From: Lachnospiraceae bacterium
GTDB taxonomy: Bacteria; Bacillota; Clostridia; Lachnospirales; Lachnospiraceae
Assembly: GCA_024691305.1 (NCBI GenBank)
Contig: JAILNS010000033.1
Span: 107,089 to 171,088 of the forward strand
Reading direction: 5' to 3'
Length of the DNA: 64,000 nt
Part shown: positions 1 to 64,000 of the stretch, piece after piece
Numbering within the stretch: the first letter of the stretch is position 1
Layout: each line of letters opens with the position of its first letter
The notes under the pieces: model-generated
Told to the model about the DNA's origin: nothing
Seen by the model: the letters and a program-made list of their open reading frames with translations, nothing else
The model's database searches: none
Made by a program: the position numbers and the translations under genes

Positions 1-1398
1 GAATGGATCACCGAATCTACGACTCAGATGGATTACTGGATCACGGCAGGTGATACCCCAAAGGATATCATGAAGTCATACACCGATGTGACGGGGCGTG
101 CACCGATGTTTCCCGAAGATCTTATGGGACTTTGGCAGTGCAAGTTAAGATACCGTACACAGGATGAAGTTCTTGAGATCGCTCATGCATATGAGAAGGA
201 AGGGATAAAGATCGATCAGATAGTCATTGACTTTTTCCATTGGACCGTGCAGGGCGACTGGAAATTCGATACCAAATACTGGCCTGATCCCAAGGCGATG
301 GTGGATGAACTGCATTCGATGGGCATCAAGGTCATCGTAAGCATATGGCCTTCCGTAGACCGTAAGAGCGAGAACTTCGGTCCGATGATGGAACAGGGAC
401 TTCTTATAAAAACAGAACGCGGTGCGGCACAGACCTATGATTATCAGGGAGACTGCGTCGAGATAGATCCGTTTAATCCCAAAACCCGCGAGTATGTATG
501 GAACGTATGCAAAAAGAATTATTATGACTATGGCATAGATGCTTTCTGGCTGGATAATTCCGAACCTGATTACGGTGTATACGATTTTGATAATTACAGA
601 TATTATGACTGCTCTGCACTTGAATGTTCGAATCTGTATCCTCAGATGTATTCGAGGGTATTCTATGATCCGATGAGCAAGATGGGCAAAGGAACCGTTG
701 TGAATTTACTTAGATGCGGTTGGGCAGGAAGCCAGAAGTACGGTAATGTTATCTGGTCGGGTGATGTTCCTTCTACCTTTGAAGCGTTTAAGGATCAGGT
801 TATATGCGGTCTAAATATGGGCATGGCGGGAATTCCGTGGTGGACATCGGATATCGGTGGTTTTATGACCGATGATGTAAACGATCCCAAATTCAGACAG
901 CTTCTTATCAGATGGTATCAGTTTGCTGTATATTCCGCAGTTCTTCGTATGCACGGAGACAGAGGCCCCTATAATATCCCTCCGCTTGATACGAGAGACT
1001 GGGGAGGCGGATATCTGCATACGGGACAGCCTAACGAACTGTGGAGTTACGGTGAAGACAATTACCGCATAATGAAGGATTATTATGATATCCGTATAAG
1101 CATGCATGATTATATCAAAAAACTGTACGAAGAGGCTTCGACCGACGGATCTCCTCTGATCAGAACCATGTTTTATGAGTTCCCTGAAGATGAGAAGTGC
1201 TGGGAGCTGGATGATCAGTATATGTTTGGTGATAAGTATCTGGTTGCGCCGATATTTGAGCTTGACCGGTATGAGAGAGAAGTTTACCTGCCGGAAGGCA
1301 ACTGGGAACTGACTAAAGATGGCAGTGTATATCAGGGAAATACTACTGTAAAGGTGGATGCTCCTATAGAATATATGCCTGTATTTAAGAGGGTGTGA
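1..1398 (+). CDS. GH31 family alpha-glycosidase (alpha-xylosidase/alpha-glucosidase), 5' end missing
   Basis: C-terminal 465 residues of a retaining GH31 alpha-glycosidase. The reading frame is open from base 1, so the gene starts before the window; the ATG at base 28 is internal. The (beta/alpha)8 barrel is visible: the WQCKLRYRTQDEV segment, the nucleophile Asp in FWLDNSEPD (codon at 553-555) and the general acid Asp in IWSGDVPSTF (codon at 763-765), followed by GIPWWTSDIGGF and beta-sandwich domains ending in YMPVFKRV. In GH31 these residues form and break a glycosyl-enzyme intermediate on alpha-linked sugars. Similarity in style to YicI-like alpha-xylosidases suggests xyloglucan or alpha-glucan fragments, but substrate cannot be fixed from the visible part. 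No signal peptide can be judged. The next gene starts 3 bases after its stop, so they are probably co-transcribed. Confidence 0.93.
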   Translation, partial: EWITESTTQMDYWITAGDTPKDIMKSYTDVTGRAPMFPEDLMGLWQCKLRYRTQDEVLEIAHAYEKEGIKIDQIVIDFFHWTVQGDWKFDTKYWPDPKAMVDELHSMGIKVIVSIWPSVDRKSENFGPMMEQGLLIKTERGAAQTYDYQGDCVEIDPFNPKTREYVWNVCKKNYYDYGIDAFWLDNSEPDYGVYDFDNYRYYDCSALECSNLYPQMYSRVFYDPMSKMGKGTVVNLLRCGWAGSQKYGNVIWSGDVPSTFEAFKDQVICGLNMGMAGIPWWTSDIGGFMTDDVNDPKFRQLLIRWYQFAVYSAVLRMHGDRGPYNIPPLDTRDWGGGYLHTGQPNELWSYGEDNYRIMKDYYDIRISMHDYIKKLYEEASTDGSPLIRTMFYEFPEDEKCWELDDQYMFGDKYLVAPIFELDRYEREVYLPEGNWELTKDGSVYQGNTTVKVDAPIEYMPVFKRV

Positions 1399-1401
1399 GC
1401 G

Positions 1402-2652
1402 TTGGACGCTGAAACGATAGTTAGAGAAGTGGAAAGAGTTCATGCCGATAACGGCAAGAATTCATCATCACGCAGTGTGAAAAAAAACAAAGCAAACAGA
1501 TCTTCTTCTGTTGATAAAAAAGCACAAAGAAGAAAAGCAGCCAGAAAAAAAGAAGTGACGCTTTATCTTATAGAGGCTGCTGTTGCTCTTATTGCCATGG
1601 CTTCGATCATCGGGTTTATCGTATGGAAGAACTCGTTTACGAAGATCAAGATATCCGATTACGTAGAAGTATCACTAAGCGGATATGATCATTATGGTAC
1701 AGCGGTATTATCCGTATACGGAGAACCGGAATATTCGGAGTTTTGGTCTACTGTGACCGTATCAGTCAACAGAGAGAGTGGATTAAGCAACGGAGACGAG
1801 CTGATCATCAAGTATAAATATGATGAAGAAGCAGCTAAATCATGCAAGTTAAAGGTTGATTCGACCGATGTCAGTCTGACGGTTGATGGACTGATGCAGT
1901 CAACGGTAGTGGATAATGATTTTCTTTTTTCGGGGCTTAGCGTGACGCAAAACGGACTCAGTCCCAAGATATCCGTTACACTTGAGAATACTTCGGAAGA
2001 TCCTTTCCTGTCGCAGGTTTCTTATTATATAGATGAAGAGAAATCCTTTTTTGCAAACGGAGATACGGTAAAGATAAGGGCCGAGATTCCCGAAGAACTC
2101 TTTGAGTCACATGAATATGTTCCCGCCGGATCCACAGACGATCTCGTATATGAATATACGCCGTCAAGTGAAGACCGGTATGTAATGAGTGCCGACGCTA
2201 TAACGGATGATGTATTGTCCAAACTTGAGCAGATCGGAGCCGACCTTATATATGCATCGGATGCAAACGAATACGGACTGCGTATCTTCCAGCAGGAAGC
2301 TCATATTCAGCCTGTATTTAAAGGAAATAAGACCACATTTAAGTGGGTCAATCCGTATATGATATCCGCATATTTTCACAGTGTTACCGATACGGGTATC
2401 AACATGGTTGAGAATCACGCAAACGATGTGCAGATAGTATATGGAGTTACGATCACACAGGCTGACGGCAAAAACTGTCTGGCCGAGGTTGTTGTACAGT
2501 TCACAAATATAGTCGAACATGCAGATCATACACTGGAACTCAGCGCTGATAACGGACGCGTGGTTTCAGCTACGTATCGTGACAGGAATGTTAAGGCACT
2601 GGTATCAGTTGATTCAAGCTTAGACTATGATACAGTCAAACTTACCGAATAG
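1402..2652 (+). CDS. Membrane-anchored protein of unknown function with basic cytoplasmic N-terminus
   Basis: A 416-residue protein that I cannot assign to a characterised family. The first 50 residues are polar and Lys/Arg/Ser rich, residues 54-76 form one clear transmembrane helix (LYLIEAAVALIAMASIIGFIV), and the remainder is an acidic extracytoplasmic region with beta-rich, immunoglobulin-like texture (for example VEVSLSGYDHYGTAVLSVYG). The SGYDxYGTA signature recurs, from memory, in lipoproteins and zinc-ribbon proteins of Lachnospiraceae, so it may be a repeated surface module. The chosen start is TTG at 1402, three bases after the GH31 stop; the SD is weak (AAGAGGG at 1387-1393), and the in-frame GTG at 1432 is an alternative. 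Position between a glycosidase and a Crp-type regulator gives no firm functional clue. Confidence 0.6.
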   Translation: MDAETIVREVERVHADNGKNSSSRSVKKNKANRSSSVDKKAQRRKAARKKEVTLYLIEAAVALIAMASIIGFIVWKNSFTKIKISDYVEVSLSGYDHYGTAVLSVYGEPEYSEFWSTVTVSVNRESGLSNGDELIIKYKYDEEAAKSCKLKVDSTDVSLTVDGLMQSTVVDNDFLFSGLSVTQNGLSPKISVTLENTSEDPFLSQVSYYIDEEKSFFANGDTVKIRAEIPEELFESHEYVPAGSTDDLVYEYTPSSEDRYVMSADAITDDVLSKLEQIGADLIYASDANEYGLRIFQQEAHIQPVFKGNKTTFKWVNPYMISAYFHSVTDTGINMVENHANDVQIVYGVTITQADGKNCLAEVVVQFTNIVEHADHTLELSADNGRVVSATYRDRNVKALVSVDSSLDYDTVKLTE

Positions 2653-2664
2653 TGGAGGGGTTAT

Positions 2665-3297
2665 ATGACCGTACTGGAGAATGCTGCACTTAGGGAAAAA
2701 CTCATGGAACAGTTTCATATAAAGGACTGTTTTGAGAGTATGACAGGGCTAAACTTCGAACTGGTCAATTTCAGTTCGGATGAATATATGGTCCGTGAGG
2801 GAGAAGGTGTAGACTGCATATATTTTCTTCTGGTCGGAAGGGTTAAACTTTATGCTTGTTCCGTAAAAAGGGATTTCGGCATTATCTTTATGAACAGCGG
2901 ACTGATAGGTGATTCGGAGTTTGTTACCGGAAGAGCGGCGACCAGATCCGCCCAGGTTGTGGGGGATGCACTGTGTATGAAACTGTCTACCAGAACCAGC
3001 AGACACAGACTTATGAGTGACAGGACCTTCCTCAGATACCTTGCACAGCAGCTGGCTGAGAAACTTACTCTTTCCGAGACAACGCCTGCCGATGCCGGTG
3101 CGGAAATGAGCACCGAGGAAAGACTCTATGATTATCTGAAACTGTCAGCGGAGGACGGTCGTATTACAGAGAGCCTCGGTACGATCAGCCAGATAATGGG
3201 AGTCAGCTACAGACATCTTATACGAATGATGAATTCTCTTGTGGATGAGGGAAAGATCAGGCATGGCAAGAGAAAAGGCGCATATTTTATCGCCTAA
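2665..3297 (+). CDS. Crp/Fnr-family transcriptional regulator
   Basis: 210-residue regulator. Residues about 30-120 form a cyclic-nucleotide-binding-type beta barrel (DEYMVREGEGVDCIYFLLVG then VKLYACS), and residues about 150-208 form a Crp-type winged helix-turn-helix (TISQIMGVSYRHLIRMMNSL then KIRHGKRKGAYFI). The overall style is closest to YeiL-like members. No Cys cluster for an iron-sulfur centre is present, so oxygen sensing by the Fnr mechanism is unlikely; the effector is unknown. The ATG has a good SD (GGAGGGG at 2653-2659) and sits 12 bases after the preceding gene, so it could be the last gene of an operon with the GH31 enzyme. It ends one base before the convergent patatin gene. 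Confidence 0.9.
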   Translation: MTVLENAALREKLMEQFHIKDCFESMTGLNFELVNFSSDEYMVREGEGVDCIYFLLVGRVKLYACSVKRDFGIIFMNSGLIGDSEFVTGRAATRSAQVVGDALCMKLSTRTSRHRLMSDRTFLRYLAQQLAEKLTLSETTPADAGAEMSTEERLYDYLKLSAEDGRITESLGTISQIMGVSYRHLIRMMNSLVDEGKIRHGKRKGAYFIA

Positions 3298-3298
3298 A

Positions 3299-4147
3299 TT
3301 ATATTTTGAGATAGTCTTTTACTTTATCAAGTTCATCGAGGGCTTTTCTCATTCCCAGAAGATATACCCGCTCGAGTTCTGCGGCATCTTTTTCCGCGGA
3401 ACCGATATTTAACGGTTTATCAGGTCTTAAGACGAGAACTTTTCCTTCGAGTTCTCGTTTTTTAATGTATTCTTTTTCGGCATTGTACATATTATGACGG
3501 TCTTCGAGATCATGAACAAGCCCCGGATATTTTCTTAAAAGGACTTTTATCAGCGGCATGTATTTCTGTGGGGTTTTGCGGTAGTTTTCGGGCTGTGTTT
3601 CTATCACGACTATACGGTCTAAGTCTAAACCCTCCATAAATTCAAGAGGGATAGAGTCCGACATTCCGCCGTCCAAATACTTGTTTCCGCGTATATTTAC
3701 GGGACGGGATACTATCGGGATCGATGCGGAAGCGCGGATCCATTCTATATCCTCTTTTGGCCCGAGGTCGCATTTGTGATATACGGGTTTACCGGTCCTG
3801 ACATCTGTTGCGACACAGTAAAAGTCCATGGGATCGGCATAAAAAGTATCCGCATCCCAGACATCCAGTTCAAAGGGGAGCGTATCATAGCAGAACTTTG
3901 CGTTATACAGGTCTCCGGAGGTAATAAGCGATTTGAGGCTTGCATAACGCTTGTCGCGACAGTATTTCTGATTATATCTAAGGGGTCTTCTTATCTGATG
4001 GGATTTGTAATTGATCCCGAATGCCGCACCTGCGGATACGCCTACTGCTGCATCGAATGTTATCCCGTTTTCCATGAACACATCAATGATTCCGCATGTG
4101 AACATTCCGCGCATTGCGCCGCCTTCCATTACCAGACCTGTTTTCAT
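3299..4147 (-). CDS. Patatin-like phospholipase (YjjU-like)
   Basis: 282-residue patatin-fold lipid acyl hydrolase. It shows the glycine-rich oxyanion loop near the N-terminus (MEGGAMRGMFTCG), the nucleophile elbow GVSAG with the catalytic Ser near residue 40, and the partner Asp in YLDGGMSDSIP. The C-terminal third (KYMPLIKVLLRKYPGLVHD and on) fits the extension of YjjU-type patatins. No signal peptide or membrane helix is evident, so it is probably cytoplasmic and acts on membrane lipids or lysophospholipids. SD GGAGG lies 8 bases before the ATG on the minus strand. The stop lies directly against the stop of the convergent crp-like gene, with no room for a separate terminator. Confidence 0.92.
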   Translation of the reverse strand: MKTGLVMEGGAMRGMFTCGIIDVFMENGITFDAAVGVSAGAAFGINYKSHQIRRPLRYNQKYCRDKRYASLKSLITSGDLYNAKFCYDTLPFELDVWDADTFYADPMDFYCVATDVRTGKPVYHKCDLGPKEDIEWIRASASIPIVSRPVNIRGNKYLDGGMSDSIPLEFMEGLDLDRIVVIETQPENYRKTPQKYMPLIKVLLRKYPGLVHDLEDRHNMYNAEKEYIKKRELEGKVLVLRPDKPLNIGSAEKDAAELERVYLLGMRKALDELDKVKDYLKI

Positions 4148-4245
4148 TATCTTTTCCTCCAGATTATACCGGATAGCGTCCGGTACATAACGGCTTTTAA
4201 AGCCCGCATAAGGTAAAGTATAGCGGTATGGCGGCTAAATATCAA

Positions 4246-4860
4246 TCAGAGAAGATCGAGTTTTTTAAGGGGCGTTCTGATCGCGGTATATAATACGATG
4301 ACAACAATGGCGGAGACTACAGAGTTGATGAGAGTCACAACCATGTTTATCGCAAACGATACTTCAGCCAAAGGTTTTCCCAATATAAGGATCTTATAGA
4401 AGTATCTGAGCAGCGGGTCAAATATTGCATTAAAGGCGAGTCCTGCGATCGTTGATATGATCACCCATTTGTAGATCTTCTTATGATCCGTTTCGGTATC
4501 GATGTGTCCTATTTTGTGTGCGATGACTCCTACTATGATACCTATAAGGAACTTGATCACAAACGTTATGGGTGCTTCAACGATATATACAGGGTCTATC
4601 AGGTCAGCTATCGTGAGTCCTATTGCACCACCCAGTCCGCCGTACATGCTTCCGAGTAATAATGCTCCCAAAACAACAAAGGCATTACCGAGATGTACAG
4701 ATACCTGTCCGGAACCGGGAGTAGGGATACGTATTGCAAGGAATGTAAACACAACATAGGTTATTGCGGCAAAGATTCCGGCAAATACCAGTTTTCTTAA
4801 ACGAATGCTTTGATCTTGTACTTCAGCAGATGAAACTTCGGTCGTTTGTTCTTTATTCAT
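4246..4860 (-). CDS. ECF transporter S component (substrate-specificity membrane subunit)
   Basis: Integral membrane protein of about 204 residues with six predicted helices, typical of S components of energy-coupling-factor vitamin or metal transporters (PF07155-like: QVSVHLGNAFVVLGALLLG, then GGLGGAIGLTIADLIDP). The substrate cannot be read from the sequence. There is no ATPase or EcfT gene beside it, so it presumably docks on a shared module such as the ecfA1-ecfA2-ecfT set at 26.7-29.2 kb of this window. I chose the second ATG (4858-4860) because the SD AGGAGG abuts the first ATG (4867-4869) with no spacing but lies 9 bases from the second. The gene is divergent from the zinc-type binding lipoprotein at 5052, and a minus-strand TATAAT at 4886-4891 may be its -10. 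Confidence 0.88.
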   Translation of the reverse strand: MNKEQTTEVSSAEVQDQSIRLRKLVFAGIFAAITYVVFTFLAIRIPTPGSGQVSVHLGNAFVVLGALLLGSMYGGLGGAIGLTIADLIDPVYIVEAPITFVIKFLIGIIVGVIAHKIGHIDTETDHKKIYKWVIISTIAGLAFNAIFDPLLRYFYKILILGKPLAEVSFAINMVVTLINSVVSAIVVIVLYTAIRTPLKKLDLL

Positions 4861-4961
4861 AATGAACATCCTCCTTTATTTCAGCATTATAAACGCATAT
4901 GGCATTATCAAAAGTGCCAATTTGTGACTTTTTAATAAGGTCAGATATCCCAAAAAGAGTA

Positions 4962-5028
4962 TTGACAGAATGAGTATGTTTGACTAAAATGAGAACTGTT
5001 TTCAAATTGATTTTGAAAATGATTCCCA
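4962..5028 (+). promoter_or_regulatory. Promoter with two FUR-family (Zur/Fur-like) operator candidates
   Basis: TTGACA at 4962-4967, a 17-base spacer and TAAAAT at 4985-4990 form a strong housekeeping promoter. A near-perfect 7-1-7 palindrome (TGAGAAC-T-GTTTTCA, 4990-5004) begins at the last base of the -10, and a second box (TGAAAAT-G-ATTCCCA, 5014-5028) resembles the FUR-family consensus TGATAAT-N-ATTATCA with three mismatches. Centres are 24 bases apart. Placement over the start site upstream of a metal-binding lipoprotein gene is what is expected of metal-dependent repression. Which regulator binds is inference. Confidence 0.65.
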
Positions 5029-5051
5029 ATTTTGTGCAAGGAGCGTTTATT

Positions 5052-6089
5052 ATGAAAAAGTTTTTATCGGTTATTACATCTATAATTTTGGTGGCTGTAA
5101 GTCTGGTTGGATGCGGAGCACCTGCCGGAGACGGCTCACAGAGTCCGGCTGCGGGTTCGGGAGACAGCAGTATACAGATCGTGACTACCATTTTTCCCGA
5201 ATATGACTGGGTAAAGAGCATTCTGGGTGATAATCCGGGCGGCGCCGAAGTAACTATGTTACTTGACAACGGTGTAGACTTACACAGTTATCAGCCTACC
5301 GCAGATGATATGTTAAAGATCGCCGGATGCGATATGTTCATTTATGTAGGCGGTGAGTCTGATGAATGGGTTGAGGATGCACTTGCAGGATCGACCAACG
5401 ATAAGATGGTTGTGATCAATCTGATGGAGAGCCTCGGAGATTCGGTTGTTGAGGAAGAGATCGTTGAGGGGATGGAAGGCCATGATCACGAGCATGAAGA
5501 AGGTGAAGAGCATGAGGAAGGCGAAGAGCATGAGCATGAACATGGTGAAGTCGAATATGACGAGCATGTATGGCTTTCTCTTAAGAAGGCAGCAACTTTG
5601 TGTGGCGTGATAGCAGACGGTATCAGCAAGGTTGATCCCGATAATGCCTCAGTATATAAAGCAAATTCGGATAGTTATATTTCCAAACTTAGCGACCTTG
5701 ATAAAGAGTATGAAACTGTGATATCATCGGCTTCGACAGATACACTTTTATTTGGCGACAGATTTCCTTTCAGGTATATGACCGATGATTACGGACTGAA
5801 TTATTATGCCGCATTTGTCGGCTGTTCTGCAGAAACAGAAGCAAGCTTTGAAACCATTACTTTTTTGGCAGGTAAGGTTGATGAATTGTCACTTAACAGT
5901 GTTATGACTATAGAGGGAACCGATCACAAGATCGCAGAAACCATAATCGAGAATACGGCTTCAAAAGATCAGCAGATCCTTTCACTTAATTCCATGCAGT
6001 CTACTACATCCAAGGATGTAGAAGCCGGAGCTTCATACTATACGATCATGCAGAATAACCTGGAGGTTCTTAAAGAGGCTCTTAAATGA
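5052..6089 (+). CDS. Zinc-type metal ABC transporter substrate-binding lipoprotein (ZnuA-like)
   Basis: 345-residue cluster A-I solute-binding protein. Starting at the ATG with SD AAGGAG (5038-5043), it has a lipoprotein signal peptide ending in the lipobox LVGC (Cys21). A His/Glu-rich loop (EGHDHEHEEGEE and HEHEHGE, residues about 141-172) is characteristic of zinc binders. Candidate metal ligands include the His in GVDLHSYQPTADD and the His in DEHVWLS, while the position usually filled by a C-terminal His is in GDRFPFRYMTDDYGL. Upstream in-frame codons back to 4980 overlap the promoter and are not used. No permease or ATPase gene adjoins it, so it must share a transporter encoded elsewhere. 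It overlaps or nearly abuts the following lipoprotein gene, suggesting one operon. Confidence 0.9.
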   Translation: MKKFLSVITSIILVAVSLVGCGAPAGDGSQSPAAGSGDSSIQIVTTIFPEYDWVKSILGDNPGGAEVTMLLDNGVDLHSYQPTADDMLKIAGCDMFIYVGGESDEWVEDALAGSTNDKMVVINLMESLGDSVVEEEIVEGMEGHDHEHEEGEEHEEGEEHEHEHGEVEYDEHVWLSLKKAATLCGVIADGISKVDPDNASVYKANSDSYISKLSDLDKEYETVISSASTDTLLFGDRFPFRYMTDDYGLNYYAAFVGCSAETEASFETITFLAGKVDELSLNSVMTIEGTDHKIAETIIENTASKDQQILSLNSMQSTTSKDVEAGASYYTIMQNNLEVLKEALK

Positions 6090-6121
6090 CGAAACGAACA
6101 TATAAATATGGAGAAAAAACT

Positions 6122-6814
6122 GTGAAAATGATAAAGGCGGCCGGAGTTTTGACCGCCTTTGTGTTATTGTCTGTGGCTTTGATGGGATGCGGTTCATCTT
6201 CAGGCGGACGGCATGCTGAGAATACGACAGGAGTAGAGGCAGTACTTGAACAGCAGATGGCTGCGGCTGACGGAACCGGTGCTTCGGATGTGAGTACGGA
6301 TTCTTCTTCTGACACTTCTTCGGATGTTCAGGTGGTAGCAACACCGGATAATTATGATGCGGGAAATCAGAACGCGGGTGATACAGGTACATCAGATATG
6401 ATACCGTCTAATGCTCCTGCACCTGATGAGATCGGAGCCGATGCTGAAGAACTTCTTTCATCTACGGAAGGGGTGGACGTTGACCTTTCTCTTTTGACCG
6501 GCGATATGGTTTACGCAGAAGTGTACAATATCATGGTGGCACCTGAAGATTATATAGGCAAGACTATCAGGATGCAGGGTACATATCTTCCATATTATGA
6601 TGAGACCAAGGATAAATACTATTTTTCATGCATAATCAAGGATGCCATGGCATGCTGTGCACAGGGCATAGAATTTGAACTGACCGATGATTATACATTT
6701 CCAGATGATTATCCGAACGAGGATAGCGAGATCATGGTCACCGGAACTTTTGATACTTATGAAGAAGACGGCGGTATGTACTGCACCTTGCGTGAAGCAA
6801 CGCTGGGTAAGTAA
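6122..6814 (+). CDS. Lipoprotein with C-terminal OB-like domain, possible metal-homeostasis partner
   Basis: Lipoprotein of about 230 residues: a signal peptide with lipobox ALMGC (Cys23), a Ser/Thr/Asp-rich linker of roughly 110 residues, and a folded C-terminal domain (YAEVYNIMVAPEDYIGKTIR to the end) that contains a CC pair in MACCAQGIEF. This domain resembles, from memory, the small beta-barrel domain found in DUF1980/YcgQ-type proteins, which are zinc-regulated in Bacillus; that link is tentative. I favour the GTG at 6122 (GGAG at 6110-6113), although an in-frame ATG at 6086 overlaps the stop of the ZnuA-like gene by four bases. Co-transcription with the ZnuA-like gene suggests a role in metal uptake at the cell surface. 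Confidence 0.7.
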   Translation: MKMIKAAGVLTAFVLLSVALMGCGSSSGGRHAENTTGVEAVLEQQMAAADGTGASDVSTDSSSDTSSDVQVVATPDNYDAGNQNAGDTGTSDMIPSNAPAPDEIGADAEELLSSTEGVDVDLSLLTGDMVYAEVYNIMVAPEDYIGKTIRMQGTYLPYYDETKDKYYFSCIIKDAMACCAQGIEFELTDDYTFPDDYPNEDSEIMVTGTFDTYEEDGGMYCTLREATLGK

Positions 6815-6850
6815 TCCCGGATAATTACGATAGGGTAATTAAGACCGGGA
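6815..6850. terminator. Hairpin between convergent lipoprotein genes
   Basis: TCCCGG (6815-6820) pairs with CCGGGA (6845-6850), and an inner ATAATTAC pairs with GGTAATTA, giving a long imperfect stem. The T tract is poor (GTAAGATTTCTT), so termination efficiency is uncertain. It lies between genes that converge from both sides. Confidence 0.45.
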
Positions 6851-6860
6851 GTAAGATTTC

Positions 6861-7985
6861 TTATTTTGCAAAGGCCGTAAAACTTTCTTCGTCTGTGGGA
6901 GGAACGATCGTTCCTGCGATTATCTCATCTTTTAAAACGAGCATCTTATTATATATTTCGTCGGAATAAAGGGAGTGCTGGCTGCTGATACCAACAGCGT
7001 TTTCAGCAAGGCCTAAACTTACTGTCTGACCGCCTATATTTTCACCTGAAATGAATTGTCCCGAAAGTGAGTACAAAGCGACGCTCACAAACTTTTCCGC
7101 GCTGGCAATAACATTTTCCGGAGCCAGATATGACTGGTCCTTATCCGCACCTATCACATAGAGATCGTGTTCTTTGGCTGATTCTATGACTCCGAGCCCG
7201 GTTTCTCCTGCTGCGTGGAATACCACGTCGCATCCGTTATCGTAGAGGGTATCGGCGAGAACTTTACCTTTGGATGAATCGGAGAATGTATCTGAGTATT
7301 CGAATAAAACTTCTGTCGTTTTGCCGTTTTCCTTATCGGCATAATAAGCTCCTGCCATATATCCGTACCGGAATTGTTCAATCACTTCGTTTTTCATTCC
7401 GCCAACGAAACCTATTTTGCCTGTTTCACTGACGCATGCAGCTATATATCCGACAAGAAAAGAGGATTCTTCGGCCCTGAACATAACCCCGGTCATGTTG
7501 TCAGGTGTATCTTCAAAATAATTATCTATGATCGCAAAGGATATTTCGGGATGCTCCTGTGCGGCCTTAAGCATATCTTCGGCGCAGCTGTATCCGATCC
7601 CCCAGCACAGATCACCGCCCTGTGCTATCACATTATCCAGATTATCTTTGAAGGTCGTGTCGGAACGTGTCTCTGCATACAACGGTTCACATCCGTATGT
7701 ACCGACCGCTCTTTGTAAGCCTTCCCAAGCACTCTGGTTAAATGACTCATCTTCGAGTCCTCCGGAACTGGTAACAAGAGCAATTTGAACAGGTTCGGGC
7801 TTGGAAATACCTACGGTCTCTATTATGGTCTGTTCTTTGGCTGACTGCACATCCGATGTGTCGGATATGGTATCGGCCGATCCTGCAGAAGCAGTAGTTT
7901 CGGTTGATACTTCGCCGTCAGCGGATCCGCATGCGGTGAGTGTTAAAGTACATCCTATTAATATTGCTGCGATCTGTTTTTTCAT
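6861..7985 (-). CDS. BMP-family (PnrA/Med-like) ABC substrate-binding lipoprotein
   Basis: 374-residue lipoprotein with signal peptide and lipobox LTAC (Cys19). The mature part has the basic-membrane-protein fold: VQIALVTSSGGLEDESFNQ near residue 70, GIGYSCAEDMLKAAQEHP, FVGGMKNEVIEQFRYGYMAG and HAAGETGLGVIESAKEHDLY. Members of this family bind purine nucleosides or related compounds for ABC uptake. No permease or ATPase genes are near, so the partner transporter is elsewhere or the protein is a sensor. SD GGAGA lies about 9 bases before the ATG. Its upstream region holds an unusual alternating TA/TG tract (8015-8079) that must overlap its promoter or leader. Confidence 0.9.
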   Translation of the reverse strand: MKKQIAAILIGCTLTLTACGSADGEVSTETTASAGSADTISDTSDVQSAKEQTIIETVGISKPEPVQIALVTSSGGLEDESFNQSAWEGLQRAVGTYGCEPLYAETRSDTTFKDNLDNVIAQGGDLCWGIGYSCAEDMLKAAQEHPEISFAIIDNYFEDTPDNMTGVMFRAEESSFLVGYIAACVSETGKIGFVGGMKNEVIEQFRYGYMAGAYYADKENGKTTEVLFEYSDTFSDSSKGKVLADTLYDNGCDVVFHAAGETGLGVIESAKEHDLYVIGADKDQSYLAPENVIASAEKFVSVALYSLSGQFISGENIGGQTVSLGLAENAVGISSQHSLYSDEIYNKMLVLKDEIIAGTIVPPTDEESFTAFAK

Positions 7986-8014
7986 GAAAATGTCTCCGTT
8001 TTGATTCGGTTTCT

Positions 8015-8079
8015 TCTATATATAAGTGTATATATGTGTATGTATATATGTGTGTGTATATATGTGTGTGTGTATATGG
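8015..8079. repeat. Alternating purine-pyrimidine (TA/TG) low-complexity tract
   Basis: About 65 bases made almost entirely of TATA, TGTG and TATG steps. It fills most of the 99-base gap between the stop of the methyltransferase gene and the start of the BMP lipoprotein gene, both on the minus strand. Such tracts can adopt Z-DNA and are prone to slippage. Confidence 0.85.
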
Positions 8080-8084
8080 GTTTA

Positions 8085-9014
8085 TTATTCTGCCTGCCAT
8101 CTGCCGCAAGCCCCGCAGGGCAGTACAAGGTTTGAGCCGGATATTGGTAGCCCCAGCTCATCGGCGCTTGATTTTCCACCGAATTTAGGGGTAATGACCA
8201 GATCGGTCATTGCTTTTAATACTCCCGGCTGAAGTCCGGTTGTATATGAATTTATCAGGAAGAAGAGAGGTTTATCGGATAGAAGCTCCGAGGTTTTCCT
8301 GACCAGATCATAGACACAGTCTTCGATCTTCCATATTTCTCCCTTGGGGCCTCTGCCGTATGAAGGGGGATCCATTATGATCGCATCATACTTATTTCCC
8401 CTTCTTATTTCCCTTTCGGTAAATTTAAGACAGTCATCTACGAGCCAGCGGACCTGTCTGTCGATAACGTCTGAAGAAGATGCATTTTCTTTTGCCCAGT
8501 TGACCATACCCTTGGAGGCATCTACATGGGTAACCGAAGCACCGGCTTTGAGGGCGGATACCGTAGCACCTCCGGTGTAAGCAAAAAGATTGAGAAGTTT
8601 GACCGGATTGGTCAAACGTGACATGCCACCCGATGACCCGGATCCCTCGGATCCCTCAGCTGATATTCGCTTATTTGTTTCCTTATATATAAGGTCGGCA
8701 GCCCAGTCCCAGTTGGCAGCCTGCTCCGGGAATATTCCTGTGTGTTTAAAAGCAAACGGCTTTAAGTTAAAGATAAGTTCCTTATATTTTATGCGCCATT
8801 CCTCTGGAAGGTTTATAAATTCCCATTCACCTCCGCCTTTAGATGATCTGTGGTATCTGGCGTTTGGTTTTTTCCAGCCGGGATGGGATTTATCCGTTGT
8901 CCATATGACCTGGGGATCGGGACGTACCAGAATATAGTCTCCCCATCGTTCAAGTTTTTCTCCGTCCGAAGCATCCAGTACTTCGTAATCTTTCCAGTCT
9001 GATGCAGTGATCAT
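8085..9014 (-). CDS. Class I SAM-dependent methyltransferase, RlmI/RlmK-like
   Basis: 309-residue protein of the Methyltrans_SAM type (PF10672-like), related to 23S rRNA cytosine-5 methyltransferases. It has an N-terminal beta-rich part (VLDASDGEKLERWGDYILVR), the SAM-binding motif I LLNLFAYTGGATVSAL, a motif II acidic residue in THVDASKGMV, and the motif IV DPPSYGRGPKGE. It is shorter than E. coli RlmI and lacks a PUA domain at its N-terminus. The target is probably rRNA but is not proven by sequence. The ATG has SD GGAAG. The BMP lipoprotein gene follows 99 bases downstream on the same strand. Confidence 0.85.
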   Translation of the reverse strand: MITASDWKDYEVLDASDGEKLERWGDYILVRPDPQVIWTTDKSHPGWKKPNARYHRSSKGGGEWEFINLPEEWRIKYKELIFNLKPFAFKHTGIFPEQAANWDWAADLIYKETNKRISAEGSEGSGSSGGMSRLTNPVKLLNLFAYTGGATVSALKAGASVTHVDASKGMVNWAKENASSSDVIDRQVRWLVDDCLKFTEREIRRGNKYDAIIMDPPSYGRGPKGEIWKIEDCVYDLVRKTSELLSDKPLFFLINSYTTGLQPGVLKAMTDLVITPKFGGKSSADELGLPISGSNLVLPCGACGRWQAE

Positions 9015-9199
9015 TGTTTCTTCCTATATAAAGGTGGTGTGTATATAATGTGGTATGTTTCGGTATATACACAAGATATACCTATTAATATGATTTAATA
9101 TATTCCCGCGGCCCTTGACCGAGGCACAGTTCATAATATACCATATATACAGTGTTTTTGCGAAAAAACAAAAAAATTCTGATTTTCTTAAAAAAATCC
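9015..9199. other. Intergenic region between divergent methyltransferase gene and S10 operon promoter
   Basis: AT-rich stretch with many TATA steps (for example GTGTATATAATG at 9039-9050, GGTATATACACAAGATATACC near 9062-9082). It must contain the minus-strand promoter of the methyltransferase gene. I see no gene or RNA here. Confidence 0.5.
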
Positions 9200-9228
9200 T
9201 TGCATTTCCAATATTCAGCGTGTATACT
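9200..9228 (+). promoter_or_regulatory. Promoter of the S10-spc-alpha ribosomal cluster
   Basis: TTGCAT at 9200-9205 and TATACT at 9223-9228 are separated by 17 bases and preceded by an A/T-rich UP-like stretch (poly-A runs at 9165-9197). This would start transcription near 9235, giving a leader of about 260 bases before rpsJ. Confidence 0.75.
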
Positions 9229-9234
9229 TGTTCG

Positions 9235-9493
9235 TGCTGTGACATTGATAGCTATGAAGCGTGAGGTTGCAGCCAAAAGAAGTCAAAACAGATTTCTCGA
9301 TGGCTGGTTTTCCGTGGAGCGAATGTCAAGTTAGGAAACTGACGACAAGTCACTGTACCTGGTAATAGTCCGGCAGGGCCGGAAACGACGTGTGAGTCTT
9401 ATTTTTTTGATCAGTTATGACACACACGGGAGAGTGTACAGTCACCGCTTGTTGTGCTTTCAACAAAAGTGCGAAAAGGAGGCGACTTTTTTT
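9235..9493 (+). ncRNA. Long structured 5' leader of rpsJ operon (candidate ribosomal-protein leader)
   Basis: About 260 untranslated bases precede rpsJ. Visible elements are a CCGGC/GCCGG hairpin (9370-9382), a long-range pairing of GTGTG (9390-9394) with CACAC around a seven-T tract, and an ACACAC/GTGT-type element just before the SD AGGAGG (9478-9483). The leader could carry autoregulation or attenuation; no characterised leader family was recognised with certainty. Confidence 0.5.
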
Positions 9494-9811
9494 ATGGCAA
9501 GTCAGGTAATGAGAATCACACTCAAGGCTTATGATCACGAACTGGTGGATGCATCAGCTAAGAAGATCATTGAGACTGTAACTAAGAATGGTTCTACGGT
9601 AAGCGGTCCTGTTCCGCTTCCTACCAAGAAGGAAGTTGTAACCATTCTGCGTGCAACACACAAGTATAAGGATTCGAGAGAACAGTTCGAACAGAGAACT
9701 CATAAGAGACTCATCGACATCATCACTCCTACCCAGAAGACTAAGGATGCACTTCAGAGACTTGAGATGCCTGCCGGTGTTGATATCAACGTCAAGATGA
9801 TGACCAACTAA
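9494..9811 (+). CDS. rpsJ: 30S ribosomal protein S10
   Basis: 105 residues, the usual length for S10 (NusE). The sequence [20 protein letters not shown] and the loop [18 protein letters not shown] are diagnostic. S10 sits in the small-subunit head and also pairs with NusB in antitermination. The start is the ATG at 9494 with AGGAGG 11 bases upstream; upstream in-frame codons belong to the leader. It is the first gene of the cluster and is followed by an 88-base gap before rplC. Confidence 0.98.
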
Positions 9812-9899
9812 GGTAAGCGAAGAAACGAAACAGAAACAGTAAACCACTCCCACTAGAATGCATGAGTTTTCATGCCGCTGTAGGAAACAAGGAGGAAAC

Positions 9900-10583
9900 A
9901 TGAAGAAAGCGATTTTAGCGACGAAAGTCGGTATGACACAGATCTTCAACGAAGACGGAACACTTATTCCCGTAACCGTTCTGCAGGCAGGCCCTTGTGC
10001 CGTAACGCAGATCAAGACTGTTGAGAATGATGGATACAGTGCGGTTCAGGTAGGTTTTGTTGATAAGAAAGAGAAGATCGTCAACAAGGATGCGAGCGGT
10101 AAGAAGTCTATAGTTAACAGACATGGTGTTAACAAGGCGGAAAAAGGTCATTTTGACAAGGCCGGCGTAACCAGCAAGAGATATGTCAGAGAGTTTAAAT
10201 TTGAGAACGCTGACGAATATGCAGTAGGAAGCGAGATCAAAGCTGACATTTTTGAAGAAGGCGATCACGTAGATGCATCTGCTATAAGCAAAGGTAAAGG
10301 ATTCCAGGGTGCGATCAAGAGACTTGGTCAGCACAGAGGTCCCATGAAGCACGGTTCCAAATTCCACCGTCATCAGGGTTCCAACGGTGCCTGCTCTTCA
10401 CCCAGCCGTGTATTTAAGGGCAAAGGTATGCCCGGTCACATGGGATGCAAGAAGGTAACGGTACAGAACCTTACCGTAGTCAGAGTTGATGCTGATAAGA
10501 ATCTGCTGCTTGTCAAGGGTGCCGTTCCCGGACCCAAGAAGGCACTGGTTACTATCAAAGAGACAACCAGAGCAGACGTATAA
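9900..10583 (+). CDS. rplC: 50S ribosomal protein L3
   Basis: 227 residues. N-terminus [19 protein letters not shown] and the extended loop [21 protein letters not shown] are typical of L3, which nucleates 50S assembly and reaches the peptidyl transferase centre. The ATG at 9900 overlaps the last A of the spacer after SD AAGGAGG (9889-9895). Upstream in-frame codons to 9858 lack an SD. A 22-base gap precedes rplD. Confidence 0.98.
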
Positions 10584-10605
10584 GAGGTGAAAGGAGGACC
10601 AAGCA

Positions 10606-11229
10606 GTGGCAAGCGTAGCTGTTTATGATATGAAAGGCAAGAAAGTCGACTCTATCGAGCTCGATGATGCCGTTTTCGGTGTAGAAATAAATGAACACCT
10701 TGTACACATGGCAGTTGTTCAGCAGTTAGCTAATAATCGCCAGGGTACACAGAAGGCTAAGACACGTTCCGAAGTTAGCGGCGGTGGTCGTAAGCCTTGG
10801 AGACAGAAGGGTACCGGTCATGCAAGACAGGGTTCCATCAGAGCTCCCCAGTGGACAGGCGGCGGAGTTGTATTTGCCCCCGTACCGAGAGATTATTCTT
10901 TTAAAATGAATAAAAAAGAGAAGAGAGCAGCCTTAAAGAGCGCACTTACAGATAAGGTTGCATCAGAGAAGCTCATCGTTCTTGATAAGTTTGAACTTGA
11001 TGAGTACAAGACAAAGAAGGTAGTTGAGGTTCTTAACAACCTTAAGGTAGAAGGTAAGTCACTTATAGTTCTTTCCGATACCGACAGCAAGGTAGTAAAG
11101 AGCGCAGGCAACATCCCTTCGGTACAGACCGCACAGGTAGGTACTCTGAATGTATATGATGTAGTTAACAACGGCACACTTATCGTTACAAAAGATGCCG
11201 CATTAAAGATTCAGGAGGTGTATGCATAA
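10606..11229 (+). CDS. rplD: 50S ribosomal protein L4
   Basis: 207 residues starting at GTG (SD AAGGAGG at 10590-10596). The conserved loop [19 protein letters not shown] identifies L4, whose loop lines the exit tunnel. In proteobacteria L4 represses the S10 operon through its leader; whether that applies to the leader here is unknown. The stop overlaps the first base of the rplW ATG, indicating translational coupling. Confidence 0.98.
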
Positions 11230-11528
11230 TGGCAGCGATCCAGTATTATGATGTGATCCTTAAACCCGTGGTCACAGAGAAGAGCATGAATGCTATGGCT
11301 GAGAAGAAGTACACTTTTCTGGTACATCCCGAAGCAAACAAGAGCCAGATCAAGGAAGCTGTTGAGAAGATGTTTGACGGTGCTAAGGTAAAGAACGTCA
11401 ACACCATGAAGCAGGATGGCAAGACCAAGAGACGTGGGATGGTTTACGGCAAGACAGCCAAGACCAAGAAAGCTATAGTTACTCTCACGGAAGACAGCAA
11501 AGACATCGAGATCTTTGCAGGTCTCTAA
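11229..11528 (+). CDS. rplW: 50S ribosomal protein L23
   Basis: 99 residues; [17 protein letters not shown] followed by [20 protein letters not shown] is the L23 signature. L23 lies at the tunnel exit and docks trigger factor and SRP. It overlaps the rplD stop by one base and precedes rplB by 12 bases. Confidence 0.98.
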
Positions 11529-11540
11529 AAGGAGGAAGCA

Positions 11541-12383
11541 ATGGGAATTAAGACATATAATCCGTATACACCTTCAAGAAGGAATATGACAGGCTCCGAT
11601 TTCTCGGAGATAACCAAGACAACTCCCGAGAAGGCCCTTACATATTCACTTAAGAAGACCGCAGGCCGTAACAACCAGGGTAAGATAACCGTAAGACATC
11701 ACGGCGGCGGAAGCAGAAGGTTATATCGTAAGATCGATTTTAAGAGAAATAAAGATGGTATCGCTGCTAAGGTTATCGGCATCGAGTACGATCCCAACAG
11801 AACGGCAAATATAGCACTTATATGCTATGAGGATGGAGAAAAGGCTTATATCCTTGCTCCCGAAGGCTTAAAGGACGGTATGAAGGTTATGAACGGCGAA
11901 CACGCCGAAGTTCGTATCGGAAACTGCCTTCCTCTTGAGAATATCCCCGTAGGTACCATGGTTCACAATATCGAGCTTCTGCCCGGTAAAGGCGGCCAGA
12001 TGGTAAGAGCAGCCGGTAACGGTGCGCAGGTTATGGCTAAGGAAGGTAAGTATGCAACACTTCGTCTTCCTTCAGGCGAGATGAGAATGGTTCCTATCGG
12101 ATGCCGCGCATCCATCGGTGTTATCGGAAACGGCGAGCACAACCTGATCAATCTTGGTAAAGCAGGACGTAAGCGTCACATGGGTATCCGCCCTACAGTC
12201 CGCGGTTCGGTTATGAACCCCAACGACCATCCGCACGGCGGTGGTGAGGGACGCGCACCTATCGGACGTCCCGGTCCCAGTACTCCTTGGGGTAAACCCG
12301 CAATGGGACTTAAGACCCGCAAGAAGAAAAAAGCTTCTAACAAGATGATAGTAAGACGCCGCGATGGTAAGGCAATCAAGTAA
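11541..12383 (+). CDS. rplB: 50S ribosomal protein L2
   Basis: 280 residues. The diagnostic C-terminal segment [19 protein letters not shown] contains the conserved His near the peptidyl transferase centre, and the N-terminal part has [20 protein letters not shown]2 is required for subunit association and peptide transfer. SD AAGGAGG precedes the ATG. Confidence 0.99.
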
Positions 12384-12397
12384 GGAGGAAGAAATTA

Positions 12398-12679
12398 ATG
12401 TCTAGATCACTTAAAAAAGGACCTTTCGCAGACGAGAGCCTGCTTAAAAAAGTAGATGCACTCAATGCTTCCGGCGACAAGTCTGTAATCAAGACCTGGT
12501 CACGCCGTTCCACAATCTTTCCTTCCTTCGTAGGACACACTATTGCGGTTCACGATGGCAGAAAGCATGTGCCGGTATATGTTACAGAAGATATGGTAGG
12601 TCATAAACTGGGCGAGTTTGTTGCAACCAGAACCTACAGAGGTCACGACAAGGACGAGCGCAAGTCCAAGGTTAAATAA
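12398..12679 (+). CDS. rpsS: 30S ribosomal protein S19
   Basis: 93 residues beginning [17 protein letters not shown], with the conserved [21 protein letters not shown]19 binds 16S rRNA in the head near the A site with S13. It sits 14 bases after rplB and has SD AAGGAGG. Confidence 0.98.
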
Positions 12680-12696
12680 GAAGGAGGCATACATCT

Positions 12697-13083
12697 ATGG
12701 CTAAAGGACATAGATCTCAGATAAAGAGAGAGAGAAACGCAAATAAAGATACAAGGCCCTCCGCTAAGCTGAGCTTCGCAAGGGTTTCAGTACAGAAGGC
12801 CTGCTTTGTACTCGATGCGATCCGCGGTAAAGATGTAGAGACCGCGCTCGGAATCTTAGAGTACAATCCCAGATACGCATCATCACTTATCAAGAAGTTG
12901 CTCGAGTCTGCAATAGCAAACGCAGAAAACAACAACGGAATGAGCCGTGATAATCTCTATGTCGCAGAATGCTATGCGAACAAGGGACCGACCATGAAGA
13001 GAATCCAGCCCAGAGCACAGGGCAGAGCTTACAGGATTGAGAAACGTACCAGCCATATAACACTGGTTCTCGACGAGAGATGA
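12697..13083 (+). CDS. rplV: 50S ribosomal protein L22
   Basis: 128 residues. The core [22 protein letters not shown] and the tunnel loop [20 protein letters not shown] identify L22. The long beta hairpin lines the exit tunnel with L4 and is a site of macrolide effects. SD AAGGAGG is at 12680-12686. Confidence 0.98.
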
Positions 13084-13111
13084 TCGGTTACCGATACGAA
13101 AGGAGAAATTA

Positions 13112-13771
13112 ATGGGACAGAAAGTTAATCCTCACGGTTTAAGAGTGGGTGTCATCAAAGATTGGGATTCCAGATGGTACGCAGACGACAAAGAGTTCGC
13201 AGATAATCTGGTTGAAGATTACAACATCAGAGAATTCCTTAAGAAGAAACTTTTCAGCGCAGGTGTTTCCAAGATAGAGATCGAGAGAGCATCTGACAGA
13301 GCAAAAGTAATAATCTATACAGCTAAGCCCGGTATCGTTATCGGTAAGGGTGGTGCAGAGATAGAAGTTCTCAAAAAAGAACTTTCCAAGTTTACAGATA
13401 AGAAGCTGACTGTAGATATCAAAGAGATCAAGAAGCCCGATAGGGATGCTCAGCTTGTAGCTGAGAACATCGCAGGTCAGCTTGAGAACCGTGTATCGTT
13501 CAGACGTGCAATGAAGTCATGCATGGGCAGAACAATGAAGGCCGGTGCTCTTGGAATCAAGGCAGCCGTTGCAGGAAGACTTGGCGGTGCCGACATGGCC
13601 CGTACCGAGTTCTATTCTGAAGGTACTATTCCGCTTCAGACACTTCGTGCAGATATCGACTACGGATTCGCAGAAGCTGATACGACCTACGGCAAGGTCG
13701 GAGTTAAGGTTTGGATCTACAAAGGTGAGATCCTTCCTACCAAATCCAATGAGGAAGGGAGCGATAAATAA
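13112..13771 (+). CDS. rpsC: 30S ribosomal protein S3
   Basis: 219 residues. Begins [19 protein letters not shown]; the KH domain has the GxxG loop in [13 protein letters not shown], and the C-terminal domain [17 protein letters not shown] is typical. S3 lies at the mRNA entry channel and contributes helicase activity. The stop shares one base with the rplP start. Confidence 0.99.
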
Positions 13772-14208
13772 TGTTAATGCCAAAAAGAGTAAAACGTCGT
13801 AAGCAGTTCCGCGGAAGCATGGCCGGCAAGGCTACACGCGGCAACACGATTACATACGGTGAATACGGTATCGTCGCTACCGAGCCCTGCTGGATCAAAT
13901 CCAATCAGATAGAGGCAGCGCGTGTTGCTATCAACCGTTACGTAAAGCGTGGTGGTAAGGTTTGGATCAAGATTTTCCCTGACAAGCCTGTAACTGCCAA
14001 ACCTGCCGAGACCCGAATGGGTTCCGGAAAAGGTACTTTAGAGTACTGGGTAGCTGTTGTTAAACCGGGACGTGTAATGTTTGAGATCGCCGGAGTACCC
14101 GAAGAAGTAGCTAAGGAAGCTCTGAGACTCGCAACACATAAACTTCCCTGCAAGTGTAAGATCGTATCTAAAGCCGATCTGGAAGGCGGTGCTGCAAATG
14201 AAAACTAA
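13771..14208 (+). CDS. rplP: 50S ribosomal protein L16
   Basis: 145 residues, starting [20 protein letters not shown]. Conserved [20 protein letters not shown] and [19 protein letters not shown] identify L16, which contacts A-site tRNA in the 50S subunit. It overlaps rpsC by one base and the next gene rpmC by 11 bases. Confidence 0.98.
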
Positions 14209-14404
14209 TAAATATACAGCTGAGCTGACAACCAAGACCGATGCGGAACTGGCGCAGGCTTTAACAGATGCTAAGAAAGAACTGTTCAACCTTCGTTTCC
14301 AGAACGCTACCAACCAGCTTGACAATACAGCAAGAATTAAGGAAGTCAGAAGAAACATCGCCAGAATACAGACTGTAATAACTCAGAAGGCAAAAGAAGC
14401 TTAA
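14198..14404 (+). CDS. rpmC: 50S ribosomal protein L29
   Basis: 68 residues. The helical hairpin with [20 protein letters not shown] and [11 protein letters not shown] is the L29 signature. The ATG at 14198 has SD GGAAGG (14181-14186) inside the end of rplP; an upstream GTG in frame (14189) is less well placed. L29 lies near the tunnel exit beside L23. Confidence 0.95.
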
Positions 14405-14434
14405 TTCGCATTGTCAACGGAAAGGAGAAAAGCA

Positions 14435-14689
14435 GTGGAAAGGAATTTAAGAAAGACCCGTATCGGCAAGGTCACCAGTAATAAGATGGATAAGACCGTT
14501 GTTGTTGCAATCGAGGATCATGTTAAGCATCCTCTTTATAATAAGATCGTGAAGAGGACATACAAGCTCAAAGCTCATGACGAAAACAATGAGTGCAACA
14601 TAGGCGATACCGTTAAGGTTATGGAGACAAGACCTCTGTCCAAAGATAAGAGATGGAGACTTGTTGAGATCGTAGAGAGAGCAAAATAA
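14435..14689 (+). CDS. rpsQ: 30S ribosomal protein S17
   Basis: 84 residues from GTG at 14435 (SD AAAGGAG at 14421-14427, seven bases away). Sequence [20 protein letters not shown] is the usual S17 start, so the longer frame back to the TTG at 14411 is not used. The OB-fold includes [20 protein letters not shown]17 is a primary 16S rRNA binder. Confidence 0.96.
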
Positions 14690-14701
14690 GGAGAGTTAAT
14701 C

Positions 14702-15070
14702 ATGATTCAACAGGAAAGCAGACTAAAGGTAGCTGATAACACCGGTGCCAAAGAGCTTCTCTGCATCAGAGTTACCGGCGGATCAACCAGAAGATATGCA
14801 AATATCGGTGATGTTATCGTAGCTACTGTTAAAGATGCAACACCCGGCGGCGTTGTTAAAAAGGGTGAAGTTGTCAAAGCAGTCGTAGTTCGTACCGTTA
14901 AGGGCGCACACCGTAAAGACGGCTCATACATCAGATTTGACGAGAATGCTGCCGTTATTATCAGGGATGACAAGACTCCCAGAGGTACACGTATTTTTGG
15001 ACCCGTAGCAAGAGAACTTCGTGACAAGCAGTTCATGAAAATAGTTTCACTTGCTCCCGAAGTATTATAA
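14702..15070 (+). CDS. rplN: 50S ribosomal protein L14
   Basis: 122 residues, the canonical length. [20 protein letters not shown] and the C-terminal [19 protein letters not shown] are diagnostic. L14 forms an intersubunit bridge and is the docking site of the silencing factor RsfS. It begins 12 bases after rpsQ. Confidence 0.99.
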
Positions 15071-15082
15071 GGAGGACTTGTA

Positions 15083-15394
15083 ATGGCAACTTGTAAGATA
15101 AAAAAGGGTGATACCGTAAAGGTCATCGCCGGAAAAGATAAAGACAGAGAGGGCAAAGTTCTCTCGGTTGATCCCGCTAAGGGCAAGGTTGTCGTAGAAG
15201 GTATCAACATGATGACAAAGCATGAGAAACCTTCAGCAGCAAATGCAAACGGCGGTATCGTACAGAAGGAAGCACCCCTTGATATTTCCAACGTAATGTA
15301 TATGTATAAGGGCAAGGCAACAAGAGTTGGATTTGAGATCAAGGATGGCAAAAAAGTCCGCGTAGCCAAGTCTACCGGTGATGTCATTGATTGA
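15083..15394 (+). CDS. rplX: 50S ribosomal protein L24
   Basis: 103 residues with the KOW motif in [21 protein letters not shown]24 initiates 50S assembly near the 5' end of 23S rRNA. SD AAGGAGG precedes the ATG; rplE begins 20 bases downstream of the stop. Confidence 0.98.
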
Positions 15395-15414
15395 TGATAT
15401 TAGGAGGTAAGAAA

Positions 15415-15957
15415 TTGAGCAGCAGACTTAAAGAAACATATAAAAATGAGATCATGGATGCCATGACATCCAAGTTTGGCTACAAAAATGTTATGCAGGT
15501 TCCCAAGATCGACAAGATCGTTGTTAACATGGGCGTAGGCGAAGCTAAGGACAATGCTAAGGTTCTTGAAGGAGCCGTAGCAGATATGGAAACAATCACA
15601 GGACAGAAGGCAGTCATCACTCGTGCCAAGAACTCTATTGCAAACTTCAAGATAAGAGAAGGTATGGCTATCGGTTGCAAGACTACCTTAAGGGGCGACA
15701 AGATGTATGAGTTTTTGGATCGTCTGGTCAATCTGGCACTGCCCCGTGTACGTGACTTCAGAGGTGTAGATCCTAACTCTTTCGATGGCAGAGGAAACTA
15801 TGCACTCGGTATCAAAGAGCAGTTGATCTTCCCTGAGATCGAGTATGACAAGGTTGATAAGGTCAGAGGTATGGATATCATCATCGTTACCACTGCCCAG
15901 ACAGATGAAGAGGCAAGAGAACTTTTGAGACTCTTCGGTATGCCGTTTGCCAGATAA
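15415..15957 (+). CDS. rplE: 50S ribosomal protein L5
   Basis: 180 residues from a TTG start at 15415. The strong SD AGGAGGT (15402-15408) lies seven bases from it, whereas the ATG codons at 15391-15396 lie before this SD, so TTG is the likely start and yields the normal L5 length and N-terminus ([16 protein letters not shown]). Conserved [20 protein letters not shown] and [19 protein letters not shown] follow. L5 binds 5S rRNA and P-site tRNA. Confidence 0.97.
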
Positions 15958-15968
15958 GGAGGAATTTC

Positions 15969-16154
15969 ATGGCTAAAACATCTATGAAAGTTAAACAGCA
16001 GCGTAAGCCCAAATTCTCTACAAGAGAATATACCCGCTGTAGAATTTGCGGTCGCCCGCATTCAGTACTTAGAAAATACGGAATCTGCAGAGTTTGCTTC
16101 CGTGAACTGGCTTACAAGGGACAGATACCCGGTGTAAAGAAAGCCAGCTGGTAA
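15969..16154 (+). CDS. rpsN: 30S ribosomal protein S14, zinc-binding type (S14Z)
   Basis: 61 residues, the short zinc-ribbon form with two CxxC pairs (CRICGRP and CRVCFREL). This is the zinc-containing version typical of Gram-positive bacteria. In several Firmicutes a zinc-free paralogue replaces it under zinc starvation; none is seen in this window. SD AAGGAGG precedes the ATG. Confidence 0.98.
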
Positions 16155-16191
16155 ACTCGTAAGTAAAGAATAGTTAAGGAGGCAAAATCAA

Positions 16192-16593
16192 ATGACAATG
16201 AGCGATCCTATTGCAGATATGCTTACCAGAATCCGTAATGCAAATACTGCAAAACATGATACGGTTGACGTTCCTTCGTCAAAGATGAAGCAGGCTATCG
16301 CCGATATTCTTCTTGAAGAAGGTTATATCAAAAAGTATGAGCTGGTTGATGCCGGCAGTTTCAAGAATATCCACATCACACTTAAGTACGGTGAGGATAA
16401 GAATGATAAGATAATAAGCGGTATCAAGAGGATATCCAAGCCCGGTCTGCGTGTATATGCAGGCAAGGATGAACTTCCTAAAGTGCTTGGCGGACTCGGT
16501 ATTGCGATAATATCAACAAACCAGGGCGTTGTTACCGACAAGAAGGCAAGAGAACTTCAGGTCGGTGGTGAAGTATTAGCCTTTGTTTGGTAA
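16192..16593 (+). CDS. rpsH: 30S ribosomal protein S8
   Basis: 133 residues starting [19 protein letters not shown], with the C-terminal [23 protein letters not shown]8 is a primary 16S rRNA binder and, in E. coli, the repressor of the spc operon. SD AAGGAGG is at 16177-16183. A 61-base gap precedes rplF. Confidence 0.99.
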
Positions 16594-16654
16594 TTAAGCC
16601 ACGAAATACAATTATGTATTTTGAACAGATTAAAAATATTTAGGAGGTACGGGC

Positions 16655-17197
16655 ATGTCACGTATAGGAAGAATGCCAATCGCCATACCTGCGGGTGTTA
16701 ACGTAGATGTGGCAGAAAATAACACTGTGACTGTAAAGGGTCCCAAAGGGGAGCTTAAAAGAACACTTCCCTCTGAGATGGAGATCAAGATGGAGGACGG
16801 TCAGCTTACCGTCGCTCGTCCCAACGATCTTAAGAAGATGAAATCATTACACGGTCTTACAAGAACACTGATCAACAACATGATCGTAGGTGTGACCGAT
16901 GGTTATGAGAAGAAGCTCGAGGTAAACGGTGTAGGTTACAGAGCATCCAAGTCAGGTAAGACACTGACCCTGAATCTGGGTTACTCTCATCCTGTAGAGA
17001 TGACTGACCCTGAAGGTATCGAGACTGTTTTGGAAGGTCAGAATATCATCATAGTCAAGGGCATCGATAAGGAAAAAGTAGGACAGTTTGCAGCAGAGAT
17101 CAGAGACAAGAGAAGACCTGAACCTTACAAGGGCAAGGGTATCAAGTATGCTGATGAGACTATCCGTCGCAAAGCCGGTAAAGCCGGTAAGAAATAA
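16655..17197 (+). CDS. rplF: 50S ribosomal protein L6
   Basis: 180 residues. Two homologous RNA-binding domains: the first begins [18 protein letters not shown], and the C-terminal signature is [18 protein letters not shown]6 lies near the factor-binding site. SD AGGAGGT precedes the ATG. Confidence 0.99.
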
Positions 17198-17217
17198 TAG
17201 ATAAGGAGAGTATAAAG

Positions 17218-17586
17218 ATGGTCAGGAAAGAATCAAGACAAGAAATCCGTGCTAAGAAGCACAGAAGAATGCGTAACCATTTAAGCGGCACAGCAGCAAG
17301 ACCGAGACTGGCAGTATTCAGAAGCAACCAGCATATGTATGCTCAAATTATCGACGACACTGCAGGTAATACACTCGTTTCCGCTTCCACTCTTGAAAAA
17401 GAGGTACAGGCTGAACTTAAGAAGACAAATGATGTCGAAGCGGCAGCTTACCTTGGATCCGTTATCGGCAAGAGAGCCGTAGATGCGGGTATCAAAGAAG
17501 TAGTATTCGACAGAGGCGGCTTTATATATCAGGGCAAGATCGCAGCACTCGCTGAGGCAGCCAGAGAAGCCGGACTGGAATTCTAA
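17218..17586 (+). CDS. rplR: 50S ribosomal protein L18
   Basis: 122 residues with [20 protein letters not shown] and [21 protein letters not shown]18 binds 5S rRNA with L5 and L25 family proteins. SD AAGGAG lies before the ATG; rpsE begins 16 bases after the stop. Confidence 0.99.
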
Positions 17587-17602
17587 GAGGAAGGAGACGA
17601 TA

Positions 17603-18112
17603 ATGAAACACACTATCATAGATGCTAGTCAGTTAGAGTTAAATGATAAAGTTGTTGCCATAAAGCGTGTTACCAAGACCGTTAAAGGTGGACGTAGCAT
17701 GAGATTTACAGCTCTCGTAGTTGTTGGTGACGGCAACGGTCATGTAGGCGCAGGCTTAGGTAAGGCAGTGGAAATACCTGAAGCTATCCGTAAGGGAAAA
17801 GAGGATGCAGTTAAGCACCTTGTAGAGGTTGCTATGGATGAGAACTCATCACTGACTCATGATACAATAGGTAAATACGGTTCGGCTAACGTTCTGTTAA
17901 AGAAAGCTCCCGAAGGTACAGGTATCATCGCAGGTGGTCCTGCCCGTGTTGTATGTGAGCTTGCTGGAATCAGAAATATCCGTACCAAGTCCCTGGGATC
18001 TAACAACAAGCAGAATGTAGTCCTTGCAACAATTCAGGGTCTTACATCGCTTATGACTCCTGAGGATGTAGCCAGGAAGCGCGGCAAATCCGTTGCCGAG
18101 ATCCTGGGCTGA
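17603..18112 (+). CDS. rpsE: 30S ribosomal protein S5
   Basis: 169 residues. N-terminal dsRBD-like domain with [20 protein letters not shown], then [21 protein letters not shown]5 lies at the mRNA entry site and affects decoding accuracy. SD AAGGAG precedes the ATG at 17603. Confidence 0.99.
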
Positions 18113-18126
18113 GAAAGGAGTAAACA

Positions 18127-18327
18127 ATGGCCGGAAAGAAAAAAGCAGCAACTATAAAGGTTACTCTTGTGAAGTCACCTATAGGTGCTATTCCCAAGCA
18201 GAGAGCTACAGTTGAAGCTATGGGACTTCATAAATTACACCAGACAGTAGAATTACCTGACAACGACGCTACAAGAGGTCAGATCAAGAAGGTTTGTCAT
18301 TTAGTCGCAGTAGAGGAGGAAGCATAA
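18127..18327 (+). CDS. rpmD: 50S ribosomal protein L30
   Basis: 66 residues with [20 protein letters not shown] and [14 protein letters not shown], the L30 signature. Its TAA shares the final A with the rplO start codon. Confidence 0.98.
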
Positions 18328-18767
18328 TGGAATTATCTAATTTACAGCCTGCAGCCGGATCCAAGCAAAGCGACAACTTCAGACGCGGACGCGGACATGG
18401 TTCGGGTAACGGAAAGACAGCCGGTAAGGGACATAAGGGTCAGAAAGCACGTTCAGGTGCACCCAGGATCGGTTTCGAAGGTGGTCAGATGCCTCTTTAC
18501 CGCAGACTTCCCAAGAGAGGCTTTAAGAACAGAAATTCAAAAGAGATCATTGCTATAAACGTTAGTGCATTGGAAGTATTTGATAATGGCGCAGAGGTAG
18601 GGGTAAATGAACTCCTCGAGCGCGGAATTATCAACAAGGCAGCTGATGGCGTAAAGATTCTTGGTAACGGAGAGCTTACCAAAAAGCTTAGTGTCAAAGT
18701 AAATGCATATAGCGAATCTGCAAAAGAAAAGATTGAGGCACTGGGCGGAACAGCAGAGGTGATCTAA
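18327..18767 (+). CDS. rplO: 50S ribosomal protein L15
   Basis: 146 residues from ATG 18327, preceded by SD GAGGAGG. The Gly/Lys-rich N-terminus ([20 protein letters not shown]) and [17 protein letters not shown] identify L15. The frame also runs upstream into rpmD but that start has no SD. The stop overlaps the secY ATG by one base. Confidence 0.98.
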
Positions 18768-20080
18768 TGTTTGAAACCGTACAAAACGCTTTTAAGATCA
18801 AGGAACTGAGAAACAAGATCCTGATGACACTGCTTATGCTGGTTGTCATCAGGCTTGCATCACAGCTTCCCGTTCCGGGCGTAGACAGGAACTATTTTGC
18901 CAGCTGGTTTGCACAGCAGACCGGTGATGCATTTAACTTCTTTGATGCATTTACTGGTGGTTCGTTCCTTAACATGTCTATCATAGCCCTGAATATCACT
19001 CCTTACATCACATCATCGATCATCATGCAGCTTCTTACTATCGCAATACCGAAGTTGGAAGAAATGCAAAGAGACGGTGAGGACGGACGTAAGAAGATAG
19101 CTTCCATTACACGTTATGTGACCGTAGCACTTGCACTTATCGAGTCTACCGCTATGGCAGTAGGTTTCGGAAGAAGCGGACTTTTGGAAGACTTTAACGC
19201 TCTTAATGTGATACTTGTTATCGCAGCACTTACCGCAGGTAGTGCATTCCTTATGTGGGTAGGTGAAAGGATCACTGAAAACGGTATAGGAAACGGTATA
19301 TCCATCGTCCTTACCATTAACATACTTTCACGTGTACCTCAGGATATAGCTTCTTTGTATGAGCAGTTCATCAAGAACAAATCAATTGCAAAGGGTGCTG
19401 TATCGGCGATCATAATCGTAGCAGTCATCGTGGCAATGGTTGTGCTCGTTATCGTATTAAATGACGGTGTAAGACGTATTCCCGTACAGTATGCAAAGAA
19501 AGTACAGGGACGCAAGATGGTGGGTGGACAGACTACCAACATTCCTTTGAGGGTTAATACCGGCGGTGTTATCCCGGTCATCTTCGCTTCGAGTCTTATG
19601 CAGTTTCCTGTTATCATATGCTCTTTCTTCAATATCAACGGAACGGGCGTATGGGGAGAGATATTAAACGCACTTTCATCCAATAACTGGTGTAATCCGT
19701 CAAAACCTATATATACACTTGGTCTTGTCCTTTATATCGTATTGGTAGTATTCTTTGCTTACTTCTATACATCCATAACCTTCAATCCTTTGGAGATCGC
19801 GGATAATATGAAGAAGCAGGGAGGTTTTATACCGGGTATACGTCCCGGCAAGCCTACAAGCGATTACCTTGCAAGAATACTGAACTATATAGTATTTATC
19901 GGCGCTGTAGGACTTATAATCGTATGCGTACTTCCTTTTGTATTCAACGGCCTGTTTGGCGCAAACGTGTCATTCGGCGGAACCAGCCTGATAATCATTG
20001 TCAGCGTTGTGCTTGAAACCATCAAGCAGGTTGAGTCACAGATGCTCGTACGTAATTACAAGGGATTCCTCAATGATTAA
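18767..20080 (+). CDS. secY: Protein translocase subunit SecY
   Basis: 437-residue, ten-helix channel subunit. Conserved landmarks are FFDAFTGGSFLNMSIIALN, the plug-helix region near RLASQLPVPGVDRNYF, and cytoplasmic loop 5 with RRIPVQYAKKVQGRKMVGGQ, followed by IRPGKPTSDYLARILN. SecY forms the membrane pore with SecE and SecG and receives proteins from SecA and SRP. It overlaps rplO by one base and is followed by a hairpin and adk. Confidence 0.99.
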   Translation: MFETVQNAFKIKELRNKILMTLLMLVVIRLASQLPVPGVDRNYFASWFAQQTGDAFNFFDAFTGGSFLNMSIIALNITPYITSSIIMQLLTIAIPKLEEMQRDGEDGRKKIASITRYVTVALALIESTAMAVGFGRSGLLEDFNALNVILVIAALTAGSAFLMWVGERITENGIGNGISIVLTINILSRVPQDIASLYEQFIKNKSIAKGAVSAIIIVAVIVAMVVLVIVLNDGVRRIPVQYAKKVQGRKMVGGQTTNIPLRVNTGGVIPVIFASSLMQFPVIICSFFNINGTGVWGEILNALSSNNWCNPSKPIYTLGLVLYIVLVVFFAYFYTSITFNPLEIADNMKKQGGFIPGIRPGKPTSDYLARILNYIVFIGAVGLIIVCVLPFVFNGLFGANVSFGGTSLIIIVSVVLETIKQVESQMLVRNYKGFLND

Positions 20081-20111
20081 GAGGATGACTTACTCAATGC
20101 AAAATAATGAG

Positions 20112-20145
20112 ACAGAGGGTGCATGACCGCACCTTCTGTTTCCTT
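20112..20145 (+). terminator. Hairpin between secY and adk (attenuator or terminator)
   Basis: ACAGAGGGTGC (20112-20122) pairs with GCACCTTCTGT (20129-20139) with one G-U pair and a six-base loop, followed by TTCC rather than a long T run. It probably reduces read-through from the ribosomal genes into adk rather than stopping all transcription. Confidence 0.55.
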
Positions 20146-20204
20146 GCGTGTTAAGGATCGAAAACAAAACGGCCTAATTGGCGTGTTTATATAAGGAGAC
20201 AGAT

Positions 20205-20846
20205 ATGAAGATTGTTATGCTTGGCGCCCCCGGGGCAGGAAAAGGTACACAGGCAAAGATGATAGCTGAAAGATATGGTATTCCTCATGTGTCTACCGGA
20301 GATATCTTCAGAGCAAACATAAAGAATGATACGGAGCTCGGACGTAAGGCCAAGGGATATATGGACAAGGGAGAACTTGTTCCCGATGAACTTACCGTAA
20401 GCATGCTTCTTGACAGAGTTGCAGCTGATGATTGCAAGAACGGATATGTACTTGACGGATTCCCGAGAACGATTCCCCAGGCAGAAGTTCTGGATAAGGA
20501 ACTCGATAGACTGGGTGAGTCAATAGACTATGCAATAGATGTAAACGTACCAGATGAGAATATAGTTAAGAGAATGGGCGGACGCAGAGCATGTGTGACA
20601 TGTGGGGCTACATATCATATAGAGCATGTACCGCCGAAGAAGGAAGGCATATGTGATAATTGCGGCGGAGAACTTATCCTTCGTGATGATGACAAGCCGG
20701 AGACTGTACAGAACAGACTTAATGTATATCATACACAGACACAGCCGCTTATCGACTTCTACACAGCCAAGGGAGTTCTTAAGACTGTCGACGGAACACA
20801 GGATATGCAAAAAGTTTTTGCGGATATCACAGATATCCTTGGATGA
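20205..20846 (+). CDS. adk: Adenylate kinase, zinc-lid type
   Basis: 213 residues from ATG 20205 (SD AAGGAG at 20193-20198). P-loop GAPGAGKGTQA, the NMP-binding DGFPRTIPQAEVLD, and a LID domain with two Cys pairs (CVTCGATYH and CDNCGGEL) that would bind zinc, as in many Gram-positive adenylate kinases. It interconverts ATP, AMP and ADP. The longer frame back to 20178 lacks an SD in the right place. Confidence 0.98.
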   Translation: MKIVMLGAPGAGKGTQAKMIAERYGIPHVSTGDIFRANIKNDTELGRKAKGYMDKGELVPDELTVSMLLDRVAADDCKNGYVLDGFPRTIPQAEVLDKELDRLGESIDYAIDVNVPDENIVKRMGGRRACVTCGATYHIEHVPPKKEGICDNCGGELILRDDDKPETVQNRLNVYHTQTQPLIDFYTAKGVLKTVDGTQDMQKVFADITDILG

Positions 20847-20879
20847 TCGATCTTAGATCATTTAATATGGGAAAGACTT

Positions 20880-21683
20880 ATGAGCATTACTATCAAGACC
20901 GAAAGTGAGATCGAGCTGATGCGGATATCCTGCAGGCTTTTGTCCGAGGTTCATTATGAACTTGGACTGTATGTAAAGCCGGGGATCAGTACGGCAGATA
21001 TCAACGATTACGGTGAGAAGCTTATCAGACAAAAGGGAGGAATCCCAAACTTCCTGCACTATGCCGGATATCCTGCAAGTATCTGTGTATCGGTCAACGA
21101 AGAGGTCGTACACGGAATACCGACTAAAGACAGGATACTTAAGGAAGGCGATATCGTCAGTCTCGATGCAGGCCTTATATATAAAGGATATCATTCGGAC
21201 GCTGCGAGGACATACGGTGTCGGTGAGATATCATCCGAGGCACAACAGCTTATAGATATAACCCGTGAGAGTTTCTTTGCGGGCATCAAAAAAGCATATG
21301 CCGGAAACAGACTGCATGATATAAGCGCTGCGATAGATGATTTCGTCACACCATACGGTTACGGTATAGTAGAAGATCTATGCGGACACGGGATCGGAAC
21401 ACATCTTCACGAAGATCCGATGATACCGAATTTCAGGCAGAGAAGAAGGGGACCTAAATTAAAGAAAGGTATGACCCTTGCGATAGAGCCCATGATCAAC
21501 ATGGGTACCGAAGAGGTAGAGTGGTTGGATGATGATTGGACTGTCGTGACATGTGACGGAGCGTATTCGGCCCATTACGAAAACACGATACTGATCACCG
21601 ATTCGGAACCGGAAATATTAACACTGCATGAAGAAGAAAGGAAAATACTGCAGGGAGGAGATATATGTCAAAGTCAGATGTAA
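20880..21683 (+). CDS. map: Methionine aminopeptidase type I
   Basis: 267 residues. Metal ligands are recognisable: Asp in [19 protein letters not shown] (two Asp), His in [13 protein letters not shown], Glu in [10 protein letters not shown] and Glu in [11 protein letters not shown]. It removes the initiator Met from nascent proteins in the cytoplasm. The SD is weak (GGGAAAG). Its last 19 bases overlap the start of infA, which implies coupled translation. It is slightly longer than the standard 250-residue enzyme because of a C-terminal tail ([13 protein letters not shown]). Confidence 0.97.
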
Positions 21684-21883
21684 TAGAAATCGAGGGAACG
21701 GTAGTAGAAAAACTTCCCAACACAATGTTCAGGGTGGAACTTGAGAACGGTCATGTAGTACTTGCCCATATCAGTGGCAAACTCAGACAGAACTTCATAA
21801 GGATCCTGCCCGGTGACAAGGTTACGATGGAACTATCTCCCTACGATCTGTCCAAGGGACGTATTATTTGGAGAGATAAGTAA
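21665..21883 (+). CDS. infA: Translation initiation factor IF-1
   Basis: 72 residues, the canonical length, OB fold: [20 protein letters not shown] and [16 protein letters not shown]. It binds the A site of the 30S subunit during initiation. Its SD (GGAGGAG at 21655-21661) and first codons lie inside the end of map. No KOW-domain gene is found between map and infA. Confidence 0.98.
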
Positions 21884-21891
21884 AAAATATG

Positions 21892-21920
21892 TTGATTATG
21901 CCCATGTGGCATGATATAAT
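21892..21920 (+). promoter_or_regulatory. Internal promoter before rpmJ-rpsM-rpsK-rpsD-rpoA-rplQ
   Basis: TTGATT at 21892-21897 and a perfect TATAAT at 21915-21920 are 17 bases apart. A CGGCC/GGCCG hairpin with a six-T loop (21927-21942) follows near the expected start site. This would give the alpha-operon genes an extra transcription source. Confidence 0.65.
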
Positions 21921-21977
21921 ATCACTCGGCCTTTTTTGGCCGGAGGCAAATGGATTAGTTTGAAAGGAGGAGTAAAC

Positions 21978-22091
21978 ATGAAAGTTCGCTCATCAGTAAA
22001 ACCGATCTGTGAGAAGTGCAAAGTCATCAAAAGAAAAGGCAAGATAAGGATTATTTGCGAGAATCCCAAGCATAAACAAGTTCAAGGGTAA
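21978..22091 (+). CDS. rpmJ: 50S ribosomal protein L36
   Basis: 37 residues, the smallest ribosomal protein: [20 protein letters not shown] and a C-terminal [11 protein letters not shown]. Zinc ligands Cys11, Cys14, Cys27 and His32 are present, so this is the zinc-binding form. SD AAAGGAGG is at 21963-21970. It lies downstream of its own strong promoter. Confidence 0.97.
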
Positions 22092-22200
22092 TGAGCCATA
22101 GCTCATACTTTTTGATACCAAGTAGCTTGGATGATCGGAGAAACTTACCGGTCGGGTGCATTGCACCCCTATCAATTAGTTTGATGTAAGCGCTAAGCGC
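22092..22200 (+). other. Row of four short hairpins between rpmJ and rpsM
   Basis: TGAGC/GCTCA (22092-22105, followed by TACTTTTT), CCAAG/CTTGG (22118-22130), GGGTGC/GCACCC (22154-22168) and GCGCT/AGCGC (22190-22200) lie one after another in the 142-base gap. The first has a terminator-like tail. The set may be an RNA leader of rpsM or processing sites. Confidence 0.5.
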
Positions 22201-22233
22201 AGATCACAGAAAGAAACATGGAGGAAACAGTAA

Positions 22234-22602
22234 ATGGCTCGTATAGTAGGTGTTGACTTGCCCAGAGACAAGCGTGTAGAGATAGGACTTACCTATATCT
22301 ATGGAATCGGCAGAACAAGTTCAAATAAGATCTTGGAGGCTGCTAAGGTTAATCCCGATACCCGTGTCAGGGAACTGACTGACGACGAGGTTAGGAGAAT
22401 TCAGGAAATCGTTGAGAAAGATTACATGGTAGAAGGTGATCTTCGTAGAGAAGTCGCAATGAACATTAAGCGTCTTCAGGAGATCGGATGCTACAGAGGA
22501 ATCCGTCATCGTAAAGGTTTACCTGTTCGCGGTCAGAAGACCAAGACAAACGCTCGTACCAGAAAGGGACCGAAGCGTACAGTTGCAGGTAAGAAGAAGT
22601 AA
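22234..22602 (+). CDS. rpsM: 30S ribosomal protein S13
   Basis: 122 residues beginning [20 protein letters not shown], with the basic C-terminus [21 protein letters not shown]13 contacts P-site tRNA and the 50S subunit. The SD is GGAGG at 22221-22225. A GCGTC/GACGC hairpin (22637-22652) lies in the gap to rpsK. Confidence 0.99.
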
Positions 22603-22685
22603 TTAATATCGTAAGGTATTAATATATGTTTCATTGTTGCGTCGAAAGAGACGCAGGATCATTTTTAAGAAAGTAGGTTAGTTTT

Positions 22686-23078
22686 ATGGCAAAGGTTACT
22701 AAGAAAGCAGTCAAGAAACGTGTCAAGAAAAACGTTGAACACGGACAGGCACACATCCAGGCATCCTTTAATAACACCATCGTTACCTTAACGGATAGCG
22801 CCGGAAATGCACTGTCATGGGCAAGCGCAGGCGGACTGGGCTTCAGAGGTTCAAGGAAATCTACTCCCTACGCAGCACAGATGGCATCAGAAACAGCCAC
22901 CAAAGCTGCACTTGTACATGGACTTAAATCGGTTGATGTATTCGTAAAGGGACCGGGTTCAGGCCGAGAAGCAGCTATTCGTGCACTTGCAGCAAACGGA
23001 CTTCAGGTTACAAGCATTTGTGACGTGACTCCCGTTCCTCATAACGGATGTCGTCCGCCTAAGAGACGTAGAGTTTAA
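22686..23078 (+). CDS. rpsK: 30S ribosomal protein S11
   Basis: 130 residues with [20 protein letters not shown] and the C-terminal [19 protein letters not shown]11 forms part of the platform at the mRNA exit. Its SD is weak (AAGTAGG), unlike its neighbours. Confidence 0.99.
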
Positions 23079-23161
23079 TTTGTTACTGTGTCGGAAGAAG
23101 GTCGCATACCGTTTTGGTTTGCTTCCGTAAACGACTGTGTTAAAACAGAAAGGAAAATCAA

Positions 23162-23755
23162 ATGGCAGTAGACAAGACTCCTGTCCTCAAGAGATGCAGA
23201 TCGCTTGATCTTGATCCTACATTTCTTGGGTATGACAAGAAATCCAAAAGACATTCAACACGTTCAGGAAGAAAGGTATCCGAATATGGATTACAGCTTC
23301 GCGAGAAGCAGAAAGCGAAATTCATCTACGGTGTACTTGAGAAACCCTTCCGTAATTATTATGAGAAGGCTGATCGTATGAAGGGTATGACCGGTGAAAA
23401 CCTTATGGTCATGCTTGAATCAAGACTTGACAACGTCGTATTCCGTGCAGGTTTTGCCCGCACAAGAAGAGAAGCAAGACAGGTTGTAGACCACAAGCAC
23501 ATTACAGTGAACGGACAGCTTGTAAATATCCCTTCATATCTGTGCAAAGCAGGCGATGTTATCGAAGTCAGAGAAAAATCAAAATCCTTACAGCGTTACA
23601 AGGATATCGTAGAGGTTACCGCAGGAAGACTTTATCCTGAATGGATCGAAACAGACCATGAAAATCTTAAAGCTACAATCAAGTCACTTCCTACAAGAGA
23701 TCAGATCGATGTACCTGTAAACGAGATGCTTATAGTCGAGTTGTACTCTAAGTAA
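23162..23755 (+). CDS. rpsD: 30S ribosomal protein S4
   Basis: 197 residues. The S4 RNA-binding domain is [20 protein letters not shown] then [18 protein letters not shown], and the C-terminus [11 protein letters not shown] is typical. The N-terminal zinc-binding Cys set of zinc-type S4 is not present (a single Cys in LKRCRSL), so this is the zinc-free form. S4 nucleates 30S assembly and, in other bacteria, regulates the alpha operon. Confidence 0.98.
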
Positions 23756-23780
23756 TCAATGCCAGTAAGGAGGGTATTAC

Positions 23781-24749
23781 ATGTTTGATTTTGAAAGACC
23801 CAATATAGTAGTTGATGAGATATCAGAAGACAAAAAGTTCGGCAGATTTGTAGTTGAGCCTCTTGAGAGAGGATATGGTAACACACTCGGAAATTCACTC
23901 CGTCGTATCATGTTATCATCTCTTCCGGGCGCTGCAGTAAGTCAGATCAAGATCGAAGGCGTGCTTCATGAGTTCTCATCCATCCCCGGTGTAAAAGAGG
24001 ATGTGACCGAGATAGTAATGAATATCAAGGGCCTCGTTATTAAGAATAATTCCGAATCCAATGAGCCCAAGATAGCATATATTGAATATGAAGGTGAAGG
24101 TGTTGTCACCGGTGCCGATATTCAGACAGATCAGGATATAGAAATACTTAATCCCGGTCAGGTCATCGCTACTTTAAGCGGCAAGAAGACTAAACTTTAT
24201 ATTGAACTTACTATCACCAAGGGACGCGGATATGTTTCAGCTGATCGTAACAAGACAGATGATATGCCTATCGGTGTTATCCCGATCGACTCGATCTATA
24301 CACCTGTAGAGAGAGTTAACGTTTCCGTAGTTAACACCCGTGTAGGCCAGATCACAGACTATGACAAGCTTACACTTGACGTTGTTACCAACGGTACACT
24401 TGCTCCCGATGAAGCCGTAAGTCTTGCAGCCAAGATCTTAAGCGAGCATCTTTCATTGTTCGTTGATCTGTCAGAAGTTGCACAGCTTGGCGGCCCTGTT
24501 ATCCGTTCGGATTCCGAAGGCGGAAGCAATGACAAGGTTCTTTCACAGAGCATTGACGAACTTGAACTTTCCGTTCGTTCATACAATTGCTTAAAGCGTG
24601 CCAACATCAATACAGTTGAGGATCTTATCAGCAAGACTTCAGCAGATATGATGAAGGTCAGAAACCTTGGTAAGAAATCTCTCGATGAAGTTCTTAAGAA
24701 ACTTGATGATCTCGGACTTAGCCTTAAGAACGACGGAGATGATATGTAA
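23781..24749 (+). CDS. rpoA: DNA-directed RNA polymerase subunit alpha
   Basis: 322 residues. The N-terminal dimerisation domain has [20 protein letters not shown], and the C-terminal domain has [20 protein letters not shown] and [18 protein letters not shown], which contacts UP elements and activators. SD AAGGAGG lies before the ATG. The linker (residues about 235-255) is acidic. An 89-base gap precedes rplQ. Confidence 0.99.
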
Positions 24750-24838
24750 AGCTCCCGACAGGGTTCTTTATAGAAGTAATATCGGTATGTATGGTAAGCC
24801 CGAAGAGCGCATACATATTTTGCAGAAAGGAGCCAATC

Positions 24839-25378
24839 ATGGCAAAGTACAGAAAGTTAAGCAGAACATCCGATCAGAGAAAAGCTCTGTTGCGTAACCA
24901 GGTTACGAATCTGCTTTATCACGGAAGAATTGTTACTACCGAAGCTAAGGCTAAAGAAGTTCAGAAGATCGCTGACGGACTTATTGCACTTGCTGTTAAG
25001 GAAAAAGATAATTACGAGACCGTTACCGTAGAGGCTAAGGTTGCCAGAAAAGACAAAGACGGTAAGAGAGTTAAGGAAGAAAAAGACGGCAAGAAGGTTA
25101 CTGTTTACGATACAGTAAATAAAGAGATCAAGAAAGATCTGCCTTCAAGACTTCATGCAAGACGTCAGATGATGAAAGTTTTATACTCTGTAACAGAGAA
25201 GCCTGAGACCAAGGGCGCCGGTTACAAGAAAGCCACCAAAGACATTGATATGGTAGCTAAGCTTTTTGATGACCTTGCACCTAAGTACGCAGGACGTAAC
25301 GGTGGTTATACACGTATCGTCAAGATAGGTCCCCGTAAGGGTGACGCCGCTATGGAAGTGGTACTTGAGCTGGTATAA
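24839..25378 (+). CDS. rplQ: 50S ribosomal protein L17 with internal insertion
   Basis: 179 residues from ATG 24839 (SD AAAGGAG). The N-terminal part ([20 protein letters not shown]) and C-terminal part ([20 protein letters not shown]) are standard L17, but a lysine-rich segment of about 50 residues ([20 protein letters not shown] and on) is inserted in the middle; typical bacterial L17 is about 115-130 residues. Similar long L17 forms occur, from memory, in Lachnospiraceae. The longer frame back to 24791 has no SD. Last gene of the supercluster. Confidence 0.97.
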
Positions 25379-25415
25379 TTCCGGACTCGGGGAAATAAGT
25401 AAGATTAGAAAAGAT

Positions 25416-25447
25416 AAAGACTGTCGCAATGCGGCAGTCTTTTTTAT
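25416..25447. terminator. Strong bidirectional intrinsic terminator after rplQ
   Basis: AAAGACTGTCGC (25416-25427) pairs with GCGGCAGTCTTT (25431-25442) around a three-base loop, with a T run on the plus strand and an A/T-rich tail on the minus strand. It ends the ribosomal supercluster and can also end the convergent M15 peptidase gene. Confidence 0.9.
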
Positions 25448-25501
25448 TTGCCCAGGCTCCGAAGAGGTCGGTCTTTCGCTCAAATGAATGCAGCCATACG
25501 T

Positions 25502-26638
25502 TTACGGGGTCTTCTGGAAATGCTGGTAATCCTTGCAGGAGTTCCAGTCGCCGCCCCATTTAAAGCCATGATCCTTAAAAAGACGATAGCACAGGTCATT
25601 CTGATCGATCTTATATGCAAAAGATGCCGATCTGTCCGTATATGGCTCACTTCCCGGCGGTGATATATAGTCTGAACCGCCTTCACCTGCCCCAAATACG
25701 ACATAAGGATTATAGAAGGGATTTATGTCTATGGCAAGGCCGTAAGCGTGCTTGGAAAGTGATGTGGAGCCATCAACCACTCTGTAATTAAAACACGAAG
25801 TATTGTCCGCACACATGGAAGCAGTGTCGTCTCCTCCGTAATTGTCTATCAGATATATGCTGTCAATGTGGTAGTCTGCTTTATACAGTTCACAGAATAT
25901 TTCTGTAAGGTCATCTGCTATGGCCTTGTTGCATATGAGTTCACCGGCCTGTGTAAGACCATTAAAGTCAATGTAGAGAACACCTACATATCTTAAGTCA
26001 TCATAAGTGATCACCATATCATCGGTTGCGGGATATGAAGTTCCCGTAATATAGTCTTTTACTTCCTGTGACAAGGGCTCGTTATAAAAGCCCGGTTCAT
26101 ATGTAAATCGACCATCATGGTCAACATCCGGGTCATAGAAGTGAATCATGACTGACTTATTATATATAGGAAGAAGTCCGTTATCGGCCGGATCGGTATC
26201 GGTAAAGGTATCGGAACCGGCTTGTCCGTTGACTGTTTCGGTCACACCATCTTTTTTTTCGCTGGTTTCGGCTTCGGAACCAGTATCGTCGGTGGCTCCG
26301 GCCTCGGCTCCGGTATTATCGGCGATCCCCGTTTCGGCTCCGGTATCGTCGGTGGCTCCGGCCTCGGCTCCGGTATTATCGGCGATCCCCGTTTCGGCTT
26401 CGGTATTATCGTCCCCCGTTTCAGATCCGGGATCTTCGGGGATTTCTTCTTTTGTGATAGTACCGTATGCAACCTCGGGATTTTCGTTGGCATAATCCGC
26501 GATCGTGTCTCCGGTAAGGAAATGTATACTCAGTACTGCGATAGCTATTATCAGGGCTATCATTCCAAGTCCCTGCAATATGGGAAGTACGTATTTGTTT
26601 TTTTTAAGCAGATTGTTCAGTTTATCGAATATATTCAT
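25502..26638 (-). CDS. Membrane-anchored M15-type peptidase (D-Ala-D-Ala carboxypeptidase/endolysin-like)
   Basis: 378 residues. Residues about 17-41 form one transmembrane helix, residues 60-150 a low-complexity Glu/Thr/Asp/Gly linker with duplicated 20-residue units, and residues 170-378 an M15C-like zinc peptidase domain. Zinc-site residues are visible in SKHAYGLAIDINPF (His and Asp near residues 296-303) and in the terminal DYQHF (His near 374). The domain hydrolyses peptidoglycan stem or cross-link peptides. The catalytic part is outside the membrane. No strong SD is seen before the ATG. The gene is convergent with rplQ and divergent from ecfA1. Confidence 0.88.
   Translation of the reverse strand: MNIFDKLNNLLKKNKYVLPILQGLGMIALIIAIAVLSIHFLTGDTIADYANENPEVAYGTITKEEIPEDPGSETGDDNTEAETGIADNTGAEAGATDDTGAETGIADNTGAEAGATDDTGSEAETSEKKDGVTETVNGQAGSDTFTDTDPADNGLLPIYNKSVMIHFYDPDVDHDGRFTYEPGFYNEPLSQEVKDYITGTSYPATDDMVITYDDLRYVGVLYIDFNGLTQAGELICNKAIADDLTEIFCELYKADYHIDSIYLIDNYGGDDTASMCADNTSCFNYRVVDGSTSLSKHAYGLAIDINPFYNPYVVFGAGEGGSDYISPPGSEPYTDRSASFAYKIDQNDLCYRLFKDHGFKWGGDWNSCKDYQHFQKTP
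26282..26400. repeat. 60-bp direct tandem duplication inside the M15 peptidase linker
   Basis: Two copies of a 60-base unit lie at 26281-26340 and 26341-26400 and differ at only two positions (26282/26342 and 26340/26400). They encode duplicated TGAEAGATDD/TGAETGIADN units. Flanking sequence holds further partial copies. Confidence 0.95.
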
Positions 26639-26684
26639 TTTTATAAAACCCGTTTCTTTTTCCCTATTTTACAATAGAGTTTGA

Positions 26685-26712
26685 TTGACTACAACTTGCA
26701 CTGTGGTAAAAT
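26685..26712 (+). promoter_or_regulatory. Promoter of the ecfA1-ecfA2-ecfT operon
   Basis: TTGACT at 26685-26690 and TAAAAT at 26707-26712 are 16 bases apart. The expected start site (about 26719) is only one or two bases before the ecfA1 ATG at 26721, so the mRNA would be leaderless or nearly so. Confidence 0.6.
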
Positions 26713-26720
26713 GGGAAGGT

Positions 26721-27572
26721 ATGGGTATCATAAAAACGGAAAAATTATCATATGAATATATAAGGCGTGACGATGAAGGAAACGTCAGCGGAGTTACAAG
26801 GGCCGTGGACGATGTCAGCATAGATGTCACGCAGGGTGAGTTTATCGCCATACTCGGACATAACGGATCGGGTAAGTCTACTCTTGCCAAGCATATCAAT
26901 GCGATCCTTACTCCAAGTGAAGGAGAGATCTGGGTTGACGGAATAAATACGGCAGAAGCTGCCCGTATCTGGGATGTGAGACAGAAAGCCGGAATGGTTT
27001 TCCAGAATCCCGATAATCAGATCATAGGTCAGCTTGTCGAAGAGGATGTCGGTTTCGGTCCCGAGAACCTCGGTGTTCCCACGGATCAGATATGGGAGAG
27101 AGTCGAGGAGAGCCTTAAACTTCTGGGAATGCTCGAATATTCCAAACACTCGCCCAACAAACTCTCCGGAGGTCAGAAACAGCGTGTTTCCATTGCCGGT
27201 GTTCTTGCGATGCATCCCAAGTGTATTATTTTTGATGAGCCTACCGCCATGCTTGATCCTCACGGACGAAGAGAAGTGGTCAGAGCAGCTAGGGCTCTTA
27301 ACGACGTTGAGAAGATCACGATAGTGCTCATCACTCATTATATGGAAGAAACTATTTATGCCGATCGTCTGTTTGTCATGGATCACGGACGTATTGCTAT
27401 GGAGGGAACGCCCAAAGAGATATTCTCACAGGTTGAGAAACTTGAGGAGCTGCGTCTCGGAGTACCTCAGGCAACCAAGGTGGCATATGAACTTAAGAAG
27501 GCGGGAATGCCTATTCCGGACGGAATACTTACAAGACAGGAACTCAGGGAGGCACTTAAAGCATGTCTATGA
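26721..27572 (+). CDS. ecfA1: Energy-coupling factor transporter ATPase EcfA1
   Basis: 283 residues from ATG 26721. ABC ATPase with Walker A GHNGSGKSTLAKH, Q-loop MVFQNPDNQ, signature LSGGQKQRVSIAG, Walker B CIIFDEPTAM and switch His in VLITHYMEE. It pairs with EcfA2 to power vitamin or metal uptake through EcfT and interchangeable S components. In-frame codons upstream of 26721 overlap the -35 and are not used. The 3' end overlaps ecfA2 by 10 bases. Confidence 0.96.
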   Translation: MGIIKTEKLSYEYIRRDDEGNVSGVTRAVDDVSIDVTQGEFIAILGHNGSGKSTLAKHINAILTPSEGEIWVDGINTAEAARIWDVRQKAGMVFQNPDNQIIGQLVEEDVGFGPENLGVPTDQIWERVEESLKLLGMLEYSKHSPNKLSGGQKQRVSIAGVLAMHPKCIIFDEPTAMLDPHGRREVVRAARALNDVEKITIVLITHYMEETIYADRLFVMDHGRIAMEGTPKEIFSQVEKLEELRLGVPQATKVAYELKKAGMPIPDGILTRQELREALKACL

Positions 27573-28414
27573 CGCTTGAACATGTAAATTGCATATACAG
27601 TGCCGATACCAATCACAGTGTCCATGCACTCAAAGATATATGTCTTACGATAGGTGACGGTGAGTTCATAGGTCTTATAGGACATACAGGCTGCGGCAAG
27701 TCTACTCTTGTTCAGCACCTAAACGGACTGATATCGCCTACGGACGGACATATTTATTACAACGGCGAAGACATCAATGCCAAGGATTTTAACAGAAAAG
27801 AACTGCGCGGAAATGTCGGTCTTGTTTTTCAATATCCCGAGCATCAGCTTTTTGAAAATGATGTGTTTGCCGATGTCTGTTTCGGCCCCAAGAACCTCGG
27901 CCTTGACAAAAAAGAAGTAGAACTGCGTGCTTACGAAGCACTGCATTCGGTTGGTTTTCCCGATGAGGAATTCTACAGTTCACCTTTTGAATTATCGGGA
28001 GGACAGAAGCGGCGCGTGGCAATAGCCGGAGTTCTCGCAATGAAACCCAAGATTTTGATCCTTGATGAACCCACAGCCGGTCTGGATCCACAGGGGCGTG
28101 AAGATATCCTTGAACTCATATCGGATCTTCACCGAAACGAAAACATGACGATCATCCTGGTATCACACAGCATGGATGATGTAGCTGACTATGCCGAGAG
28201 ACTGATCGTTATGGATCATGGCTCTATCCTGTATGATGATGTTCCTCAGGAAGTTTTTAAGAATGTCAGGGAGCTTGAACGTATGGGTCTGGCTGTTCCT
28301 GAAGTTACCTATATAATGAGATCGCTAAAAAGAAACGGTTATGAGGTGGATGACACTATAACCAAGATCGATGATGCGGTTGAACAGATACTTAAATTAT
28401 GGTCAGAGAAATAA
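27563..28414 (+). CDS. ecfA2: Energy-coupling factor transporter ATPase EcfA2
   Basis: 283 residues. Walker A GHTGCGKSTLVQHLNG, Q-loop VFQYPEHQLFE, signature LSGGQKRRVAIAG, Walker B ILILDEPTAGLDPQG and switch His in VSHSMDD. The QYPEHQLF Q-loop is the usual form in EcfA2. It overlaps ecfA1 by 10 and ecfT by 16 bases, so the three are translated as a coupled set. Confidence 0.96.
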   Translation: MSMTLEHVNCIYSADTNHSVHALKDICLTIGDGEFIGLIGHTGCGKSTLVQHLNGLISPTDGHIYYNGEDINAKDFNRKELRGNVGLVFQYPEHQLFENDVFADVCFGPKNLGLDKKEVELRAYEALHSVGFPDEEFYSSPFELSGGQKRRVAIAGVLAMKPKILILDEPTAGLDPQGREDILELISDLHRNENMTIILVSHSMDDVADYAERLIVMDHGSILYDDVPQEVFKNVRELERMGLAVPEVTYIMRSLKRNGYEVDDTITKIDDAVEQILKLWSEK

Positions 28415-29199
28415 CTATCGGACAATATTATGATGAAGAATCTGTGATCCACAGGTTAGACCCCAGAGTCAAACTTGTGGCTACACTTGTTTATATCGTT
28501 GCAATCTTTGTTGTGGACAGTATCGCAGGGTATGCGCTTGTAGCCCTTTTTCTTGCTGCATGCATCATGCTGTCCAAGGTTCCAGTAAAATACATCGTTA
28601 AAGGGCTTAAGCCCGTCATGATCATTTTGCTTCTTACGGTCGTCTTTAATATGCTTTTGACACCGGGAGAAACACTCTTCAAATTCGGTATAATAAATAT
28701 CTCCAAAGAAGGACTTAAGGCGGGTTCCACGATGGCACTCAGACTTATACTTCTTATAACCGGATCCTCACTTATGACCCTTACCACAACTCCGAATAAC
28801 CTGACGGATGGTATGGAGAAACTTCTAAATCCGTTAAAATATATCAAGGTTCCCGTTCATGAGATCGCTATGATGATGTCGATCGCACTCAGGTTTATTC
28901 CTATACTGCTTGAAGAAACCGATATTATCATGAAGGCTCAGATGGCCAGGGGAGCCGATTTTGAATCCGGTAATATATTTAAACGTGCCAAAGCCATGGT
29001 ACCGCTTCTTGTACCGCTGTTTGTATCGGCATTCAGACGTGCCAACGATCTTGCGATGGCCATGGAAGCAAGATGCTATCGCGGCGGGGATGGCAGGACC
29101 AAGATGAAGCCCCTTAAATATCTTCGCCGGGATTATATAGCCTATGCCATTATCTGGCTTTTCCTTGCAGGCTGTATAGTGCTCAGGATACTGCTGTAG
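28399..29199 (+). CDS. ecfT: Energy-coupling factor transporter transmembrane protein EcfT
   Basis: 266 residues with about five or six membrane helices. The conserved coupling-helix Ala-Arg-Gly signatures are seen as AQMARGADF and, later, AMEARCYRGG. EcfT joins the ATPases to S components. The start ATG lies inside the end of ecfA2. No S-component gene follows, consistent with a shared (group II) module. Confidence 0.95.
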   Translation: MVREITIGQYYDEESVIHRLDPRVKLVATLVYIVAIFVVDSIAGYALVALFLAACIMLSKVPVKYIVKGLKPVMIILLLTVVFNMLLTPGETLFKFGIINISKEGLKAGSTMALRLILLITGSSLMTLTTTPNNLTDGMEKLLNPLKYIKVPVHEIAMMMSIALRFIPILLEETDIIMKAQMARGADFESGNIFKRAKAMVPLLVPLFVSAFRRANDLAMAMEARCYRGGDGRTKMKPLKYLRRDYIAYAIIWLFLAGCIVLRILL

Positions 29200-29304
29200 G
29201 CCGGAGCTTGCCTTCACCCGGGATGCGGTTGCAGGCCGGCGTTTTACGTTTGGCCGTTATCCATTGTTTTTTGCATTATAGTTTGATAAGTTCGGAGGTC
29301 GATC

Positions 29305-30048
29305 ATGCGTATAATGCTTACCGTCGCCTATGACGGAACAGCCTATCATGGCTGGCAGGTTCAGGCGCATGAGGAAAAAACCATAGAAGGTGTCCTTAAC
29401 TCATCTCTTAAGGAACTTACGGGTGAGGACATATCCGTGATCGGTGCCAGCCGCACCGACGCAGGCGTTCATGCACTTGGTAATCTGTGCGTATTTGACA
29501 GCGCATCCACAATCCCGCCCGAAAGATTTGTTCCCGCTCTTAATTCGATACTTCCACCCGATATCCGCATAATGAAATCCGAAGCGGTGGACAGTGATTT
29601 TCATCCCAGACATGTAAATACACGTAAAACATACCGCTACGGGATTTACCATGGGGAGATATGTCCGCCCATGGAAAGACTGTACCGCCATCATGTGTAT
29701 GGTCCGTTGGATATAGGAGCCATGCAGGAAGCAGCAGCATATATGATGGGCGAGCATGATTTTGCCGCTTTTTGTGCCGCGGGTGCACAGGTGGATTCTA
29801 CGGTACGCACTGTATATGATGTGCATGTCGAAACTTCCGAAAATGGAGAACATATAGATATCTATGTGACCGGAAACGGTTTTCTTTATAATATGGTCCG
29901 CATCATGGCGGGCACTTTGCTTGAGGTTTCAAGGGGGCGTATAGCTCTATCGGATATCCCGAAGATCATCAAAAGTCGTGACAGATCGGGGGCCGGACCG
30001 ACCCTTCCGGCGTGCGGATTGTGTCTTGTGGGATATGATTTTTGTTAA
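29305..30048 (+). CDS. truA: tRNA pseudouridine synthase A (positions 38-40)
   Basis: 247 residues. The catalytic Asp is in GASRTDAGVHALGN, and FLYNMVRIMAGTLLEV near the C-terminus is typical. It makes pseudouridine in the tRNA anticodon stem. SD GGAGG lies before the ATG. The location downstream of the ECF module and upstream of rplM-rpsI is the common Firmicute order, here interrupted by two extra genes. Confidence 0.97.
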   Translation: MRIMLTVAYDGTAYHGWQVQAHEEKTIEGVLNSSLKELTGEDISVIGASRTDAGVHALGNLCVFDSASTIPPERFVPALNSILPPDIRIMKSEAVDSDFHPRHVNTRKTYRYGIYHGEICPPMERLYRHHVYGPLDIGAMQEAAAYMMGEHDFAAFCAAGAQVDSTVRTVYDVHVETSENGEHIDIYVTGNGFLYNMVRIMAGTLLEVSRGRIALSDIPKIIKSRDRSGAGPTLPACGLCLVGYDFC

Positions 30049-30087
30049 AAATCGGTTTTAATAGATTCGGATTATCGATTGATATTA

Positions 30088-30115
30088 TTGACTGAGATGA
30101 TCGTGTTAATATGAT
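30088..30115 (+). promoter_or_regulatory. Promoter of the NNGT-repeat/RTX-like protein gene
   Basis: TTGACT at 30088-30093 and TATGAT at 30110-30115 with a 16-base spacer, about 60 bases before the coding region. Confidence 0.5.
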
Positions 30116-30178
30116 TAATAGTGGGTTTGGTTAGCTTTTTTGATTTATGTGGAGGTGTATCAGATAATCAATCCTAAA

Positions 30179-31585
30179 ATGAACAAAAAGATTTCGGCAA
30201 AATGTATGGCGGCTATTATGTGTGCGGCACTAAGTATGTCATCGTCCGCTGCTTCTGTCATGCTTCCTATAGTTGCGGAGGCGGAGCCTTATGATACACA
30301 TGGTCCTAATGACGGCACGCTTAATTTGGACTCGGATGATACTTTAACAACCAATAACGGTACTATTGGAACCAACTACGGTACTATTTCGGTAAACAAC
30401 GGAACAGTCACAACCAATAACGGAACAGTTGAAGAAAACAACGGAACAGTTGAAACAAACAACTGCAGTGTCGGAGATAGGACTGGAGCGAACGGAACTG
30501 TAGTTAATAATAATTCCGAAGGAAGTGTATACGGAGGAAATGTTACCAATAATCATGGAACGGTAATTGATGCTGTTAGTGTAGTAAATAACTATTCTGA
30601 TGGTTGTGTGGAGTATGTCGGTGAATCTGAAACTACAACTACAACTCAGTTAACCAATAATTACAGCGGCTCCATATTTGGAAATGTGAGTGTTTCAAAT
30701 TGGCTTCCCGAAGAGACGCAATCTGTTGCTACCGTAACCGCAACCACAACCCTCGAGCCTGAAGAAGACCAGGCAGGAGTATTTGTGGCTCAGGCAACTG
30801 TCCAGAATAATGCGACGGCACAAAGTACGGCATCTGTTCCGCAATCAAGCCGGGATATCTTTCAGCTTAGAGTTAATAATGCCAAGGTCGATGCAAATTC
30901 TGCAAATTCAAGTGGTGTTCTGAATATTTCTGTGGGAACCGATACGAATCTGGCATTAAGCCAATTGAGTATTTTAGCAAAAACAGTAGAGAGTAATAGT
31001 GTCAGGATAAACTTCTGTGTTAACGGAATAGAATATATTCTGGTGATTCCCAAAGGAGCTGATCTTACTAAATTAACCGGGCATTTTATTAGTAAGGGGA
31101 AGACCTGCGAAGGTTTTATGACTATAGCGGGCTTAATTGATGGAGCCGATATCATTATGTCGCCGGCTGTTTCAAATACTGATAGTGGATCTGTTGATAA
31201 ACTTTCATCGACATCAGGCGATGTATCATCCTTACAGCATACAGTGGATGGATCAGTAACGCTCACTGGTGGATCAGGATCAGATATGTTATATGGTGGA
31301 ACTGGATTAGATGATGTATATTTCTTGCAGGCGGATACTAATAAAGCAGATACGATATATACCGGAGATGGGAACGATAAGAATACCGTCTCACAGACCG
31401 GGACAGCCCAAAAGTCTAATGAAGCACAAACTGCGACCGTAAAAAATGTAGACGGAGTTGATGTTGCTGTTGATAATATATCTGGTGAAATGACTGGTAG
31501 TGTCCAAAAAATAGTTCAGAAAGCAAAAGAAGAAGAACCAGTCATATATAAACCTGAAAAAACTAAAAAGAAAAATAAGGGTTAA
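30179..31585 (+). CDS. Secreted NNGT-repeat protein with RTX-like Gly-Asp motifs, function unknown
   Basis: About 468 residues from ATG 30179. A signal peptide (cleavage near VAEA-EP, residue 35) is followed by repeats of the form NNGTV/TNNGT (residues about 60-140), which resemble beta-helix or beta-solenoid surface repeats, then a Thr/Ser-rich part, a mixed domain (NAKVDANSANSSGVLNISVG), and two consecutive RTX-type nonapeptides GGSGSDMLY and GGTGLDDVY at residues 364-381, with a degenerate third in YTGDGNDKNT. RTX repeats fold around calcium. The C-terminus is Lys-rich with no LPXTG. The start is uncertain: SD GGAGGTG (30151-30157) is 21 bases from the ATG and overlaps in-frame GTG codons. 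Codon and base usage is more AT-rich than in neighbours, suggesting acquisition. Confidence 0.65.
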   Translation: MNKKISAKCMAAIMCAALSMSSSAASVMLPIVAEAEPYDTHGPNDGTLNLDSDDTLTTNNGTIGTNYGTISVNNGTVTTNNGTVEENNGTVETNNCSVGDRTGANGTVVNNNSEGSVYGGNVTNNHGTVIDAVSVVNNYSDGCVEYVGESETTTTTQLTNNYSGSIFGNVSVSNWLPEETQSVATVTATTTLEPEEDQAGVFVAQATVQNNATAQSTASVPQSSRDIFQLRVNNAKVDANSANSSGVLNISVGTDTNLALSQLSILAKTVESNSVRINFCVNGIEYILVIPKGADLTKLTGHFISKGKTCEGFMTIAGLIDGADIIMSPAVSNTDSGSVDKLSSTSGDVSSLQHTVDGSVTLTGGSGSDMLYGGTGLDDVYFLQADTNKADTIYTGDGNDKNTVSQTGTAQKSNEAQTATVKNVDGVDVAVDNISGEMTGSVQKIVQKAKEEEPVIYKPEKTKKKNKG

Positions 31586-31600
31586 ATTAAAAACTTAAAA

Positions 31601-32479
31601 ATGAAAGTACCTTCGGATTGGGATACACCATCAGATGAAAATGAAATACTGTGTATGATGTTTGAAAAGGGAGTTTACGGCGACAGGCCAAGACTCCCTT
31701 ACAGATTGTTTAAGCCGTCAATCACGGAGAGCTGTCAGGGATTATATATAGATCCGGACAGTGATACAGATAAGAATTCCGGTATGAAAGAGACTATCAG
31801 CAAGACTGAGAATTCCGGTAAGGTTCCGCTCGTATTGTATCTGCACGGAGCGGATGCGTTCGGAGATGATAACGAATCCCAGATATCACTTCATGATATA
31901 GGCACTGTTCTTACCAGACCCGCCATGCAGTCCAAGCACCCCTGCTATGTACTTGCACCTCAGTGCGGCCCTGGAAGCAACTCATATCTTCATCATCAGG
32001 CATCGGACGTTATATGCGAACTGATACATGATCTTGTGCAAAAGGAAGGCAGGGTCGATACAGACAGATTATATATATACGGATACAGCGCCGGAGCAGC
32101 CAGAACTTTTGCAATACTGAAAGAAAACCCCGGAATGTTTGCCGCAGCCATAGCTATATGCGGAGCTACCGACAAACTCGGCGCAAAGAAACTGGCACAT
32201 ATCCCGCTCAGGCTCTTCCATGCAAGCGATGATATTATAGTGAAATCCACGTATAAAACTCCTCACGATCCCGACCCTGTATATTACGGTTCGGCTGATC
32301 TGTATTCTTTTTTAAAAGACAAGTCACAGGATATAGGCTATACGGAATATCCATCCGGATATATGAATGAGCATTACGAAATAAATGCCCACTGTTCCTG
32401 GGTTGCGGTGACCGAAGATGCCGATGTGTGGGAGTGGCTGTTTACGAACAGATTAAATCAAAGTGTTTGCTTGACATAA
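31601..32479 (+). CDS. Alpha/beta hydrolase (esterase/peptidase-like, COG4099 type)
   Basis: 292 residues, alpha/beta-hydrolase fold with nucleophile elbow YGYSAGAA, an acid residue in RLFHASDD and a late His in NAHCSWV. The oxyanion region is LVLYLHGADAFGD. No signal peptide is present, so it is cytoplasmic. Enzymes of this type cleave acyl or feruloyl-like esters; substrate is unknown. No SD is seen before the ATG (AACTTAAAAATG), so translation may depend on the preceding gene 15 bases upstream, or the true start may be downstream. Its 3' end contains the promoter of rplM. Confidence 0.75.
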   Translation: MKVPSDWDTPSDENEILCMMFEKGVYGDRPRLPYRLFKPSITESCQGLYIDPDSDTDKNSGMKETISKTENSGKVPLVLYLHGADAFGDDNESQISLHDIGTVLTRPAMQSKHPCYVLAPQCGPGSNSYLHHQASDVICELIHDLVQKEGRVDTDRLYIYGYSAGAARTFAILKENPGMFAAAIAICGATDKLGAKKLAHIPLRLFHASDDIIVKSTYKTPHDPDPVYYGSADLYSFLKDKSQDIGYTEYPSGYMNEHYEINAHCSWVAVTEDADVWEWLFTNRLNQSVCLT

Positions 32480-32499
32480 CTGTGGCAGAGCGTTAAAAT
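32471..32499 (+). promoter_or_regulatory. Promoter of rplM-rpsI
   Basis: TTGACA at 32471-32476, 17-base spacer, TAAAAT at 32494-32499. It overlaps the last codons of the esterase gene and gives a leader of about 164 bases before rplM. Confidence 0.8.
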
Positions 32500-32505
32500 G
32501 TCTAT

Positions 32506-32669
32506 TTGTGACGGTATGTATACACACTTACCATTGCCCCGGAAAGTGAGGATACATCCATATATCGGACGCAGACGGGCCCGGACATCCCGTTTGGATT
32601 TAACGATATTGATAATGAACTTATTTCCGATACCGCTTATGTATTTGTGCGGTTATCCAAGGAGGAACA
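32506..32669 (+). ncRNA. 5' leader of rplM (candidate L13-type leader)
   Basis: About 164 untranslated bases with GC-rich pairing possibilities (for example the ACGGGCCCGG region against CCCGT, 32573-32602) before the SD AAGGAGG (32658-32664). L13 leaders are known in Firmicutes; a match to that family was not verified. Confidence 0.4.
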
Positions 32670-33098
32670 ATGAAAACTTATATGGCTAATCCCGATACCA
32701 TTGAGAGAAAATGGTATGTTGTAGACGCTTCAAATAAGACACTCGGCCGCCTTGCATCAGAGGTTGCCAAGGTGTTAAGAGGTAAGAATAAGCCTCAGTT
32801 CACCCCTCATGAAGATACGGGTGACTATGTTATCATCATCAACGCAGCTAAGGTTAAGGTTACAGGACGCAAACTGGATCAGAAGATCTACTATCATCAC
32901 TCTGATTATGTCGGAGGAATGAAAGAGACTACTCTTCGCGAGATGCTTGCCAAGAAACCTGAAAGAGTTGTAGAACTTGCGGTTAAGGGCATGCTTCCCA
33001 AGGGACCTTTAGGTCGTAAGATGTATTCCAAACTTCACGTATATGCAGGACCCGAGCATGAGCAGGCTGCTCAGAAGCCCGAAGTTCTTGAGTTTTGA
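32670..33098 (+). CDS. rplM: 50S ribosomal protein L13
   Basis: 142 residues: [38 protein letters not shown] and [21 protein letters not shown]13 is an early 50S assembly protein. SD AAGGAGG precedes the ATG at 32670. It is co-transcribed with rpsI, 19 bases downstream. Confidence 0.99.
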
Positions 33099-33117
33099 TG
33101 AAAAAGGAGAATAGATA

Positions 33118-33525
33118 ATGGCAAGAGCAGCTAAGAATCAGGTAAGCTACTACGGAACCGGAAGACGTAAAAGCTCCGTAGCAAGAGTATATTTAAAACC
33201 CGGTAAGGGCAGCATCACTATCAACAAGAGAGACATCGATGATTATTTCGGACAGGAGACACTTAAGGTTATCCTTCGTCAGCCACTTGTTGCTACAGAA
33301 ACAACAGACAAGTTTGATGTAGTTATCTTCGTAAAGGGCGGCGGATACACAGGACAGGCAGGTGCTTGCCGTCACGGTATCGCAAGAGCTCTTCTTCAGG
33401 CAGATGCGGATTACAGACCGGCACTTAAGTCCGCAGGATACTTAACCAGAGATCCTCGTATGAAAGAGCGTAAGAAATACGGTCTCAAAGGCGCACGTAG
33501 AGCTCCTCAGTTTAGCAAGAGATAA
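33118..33525 (+). CDS. rpsI: 30S ribosomal protein S9
   Basis: 135 residues: [38 protein letters not shown] and the basic C-terminal tail [15 protein letters not shown] that reaches P-site tRNA. SD AAAGGAG precedes the ATG. Confidence 0.99.
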
Positions 33526-33566
33526 TCTGGAAGAATTGATTTTATCGAATCTATTCTATTTACGAG

Positions 33567-33640
33567 ATTATTAAGTTATTAAGTTATTACGTTATTAAGT
33601 TATTCAGTAATTCAGTAATTCAGTTATTCAGTTATTCTGG
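33567..33640. repeat. Short degenerate tandem repeats (TTATTAAG / TTATTCAG type)
   Basis: About nine imperfect 8-9-base units (TTATTAAG, TTATTACG, TTATTCAG, TAATTCAG) lie in a row after rpsI and before its terminator. They contain no ORF and no hairpin of note. Confidence 0.8.
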
Positions 33641-33646
33641 AATTGC

Positions 33647-33685
33647 CCCGGAGGCCATAATGTTGGCTTCCGGGTTTCTTTTTTG
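33647..33685 (+). terminator. Intrinsic terminator of rplM-rpsI
   Basis: CCCGGAGGCCA (33647-33657) pairs with TGGCTTCCGGG (33664-33674) with one G-U pair and a six-base loop, followed by TTTCTTTTTT. Confidence 0.9.
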
Positions 33686-33822
33686 ATTTCTCGGACAGTT
33701 TTATATTTAATGATGTTTCTTATGATGTTCATGTATAGTATACTAAATATGGTATTGATTCTATTTATTTAATTTCTGTAACGTCTTTTGATTATCTTAC
33801 ATATGTATAGATTGAAATTTCT

Positions 33823-33995
33823 TTACGTATAAGATCAGCAAAACTCGGAAATGATACGTAGCGATCGCGAAAAGGCTACGTATAAGGTCAGCAAAACCCG
33901 GAAATGATACGTAGCGATCGCGAAAAGATTACGTATAAGATTGGCAAAACCCAGAAATGATACGTAGCGATCGCAAAAAGGCTACGTATAAGATC
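33823..33995. repeat. Tandem array of 53-bp palindrome-bearing units
   Basis: Three complete 53-base units start at 33823, 33876 and 33929, and a partial fourth starts at 33982. Units 1 and 2 differ at four positions. Each holds TACGTA twice and one GCGATCGC octamer (33861, 33914, 33967). The junctions create inverted repeats: ATACGTAGC (33854-33862) with GCTACGTAT (33875-33883) is perfect over 9 bases. There are no unique spacers, so it is not a CRISPR. It lies directly upstream of the nuclease-like gene at 34060. Confidence 0.95.
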
Positions 33996-34059
33996 GGATA
34001 TAAGGTACAGGTCAGTAAATTCGTACTTACAAAATATAAGAAAAGAAAGGGGAATGATT

Positions 34060-34851
34060 ATGGGACTAAAAGAATTGCTTCTACAAGAGCGGGAACGAAT
34101 GGACAGGTTTAATAAGTTGGCGAAACAAGGGTTGGAAAACGTTCCGGAAGGCTCGCTGCGACTGAATAAAAGCAACGGATGTGCTCAATTCTATCATTGC
34201 AAGAATGATACTTCGCATAATGGAGTATATATCTCAAAAAAGAACAGAGATCTGGCAAGGCAATTGGCACAGAAATCATATGATGAAAAGATCCTGCGAT
34301 ATACTGAAAACAGCCTTTCGTTGATAAACAGACTGTTGATAGACTATGAGGATGATAAATTGGATAGGATATATATGCTAGAGCACTCCGAGAGACAGAA
34401 GATGATAGAGCCGGTAGAGCCTACATATGACCAATTACTGGAAAAGTGGATGTCAGAGGATTATGCGCGAAAAGCATTTAGAGAGGATTCCCCGATTATT
34501 GTGACCAATAATGGAATGCGAGTCCGGTCTAAATCTGAGAAGATAATGGCTGACTATTTCGATTCTATAGGTTTGACATATAAATACGAATGTCCACTTC
34601 AGTTAGAACCTTTTGGTATAATCTATCCGGACTTTACCTTTTTATCAAAGAAGACAAAAAGAAAAGTCTATTGGGAACATGAAGGGATGATGGATAATTC
34701 TGAATATGCAAGGGTTGCTGTACAGAAAATAGAATTATATGAAAGAAATGGAATATTTCCGGGTGAAGACCTTATATTGACATTTGAGTCATCTAATACA
34801 CCGATCAATACGGTTTTAATGAAAGACCTTACAAAACGATATTTATTATGA
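34060..34851 (+). CDS. PD-(D/E)XK-like nuclease of unknown role
   Basis: 263 residues from the ATG at 34060, which has SD AAAGGGG (34046-34052) seven bases upstream; an ATG at 34054 is too near the SD. Residues 1-90 are helical and basic with a small conserved-looking core (GSLRLNKSNGCAQFYHCKND). The C-terminal half has a pattern of the PD-(D/E)XK nuclease fold: an N-terminal Glu in RSKSEKIMADYF, the central IYPDFTF, and YWEHEGM in place of the usual E-x-K strand. No methyltransferase, helicase or toxin partner adjoins it. Codon use is AT-rich compared with neighbours. Function is unknown; restriction, repair or a selfish element are all open. Its neighbour on the left is the 53-bp array. Confidence 0.7.
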   Translation: MGLKELLLQERERMDRFNKLAKQGLENVPEGSLRLNKSNGCAQFYHCKNDTSHNGVYISKKNRDLARQLAQKSYDEKILRYTENSLSLINRLLIDYEDDKLDRIYMLEHSERQKMIEPVEPTYDQLLEKWMSEDYARKAFREDSPIIVTNNGMRVRSKSEKIMADYFDSIGLTYKYECPLQLEPFGIIYPDFTFLSKKTKRKVYWEHEGMMDNSEYARVAVQKIELYERNGIFPGEDLILTFESSNTPINTVLMKDLTKRYLL

Positions 34852-34900
34852 AGATATGAGGTTCATATAAATAGATGAAGAATAAATAACTTGATCACAC

Positions 34901-34945
34901 TTGCAATCCACAACCTGATGTGTATAATAGTTAGATGTGGCTAAC
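34901..34945 (+). promoter_or_regulatory. Promoter of the feo operon with DtxR-like inverted repeat
   Basis: TTGCAA at 34901-34906 and TATAAT at 34923-34928 with a 16-base spacer. GTTAG (34930-34934) and CTAAC (34941-34945) form an inverted repeat at the expected start site, resembling the TTAG-N6-CTAA core of DtxR/IdeR-family iron operators. A second GGCTAAC occurs at 34971-34977. Confidence 0.6.
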
Positions 34946-35006
34946 CCAAACCGTGATATCGGCTAACTACAATCCCGGATAGGAAATTCTCAAAAAAAGG
35001 AAAAAA

Positions 35007-35381
35007 ATGTTTACAGATTGGAGATTATATGCGACATTTGTTGTGCTTGTGCTGTTGGTACTGATATTTTACCGCAGGATTAAACACGGATCTTCATGCT
35101 GTGGTGAACATGAGGGGATGGAAGACAGGATAAGACCTTCCGACTTAAATCCTTCGCATTACGCTTATCACTACATCCTGCAGGTGGAAGGAATGGTCTG
35201 CTCTAACTGTGCAAGGAAGGTGGAAAATGCCTTTCACAAAACAGGCGAGATGCTGGCGCATGTAGATCTTGGCAAAAAGGAAGTCACATTACATTCATCA
35301 CGTATCCTTGACAGGAAACAGACTGCGGATATACTTGATGAAGCCGGTTACACACTAATGGACTTTAAGGAGGAGGCTTGA
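35007..35381 (+). CDS. Membrane-anchored HMA-domain protein, FeoB-associated
   Basis: 124 residues: one N-terminal transmembrane helix (LYATFVVLVLLVLIFY), a short Cys-rich juxtamembrane segment (GSSCCGEHEGM), and a heavy-metal-associated domain (residues about 55-122) with the metal motif GMVCSNCARKVENAF. It is placed first in the feo operon, two bases before feoA, and may handle iron or copper at the membrane. From memory, small Cys-rich proteins accompany FeoB in many Firmicutes, but an HMA fusion is less usual. Confidence 0.8.
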   Translation: MFTDWRLYATFVVLVLLVLIFYRRIKHGSSCCGEHEGMEDRIRPSDLNPSHYAYHYILQVEGMVCSNCARKVENAFHKTGEMLAHVDLGKKEVTLHSSRILDRKQTADILDEAGYTLMDFKEEA

Positions 35382-35382
35382 A

Positions 35383-35610
35383 ATGAAGCTTGGAGAACTT
35401 GATGAACTGCAAAATGCGGTTGTTACCAAGTTAGAAGGAGATCACAGATTCATTAGCAGGATCACATCCATAGGACTTACTCCGGGATGCAGATTGCAGG
35501 TGATCAAAAATGACAGAAACAGGCCAATGCTTGTTTATTCGAGAGATACAATGATCGCTCTTAACAGAAAAGAATGTGAGGGCATCGAAGTGACGGGGGT
35601 AGAGGCATGA
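35383..35610 (+). CDS. feoA: Ferrous iron transport protein A
   Basis: 75 residues with the SH3-like FeoA fold: RFISRITSIGLTPGCRLQVI then DTMIALNRKECEGIEV. FeoA is a cytoplasmic partner of FeoB. The stop overlaps the feoB ATG by four bases. The SD GGAGG lies in the end of the HMA gene. Confidence 0.93.
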   Translation: MKLGELDELQNAVVTKLEGDHRFISRITSIGLTPGCRLQVIKNDRNRPMLVYSRDTMIALNRKECEGIEVTGVEA

Positions 35611-37625
35611 GTGAAAAAACATCGATCGCGTTACTTGGACAGCCCAATTCAGGTAAGTCTACGCTTTTTAATGCATTAACAGGGCTGCATCAGCATGTCG
35701 GGAACTGGCCCGGCAAAACCGTTGAGAAAAAAGAAGGCAGTTTTACCCATGACGGAAAAGAATATGATATTGCGGACCTTCCCGGTTCCTACAGTTTATC
35801 CGCAAATTCCGACGAAGAAGTTATAACAAGAGACTATATAGCATCCGGAAAAGCGGATGTGGTATGCATAATGGCTGACAGTTCACAGCTTGAGAGAAGT
35901 CTGTTCATGACTGCAGACTATGCAGGCATTACTCTGCCGTGTTTTTTGATATTAAACATGGCGGATGTTGCGGCATCTCAGCACAAGGCTATTAAAGTAA
36001 GCGAACTGGAACAGAAGCTTGGAATACCTGTCGCTTTGATATCGGCTAATGACAAAAAAGAATATGATGCATTCTTTAAAGCTCTGGAAAAAGCCGTATC
36101 CGAAAAGAAAAGATTAAACTGTGAATCCCTTGAAAAAGGATATTCCGAAATAGAGGGATATGAGGAACTTAAATCCCTGATCCCCGAGAATCTCATAAAC
36201 GGCTATTCGTCTATGTGGATCGCTTCCAAAGCACTGGAGAATGACCCGGTCATTCTTGCCAAACTCAAAAACGCCGTCGATACACAGACAATGGATAAGA
36301 TCGACAGTATAAGAAATAATGTCCAGGGCGCAGTGGCTACGGGAAGTGCCAAGTTCTCATGGATAGATGAACAACTTGAGGGCATTGTAGCAAGACAGTC
36401 TCAAAAAGTGACACTAAGCAAACTAGATCGTCTTTTTACTCATAAAACATGGGGGAAACCGGCGGTAATACTTACGGTTGTACTTGGACTTATCGCTTCG
36501 TTTATTCCGGCGCTTCCGCTTATGGGAGTCGGAATGGCAATCGCAAGCCTCAAAGCTCCGGTTGCTTCGGCTCTGGTTTCCATCGGATGTCCGGATCTCA
36601 TCGTAGCATTTATATGTAACGTTTTTATACAGTCACTTTCCTTTATTTTCCAGATGCTCGGATTTGTATTCGGAGTGACTCTTGTTTTTGGCTTACTCGA
36701 AGAGGCCGGTGTAATGGCACGTGTTTCATATGTATTTGATAATACTATGGGCAAACTTGGACTGCAGGGTAAATCGGTAATGCCTTTCCTCGTAAGCTTT
36801 GGCTGTACGATGGGTGGTGCTGCGGGTACGCGTGTTATCGACAACTGGGGACAAAAGGTTCTTACGATCGCCCTTGCGTGGGCTGTTCCCTGCGGAGCCG
36901 CATGGAGCGTAGTTCCGATGCTTTCTACTCTTTTCTTCGGACCGGGTGCCGTGCTTATCATAGTTGTGATCTTACTTACCATGATCCTTCATATGTATAT
37001 CACTGCAAAGATATTCGGCAGGGGACTTGTAAAAGAAGAAGACCGCTTCGGAATGATCATGGAGCTTCCGCCTTATCATAAACCGAAGTGGGGAGCACTT
37101 TTGCGTTATGTGCTGGGTCGCACCAAGGATACGTTTATACGTGTTACCAAGGTCGTGTTACTGGTATGTACCATTTTCTGGCTGCTCAGTTATTCATTTG
37201 ACGGCAGTAGCGAACCTATTCTGTATAAGATAGGTACAGCGATCGAGCCGGTCACAAAGTTCTTTGGTATGAACTGGCAGCTTTTCATAGCTTTTATTGC
37301 ATCATCGATAGGTAAGGAAGGAGCACTCGGTGTTATCAGTGCGTTGTTTAACGGCGGAAACTTCTCGGGAGCATTTTATGATGCGATGAGCGGTGCGGAG
37401 CTGGCAAGCGATCTTAACACAACGCTACTTTCCAATGTATCCAAACCCGAGGCACTTGCATTTATTTTTGCCATCACATTCAATATGCCGTGTGTGGTTG
37501 CACTTGCTGCAACATATCAGGAGATACATTCCGCAAAATGGACAGCGAGGATAGCCATATATTACACTGTAGGTGCACTGTTACTTGCGATGATCGCATA
37601 TCATATAGGAATGCTTATCTGGTAA
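35607..37625 (+). CDS. feoB: Ferrous iron transporter FeoB
   Basis: 672 residues. The N-terminal G domain has G1 GQPNSGKSTLFN, G3 DLPGSYSLS and G4 NMAD, followed by a GDI-like helical domain and a membrane domain with two Gate regions (the first about residues 350-460: PFLVSFGCTMGGAAGTRV; the second near MNWQLFIAFIASSIGKEG and FAITFNMPCVVALAATYQE). It takes up Fe2+ under anaerobic conditions. A conserved Cys sits in FGCTMGG and another in NMPCVV. It overlaps feoA by four bases. Confidence 0.97.
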   Translation: MSEKTSIALLGQPNSGKSTLFNALTGLHQHVGNWPGKTVEKKEGSFTHDGKEYDIADLPGSYSLSANSDEEVITRDYIASGKADVVCIMADSSQLERSLFMTADYAGITLPCFLILNMADVAASQHKAIKVSELEQKLGIPVALISANDKKEYDAFFKALEKAVSEKKRLNCESLEKGYSEIEGYEELKSLIPENLINGYSSMWIASKALENDPVILAKLKNAVDTQTMDKIDSIRNNVQGAVATGSAKFSWIDEQLEGIVARQSQKVTLSKLDRLFTHKTWGKPAVILTVVLGLIASFIPALPLMGVGMAIASLKAPVASALVSIGCPDLIVAFICNVFIQSLSFIFQMLGFVFGVTLVFGLLEEAGVMARVSYVFDNTMGKLGLQGKSVMPFLVSFGCTMGGAAGTRVIDNWGQKVLTIALAWAVPCGAAWSVVPMLSTLFFGPGAVLIIVVILLTMILHMYITAKIFGRGLVKEEDRFGMIMELPPYHKPKWGALLRYVLGRTKDTFIRVTKVVLLVCTIFWLLSYSFDGSSEPILYKIGTAIEPVTKFFGMNWQLFIAFIASSIGKEGALGVISALFNGGNFSGAFYDAMSGAELASDLNTTLLSNVSKPEALAFIFAITFNMPCVVALAATYQEIHSAKWTARIAIYYTVGALLLAMIAYHIGMLIW

Positions 37626-37640
37626 AAAGGCATACATAAT

Positions 37641-37967
37641 ATGGAACAACTGCTTGAATTGTTAAAAGACGGGCATGCCCGCACCATAGAGATGCTTGCA
37701 CTTGAACTAGACACCACTGTTTCGGACGTACGCAGGAAACTTGAGTTCATGGAAAACATGGGAATCATCAAAAGGGTTTCCATGTCCGCTGCTTCATGCG
37801 GTTCCGGCTGCGGAGGATGTACCGGTTGCAGCGCAGGCACAAAAGGCATCGCAGTGGCAGACACCGCTACATCGGGCGTATGCGGCAAAGGCACTGCAAA
37901 GTCCTGCAGCAGTTGCATGCCGGATAAAGAGATCCTAAATATGGGAGAAATGTGGAAAGTCATATAG
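37641..37967 (+). CDS. FeoC-like winged-helix protein with Cys-rich tail
   Basis: 108 residues: an N-terminal winged helix-turn-helix (LLELLKDGHARTIEMLALEL then VSDVRRKLEFMENMGII), then a Cys-rich tail with SCGSGCGGCTGCSAG and VCGKG/KSCSSC (seven Cys). FeoC proteins carry a Cys set that can bind an iron-sulfur cluster and regulate FeoB; the tail here is longer and richer than the enterobacterial type. It begins 15 bases after feoB without a strong SD and ends the operon. Confidence 0.75.
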   Translation: MEQLLELLKDGHARTIEMLALELDTTVSDVRRKLEFMENMGIIKRVSMSAASCGSGCGGCTGCSAGTKGIAVADTATSGVCGKGTAKSCSSCMPDKEILNMGEMWKVI

Positions 37968-38271
37968 TAAGCGAGCATAAGCATGCATTACATGCCTCGA
38001 TCATGATCAAATGAGCGGGACATGGCAATGATTATTTTAAAGAGGGACCGGACGGACAGTTCGATCCCTTTTTGAATACGACAAGAGGACCATGTGAAAA
38101 ACTAAAGGACTTACGAATTAATAACTTAAGGCTAAAAGAAAACACTCAAGAACTTATTAACAAAAAACCGCCTTGAAATAATGATTAAATGTTAAACTTC
38201 CTACTCGACAAAAGTTCATAAATAGGGCAAGATATAAATTAAGGGACTTATGGCTTTATGAGAGGGAGATC
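37968..38271. other. Intergenic region between feo operon and c-di-GMP phosphodiesterase gene
   Basis: 304 bases. A probable terminator of the feo operon (AAAGAGGGA, 38039-38047, pairing with TCCCTTTTT, 38065-38073) lies near the start. The rest is AT-rich; I see no gene, and no confident promoter for the next gene, whose SD is GAGAGGGAG (38260-38268). Confidence 0.5.
38039..38073 (+). terminator. Probable terminator of the feo operon
   Basis: AAAGAGGGA pairs with TCCCTTTTT through one G-U pair with a 17-base loop that itself can pair slightly; the T tract is five long. Confidence 0.5.
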
Positions 38272-39936
38272 ATGCACGGAAACAGTATACCCGAAATTCA
38301 TAAAAAACATCTTGATTCGCTGTTTGAAGCATTCTCTTTGGTGGCAGAGGGAACCTATGTATACCTTTGCGATATGAGATATGATTATTCGAGATGGTCT
38401 TCACAGGCAGTAGAGACCTTCGGCCTGCCGTCGGAATATATGTATGAAGCCGGCAGGATATGGGAAGAACACGTTCATCCGGAGGATCGCGATGAATATC
38501 GTAAGGGAATAGAGGCGATCTTTTCCGGCAAAAGCGATAATCACGATATGCAGTATCGTGCCAGACGTGCCGACGGATCCTATGATGTATGTACCTGCAG
38601 AGGTATCGTGGTCTGCGATGAAAAGGGGAATCTCGAATATTTTGGCGGCGCGATCAGAAATCATGGTATTCACGGACGTGTGGATGCGCTGACCGGTCTT
38701 AAGAATAAATACAGTTTCTTCGAAGATCTTAAATCTTATATTTCTTCAAATACGGCGGTGAGCATTCTTATGCTGGGAATAGCCGGATTTACCGAAGTGA
38801 ACGAACTATACGGATACCGGTTTGGCAATAAGGTTTTACAGATATTCGGAAGGTATCTTTTGGATAATGTCGGTGCCAGAGGCGATGTCTACCGTATGGA
38901 CGGCACTAAATTTGCAATCGTGGATTATTCCTGTAAGATAGATTCTCTTAAGGCCGCATATGAAAGACTCCGTATCCACTGCAGACAAGGCGTTGATGTT
39001 GAAGGCAGAACGATCGTATCGGAACTGAATGCGGGACTTTTTAATCTCGTTGATTTTTCCGCAGACGATCAGACCGTGTACAGTTGTCTTAATTTTGCAT
39101 ATGGCGAATCCAAGGTCAGAAGGCAGGGAGATCTCGTTGAGTTTTATAATAACTTAAACAGCGAGAACGTTCAGCGCATCGAGAAATTCCAATATATCAG
39201 AACCTCTGTCACGAGGGATTTTGCCGGATTTTATCTGCTCTACCAGCCTTATGTAGATGCTCATACAGAGAAGATCATAGGTGCGGAAGCCCTGATCAGA
39301 TGGAAAAACGAAGAGTACGGAATGGTTCCGCCGGATCATTTTATTCCGCTTCTTGAAAGAGATCCTCTTTTTCCGAAACTGGGAAGGTGGATCCTTGAAA
39401 CGGCACTTACCGATGCCAAACGTATGATAAGGATCAATCCTGATTTTATCATAAATGTTAATCTTTCCTATACTCAGATCGAGAGGAAGGAATTTACGGA
39501 TCTTGTTCTGGAACTGATAAATGACTTAGATTTCCCTCCGGAAAATCTTTGCCTTGAGATAACGGAGAGATGCAGACTCCTGGATATTGCCCTGATCAGA
39601 AATACCGTGGTCAAGTTAAGGTCTTACGGAATCAAGGTTGCACTTGATGATTTCGGTACGGGCTTTTCTTCGATGGGAATAGTCAGGGATGTTCCGCTTG
39701 ATACTATTAAAATTGACAAAAGTTTCATAGACAGAATAGAAACCGATCCCAGAGAACGCGAGCTTATAGAGCATTTTACAAGGTTTGCAGGGGCATTCGG
39801 AGCACAGGTATGCGTAGAGGGCGTAGAAGACGCCGAAACACGGGATATATTGCAAAAATACAATGTCCATTCATTCCAGGGCTACTACTATTCCAAACCT
39901 ATTGAAATAGACAAATTACTTGAATGGAAGAAATGA
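38272..39936 (+). CDS. PAS-degenerate GGDEF-EAL c-di-GMP phosphodiesterase
   Basis: 554 residues, no membrane helix. Residues 20-130 form a PAS_3-type sensor (SRWSSQAVETFGLPSEYMYE, HPEDRDEYRKG); residues 135-300 a GGDEF domain whose catalytic motif is replaced by YRMDGTKFAI, so cyclase activity is unlikely; residues 310-550 an EAL domain with all expected residues (AEALIRW, NVNLSYTQ, ITER, LDDFGTGFSS, IKIDKSF, VEGVE and QGYYYSKP). It should hydrolyse c-di-GMP, with the PAS and GGDEF domains as regulators. It lies 13 bases upstream of a hybrid kinase gene. Confidence 0.93.
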   Translation: MHGNSIPEIHKKHLDSLFEAFSLVAEGTYVYLCDMRYDYSRWSSQAVETFGLPSEYMYEAGRIWEEHVHPEDRDEYRKGIEAIFSGKSDNHDMQYRARRADGSYDVCTCRGIVVCDEKGNLEYFGGAIRNHGIHGRVDALTGLKNKYSFFEDLKSYISSNTAVSILMLGIAGFTEVNELYGYRFGNKVLQIFGRYLLDNVGARGDVYRMDGTKFAIVDYSCKIDSLKAAYERLRIHCRQGVDVEGRTIVSELNAGLFNLVDFSADDQTVYSCLNFAYGESKVRRQGDLVEFYNNLNSENVQRIEKFQYIRTSVTRDFAGFYLLYQPYVDAHTEKIIGAEALIRWKNEEYGMVPPDHFIPLLERDPLFPKLGRWILETALTDAKRMIRINPDFIINVNLSYTQIERKEFTDLVLELINDLDFPPENLCLEITERCRLLDIALIRNTVVKLRSYGIKVALDDFGTGFSSMGIVRDVPLDTIKIDKSFIDRIETDPRERELIEHFTRFAGAFGAQVCVEGVEDAETRDILQKYNVHSFQGYYYSKPIEIDKLLEWKK

Positions 39937-39949
39937 GTGTGCTTAGGAA

Positions 39950-41872
39950 ATGGGTGATCTTACTACATTAGAAACAATACACCGGATGTACATATCAATG
40001 ACGGCACTGGCATTTAACCTGGTGCTGTGTGTTATGATACAGGTGATGGACAGGGAAGACGAGGGGAGAAACAGGAGTTTCGGACACCTCGCTTTTGTCG
40101 TATTTTTGGGAAATGCACTTACATGTGTCACTACCTTTGTAAGGCGTGCTGATTCATTTCCTTTAGTTCCCGAGATAGCGTATCTGGCATATCTTATCTC
40201 GGCGGCTGCAAACATCTATGTTACGGCCTTCTTTTCCAAATACATTGAGAGTTTCTTCAGAAAAAAGCATAAACCTTCGGTCACTTGGAAACGGTTTAAT
40301 AACGGTCTTCTTATAGCTGCGACCATACTTCTTATCGTCATATATATATGGAAATTTCCACAGTTTGACGGAACGGCCGAATCGGCAAATATCGATCTGT
40401 GGGTAAAATATATCTTCGGTTATGCGATCGAACTGTATTTCATATTATATACGCTTATCTATTTTATACGATACGGCAAACTTTTAAACAACCGTCAGAC
40501 AGTGACTGCTATATGGGGTATACTGCTGACTATCGGCGGAATACTGACACAGCTGGTCTTCCAGAGCATCCTGCTAAACTATGTCGGTGCTTCCATAGGA
40601 CTGTATATGTTCTACTTCGGTGTTGAGACACCCGATTACAGAAAACTCATGCAGACGATGGAAGAACTTAAGACTGCCCGTGAGGCGGCGGACAGGGCCA
40701 ACCGCTCCAAGTCGGAATTTCTGGCTAATATGAGCCACGAGATCAGAACGCCCATAAATGCCGTACTTGGCATGAATGAAATGATAATCAGGGAGAGTCA
40801 TGATGATAAGATCATAGGATATGCCAAAAATGTAGACAGCTCCGGACAGACACTTCTTGCGATAATAAATGATATTCTGGACATATCCAAGATCGAAGCC
40901 GGCAAACTCACGATAACCGAGGCTCCATATAAGTTGAGTAATATCTTAAACGATGTGACCAATATGGTCACGATCCGTGCCCAGGCCAAAAAACTGGAGT
41001 TTGATGTATATGTCGATGAAACACTTCCTGATGGTCTTATGGGCGACGAAGTAAGAGTAAGACAGATGATGTTGAATCTCTTGACCAATGCAGTCAAATA
41101 TACTTCCGAAGGCAGTGTTTCTCTTTCCGTAGAGGGAGATTATGATAATGACATTTTAAACCTTATCATATCTGTTTCCGATACGGGTATGGGAATCAAA
41201 TCCGAGGATAAAGATAAGCTCTTCAGTCAGTTTGAAAGACTGGATGTGGTCAAGAACAGATCCATTGAAGGCACAGGGCTGGGACTTGCAATAACTCATG
41301 ATCTGGCTGAACTTATGGGAGGGACCATAAGCGTCGAGAGTACTTACGGATTAGGATCGACTTTCTCGGTCAATATACCGCAAAAAATAGTTTCAAGAGA
41401 ACAAATAGGCAATTTCAGGGCTAAGCGGGGCTGTTGTGCAGAAGCCGGAGCAAAGGAAAGGAATCTTCGTATACCTGAAGGGTACATACTGGTGGTTGAC
41501 GATACCAGGATCAATCTCATGGTATTTAAGGAACTGCTTAAGAGAACAGAGATCAAGATAGATACCGCAGAAAGTGCCAGAGATTCGATCCTGCTTGCCG
41601 AGAAGAACAAGTATGATGTTATATATATGGATCAGAGAATGCCGATCATGGACGGAACAGAGGCACTTAGAGTCATAAAGGCCCAGGAAAACGGGGCAAA
41701 TATGGATACACCGATAATCTGTCTTACGGCGGATGCCGTGGCGGGTGCCAAAGAGAAGTATATCGAAGAAGGATTTGATGACTATCTTTCAAAGCCCGTA
41801 GTGAGTGCACAACTTGAAGAAACACTTATCAAATATGTTCCCAAAGAAAAGATCATTATTGAGGAGGTATAG
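39950..41872 (+). CDS. Membrane hybrid sensor histidine kinase with receiver domain
   Basis: 640 residues. The N-terminal 230 residues hold about six or seven transmembrane helices with no large extracellular domain. The HisKA domain has FLANMSHEIRTPINAVLG (His near residue 262), the ATPase domain has N-box NAVKYTSEG, DTGMGI and GTGLGLAI, and a receiver domain follows with VVDDTRINLM and phospho-acceptor Asp in VIYMDQRMPIMDG (near 561). No Hpt domain or DNA-binding output is attached. It is probably co-transcribed with the EAL protein and the following small protein. Confidence 0.95.
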   Translation: MGDLTTLETIHRMYISMTALAFNLVLCVMIQVMDREDEGRNRSFGHLAFVVFLGNALTCVTTFVRRADSFPLVPEIAYLAYLISAAANIYVTAFFSKYIESFFRKKHKPSVTWKRFNNGLLIAATILLIVIYIWKFPQFDGTAESANIDLWVKYIFGYAIELYFILYTLIYFIRYGKLLNNRQTVTAIWGILLTIGGILTQLVFQSILLNYVGASIGLYMFYFGVETPDYRKLMQTMEELKTAREAADRANRSKSEFLANMSHEIRTPINAVLGMNEMIIRESHDDKIIGYAKNVDSSGQTLLAIINDILDISKIEAGKLTITEAPYKLSNILNDVTNMVTIRAQAKKLEFDVYVDETLPDGLMGDEVRVRQMMLNLLTNAVKYTSEGSVSLSVEGDYDNDILNLIISVSDTGMGIKSEDKDKLFSQFERLDVVKNRSIEGTGLGLAITHDLAELMGGTISVESTYGLGSTFSVNIPQKIVSREQIGNFRAKRGCCAEAGAKERNLRIPEGYILVVDDTRINLMVFKELLKRTEIKIDTAESARDSILLAEKNKYDVIYMDQRMPIMDGTEALRVIKAQENGANMDTPIICLTADAVAGAKEKYIEEGFDDYLSKPVVSAQLEETLIKYVPKEKIIIEEV

Positions 41873-41875
41873 ATC

Positions 41876-42112
41876 ATGAGTTCAACATCCAAAGACGGTC
41901 AGGATTATACCGAGCAGGACATAGAAAACATAGTTAATATTCTGGACGGATTCGGTTCCAGTGATATAGGACGGCTTAAACTTAAGGTGGACCCGGTACT
42001 GGAGGCTGAGTCATTTACTTTTGCCTATCATCACGGAAGGTGTGACATAGGAAGCCCTTATGCCAAAGGAGATTGCTTCGATGCACCCGACGGAGCCTGT
42101 GACCGCAAGTGA
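41876..42112 (+). CDS. Small conserved-looking Cys/His protein of unknown function
   Basis: 78 residues. Nothing assigns it to a named family. The N-terminal half is a helical, acidic segment (YTEQDIENIVNILDGFGSSD), and the C-terminal half ends in HHGRCDIGSPYAKGDCFD, with two His, three Cys and several Asp suited to metal binding. It starts four bases after the hybrid kinase stop with a strong SD (GAGGAGG at 41861-41867), so it is probably made with the kinase. From memory, similar short proteins accompany hybrid kinases in Butyrivibrio-like genomes. Confidence 0.75.
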   Translation: MSSTSKDGQDYTEQDIENIVNILDGFGSSDIGRLKLKVDPVLEAESFTFAYHHGRCDIGSPYAKGDCFDAPDGACDRK

Positions 42113-42177
42113 AAGTCACGATATGACTATGATTTTTTTTCAGTGACAGGAGCTATTCATATAAACGGAGGTTTATT

Positions 42178-43458
42178 ATGCTTGATCTTAAATATGCACC
42201 CAGAGGATGGAACAGTTGGGATTGTTACGGCGCGGCCGTGACAGAAGATACAGTGCGCCGGAATGCGGAATATATGGCTGAACATCTTAAAGACTCGGGA
42301 TACGAATATGTAGTGGTAGATATTCAGTGGTATGAACCGGGATCTGAAAACAATGAATATCATCCTTTTGCGGACGTGTGCCTGGATGCATACGGAAGAC
42401 TCATGCCCGCCGAAAACAGATTTCCGTCGGCAGCAGGCGGTGTCGGATTTAAGCCGCTTGCAGATTATATACATTCCCTGGGACTTAAGTTCGGGATACA
42501 TATAATGAGAGGAATACCGAGACAGGCAGTGACACATAATCTGCCCGTATACGGTACAGACGGTATCCGTGCGAGAGATATCGCAGCCACCGCATCCATA
42601 TGTATGTGGAATACGGACAATTACGGGATCGATCCTTCCAAGGAAGGTGCAAGAGCGTATTATGATTCGATATTTGCGCTTTATGCTTCCTGGGGAGTTG
42701 ATTTTATCAAATGCGACGATATATGTCGTGAACTTCCTCATTATGAAGATGAGATGGTCATGATCTCCGAAGCTCTCAGGGGCTGTGGGAGGGATATGGT
42801 ACTTTCTCTTTCCCCCGGACCGGCACTTATAGAAAGGTCCGAACTTTATAAGGAACTTGGTAATATGTGGCGTATCACCGATGATTTCTGGGATGACTGG
42901 AAACTTCTGTATGCCATGTTTGAAAGAGCCGAGAAATGGAGTATTCATACCGGACATAATCATTATCCCGATGCGGATATGCTTCCTCTAGGAGCAATAA
43001 AGCAGGTTTATGATCTTGACTATACTACGGCATTTACGATCCCCGAGCAGGAGACGATGATGATACTCTGGTGTATCATGAGAGCTCCTCTTATGATCGG
43101 TTGTGAACTGACCAAAAATGATCCCTTTACACTTGGTCTTTTGACCAATGAGGGACTCATCAAAATGCATGAAAGATCAAGACATGCTCATCAGGTCTTC
43201 AGAAAGAAGATCGGCGATAATGAGATAATCCTGTGGACCGCAATGGAATCCGACGGTGCAAACGGATACAGCGGACAGTATGTTGCTGTATTTAATGCCG
43301 ACGGACCCGAGTGCGAGATCTCTATTGACCTACAGGAACTTGAACTTGCCGGAGAATGTAAGGCTGTCGATATCATGTCGCAGTATGAATGCTCTTTTGC
43401 AGGAGAGATCAAGGTTAAGATAAAGGAACACGGCGGACGTGCCTTTTGCATAAGGTGA
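42178..43458 (+). CDS. GH27 family glycosidase (alpha-galactosidase/beta-arabinopyranosidase-like)
   Basis: 426 residues. (beta/alpha)8 domain: RGWNSWDCYGAAVTED, VVDIQWYEPGS, GLKFGIHIMRG, nucleophile Asp in DFIKCDDICREL, general acid Asp in RITDDFWDDW. No signal peptide, so cytoplasmic. The substrate-pocket loops differ from classic alpha-galactosidases; alpha-galactoside or beta-L-arabinopyranoside hydrolysis are both possible. SD GGAGG precedes the ATG. The fucosyltransferase gene begins four bases after its stop. Confidence 0.9.
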   Translation: MLDLKYAPRGWNSWDCYGAAVTEDTVRRNAEYMAEHLKDSGYEYVVVDIQWYEPGSENNEYHPFADVCLDAYGRLMPAENRFPSAAGGVGFKPLADYIHSLGLKFGIHIMRGIPRQAVTHNLPVYGTDGIRARDIAATASICMWNTDNYGIDPSKEGARAYYDSIFALYASWGVDFIKCDDICRELPHYEDEMVMISEALRGCGRDMVLSLSPGPALIERSELYKELGNMWRITDDFWDDWKLLYAMFERAEKWSIHTGHNHYPDADMLPLGAIKQVYDLDYTTAFTIPEQETMMILWCIMRAPLMIGCELTKNDPFTLGLLTNEGLIKMHERSRHAHQVFRKKIGDNEIILWTAMESDGANGYSGQYVAVFNADGPECEISIDLQELELAGECKAVDIMSQYECSFAGEIKVKIKEHGGRAFCIR

Positions 43459-43462
43459 GATT

Positions 43463-44491
43463 ATGATCGGAACTGAACTAAACGTAGGGCAGGGACTCGG
43501 AAACCAGCTGTTCTGTTATGTGACAGCCCGCGCCGTTGCGGCTGAGCGCGGATGTGTGTTTGGAATTGCAAATGCCGGTGCTATGGCCCATACGATACAT
43601 GATGACAGCGGAATGTATTTCATGGATATCGATATGGGAGAAGCAATTTCACCTGAAGAAGCATCTAAAATGGCGCGGTTTGATGATGCAGATGACAGGA
43701 TCTATCTGGGAACTTCTTTGCATGACCTGGAAAACGGCATATATGTGAGCGGGGCCAAAGATTCCATACATGAGGTAGAAGACAATACTCTCCTTATGGG
43801 AAATCTTCAGGCGGAAAGCTATTTTGAAAAATATAAGGATGAGATCGGAGACTGGCTTAAGGTAAAACCGGAATACGATACGCATGAATACACGGCAGAT
43901 GATCTGTGCATCATACATATGAGGTGCGGGGATTACCGCAGCGAGCCGTCCCTTTTTCTTACACGCAGATACTGGATGAACGGCGTTAAGAATATGCGTA
44001 AGATAAATCCCGATATGCGTTTTCTGGTGATAACCGATGAGGTGGAGAATGCCAAAAAAGTACTGCCTGAGTTTGAAGCCATAACAAACGATATCGGAAG
44101 GGATTATGCGATCATCAAGAATGCCAGATATCTGCTTTTATCCAATTCTTCTTTTGCGGTATTTCCCGCGATGACAAGCACGGAACTAAAGTATGCGATC
44201 GCTCCTAAATACTGGGCTAGGCACAATATGTCGGACGGCTACTGGTCATCCGAACAAAACATATACAGTTTCCTGCATTATCAGGACAGGAACGGACGTA
44301 TATGGGAGCCTTCGGAATGCAAAGAAGAACTTGACAGATACAAAGCACAGTCTGTAACATACAAAAAGGTCGGAGTTAAGCCTTCGGGATTTGGACTCAT
44401 GGGTCAAAAGCTTAAGGCGAAGATCATTTATTACCGGTATTATCTGGGACGGATATACATGTCCGTGCTCAGACGATTACATATAAAATGA
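43463..44491 (+). CDS. GT11 family alpha-1,2-fucosyltransferase-like glycosyltransferase
   Basis: 342 residues. N-terminal VGQGLGNQLFCYVTARAVAA, motif I HMRCGDYRS (HxRxGDY), motif II ITDEVENAKKV and motif III SNSSFAVFPAMTS are typical of GT11, which moves fucose from GDP-fucose onto galactose. It would act at the cytoplasmic membrane face in polysaccharide or glycan assembly. Combined in one transcript with a glycosidase of the GH27 type, its acceptor is unclear. The C-terminal tail is basic. Confidence 0.9.
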   Translation: MIGTELNVGQGLGNQLFCYVTARAVAAERGCVFGIANAGAMAHTIHDDSGMYFMDIDMGEAISPEEASKMARFDDADDRIYLGTSLHDLENGIYVSGAKDSIHEVEDNTLLMGNLQAESYFEKYKDEIGDWLKVKPEYDTHEYTADDLCIIHMRCGDYRSEPSLFLTRRYWMNGVKNMRKINPDMRFLVITDEVENAKKVLPEFEAITNDIGRDYAIIKNARYLLLSNSSFAVFPAMTSTELKYAIAPKYWARHNMSDGYWSSEQNIYSFLHYQDRNGRIWEPSECKEELDRYKAQSVTYKKVGVKPSGFGLMGQKLKAKIIYYRYYLGRIYMSVLRRLHIK

Positions 44492-44510
44492 GGATTGAGA
44501 GGAGTAAGTT

Positions 44511-46049
44511 ATGTCAACCATTTACATTATGATCGCGATCGCTCTTTATCTGGGCGTACTGATCATACTCGGAGCACGTTTTGCCAAAGGTAATAATACC
44601 GTTGAGGATTACTATCTAGGCGGACGTAAACTGGGCCCTTATGTAACGGCCATGAGTGCCGAAGCTTCGGATATGTCATCCTGGCTTCTCATGGGACTTC
44701 CCGGAGTTGCATATCTGTCCGGTATGTGTGATGCTTTCTGGACCGCCTTAGGTCTGGGCATCGGTACATATTTCAACTGGCTGCTTGAGGCTAAGAGGCT
44801 CAGGTATTACACAGAGATAGTCGATGCTGACACAGTTCCCGATTTCTTTGAAAAAAGGTTCAAAGACAAGTCACATATCCTGATGGGAATATCGGCAGTA
44901 GTAATAGTCGTATTCTTCGTGCCTTATACCGCATCGGGATTTGCTGCATGCGGAAAACTGTTCTCATCGCTTTTCGGTATCGATTATGTTGTTGCGATGC
45001 TGATATCTGCGATCATCATCATAGCATATACAGCTATGGGCGGATTCATGGCCGCATCCACAACAGACTTTATACAGTCAATAGTTATGACGGTTGCGCT
45101 TATCGCAGTAGTATGCTTCGGCGTTTCACAGTGTGGCGGTATCAACGAGGTAACAACTTTTGCAGGATCTCTTGACGGTTATATAAGTGCGATAGCTACC
45201 AATGATTATGCTACAGGTGCTGCCAAGCCTTACGGAGTACTTACGATCATTTCAACCATGGCATGGGGCCTTGGATATTTCGGAATGCCTCATATACTGC
45301 TTCGTTTCATGGCTATAGAGAAACCCGAGAAGATCACGCTGTCAAGAAGGGTCGCTACAGTTTGGGTATTTATCGCTATGGGCGTTGCGATATTTATCGG
45401 TATCATGGCTCGTGCAATGGCAAATTACGGAGTAATAGGAGAACTTGAGGATTCGGAGCGTGCGGTTATCGTTATTTCTCAGAAACTGGCTGAGCTTGGC
45501 CCGATTCCCGCACTTCTTGCAGGTGTGATCCTTGCAGGTATCCTGGCTTGTACGATGTCTACCTGTGATTCACAGCTTCTTGCCGCATCATCTTCAATAT
45601 CCGAGAATATTCTTCATGAAGTATTCGGTATTAAGATGGATGAAAAAAGGAATATCCTGATGGCACGTATCACTCTTGTGGTCATCGCTGTATTCGCAGT
45701 ATTTGTAGCAAGAAATCCCGACAGTAACGTGTTTAATATCGTTTCATTTGCATGGGCAGGCTTCGGTGGTGCCTTCGGACCGATAATGATACTTGCGATA
45801 TTCTGGAAGCGAACCAACAGACAGGGTGCGATAGCCGGAATGATAGCGGGCGGAGCTTCGGTATTTATATGGCATTATCTCATTAAGCCCATCGGCGGAG
45901 TTTGGGGAATATATGAACTGCTTCCCGCATTTATCGTTGGCCTTGTTGTATGCGTAGTGGTAAGCAAGCTTACTCCCGCACCCGAGCAGGAGATACTTGA
46001 TGAATTCGATAAGGCATTAAAACTCAGTAAAAACAGTGCACAGGCCTGA
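44511..46049 (+). CDS. putP: Sodium/solute symporter (PutP-type proline transporter)
   Basis: 512 residues with about 13 transmembrane helices of the SSS family. Features are VEDYYLGGRKLGPYVTAMS, ASDMSSWLLMGLPGVAYLSG and GTCxx-like CTMSTCDSQLLAASSSISEN. This pattern is that of PutP, the sodium/proline symporter. SD GAGAGGAG precedes the ATG. It is closed by a strong terminator. Confidence 0.9.
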   Translation: MSTIYIMIAIALYLGVLIILGARFAKGNNTVEDYYLGGRKLGPYVTAMSAEASDMSSWLLMGLPGVAYLSGMCDAFWTALGLGIGTYFNWLLEAKRLRYYTEIVDADTVPDFFEKRFKDKSHILMGISAVVIVVFFVPYTASGFAACGKLFSSLFGIDYVVAMLISAIIIIAYTAMGGFMAASTTDFIQSIVMTVALIAVVCFGVSQCGGINEVTTFAGSLDGYISAIATNDYATGAAKPYGVLTIISTMAWGLGYFGMPHILLRFMAIEKPEKITLSRRVATVWVFIAMGVAIFIGIMARAMANYGVIGELEDSERAVIVISQKLAELGPIPALLAGVILAGILACTMSTCDSQLLAASSSISENILHEVFGIKMDEKRNILMARITLVVIAVFAVFVARNPDSNVFNIVSFAWAGFGGAFGPIMILAIFWKRTNRQGAIAGMIAGGASVFIWHYLIKPIGGVWGIYELLPAFIVGLVVCVVVSKLTPAPEQEILDEFDKALKLSKNSAQA

Positions 46050-46104
46050 TCGGATCTAAACTGAAACAGACAGTTAAATACTATAATACTTAAATACATA
46101 TAAA

Positions 46105-46144
46105 GACCGCCTTCATGATTATATGAAGGCGGTCCTGTTTATTT
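46105..46144. terminator. Strong intrinsic terminator after putP
   Basis: GACCGCCTTCAT (46105-46116) pairs perfectly with ATGAAGGCGGTC (46123-46134) over a six-base loop, followed by CTGTTTATTTATT. It also serves the convergent gene at 46159-46497. Confidence 0.88.
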
Positions 46145-46158
46145 ATTCTATGCTCATG

Positions 46159-46497
46159 TTATTTCATGAATGCTTTCATGGGATTGACTTCCCTTGCCGT
46201 GTTCATGATATCGTCCATGTTTTCGTTTAAGTATGCAAGTATTTCTTCGGCTTCTTCCTCGGTATATCCTTTGCGTGAGAGGATCTCTCCTTCGGGAAGA
46301 CGTATTTCTATGCTTCTTTCATTGTCTTCCAGCATGACACATACGGATCTTGATTCGCCCCGGTGAAGTATCCCCGAGACGGCCATTCTGGTATCGGTCG
46401 TTATCGGTGAGATCGTGGCCTTTTTCTCTTTTGTATCAGAAGTCTTTATATTTTCGCCGGTCTGCTTAGGCGCAGGTATATCAAAATTCATAGACAT
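46159..46497 (-). CDS. Small hypothetical protein, soluble
   Basis: 112 residues of unknown family. The N-terminal third is polar and probably disordered; the middle is beta-rich (RMAVSGILHRGESRSVCVML); the C-terminal part is a charged helical segment (KGYTEEEAEEILAYLNENMDD). SD AAAGGTG precedes the minus-strand ATG. No membrane segment. It is convergent with putP and divergent from the M3 peptidase gene. Confidence 0.65.
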   Translation of the reverse strand: MSMNFDIPAPKQTGENIKTSDTKEKKATISPITTDTRMAVSGILHRGESRSVCVMLEDNERSIEIRLPEGEILSRKGYTEEEAEEILAYLNENMDDIMNTAREVNPMKAFMK

Positions 46498-46648
46498 TCA
46501 CCTTTGGATATGAGTCTTTTGAAAGGATTTATAATCTTGTGTCAGGACCTAATACAATATAAAATAATTCTATATGTAAAATTACGATATTTCAAGAAAC
46601 ATATGATATTTGCCGATGACAGGCAGATATTTACTGGTGAGAGGCAGC

Positions 46649-48604
46649 ATGAAAAAAAGCAATTACAGAACAGATAATAAAATAAAAGGTAATGTTAACA
46701 AAATCAAAAAGACAAATACGGTCGTTTCCGTGATATCAGCCCTGTTCATCCTTGGGAGTGCGGTATTGTCTTTAGCACAACCGGTATATGCTCAAGGCTC
46801 TGATTACTATGATGACGATGAGTATCATGCAGACCTTGATTATTCGGATATGGAGATACAGTGGATAGATGAAGATGCAACGGACGCATATATAGAAGAG
46901 GCAAGGAAACTTATCGAGACAGGAACGGATGAAGATATCATCAAGATGTATGATAAGATCGATACCCTTGTGGATTATATGTCCACCATGCATGTTCTTA
47001 ATGAGATCAGGTATAACTGCAATATCAATAATGAAGAGTATGCGGAACTTAGCAGGCATATGTCGGAATATACAACGGATCTTGGAGACCGGATACTGAT
47101 CCTTCTTAGGGATGTTCTTAATTCACCTCATGCAGATGCCCTCAAAGCTCATATAAATGATGATGAAATAGTTGAGAGCCTTCTTGAATATGAAGATATG
47201 ACCGATGAGGAAAAAGCCCTTGCCAAAGAGAGGGATGAACTCGTCCAGGATTATGAAAAACTTCTGATGGGAGATGTGAGTACTGAAATTGACGGAGAGA
47301 CATGGTCTTTTGAAAGGCTGAATAATGATGAAGACTTAAGTTATGAGGAGTACTATGAGATGGCCGGTATTCTTTATAAGGAACTCAACACACAGCTTGC
47401 CACTATATATATCGATCTTGTAAAGAATCTCAACAGACAGGCCGAGCTTATGGACTATGACAATTATGCCGTATATGCATATGAGGAGACTTTTGGAAGA
47501 GATTATGATGCGGAAGATGCCGAAGGACTGTATGAAAACGTTCGCAAATACATAGTTCCTCTAGATAAAAAGATTCAGGAGGATACGAAATATAATTTCA
47601 AACTCGAGACACTTAACCTGTCCGGAGAAGAGCGTATCGCAAGAGTAGCGCCGGTCATATCCAAGATACATCCAGATCTTCAGGAAGCGTGGGATTATCT
47701 GACAGACCATGGCCTGTATGATATAGATTCTTCACCAACCAAATTACAGGGTGGTTATACTATGGCTTTATATTCATACGGAAGTGCATTTATATATGAC
47801 TATCCCTATGAGAACTGGAGAGATATCGAGACCGTGATACACGAATTTGGACACTATAATGAGACCTTTCACAGCAAGGACAGTGTCATAACCTCGGTTC
47901 ATAATGTGGATGTTGCGGAGATACATTCACAGGGACTTGAACTGCTTTGTCTTGAGTACGCGGATGAAATATACGGAGACGGTCTAAAGGAAGCGGTTAC
48001 ATATAACGTGCTCGGAAGTATGACCAATTCTATAATAGACGGATGTATATATGATGCTTTTCAACATAAGGTTTATACATACGAGGGAGAACTTACGGTT
48101 GAAGAGCTAAACAGGATGTTTTATGAGACTGCTAATTCATTTGGCGCTGAATATGAGCCTGACAGTTTGGACGTCTATGGCTGGGTCACAGTTACCCATA
48201 CATTTGAACAACCGATGTATTATATCGGATATGCTACCAGTGCGTTGGCCGCACTTGATATACTGGCCATGTCAGTGGAAAACAGAGAAGCAGCCATAGA
48301 CTGCTATATGCACCTTACGACTTACCACGGCCAGCTGGGATTTCGGGAAACTCTTGATGATGTAGGTCTTCCCGACATATTCGACGATGGTGTGGTGGAA
48401 GATATTTCTATAGCCGTAGAAGAGTATATAAACGGAAAGAGTAAGATTTCCGCACTTTCGGTTCTTAAAGATCCGGTCCTTATCGTTTCCGTGATCATTA
48501 TAATAGCGGTAGTGATCGCGATAATATGCATCCGTGCAAAGGCACGTAAGGAAATGAAGAACCGGCAGTTACAGCAGGATCAACAGAATCAGCAGATGTA
48601 TTGA
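46649..48604 (+). CDS. Membrane-anchored M3-family zinc metallopeptidase
   Basis: 651 residues from ATG 46649. An N-terminal signal or anchor segment (VVSVISALFILGSAVLSLA, ending VYAQG) precedes a Tyr/Asp/Glu-rich region and an M3-type peptidase domain; the zinc site is VIHEFGHYNETF (HExxH) with the third ligand Glu in DVAEIHSQGLELL. A second hydrophobic helix (PVLIVSVIIIIAVVIAIICI) lies near the C-terminus, followed by a Gln-rich basic tail, so the enzyme is held at the outer face of the membrane. M3 oligoendopeptidases are usually cytoplasmic; a surface form is less common. Codons upstream of 46649 lack an SD. Confidence 0.85.
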   Translation: MKKSNYRTDNKIKGNVNKIKKTNTVVSVISALFILGSAVLSLAQPVYAQGSDYYDDDEYHADLDYSDMEIQWIDEDATDAYIEEARKLIETGTDEDIIKMYDKIDTLVDYMSTMHVLNEIRYNCNINNEEYAELSRHMSEYTTDLGDRILILLRDVLNSPHADALKAHINDDEIVESLLEYEDMTDEEKALAKERDELVQDYEKLLMGDVSTEIDGETWSFERLNNDEDLSYEEYYEMAGILYKELNTQLATIYIDLVKNLNRQAELMDYDNYAVYAYEETFGRDYDAEDAEGLYENVRKYIVPLDKKIQEDTKYNFKLETLNLSGEERIARVAPVISKIHPDLQEAWDYLTDHGLYDIDSSPTKLQGGYTMALYSYGSAFIYDYPYENWRDIETVIHEFGHYNETFHSKDSVITSVHNVDVAEIHSQGLELLCLEYADEIYGDGLKEAVTYNVLGSMTNSIIDGCIYDAFQHKVYTYEGELTVEELNRMFYETANSFGAEYEPDSLDVYGWVTVTHTFEQPMYYIGYATSALAALDILAMSVENREAAIDCYMHLTTYHGQLGFRETLDDVGLPDIFDDGVVEDISIAVEEYINGKSKISALSVLKDPVLIVSVIIIIAVVIAIICIRAKARKEMKNRQLQQDQQNQQMY

Positions 48605-48672
48605 TTTTATGATATCAGATTAGGTATAATTAAATGTACTGCGTTTCGTGACTTGAGTTAAAGGGGGATAAT

Positions 48673-49635
48673 ATGGGGTTATTCGGAAATAAGTCAAATG
48701 AGGCGGAAAGTCTCGCAGAATCAGAATCGCAAAGAGCCGCTGAAGAAGCAAAGCGTCAAAAGGAAAGACGGGACAGAGAGAATATCTTAAATGCAATGAA
48801 TGCAAACATCACCGCAGCTAATGATTATTCGGGAATGTCGGCGGATGAAATGCAGGAATTGTCAATGACGATGAACGGCGTCAATGAGGAAGCGGCATCT
48901 GTAAGCAGTAATGTTAAGGCAGTCGGAGATCATGTGATAGAACTTGCACAGGCATCGGAAGACCTTCTCAGTTATGCATCCCAGATGAGTCTTCGTGCCG
49001 ATGAGATGAAATCGAATGCCGAAAACAACATGAAGAATACTTCTGACGTCATGGGAGAGATCCTGGTAAATCTCAATCAGTCCATAGAAGAATCCAAGAG
49101 TGTAGAGCAGGTAAACAAACTGACCAAGGAGATCCTGGCAATCTCAAGTAAGACCAATCTTTTGGCGTTAAATGCTTCTATAGAGGCTGCAAGAGCAGGC
49201 GAAGCCGGAAGAGGTTTTGCGGTGGTAGCGGATGAGATCAGGGATCTGGCTGATCATTCAAGAGTAGCGGCCAACGATATACAGAATGTAAACAATATGG
49301 TAGTCCAGGCTGTTGAAGGCCTTATCGACAGTTCGGATACTATGGTCAAATATGTAAATGAAAGTGTCATGCCCGATTACGAGGGCTTCGTTGCATCGGG
49401 AACCCAGTACAGTTCCGACGCATCATATATTAATGATATAGTTACGGAAGTCAGCCATATGGCAGTTGAACTGCGTACACTTGTCAAGGATATTACATCC
49501 GAGGTGGCTCACATCGCAGAGATGGTTGAAGAGAGTACCGAAGGTGTCGGAGCAAGCGCAGAGCATATCAGGGAACTTTCTAAACAGATAGACGGACTTA
49601 GCGGAAATATGGACCGTCTCAGTAAATGCATTTAA
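48673..49635 (+). CDS. Soluble methyl-accepting chemotaxis-type signal protein
   Basis: 320 residues, no transmembrane helix. After a charged N-terminal coiled coil (residues 10-45) come long helices and the conserved MCP hairpin tip, [20 protein letters not shown] then [20 protein letters not shown]. There is no recognisable ligand-binding or heme domain. It could signal to CheA/CheW inside the cell. No che genes lie in this window. Confidence 0.9.
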
Positions 49636-49654
49636 ACTTCAGGGGTTACAGTTT

Positions 49655-51145
49655 ATGAGAAGAAGCGGTGTTCTGATGCCGATATCGGCATTTCCGTCCA
49701 AGTACGGTATAGGAGCGTTTTCACAGGAAGCATACGATTTTGTGGATTTTCTTGCGGGTGCAGAGCAGTCTATCTGGCAGATTCTGCCCCTTGGTCCCAC
49801 AGGATACGGAGATTCGCCGTATCAGTCTTTTTCCACATTCGCAGGTAATCCTTATTTTATAGATCTTGACGATCTGGTCAAAAGAGGATGGGTAACCGCC
49901 GGGGAATGTGAGAAGATGTGCGGAGTGGATAAGGTATCCGATATCGACTATGAGAAAGTTTACAATACCCGGTTCAAACTCCTTAATAAGGCCTATAAAA
50001 AAAGCAATATAGCATCAGATCCGGATTATGTCAGATTCGCCAAAGAAAATGCCTTCTGGCTTGATGATTATGCCCTTTATATGGCAGTCAAGAATTCATT
50101 TGACGGTAAGAGCTGGATCGAATGGGACGAGGATATAAGGCTTCGTAACAAAAAGGCGATCGATAAGTATTCCAAAGAATATGCCGATGAGATCGGTTTT
50201 TATAAGTTCCAGCAGTACATGTTTGCAACCCAGTGGATCAAACTCAAATCTTATGCAAATGAGCACGGTATAAGCATAGCCGGAGATATTCCGATTTATG
50301 TAGCGTTTGATTCCGCAGATACGTGGTCCAATCCCGAACTGTTTCAATTAGATAAAGAAAATCTCCCGGTCGGCGTGGCAGGATGTCCGCCCGATGCGTT
50401 TTCCGCAACCGGACAGCTTTGGGGAAATGCTCTTTATAAATGGGAATATCATAAGAAGACCGGATATAAATGGTGGATGCAGCGTTTTGAATATTGCTAC
50501 AGATTGTACGATATCCTGCGTATAGATCATTTCAGGGGATTTGATGAGTATTATTCGATCCCTTACGGTGATGCTACCGCAGAGTTTGGCAAATGGATGC
50601 CGGGACCCGGATACGATATCTTCAAAGCCATGAAGGAGAAGCTCGGTAAGCGTGAAGTTATAGCGGAGGATCTCGGATTCCTTACGGATTCCGTACTTAA
50701 ACTTGTCAAAAAAACGGGATATCCCGGGATGAAAGTTCTCCTTTTTGCATTCGATTCGAGAGAACCCAGCGATTATCTGCCGCATATGTATACGAGTAAT
50801 ACCGTGGTCTATACAGGAACCCATGATAACGACACGGTGGAGGGGTGGATAAAGAGTGCTGCTTCCCGCGATGTCAGATTTGCGATGAAATATCTTGGCG
50901 TCAAGAGACGTTCTCAGATAAGACCGGCACTTATCAGAGCCGCACACGCTTGTGTATCCGACACCTGTATAATCCCGATACAGGATTATCTGGGTCTTGA
51001 TAATCAGGCACGTATAAATATGCCATCGACCGTAGGAGGTAACTGGGTATGGCGTATGGCACCCGATGCGTTAAGCGATGAACTGCGTGATGAGATAAGG
51101 GAGCTTACGGTTCTTTACGGCCGTTCACTTAAGAGCGCCAGATGA
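49655..51145 (+). CDS. malQ: 4-alpha-glucanotransferase (GH77)
   Basis: 496 residues. SGVLMPISAFPSKYGIGAFS at the N-terminus, nucleophile Asp in LRIDHFRGF, acid/base Glu in VIAEDLGFLT and the transition-state Asp in YTGTHDNDTVEGW. It transfers maltooligosaccharide segments in glycogen and starch metabolism. It starts 19 bases after the MCP gene and is 9 bases upstream of the SDR gene. Confidence 0.97.
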   Translation: MRRSGVLMPISAFPSKYGIGAFSQEAYDFVDFLAGAEQSIWQILPLGPTGYGDSPYQSFSTFAGNPYFIDLDDLVKRGWVTAGECEKMCGVDKVSDIDYEKVYNTRFKLLNKAYKKSNIASDPDYVRFAKENAFWLDDYALYMAVKNSFDGKSWIEWDEDIRLRNKKAIDKYSKEYADEIGFYKFQQYMFATQWIKLKSYANEHGISIAGDIPIYVAFDSADTWSNPELFQLDKENLPVGVAGCPPDAFSATGQLWGNALYKWEYHKKTGYKWWMQRFEYCYRLYDILRIDHFRGFDEYYSIPYGDATAEFGKWMPGPGYDIFKAMKEKLGKREVIAEDLGFLTDSVLKLVKKTGYPGMKVLLFAFDSREPSDYLPHMYTSNTVVYTGTHDNDTVEGWIKSAASRDVRFAMKYLGVKRRSQIRPALIRAAHACVSDTCIIPIQDYLGLDNQARINMPSTVGGNWVWRMAPDALSDELRDEIRELTVLYGRSLKSAR

Positions 51146-51154
51146 GTAATTGAT

Positions 51155-51868
51155 ATGAAAGCAATGGTTACGGGAGCATCCCGTGGAATAGGAAAAGCTA
51201 TAACAGAAGCCCTGGCACGTGGTGGATACGATCTGTATCTTACTTGTGACAGGACTTTTGATGTTTTAAAAGATATAGCGAAAGACCTGGAAAAAACATA
51301 TGCAGTAAAGGTTGTCCCGATGGAAGCGGATATGTCCGATGAAGAAGCGGTGATGAGACTTTTTGACGGGATAGACGAACTGGATCTTCTTATTAATAAT
51401 GCGGGGATATCTTATATAGGTCTTTTGCAGGATATGAGTGCTGCTGAGTGGCACAGGGTTATCGGCGTGAATCTGGATTCGGCATTCTATACGAGCAGGG
51501 CCGCACTTAAGCTGATGATACCGGTGCAGCATGGCAGGATCATTAATATCTCTTCCATATGGGGAGAGCATGGAGCATCCATGGAGGTTGCGTATTCTGC
51601 ATCCAAAGGAGGACTCAATGCTTTTACCCGTGCACTGGCCAAAGAGGTTGCACCCAGCAATATACAGGTCAATGCTATAGCGTGCGGAGTAATCGATACT
51701 GAAATGAACAGACATCTGACTACGGATGAAATGGCGGATATCATAGGAGACATTCCGGCGGACAGACTCGGAATGCCTTCGGAAATAGCTTCCATGGTCC
51801 TTAGTCTGGCAGGCGCCCCCGATTACCTGACGGGGCAGATCATCACGATTGACGGAGGTTTTACATGA
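51155..51868 (+). CDS. SDR-family oxidoreductase (FabG-like)
   Basis: 237 residues, classical short-chain dehydrogenase: cofactor motif TGASRGIGKAI, NNAGIS, catalytic Ser in INISSIWGEHG and YSASKGG (Tyr and Lys), and the C-terminal DYLTGQIITIDGGFT. Most like 3-oxoacyl-ACP reductase. Its SD is weak. The stop overlaps the trxB-like ATG by four bases. Confidence 0.9.
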   Translation: MKAMVTGASRGIGKAITEALARGGYDLYLTCDRTFDVLKDIAKDLEKTYAVKVVPMEADMSDEEAVMRLFDGIDELDLLINNAGISYIGLLQDMSAAEWHRVIGVNLDSAFYTSRAALKLMIPVQHGRIINISSIWGEHGASMEVAYSASKGGLNAFTRALAKEVAPSNIQVNAIACGVIDTEMNRHLTTDEMADIIGDIPADRLGMPSEIASMVLSLAGAPDYLTGQIITIDGGFT

Positions 51869-52806
51869 GCAAGACATACGATATGCTGATAATAGGTTCA
51901 GGTCCTGCGGGACTTGGTTGTGCACTGTACGCTGCAAGAGCGGGAATCGACGCACTTGTTATAGAAAAGAGTCCGCTTCCCGGAGGACAGATCATCAATA
52001 CAACTGAAGTTGACAACTATCTGGGACTGCCCGGTATAGGCGGATTTGAGATGGGGGACACATTCCGTAAGCATGTGGAAAAGCTCGGAGGTACATTTAC
52101 AGAGGACGAGATCTCTTCTATAGAAAAAGAAGGAGATACATGGAAACTTACAGGAAATGCCGATACATATCAGGGATATACGGTAGTTTTTGCAACCGGA
52201 GCACACCGGTCCAAACTGGGTATTCCGGGTGAGGAAGAATATACCGGAAGAGGCGTGTCATATTGTGCTACCTGTGACGGCGCATTCTTCAGAAATAAGG
52301 AGACCGTAGTTATAGGCGGTGGAGATGTGGCTGTCGAAGATGCCGTATATCTTGCGGGGCTTTGCTCACATGTGACGCTCGTACACAGAAGAGATGAACT
52401 TCGCGCAGCACACAGCGTTCAGGAATCCCTTTTTGCAAAAGAGAATGTCACAGTGGCATGGAATACGATCCCGGATGAGGTTATCGGAGAAGGAACCGTA
52501 CAGTCTCTTAAAGTTCATAATAAAGAAACCGGGGAAGAAACCTCCATATCAGCGTCAGGCGTGTTCATCGCTGTAGGCATGAAACCCGATTCCGAACTGG
52601 CAGCAGGCGTATGCGAACTTGATGAAAGAGGATATATCAAGGCGGGTGAGGACTGCAAGACAAGTACTCCCGGAATATATGCCGCAGGTGATGTCAGGAC
52701 CAAGGTTTTAAGACAGGTCATCACCGCAGTTGCGGACGGTGCATGTGCTGTTACAAGTGCCGAGGGATACCTTGCAGGGATCAAACTTAAAGGTTCTTCC
52801 AGGTAA
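51865..52806 (+). CDS. trxB: Thioredoxin reductase
   Basis: 313 residues. FAD-binding GSGPAGLGCALYAARAG, redox-active pair CATCDGAFF, NADPH motif GGGDVAVEDAVYLAGL and a late FAD motif GIYAAGDVRTKVLRQV. It reduces thioredoxin with NADPH. No thioredoxin gene is adjacent. It overlaps the SDR gene by four bases. Confidence 0.95.
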   Translation: MSKTYDMLIIGSGPAGLGCALYAARAGIDALVIEKSPLPGGQIINTTEVDNYLGLPGIGGFEMGDTFRKHVEKLGGTFTEDEISSIEKEGDTWKLTGNADTYQGYTVVFATGAHRSKLGIPGEEEYTGRGVSYCATCDGAFFRNKETVVIGGGDVAVEDAVYLAGLCSHVTLVHRRDELRAAHSVQESLFAKENVTVAWNTIPDEVIGEGTVQSLKVHNKETGEETSISASGVFIAVGMKPDSELAAGVCELDERGYIKAGEDCKTSTPGIYAAGDVRTKVLRQVITAVADGACAVTSAEGYLAGIKLKGSSR

Positions 52807-52845
52807 AACAGTTATTTGCACAAAAACCTAAAATATTCGACATAG

Positions 52846-52874
52846 TTGACAAATTATTACAAAGGTGGTAAATT
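52846..52874 (+). promoter_or_regulatory. Promoter of the NlpC/P60 hydrolase gene
   Basis: TTGACA at 52846-52851, 17-base spacer, TAAATT at 52869-52874. The leader to the ATG at 52931 contains several TTGTAAC-type direct repeats (TGTAACAAAGTTGTAACAA at 52885-52903). Confidence 0.7.
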
Positions 52875-52930
52875 GTTTCGTGGATGTAACAAAGTTGTAA
52901 CAATTTATGTAATAATTTGTAAGGATTTGT

Positions 52931-54289
52931 ATGAGAAGATATTTAGTAAAAGCAATAGCATATTCTACAGCGTTTGCAATCTCTTTTTCGGCAACTGCAT
53001 TGAATTGTGAAGCAAGTCAGTCAACTAAAGATGTTCTTCCCTCAACCGGTATAAGTTATACTTTGGGAACCAACGTAAAGGCACTGTCTGAACTTCAGCA
53101 GGAATCCGAACAGAATAAGGCTGAAACAGCTGCTACCGAAGAGCCTGCAACGGAAGTTGTAGCAGATATTACGTCAGGTACAGAAGTATCGGTATCATCC
53201 GAAACCGCTTCTCTTGTTGACGTAAGTACAATGAGCGGAACAGAAAGTACTGAAACGTCCACCGAGGTTAAGAGCAATTCCGGTAAAGTTATCCAGGATA
53301 CAGTCATTGTTTCAAAAGGATATACCGATGACCTGAAGGCTGCATCGGGTGCTGAAGAGGATGAAGATGAAGGATTTAAGAATCTGGTCATTGCACAGGT
53401 AACCAATTACGTTAATGTAAGAGACTTACCGAGCGAAGAGGACGGAGAGGTAGTCGGAAAACTTTATAATAATTCGGTCGGTACATATATAGAAGAAGAG
53501 AACGGCTGGTACAAGATATCATCCGGTTCCGTAGAAGGATATGTAAAAGGTGAGTTTTGTGTAACAGGTGAAGATGCCGTAGAACTTGCTCACAGAGTCG
53601 GAACCCGTATCGCAACCGTAAATACGACTACATTATATGTAAGAGAGGAAGCTACCACAGACAGTTCTGTTATAGGTATGGTTCCGATAGAAGACGAACT
53701 TATCGTTATGGAAGAACTTGACGGATGGGTCAAGGTCAACATAGAGGAAGGTGACGGATATGTATCCACAGACTATGTCAATCTTTCCACCGAGTTCGTA
53801 AAGGCCGAATCCAAGGCTGAAGAGGAAGCAAGACTTGCAAAAGAAGCAGCCGATCGTAAAGCAGCACAGAAAGCAGCTGCATCGAGAGGATCTTCTTCAG
53901 GCAGCAAGTATGTTGATACAGGTAATTATGCTCCTGCAGGAAGCGGTACAGGTCAGAATGTTATAAACTTCGCTATGCAGTTTGTAGGTAATCCATATGT
54001 GTATGGCGGAACTTCACTTACCAACGGATGTGACTGTTCGGGATTTGTAATGAGTGTCTACAATAACTTTGGAGTTAGTTTACCTCATTCATCCGCTGCT
54101 GACAGAAGTGTCGGAGCAACCGTAGGATCACTTGAAGAGGCTCAGCCCGGTGATATAATCTGCTACTCAGGTCATGTGGCTCTGTATGCAGGTAACGGAC
54201 AGATCGTGCATGCTTCGACATCCAGAACGGGTATCATAGTATCAAGCGCTAGTTACCGTTCCATCCTTTCTATCAGAAGGATCTTCTAA
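52931..54289 (+). CDS. Secreted SH3-NlpC/P60 peptidoglycan hydrolase
   Basis: 452 residues. Signal peptide (residues 1-30), a Ser/Thr/Glu-rich linker, two bacterial SH3 domains (first near TNYVNVRDLPSEEDGEVVG; second near TTTLYVREEATTDSSVIGM), an Ala/Lys-rich helical segment (residues 295-320), and a C-terminal NlpC/P60 domain with catalytic Cys in NGCDCSGFV, His in SGHVALYAG and a third residue in IVHAST. It would cleave D-Glu-to-diamino-acid bonds in peptidoglycan and act in cell separation or turnover. SD AAGGATT is weak. Confidence 0.93.
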   Translation: MRRYLVKAIAYSTAFAISFSATALNCEASQSTKDVLPSTGISYTLGTNVKALSELQQESEQNKAETAATEEPATEVVADITSGTEVSVSSETASLVDVSTMSGTESTETSTEVKSNSGKVIQDTVIVSKGYTDDLKAASGAEEDEDEGFKNLVIAQVTNYVNVRDLPSEEDGEVVGKLYNNSVGTYIEEENGWYKISSGSVEGYVKGEFCVTGEDAVELAHRVGTRIATVNTTTLYVREEATTDSSVIGMVPIEDELIVMEELDGWVKVNIEEGDGYVSTDYVNLSTEFVKAESKAEEEARLAKEAADRKAAQKAAASRGSSSGSKYVDTGNYAPAGSGTGQNVINFAMQFVGNPYVYGGTSLTNGCDCSGFVMSVYNNFGVSLPHSSAADRSVGATVGSLEEAQPGDIICYSGHVALYAGNGQIVHASTSRTGIIVSSASYRSILSIRRIF

Positions 54290-54298
54290 TAGCTTAGG

Positions 54299-54351
54299 TG
54301 TATACCGGAAGGATATTCTAAAGCCGGGTGTATACCGGAAGAATATTCTAA
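54299..54351. repeat. Direct repeat after the NlpC/P60 gene
   Basis: Two nearly identical copies of GTGTATACCGGAAG(G/A)ATATTCTAAA lie at 54299-54323 and about 30 bases later at 54328-54353. Each contains the palindrome GTATAC. No ORF is involved. Confidence 0.85.
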
Positions 54352-54374
54352 ATGTTCTAACAACTTAAATCATT

Positions 54375-54405
54375 AAAGCGCAGTCATATGGACTGCGCTT
54401 TTTGT
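54375..54405 (+). terminator. Intrinsic terminator of the NlpC/P60 gene
   Basis: AAAGCGCAGTC (54375-54385) pairs with GACTGCGCTTT (54391-54401) around a five-base loop with a T tail. Confidence 0.88.
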
Positions 54406-54464
54406 ATATTATTAACAAACCCTGACCGGTATGTGAAAAATGATACATATGTTTGGCGGAGGAG

Positions 54465-54534
54465 TTATCCACAATCAGAGTGACGGTTTTATGGGAAAAG
54501 GTAGTTATACACGAAGTTATCCACATTATCCACC
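54465..54534 (+). promoter_or_regulatory. Cluster of four DnaA boxes
   Basis: TTATCCACA at 54465-54473 and 54517-54525 match the DnaA consensus exactly; TTATACACG (54505-54513) and TTATCCACC (54526-54534) differ at one position. All have the same orientation and the last two abut. An AT-rich region with A-runs follows (54600-54680). No dnaA or dnaN gene is near, so this may be a titration or regulatory cluster and not the chromosomal origin. Confidence 0.75.
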
Positions 54535-54539
54535 GAAAT

Positions 54540-54555
54540 GTGAAACATGTTTCAC
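54540..54555. repeat. Perfect 16-bp palindrome GTGAAACATGTTTCAC
   Basis: It lies 6 bases after the DnaA-box cluster. It holds the two halves of the ParB site parS (TGTTTCAC and GTGAAACA) in swapped order, so it is not a standard parS. Confidence 0.8.
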
Positions 54556-54759
54556 GTCATTTTATGGAAACTGACAAACAAATGTTCCTGTGAATTATCA
54601 CGAAAAAATCCTGATTTTGAAAAAATTCTTGACTTCTCAATCTTCTAAAAAATTTTGTCAATAGATGTGAATTGTTGGAAAATTCACTATGCTTGTGGTA
54701 AACTTTAGTTATCGATATCGACTCGGATATCAATACTATTGAAAGTGAGGGCTGTTCAT

Positions 54760-55287
54760 ATGAAATTTGTTATAGTAGGCAAGAATATCGACGTGACCCC
54801 CGGTCTCAAAAACGCTGTAGAGGACAAGCTCGGTAAACTGAGTAAGTATTTTTCGGAGGATACTATCGTACATGTAACCTTAAGCGTTGAGCGCAATGAT
54901 CAGAAGATCGAGGTTACGATACCGGTTAAAGGCAGCATCATCCGCTCAGAGCAGGTAAGTTCAGATATGTATGTCTCTATAGATCTGGTGGAGGAGATAA
55001 TAGAGAGACAGCTTAAGAAGTACAAAAACCGTATTATAGATAAACATCAGGCAGCAGCATCCTTCAGCAAGACCTTTGTTGAAGAGGATATTGATGATGA
55101 TGAGGAAGTTAACATCAGCAGAGTTAAGAAGTTTGATATTAAGCCTATGTATCCCGAAGATGCATGCGTACAGATGGAACTTCTCGGACACAGTTTTTAT
55201 GTATTTATGAATGCAGACACCGATCAGGTGAATGTGGTTTATAAGAGAAAGAATAATTCATACGGATTGATAGAACCTGAAGAATGA
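54760..55287 (+). CDS. hpf: Long-form ribosome hibernation promoting factor
   Basis: 175 residues from ATG 54760 (SD GTGAGGG). N-terminal S30AE domain (FVIVGKNIDVTPGLKNAVED, KLGKLSKYF) followed by a linker and the C-terminal dimerisation domain (VKKFDIKPMYPEDACVQMELLGHSFYVF, split by me at 20). The long form dimerises 70S ribosomes to 100S particles in stationary phase. The upstream codons to 54739 are not preceded by an SD. It overlaps the next gene by four bases. Confidence 0.95.
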   Translation: MKFVIVGKNIDVTPGLKNAVEDKLGKLSKYFSEDTIVHVTLSVERNDQKIEVTIPVKGSIIRSEQVSSDMYVSIDLVEEIIERQLKKYKNRIIDKHQAAASFSKTFVEEDIDDDEEVNISRVKKFDIKPMYPEDACVQMELLGHSFYVFMNADTDQVNVVYKRKNNSYGLIEPEE

Positions 55288-57263
55288 TAGCAGTTTTAGA
55301 TGTATTATCTTTTCTGGTGATAGCACTCACGGCAGGATATCTGCTTAAGGTAACCCTAAGCGATATGCTGCCGTTTGTATGGTGTGCGATAGTTCTTGTG
55401 CTTTATGTGCTGGCATTCGGAAGAGGTCTCAATTTAATAGATATTTTATTGCCTGCATGCGCCGTGGGCCTTTTGGCGTATGTTTTTTTGCGGTTCAAAA
55501 AAAAGGAAGGCATATCAGGTGCGGATGCATCTTCGTACGGACCGCTTATCGGGGATATAAGATCATATCTGACCGAAAACGTGACTTCTGCCGGCGTGAT
55601 CACATATCTGATACTGTGTATAGTGATCCCGCTTGCACAGCATACCAGGATAGTGACATGGTGGGATGATATAAACTACTGGGCGAGCGATTTAAAGAGC
55701 CTGTATTTCTTTAACGGGTTTGCGGCAAAGTATGCAAACGTATCACCCCATTTCGGAGATTATCCTCCCGGAGTACAGCTTGCCAAATGGTTCACAGTCC
55801 ATATGAATAAGAGCGGGTTTGATGAAGGGCTGGCCTTTACTGGATATTATCTTTTTAATCTGTCTTTTATCATGCCGCTTTTTAAAAACATACGGGGGCG
55901 TGCGGCCGTAGTAAGTCCTCTTCTTGCGCTCGCATCATGGGGATTTGCGGGGATTGGCGACGTGTTTGGATACGGCGGATTCTGCGCGGATCTGTCAATG
56001 GCCTTTTTGTTCGGATCCATCCTTATAAGCGTTGTGGATGCCACAGCGCCCGGGATGATCAGGTCATCCTTATATATGGCGGTCCTTGTTATATCCAAGT
56101 CAACAGGTGCATTCTGGGTAGCTTTTGCACTTATCGTACTGATAGTGTACAGGCTGCTTGAACATAAGTCTTCTTCCAAAAAAGAAGTATTGAGGATATT
56201 TTCTGTCGCGATCCTTCCTGTGATCACCGGCGCAAGCTGGATGGTCTTTTGTCTTATAAATCGTCGTGTGACGCAGACGACTTCTACAGCGGTAGCATAT
56301 CTTACGACCGATAAATACGGACTTTCTCCCTATAAAAATGAATTTGCGGCTGCATTTATTAAAGCATTCTTTACACAGCCCGTGCATATGGACCGGACGT
56401 GGATAGATCTTCCGCCCGCAGCTGTATTCGTACTCATCACGGTGCTTCTCATCCTTCTTAGGAAGTTTGGGTATCTTTCGGGCAGGGAAGGAACTTTTGT
56501 ATTCATAGCGCTCCCTGTCATGGGGATCCTGTACTATGCAGTCATTTTCGTTGCGCATCTTACGATCTTTGCAACCGAAACGCAGTACCTTGAGCCTGAA
56601 GGGATGATCGCATCTATAGAGCGCTACGGAGCTCCTTTTGTGATAGGATGCTTTTTGTTCATGGCATACCTGTGGTTAATGAAGGGACCGGCGTCTCTTC
56701 GGGTCAAAGTATTTCTTCTTGCGGTCCTTATGCTTACCAATATCCCCGCAGCATATAACGGTCTGCTTGGATACCGCACAGATGTAAAACAGGAAAAAGC
56801 TCTGAGGGCGAATTATATAGATCCGGACTCCGACAGTTTCTTAAAGACGGTAGCTGAAACATTCGGATTAAGACGAAGCGACAATTATGCCGGAACTATA
56901 GTTTCCGAATTTGAATATGAAAAAGAAACAGAAACAGCCCCCACAGCCCTTATAGAACTGAAAAATGGTACCAGAGTGTGCCGTGTAAGGGACGGCGCGT
57001 TTTATTGGGTGTCGGATGCCTATACGGCGTATGAAGCATCTCCGGTGTCTGTCATATCCCTTTCTTTTGATCTTAAGGATGCGAATACCGAATTCTTTGC
57101 AAATGCGGTCTCATCTACACATGCTTCATATGTATATGTCGACAGACAGCCGTATGATGATATTTTTCTTGATACCATGACCGATGGCGGTAAGTTTTCA
57201 TATGGAGAACTTTACCGTATATCATACGAGAACGGACAGATGATATTATACGGGATCGACTGA
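55284..57263 (+). CDS. Polytopic membrane protein, probable GT-C glycosyltransferase
   Basis: 659 residues with about 12-13 transmembrane helices. The first large extracytoplasmic loop has RIVTWWDDINYWASDLKSL (acidic DD pair) and FGDYPPGVQLAKW, the pattern of GT-C type lipid-linked-sugar transferases (ArnT/PMT-like). The C-terminal 120 residues form a soluble external domain. It probably adds a sugar to a wall or surface polymer or protein. It overlaps hpf by four bases, an unusual partner. Family is inferred from pattern only. Confidence 0.7.
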   Translation: MIAVLDVLSFLVIALTAGYLLKVTLSDMLPFVWCAIVLVLYVLAFGRGLNLIDILLPACAVGLLAYVFLRFKKKEGISGADASSYGPLIGDIRSYLTENVTSAGVITYLILCIVIPLAQHTRIVTWWDDINYWASDLKSLYFFNGFAAKYANVSPHFGDYPPGVQLAKWFTVHMNKSGFDEGLAFTGYYLFNLSFIMPLFKNIRGRAAVVSPLLALASWGFAGIGDVFGYGGFCADLSMAFLFGSILISVVDATAPGMIRSSLYMAVLVISKSTGAFWVAFALIVLIVYRLLEHKSSSKKEVLRIFSVAILPVITGASWMVFCLINRRVTQTTSTAVAYLTTDKYGLSPYKNEFAAAFIKAFFTQPVHMDRTWIDLPPAAVFVLITVLLILLRKFGYLSGREGTFVFIALPVMGILYYAVIFVAHLTIFATETQYLEPEGMIASIERYGAPFVIGCFLFMAYLWLMKGPASLRVKVFLLAVLMLTNIPAAYNGLLGYRTDVKQEKALRANYIDPDSDSFLKTVAETFGLRRSDNYAGTIVSEFEYEKETETAPTALIELKNGTRVCRVRDGAFYWVSDAYTAYEASPVSVISLSFDLKDANTEFFANAVSSTHASYVYVDRQPYDDIFLDTMTDGGKFSYGELYRISYENGQMILYGID

Positions 57264-57312
57264 ATCCGGTTTGTATAAATATGGTCAAAATACAGAAACT
57301 TCTCGCAGGTTC

Positions 57313-57341
57313 TTGCTTTTTAACCTCTCATATTATATAAT
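57313..57341 (+). promoter_or_regulatory. Promoter of the butyrate operon
   Basis: TTGCTT at 57313-57318, 17-base spacer and a perfect TATAAT at 57336-57341. Start would be near 57348, leaving about 46 leader bases to thl. Confidence 0.65.
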
Positions 57342-57393
57342 AGTCATTACCGTGTGACAAAAATTTAACAAACACATTAATGGAGGAAAAAAC

Positions 57394-58590
57394 ATGTCTA
57401 AAAAAGTAGTTATTGCAAGCGCATGTCGTACTGCTATCGGCACAATGGGCGGATCTTTAAGCACCACTCCCGCAGCAGATCTCGGAGCTATCGTGATCAA
57501 GGAAGCCATTAACAGAGCCGGCATCAAGCCTGAAGACGTAGAACATGTATACATGGGTTGCGTTATCCAGGCGGGCCTCGGACAGAATGTCGCAAGACAG
57601 GCTTCTATCAAGGCAGGATTACCGATTGAAGTTCCCGCAGTTACCACCAACGTGGTTTGCGGATCCGGTCTTAACTGTGTTAACCAGGCCGCACAGATGA
57701 TCATCGCAGGTGATGCGGATGTAGTTGTAGCCGGTGGTATGGAGAACATGTCAATGGCTCCTTTCGCAATCCCTCAGGGACGTTACGGATACCGTATGAC
57801 ATGGCCGAGCCAGAGCCAGGGCGCTCTTGTTGATACCATGGTCAAGGATGCACTTTGGGATGCTTTCAATGACTATCATATGATAACTACTGCAGATAAC
57901 ATCGCTAAGCAGTGGAATCTTACAAGAGAAGAACTTGATGAGTTCGCTCTTAAATCACAGCAGAAGGCATGTGCAGCCATAGAGAGCGGAGCATTTAAGG
58001 ATGAGATCGTTCCCGTTGAGATCAAGAAGAAAAAAGAGACCATAGTATTTGATACAGATGAAGGACCAAGACCGGGATCCACTATCGAAGGTCTTGCAAA
58101 GCTTCGTCCCATCAATCCCGACGGAGTTGTTACCGCAGGTAATGCATCCGGTATCAATGACGGTGCAGCAGCTCTTGTTATCATGAGTGAAGATAAGGCT
58201 AAGGAACTCGGAGTTAAGCCTATGGCTACAATAGTTGCAGGAGCACTTGCAGGTGTTGATCCTACTATCATGGGTATCGGACCTGTTGCAGCTACAAGAA
58301 AGGCTATGGCTAAGGCTAACTACAAGATCGAAGACTTCGATATCATCGAGGCTAACGAGGCATTTGCCGCTCAGTCGGTTGCAGTAGGCAAGGATCTTGG
58401 AATCGATGTTGATAAGCAGCTTAACCCCAACGGCGGTGCAATAGCACTCGGACATCCCGTAGGAGCATCCGGTGCACGTATCCTCGTTACACTGCTCTAT
58501 GATATGAAGAAGGCAGGCGCTAAGAAGGGTCTTGCTACACTTTGTATCGGTGGCGGCATGGGATGTGCGACCATAGTTGAGATGGATTGA
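57394..58590 (+). CDS. thl: Acetyl-CoA C-acetyltransferase (thiolase)
   Basis: 398 residues. Nucleophile Cys in [10 protein letters not shown] (near residue 89), His in [10 protein letters not shown] and the second Cys in LCIGGGMG. It condenses two acetyl-CoA to acetoacetyl-CoA, the first step of butyrate synthesis. SD GGAGG precedes the ATG. First gene of a six-gene operon; crt follows 20 bases downstream. Confidence 0.98.
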
Positions 58591-58610
58591 TTATTCTAAA
58601 GGAGAAATAC

Positions 58611-59444
58611 ATGGAATTCGTAACATACGAACAGAAAGACAAAGTCGGTATCATCACGATCAACCGCGAGAAGGCACTTAACGCATTAAACTCCCAGGTT
58701 CTTGATGAACTTGGCGAGGCATTTGATGCTGTAGATCCTGATGCAACCAGATGCCTGATCCTTACGGGCGCAGGAGAGAAGAGCTTTGTTGCCGGTGCTG
58801 ACATCGGTGAGATGAGCACTCTTTCCAAGGCCGAGGGAGAGGCTTTCGGCAAAAAAGGAAATGATCTTTTCCGTAAGATAGAGACATTCCCGATTCCCGT
58901 AATTGCAGCTGTTAACGGATTTGCTTTGGGCGGCGGATGTGAGATATCCATGAGTTGTGATATCCGTATCTGCTCAGACAATGCAATGTTTGGACAGCCT
59001 GAAGTAGGTCTTGGCATTACACCCGGTTTTGGCGGAACACAGAGACTTGCCCGTATGGTAAGCCCCGGATATGCCAAGCAGATGATCTACACAGCAAGAA
59101 ACATCAAGGCAGACGAAGCATATCGTATAGGCCTTGTAAATGCAGTATATTCAGCTACTGTTGATGAAGCCGGTAATGTGACCGTAAGTGCCAAAGATAA
59201 TCTTATGGCAGCTGCCGAGAAGATGGCAGCAGGCATAGCGGCTCAGGCTCCCATCGCAGTACGTAACTGCAAGAAGGCTATAAACGAAGGCTTGGAAGTT
59301 AATATGGATGAAGCTGTAGTTATCGAAGAGAAACTGTTCGGTGACTGCTTCGAGACCGAAGACCAGAGAGCCGGTATGGGCAATTTCTTAAAGAAAAAAG
59401 ACGATCCGACCAAGGTTAAGGTTGTAGATTTTCAGAACAGGTAA
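58611..59444 (+). CDS. crt: 3-hydroxybutyryl-CoA dehydratase (crotonase)
   Basis: 277 residues from ATG 58611 (SD AAAGGAG, six bases away); the in-frame TTG-type start at 58587 precedes the SD. Crotonase fold with oxyanion segment SFVAGADIGEM and ALGGGCEISMSCDIR, and catalytic Glu in QPEVGLGITPGFGG. It dehydrates 3-hydroxybutyryl-CoA to crotonyl-CoA. It is slightly longer than the usual 260 residues because of an insertion near residue 185. Confidence 0.97.
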   Translation: MEFVTYEQKDKVGIITINREKALNALNSQVLDELGEAFDAVDPDATRCLILTGAGEKSFVAGADIGEMSTLSKAEGEAFGKKGNDLFRKIETFPIPVIAAVNGFALGGGCEISMSCDIRICSDNAMFGQPEVGLGITPGFGGTQRLARMVSPGYAKQMIYTARNIKADEAYRIGLVNAVYSATVDEAGNVTVSAKDNLMAAAEKMAAGIAAQAPIAVRNCKKAINEGLEVNMDEAVVIEEKLFGDCFETEDQRAGMGNFLKKKDDPTKVKVVDFQNR

Positions 59445-59482
59445 TCATTAAACTTACTGATATTCATAAAAGGAGGAAACCA

Positions 59483-60352
59483 ATGAAAGTAGGTATTATC
59501 GGTGCCGGTACAATGGGCCAGGGTATCGCCAAGGCTTTTGCACAGACAGAAGGTTATGAAGTTGCACTTTGCGACATTAAGCAGGAATGGGCAGAAGGCG
59601 GCAAGGACAAGATCGCCAAGGGCTATGCAAAGCTTGTTGCAAAAGAGAAGATGACTCAGGATACAGCTGATGCGATCGTAGCAAAGATCACTCCCGGACT
59701 TAAAGAGGATCTGTGTGCAGACTGCGATCTTATCGTAGAGGCAGCTTTTGAGAATATGGAAGTTAAGAAGACTACTTTTGCAGAACTTGATAAGATCTGC
59801 AAGCCTGAATGTGTTTTTGCTTCAAACACATCTTCACTCTCCATCACTGAGATCGGAAACGGCTTAAGCCGTCCCATGATCGGTATGCATTTCTTCAATC
59901 CCGCTGACCGTATGAAGTTAGTAGAGGTTATAGCAGGTGTTAACACTCCCGCCGAGACAGTTGAGTGCATCAAGAAGATCGCTGAAGAGATCGGCAAGAC
60001 TGCAGTTCAGGTCAATGAGGCAGCAGGTTTCGTAGTAAACCGTATCCTGATCCCCATGATCAACGAAGCAGCTTTCATCAAGATGGAAGGTGTATCCGAT
60101 ATCGAAGGTATCGATGCAGCCATGAAACTTGGTGCAAATCATCCCATGGGTCCCCTGGAACTCGGCGATTTCGTAGGTCTCGATATCTGCCTTGCTATCA
60201 TGGATGTTCTTTATAACGAGACCGGTGACAGCAAGTATCGCGCATGTCCTCTTATCCGTAAGATGGTCAGAGGCGGTAACTTAGGCGTTAAGAGTGGCAA
60301 GGGCTTCTATATCTATAACGAAGACCGTACCAAGACACCTACAGATAAATAA
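59483..60352 (+). CDS. hbd: 3-hydroxybutyryl-CoA dehydrogenase
   Basis: 289 residues. NAD(P) motif GIIGAGTMGQGIAKAFA, catalytic His in GMHFFNPADRMKLVEV and the C-terminal GANHPMGPLELGDFVGLD. It reduces acetoacetyl-CoA. SD AAGGAGG precedes the ATG; bcd follows 35 bases downstream. Confidence 0.98.
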   Translation: MKVGIIGAGTMGQGIAKAFAQTEGYEVALCDIKQEWAEGGKDKIAKGYAKLVAKEKMTQDTADAIVAKITPGLKEDLCADCDLIVEAAFENMEVKKTTFAELDKICKPECVFASNTSSLSITEIGNGLSRPMIGMHFFNPADRMKLVEVIAGVNTPAETVECIKKIAEEIGKTAVQVNEAAGFVVNRILIPMINEAAFIKMEGVSDIEGIDAAMKLGANHPMGPLELGDFVGLDICLAIMDVLYNETGDSKYRACPLIRKMVRGGNLGVKSGKGFYIYNEDRTKTPTDK

Positions 60353-60387
60353 GTAACTATCAATATATTACGGAGGAAAAAACGATC

Positions 60388-61554
60388 ATGGATTTCACAT
60401 TAAGTAAAGAACATGATATGGTGAGAACCTTATTCAAGGATTTTGCCGAAAAAGAAGTTAAGCCTCTTGCTCAGGAGATCGATGAGCAGCATAGATTTCC
60501 CAGAGAGACAGTAGACAAGATGGCTAAATACGGCTTCATGGGTATTCCTGTACCCAAGGAGTACGGCGGACAGGGTTGTGACACTCTTGCATATGCAATG
60601 TGTGTTGAGGAACTGTCCAAGGTTTGCGGTACTACAGGTGTTATCGTTTCCGCACATACATCTCTTTGTGTAGACCCTATCCTTACATTCGGTACCGAAG
60701 AGCAGAAGCAGAAATATGTTGTTCCGCTTGCTAAGGGCGAGAAACTCGGTGCATTCGGTCTTACAGAGCCCGGTGCAGGTACTGACGCACAGGGACAGCA
60801 GACCAAGGCTGTTCTTGACGGAGACGAGTGGGTATTAAACGGATCCAAGTGCTTCATCACTAACGGTAAGGAAGCTGACGTATACGTTATCTTCGCTGTA
60901 ACAGGTAAGGTTGAGAAGCGCGGTAGGATCATGAAAGAGATCTCTGCATTCATCGTTGAGAAGGGTACCCCCGGATTCACATTCGGTACCAAAGAGAACA
61001 AGATGGGTATCTGCGGTTCTTCCACATATGAACTTATCTTCACGGATTGCCGTATCCCTAAAGAGAATCTTCTCGGACAGCAGGGTAAGGGCTTTAACAT
61101 CGCCATGCATACTCTTGACGGCGGACGTATCGGTATTGCTTCTCAGGCACTCGGACTTGCAGAGGGCGCACTCGAAACTACGATCGCATACGTTAAAGAG
61201 CGTAAGCAGTTTGGCAAGGCTATAGGCCAGTTCCAGAATACACAGTTCCAGCTTGCAGATATGGCTACCAAGGTTGAAGCTGCCAAGATGCTCGTATACA
61301 AAGCAGCACGTAAGAAAGACGAGTACAAGGCTAATCCCAAGGTTTCATACTCAGTTGAAGCAGCTATGGCTAAGCTTTGCGCAGCAGAGGTTGCAATGGA
61401 AGTTACAACCAAGTGCGTACAGCTTCACGGCGGTTACGGATATATCAAAGAGTATGATGTAGAGCGTATGATGCGCGATGCCAAGATCACAGAGATCTAC
61501 GAAGGTACCAGTGAGGTACAGCGTATGGTCATCAGCGCTGCGCTGCTTAAGTAA
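60388..61554 (+). CDS. bcd: Butyryl-CoA dehydrogenase
   Basis: 388 residues, acyl-CoA dehydrogenase fold. FGLTEPGAGTDAQGQ (FAD/substrate loop), QLHGGYGYIKEYDVERMMRD and the catalytic Glu in IYEGTSEVQRMVI. Reduces crotonyl-CoA to butyryl-CoA; with adjacent EtfB and EtfA it is expected to bifurcate electrons from NADH to ferredoxin. SD GGAGG precedes the ATG. Confidence 0.97.
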   Translation: MDFTLSKEHDMVRTLFKDFAEKEVKPLAQEIDEQHRFPRETVDKMAKYGFMGIPVPKEYGGQGCDTLAYAMCVEELSKVCGTTGVIVSAHTSLCVDPILTFGTEEQKQKYVVPLAKGEKLGAFGLTEPGAGTDAQGQQTKAVLDGDEWVLNGSKCFITNGKEADVYVIFAVTGKVEKRGRIMKEISAFIVEKGTPGFTFGTKENKMGICGSSTYELIFTDCRIPKENLLGQQGKGFNIAMHTLDGGRIGIASQALGLAEGALETTIAYVKERKQFGKAIGQFQNTQFQLADMATKVEAAKMLVYKAARKKDEYKANPKVSYSVEAAMAKLCAAEVAMEVTTKCVQLHGGYGYIKEYDVERMMRDAKITEIYEGTSEVQRMVISAALLK

Positions 61555-61590
61555 GGTTACTGTTAAAGCTTGATTAAAGGAGATACAATA

Positions 61591-62376
61591 ATGAAAGTTG
61601 TTGTTTGTATTAAACAGGTACCTGATACAAAGGGTGGCGTACAGTTTAACCCCGATGGTACCTTGAACAGAGCGGCTATGCTCGCTATCATGAATCCTGA
61701 TGACAAAGCAGGATTGGAGGCAGCTCTTCGCCTCAAGGATCAGTACGGAGCAGAAGTTACCGTTCTGACCATGGGTCTTCCCAAGGCTACAGATGTATTG
61801 AGAGAAGCTATCGCAATGGGCGCTGATAAGGCAGTTCTTGTAACCGATCGTGTACTCGGCGGTGCCGATACATGGGCTACATCCACTACTATTGCAGGTG
61901 CACTCAGAAATCTTGAATATGATCTGATCATCACAGGCCGTCAGGCTATCGATGGTGATACAGCTCAGGTTGGTCCCCAGATCGCTGAGCATTTGGGACT
62001 TCCCGTTATATCATATGCACAGGACATCAAGGTAGAAGGCAACAAAGTTATCGTTCAGCGTCAGTATGACGACAGATATCATATCCTTGAGTGCCAGATG
62101 CCTTGTCTGATCACAGCTCTTGCAGAACTCAATGATCCCAGATATATGACTCCCGGCGGAATCTTCGATTCCTTCCAGGCAGAGATCACTACATGGGGAA
62201 GAGCAGATCTTAAAGATGTTGAAGATGGTAACTTAGGTCTTAACGGTTCACCTACCAAGATCGCTAAGGCTTCGGATAAGGTTCGTAAGGGTGCAGGTGA
62301 GAAGGTTACTCCCGATTCACCCGACGAAGCAGTATCTTATATCATCGGTAAGCTCGATGAGAAGCATGTGATCTAA
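61591..62376 (+). CDS. etfB: Electron transfer flavoprotein subunit beta
   Basis: 261 residues from ATG 61591 (SD AAAGGAG). Begins KVVVCIKQVPDTKGGVQFNP; the AMP/FAD-binding region has TGRQAIDGDTAQVGPQIAEH. Residues up to 61570 upstream precede the SD. It transfers electrons between NADH, EtfA and Bcd. Confidence 0.97.
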   Translation: MKVVVCIKQVPDTKGGVQFNPDGTLNRAAMLAIMNPDDKAGLEAALRLKDQYGAEVTVLTMGLPKATDVLREAIAMGADKAVLVTDRVLGGADTWATSTTIAGALRNLEYDLIITGRQAIDGDTAQVGPQIAEHLGLPVISYAQDIKVEGNKVIVQRQYDDRYHILECQMPCLITALAELNDPRYMTPGGIFDSFQAEITTWGRADLKDVEDGNLGLNGSPTKIAKASDKVRKGAGEKVTPDSPDEAVSYIIGKLDEKHVI

Positions 62377-62394
62377 GAAAGGCGGTGAATAGAA

Positions 62395-63465
62395 ATGAAC
62401 ATGACTCCTGAAGCAATAGCTGAATACAAAGGCGTGTATGTTTTCGCACAGCAGGTAGACCATACTGTAGGAAGCATTGCCTATGAACTTCTGGGTAAGG
62501 CAAGAGATCTGGCCGCACCCTTAAATACCGAAGTAGTTGCCGTACTTATCGGATCCGGCGTAAAGGATCTTGCAGATTCACTCGCTGAGTATGGCGCAGA
62601 TAAGGTCATCGTTGTTGATGATCCCGAATTAAAAGAATACAGAACAGAGCCTTATGCTCACGCACTCTCAAGCGTTATTGAGAAGTATAAGCCCGAGATC
62701 ATGCTGGTCGGTGCAACGGCTATCGGTCGTGACCTTGGACCTACCGTATCCGCAAGAGTAGCTACAGGTCTTACAGCAGACTGTACAGTACTTGAGATTG
62801 GTGATTTCCCGCTTGTACCCATACCGGGCAAAGAAGACGAGCAGCTTCACAATCAGCTCCTTATGACCCGTCCTGCTTTTGGCGGTAACACGATCGCTAC
62901 TATCGCATGCCCTTACAACCGTCCTCAGATGGCAACGGTTCGCCCCGGTGTTATGCAGAAGATCGAGCCCAAGAAGGGTGCTAAGGCAGTTGTTGAAGAA
63001 TTCAATCCCGGATTTACTCCCAATAACCGTTATGTGACGATCAAGGAAGTAGTTAAGGCAGTAAATGATACAGTTGATATCATGGATGCCAAGATCCTTG
63101 TATCCGGCGGACGTGGAGTAGGAAGTCCTGAGAACTTTAAGCTTCTTGAGGATCTTGCAGAAGCAATCGGCGGAACAGTATCCTGCTCACGTGCAGTAGT
63201 AGATGCAGGTTGGAAGCCGAAGGATCTTCAGGTAGGACAGACCGGTAAGACAGTTCGTCCCAATGTTTATTTTGCAATAGGTATTTCGGGTGCGATCCAG
63301 CACGTAGCAGGTATGGAAGAATCCGATATCATCATTGCGATCAACAAGGATGAAGACGCTCCTATCTTTGATGTTGCAGATTACGGTGTAGTAGGAGATC
63401 TTAATAAGATACTCCCTCAGCTCACCGAACAGGTTAAAGCAGCCAGAGCAGCTAAGAAGAACTGA
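62395..63465 (+). CDS. etfA: Electron transfer flavoprotein subunit alpha
   Basis: 356 residues, a little longer than the 320-residue norm. C-terminal FAD-binding domain: VSGGRGVGSPENFKLLEDLA, SRAVVDAGWKPKDLQVGQTG and YFAIGISGAIQHVAGM. Last gene of the operon. The transcript runs into a long inverted repeat 28 bases after the stop. Confidence 0.97.
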   Translation: MNMTPEAIAEYKGVYVFAQQVDHTVGSIAYELLGKARDLAAPLNTEVVAVLIGSGVKDLADSLAEYGADKVIVVDDPELKEYRTEPYAHALSSVIEKYKPEIMLVGATAIGRDLGPTVSARVATGLTADCTVLEIGDFPLVPIPGKEDEQLHNQLLMTRPAFGGNTIATIACPYNRPQMATVRPGVMQKIEPKKGAKAVVEEFNPGFTPNNRYVTIKEVVKAVNDTVDIMDAKILVSGGRGVGSPENFKLLEDLAEAIGGTVSCSRAVVDAGWKPKDLQVGQTGKTVRPNVYFAIGISGAIQHVAGMEESDIIIAINKDEDAPIFDVADYGVVGDLNKILPQLTEQVKAARAAKKN

Positions 63466-63546
63466 TGAATTAAAGATAATAAGGGACGGCCCTTGATCTG
63501 AGGTCTGTCAAGTAGACAGGCAAAACAAATAAAATAACATCAAACG

Positions 63547-63579
63547 AAAAGGTGGTCACATAAACTGTGATCACCTTTT
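63547..63579 (+). terminator. Intrinsic terminator of the butyrate operon, in left arm of the inverted repeat
   Basis: AAAAGGTGGTCACA (63547-63560) pairs with TGTGATCACCTTTT (63566-63579) around TAAAC with one mismatch. A mirror copy on the minus strand sits at 63774-63806 and would end the convergent gene. Confidence 0.85.
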
Positions 63580-63773
63580 GTTATGCTGATGGTTATAGCC
63601 ATCATGTTTATCCTTGGTCTGCTTGACTACAGAATAACTGTCGGGAAATATCAGTCAACCCCAACGCCGCTTCGCGGTGCGCTTGGCGCAGGGTTGACAG
63701 TTATTTCCCGGCAGTTATAGTAGTCAACAAGCAGACCAAGGATAAATATGATGGCTATAACCATCAGCATAAC

Positions 63774-63806
63774 AAAAGGTGATCACAGTTTATGTGACCA
63801 CCTTTT
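63774..63806 (-). terminator. Mirror-image terminator in right arm of the inverted repeat
   Basis: This is the exact reverse complement of the terminator at 63547-63579 and lies 100 bases beyond the stop of the minus-strand gene at 63910. Confidence 0.8.
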
Positions 63807-63909
63807 CGTTTGATGTTATTTTATTTGTTTTGCCTGTCTACTTGACAGACCTCAGATCAATTGCGACAGCCCTGTTTGTTTGATCAATTAGATACTGTTT
63901 AAAGAAGTA

Positions 63910-64000
63910 TCAGTCTTTCTTGTCGATATAATCGTCGAAGTTGGTCATCATATCGTGTGATGCCTGATCGAGTGCCTGAGCAGAATCTGCAGCAGCCTGA
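63910..64000 (-). CDS. C-terminal end of an unidentified protein
   Basis: Minus-strand reading frame ending at TCA 63910-63912. The last 29 residues read QAAADSAQALDQASHDMM followed by TNFDDYIDKKD. Helical, Ala/Asp/Gln-rich. Too short to identify; the gene continues past the right edge of the window. Confidence 0.6.
   Translation of the reverse strand, partial: QAAADSAQALDQASHDMMTNFDDYIDKKD

Follow-up and report, generated by a model that had tools for sequence, protein, structure and literature searches.

The window, a stretch of 64,000 nucleotides, closes with two convergent genes: etfA (electron transfer flavoprotein alpha; positions 62395..63465, plus strand) and the 3' end of a DUF975 membrane-protein gene (63910..64000, minus strand), the rest of which is on another contig, C19. 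The two are separated by a giant inverted repeat with outer arms at 63493–63625 and 63728–63860 (133 nt each, 99% complementary) and inner arms at 63634–63661 and 63691–63718 (89% complementary). The repeat contains a 366-bp element (63494..63859, with no strand assigned), which runs from TGATCTGAGG to CCTCAGATCA and is bounded on both sides by the terminal repeat TGATCTGAGGTCTGTCAAGTAGACAG (first copy at 63494..63519, plus strand; second copy at 63834..63859, minus strand). We annotate this element as a composite of an IS3-family right end, a hairpin and an inverted right end. The first mismatch between its two halves falls at element position 113 (window 63606) and the next are from position 133 inward; together with the complementary flanking pair 63493/63860, this makes the outer 113 bases of the arms identical. 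The predicted RNA fold of 63480–63870 has an energy of -303.6 kcal/mol, compared to a mean of -96.7 for shuffled sequences (z -31.9), and none of 100 shuffles folded as well. The inverted repeat is thus real as sequence, chance being excluded, and the original prediction of a repeat with 113 identical outer bases is borne out.

The 366-bp element is present as a single copy in its own genome. The repeat had no match in plasmid and phage collections searched at distant sensitivity, and a scan of viral contigs with a pattern for the right end returned no stretches. The best score in Rfam, searched with the window copy only, was 25.7 bits where 65 was required, and all matches were sub-threshold. 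The suggestion that the repeat is a REP-like element was abandoned, as REP or BIME identity needs many short palindromic copies per genome and this genome has one.

Judged from its relatives in other genomes, the repeat has as its arms two right ends of an IS3-family insertion sequence, and the middle of the repeat is that element's own T-shaped hairpin. The first right-end copy (element 1–115; 63494..63608, plus strand) faces etfA and is an inverted match to element 252–366, which constitutes the second copy (63745..63859, minus strand) facing the terminal 141 bases of the window, here termed X, with the DUF975 gene. The T-shaped hairpin occupies a subterminal position between them (model R1; 63608..63746, plus strand). 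Together with this hairpin, the second copy is collinear (94%) with a right end of Butyrivibrio VCB2006: element 116–366 is 94% identical to three contig-end sequences of that genome (L133, L140, L154) and 87% identical to three of Lachnospiraceae AC3007 (L142, L145, L150). Five of these six contigs continue beyond the hairpin into the C-terminus of a transposase (WAA* to KYKAKWAA*), and in the elements of both genomes the T-shaped hairpin lies between the transposase stop codon and the right end. The outer part of the first copy is 76–97% identical to right ends of other Lachnospiraceae, and sequence related to the repeat was present in several genera among 397 family genomes searched. Scanning the collection with the right-end pattern returned 23 stretches; every one lies in a record named Butyrivibrio or Lachnospiraceae, and several come from the rumen of sheep or goats or the omasum of water deer. 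A contig end is reached inside the element in 19 of the 23, of which five extend into the transposase and are therefore certain single right ends. Gene conversion, which had been invoked to keep the outer parts identical, is not needed, since these are two copies of one insertion sequence end.

Complete elements were found in two relatives. That of G250 has 1959 bases between its ends and encodes proteins of 225 (OrfA) and 321 (OrfB) residues; orfB belongs to the IS3 family (NF033516, E 1.1e-74; PF00665, the DDE or rve domain), and orfA, with an HTH_Tnp_1 domain, overlaps it by 4 bases. The G214 element has 1804 bases between its ends, and the transposase proteins of G214 and G222 are 68–69% identical to the G250 OrfB. 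The 5'-TG...CA-3' termini and 3-bp target duplication of IS3-family elements were both found among the ends in relatives. The T-shaped hairpin is absent from the G214 element, whose transposase ends about 100 bases short of the right end, and the G250 element carries it merely in a shortened form, as judged by eye. A search for an IS3-type OrfB in the window's own genome gave no matches at 1e-40, so the interior of the element is missing from this assembly. One contig of the genome, C34 (G000:C34:1-301, L170), begins within a 79-residue OrfA fragment of the insertion sequence. Four right ends in the collection (L132, L138, L141, L143) break off shortly beyond the outer hairpin region, where other sequence takes over; they could be solitary, decayed or rearranged ends, possibly retained as terminators.

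The central hairpin has a structure common to 12 copies, with 50 base pairs, 25 of them changed on both sides, and 93.1% of cells able to pair. Its covariation score was 0.365, compared to 0.118 for shuffled and at most 0.077 for slid alignments. A covariance model built on it, with stricter filters and the best eight or fewer candidates scored per genome, identified the hairpin in at least 34 of the 397 family genomes at E <= 1e-4, the window's own genome included. It is accordingly a conserved structure, the window copy of which has no Rfam match above the gathering score.

Each right end in the window also contains a predicted terminator-like hairpin, at 63546..63580 on the plus strand (-19.4 kcal/mol) and at 63773..63807 on the minus strand. 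This hairpin, AAAAGGTGGTCAC, was not among the predictions of a standard terminator scan and was detected by a looser rule, which is weak on its own, as 447 of 600 random 125-base pieces contain some such hairpin. Its strength and position are more distinctive. A hairpin of -13.4 kcal/mol or better starting at base 48–53 was present in both window copies and in all 11 testable right ends from other genomes (G214, G222, G019, G142, G038, VCB2006, AC3007, RGIG3470, G250, RUI304, and RGIG8894; that of SIG339 was too short), and the position is kept even where the sequence is unrelated (G214, G222, G019, G142, and G038). Among 600 random 125-base pieces from the same loci, 24 had a hairpin of that energy and none had one at base 48–53. 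Left ends had weaker hairpins only, in six of eight from relatives (-6.6 to -9.4) and in that of C34 (-9.4). The inner hairpin of the right end is predicted to restore termination after the element has inserted.

The sequences outside the right ends indicate what such an insertion would interrupt. Next to the terminal TG, the flanks carry an A-tract and then a GC-rich half-stem, and so resemble one half of an intrinsic terminator. A rule based on these two features was passed by 24 of 33 distinct right-end flanks, as opposed to 12.2% of 20,000 AT-matched random positions; the nine that failed include the etfA flank. To recover the other halves, left ends were sought in 14 genomes and found in 10, and right-end flanks were joined to left-end flanks and refolded, for the first six relatives and the window's own genome and then for G450 and XPD2002. 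An initial rule (at least 8 pairs spanning the join and an energy below -12) was too loose: it was passed by 30 of 58 pairs formed within a genome and by 63 of 284 formed across genomes. A strict rule, chosen after the output was known, called for a 3-bp duplication together with a fold of -16 kcal/mol or better that has at least 8 pairs spanning the join. By this rule a left-end partner in the same genome was found for 12 of 20 right ends, whereas 2 of 284 cross-genome pairs passed. The passes came from VCB2006 (4/5), AC3007 (3/3), SIG339 (2/3), RUI304 (1/3), G450 (1/1, with TTG and -25.8), and the window's own genome, in which the etfA flank pairs with that of C34 (1/1). No partner was found by the strict rule for the remaining eight right ends, which include that facing X and the single ends of RGIG7009 (0/1), RGIG3470 (0/1), and XPD2002 (0/1; -2.7). 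The five right and five left ends of VCB2006 sort one to one, the fifth pair (L149–L240) folding at -29.6 without a 3-bp duplication. Among other insertions, that of G214 passes with a CCC duplication, that of G250 has a TTT duplication yet refolds poorly (z -1.4), and that of G038 refolds only moderately (z -2.7) with no duplication seen. The reconstructed sites show the insertions in relatives to lie, with 3-bp duplications, in the loops of putative A-tract/GC-stem/T-tract hairpins. Insertion in a palindrome loop, of the type associated with IS1397, was thus found in the refolded end pairs; the stems themselves vary in sequence within and between genomes and are terminator-like, and do not make up one REP sequence family.

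At the window locus, the flanks of the composite element are not the two sides of one such site. On the left, AAGGGACGGCCCT (63481..63493, plus strand) is the left half of the terminator that follows etfA; on the right, ATTGCGACAGCCCT (63860..63873, plus strand) is the right half of a terminator between pgm and the DUF975 gene. The bases adjoining the element are unequal (CCT on the left, ATT on the right), and when joined the flanks fold at only -13.6 (z -1.0), which is not one terminator. Each half does have a likely counterpart elsewhere in the genome. The last three bases of the left half, CCT, are a target duplication in common with contig C34, which has the left end of the insertion sequence and then CCTGAGGGGACCGTCCCTTTTT; the etfA and C34 flanks refold at -25.7 (z -5.2) with the CCT duplicated. 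The right half is intact on contig C29, where pgm is joined to X in a complete terminator (-32.4).

The gene order in relatives is in keeping with two separate sites. In three of six same-genus relatives (G002, G003, and G006), etfA is followed by feoAB and a convergent DUF975 gene faces pgm; in two others (G001 and G005) the DUF975 site differs, and G004 is without a close DUF975 relative. The pgm–X–DUF975 junction is also intact in the window's own genome, across contigs C29 and C19. The C34 genes were sought beside etfA in the relatives and not found, and as the neighbor of etfA in three of them is feoAB, the link between etfA and C34 is one of matching half-stem and CCT only.

These observations bear directly on the original prediction that etfA and the convergent gene have an identical 87-base 3' UTR and terminator, through which their mRNAs could be jointly controlled. 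The arms are indeed identical and a terminator-like hairpin is predicted in each. However, the gene pair does not look native when compared to either the three relatives or the intact pgm–X–DUF975 junction, the identical sequence is the end of a transposable element present in many other flanks, and the flanks are halves of two different terminators. We therefore do not retain the shared UTR and consider joint regulation of a native convergent pair highly improbable; etfA and the DUF975 gene are probably not true neighbors. A regulatory reading that was attractive but is probably false thereby falls away, and the contig end is marked as doubtful.

The structure of the contig end suggests how the two sites came to be joined. 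Position 64000 is the physical end of the window's contig, C28. X (63860..64000, with no strand assigned), which starts at the first base past the element edge, recurs in reverse orientation at two other contig ends, as the opening 141 bases of C29 and the closing 141 of C19. That two predecessors, the etfA-linked element and pgm, lead into one successor, X, we read as the mark of a branch in an assembly graph with k=141. In a related metagenome-assembled genome, contigs end exactly 141 bases deep in the element (L139, L147), and one related assembly has k141 within its contig names. With up to 3 mismatches allowed, only one left end, that of C34, was found in the genome, and the junction between pgm and a left end that a second insertion should have produced was not found.

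The explanation that we favor, with fair but by no means firm confidence, is that the repeat consists of two opposed IS3-family right ends around their own hairpin, a composite of two insertions that was most probably joined by the short-read assembler and is not native. That it is a composite is likely, given that the half-stems on its two sides belong to two different predicted terminators. The assembler is favored over the cell as the maker of the join because the genome retains both the native pgm–X junction and, on C34, the other half of the etfA site, and because only one left end was found in it. Under this explanation, a two-ORF transposase such as that seen in relatives would pick a hairpin as its target, regardless of stem sequence, and the hairpin lying some 50 bases in from the right end would replace the terminator split by the insertion. 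One copy of the element would lie between etfA (right end) and C34 (left end), and a second would lie in the pgm/DUF975 terminator in part of the population; the contig would then have been led from the right end of the first copy through the hairpin into that of the second.

The assembler would have required more than a simple fold of its graph. At the turn-back, the arms have an identical run of only 19 bases; assemblers usually go no lower than k=21, so that a step using smaller words, such as the local assembly of MEGAHIT, would be needed. The original prediction had offered a mobile element or an assembly fold-back as alternatives: the mobile element is supported in the form of insertion sequence right ends, as is the suspicion of an assembly join, but a plain snap-back artefact was judged unlikely because it should leave the same flank at both sides, and the two flanks differ.

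Contig C28 crosses the repeat unbroken, which speaks against a join by the assembler and for a real rearrangement. Element copies at etfA and in the pgm/DUF975 terminator might have recombined via their right ends or hairpin arms, which would in some cells truly place etfA, a pair of right ends, and the DUF975 gene side by side. The junction of the element with X is consistent with this, as it coincides exactly with the TG end of the element and lies in the terminator loop between pgm and the DUF975 gene, like a true insertion, and the single-base difference between the right ends at position 113 is compatible with two independent copies. However, homologous recombination between two whole copies should give a right–left rather than a right–right arrangement, and the genome search gave no reciprocal junction of pgm with a left end. 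We consider such a rearrangement less likely than a join by the assembler.

A fold-back miniature element is a further alternative. In this case, slippage of replication at the hairpin would have produced an inverted copy of the right end, and the resulting transposase-less element would have inserted at X and later swapped its left flank with that of the etfA insertion. The two complete terminal repeats, the lack of a transposase, and a turn-back that coincides with the hairpin base all fit such an origin. Against it, a single insertion should have equal 3-bp flanks and one terminator, and CCT and ATT with two different half-stems were found; the element is also single-copy in the genome, and no second double right end, such as a disseminated MITE should show, was seen in the 397 family genomes or among the 23 stretches. 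This last absence counts for little because most contigs (19 of the 23 stretches) break inside the element. On balance a fold-back origin appears improbable.

Beyond the composite join, we put forward tentatively, as a proposal standing a little short of even chances, that a lineage of IS3-family elements uses intrinsic terminators as landing sites, recognized by hairpin shape rather than sequence, and, having split the host terminator in its loop, swaps in its own terminator ~50 bases inside the right end, making insertion nearly harmless; that some members carry the strongly covarying T-shaped hairpin; and that giant right-end/right-end palindromes are real by-products of that hairpin. Such an element would exploit an intergenic place where insertion should do little harm, and it seems, from the predicted folds, to mend the damage with a terminator of its own. 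The wider point suggested by these sequences is an IS3-family lineage that appears to land in terminator loops and to carry a terminator-like hairpin 48–53 bases inside its right end. The terminator-targeting idea is directly testable in cultured Butyrivibrio.

Several known systems resemble this one in part. IS1397 and ISKpn1 are IS3-family elements that are described as inserting in the palindromic REP units of enterobacteria (PMC1525189) and thus also choose palindromes as targets; in contrast, the targets here are terminator-like, with A/T tracts and differing stems, and occur in Lachnospiraceae, and the element brings a terminator-like hairpin of its own, accompanied in some members by the T-shaped one. 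IS1272 of staphylococci, as outlined in the account of its inverted-repeat-replacing transposition (PMC5678879), likewise targets stem-loops of any sequence, but it deletes the target stem-loop with no target duplication, whereas the element described here leaves both halves of the stem in place and duplicates 3 bp. Bacterial class C group II introns are reported to insert downstream of Rho-independent terminators (PMC3522654), landing sites that are read there as limiting harm and expression; those, however, are retroelements that land after the stem-loop, and the element described here has a DDE transposase and lands inside the loop, splitting the terminator. None of the titles and abstract openings listed in literature searches showed a terminator-targeting IS3-family element, although one may be in print.

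The T-shaped hairpin also occurs outside this insertion sequence. Inverted pairs of it are present at L210 2784-3484 (G250:C18) and L212 2785-3517 (G333:C13), where the two hairpins are about 430–460 bp apart and flank short repeats, the units in G250 carrying TTACCTGCA...TGCAGGTAA palindromes; these pairs may mark the limits of a repeat element of another kind. Single T-shaped hairpins adjoin arrays of short intergenic repeats at L121 (G006:C78:5500-9500) and L122 (G177:C8:55500-59500), the array in G006 being made up of ACGGGTTA-type units.
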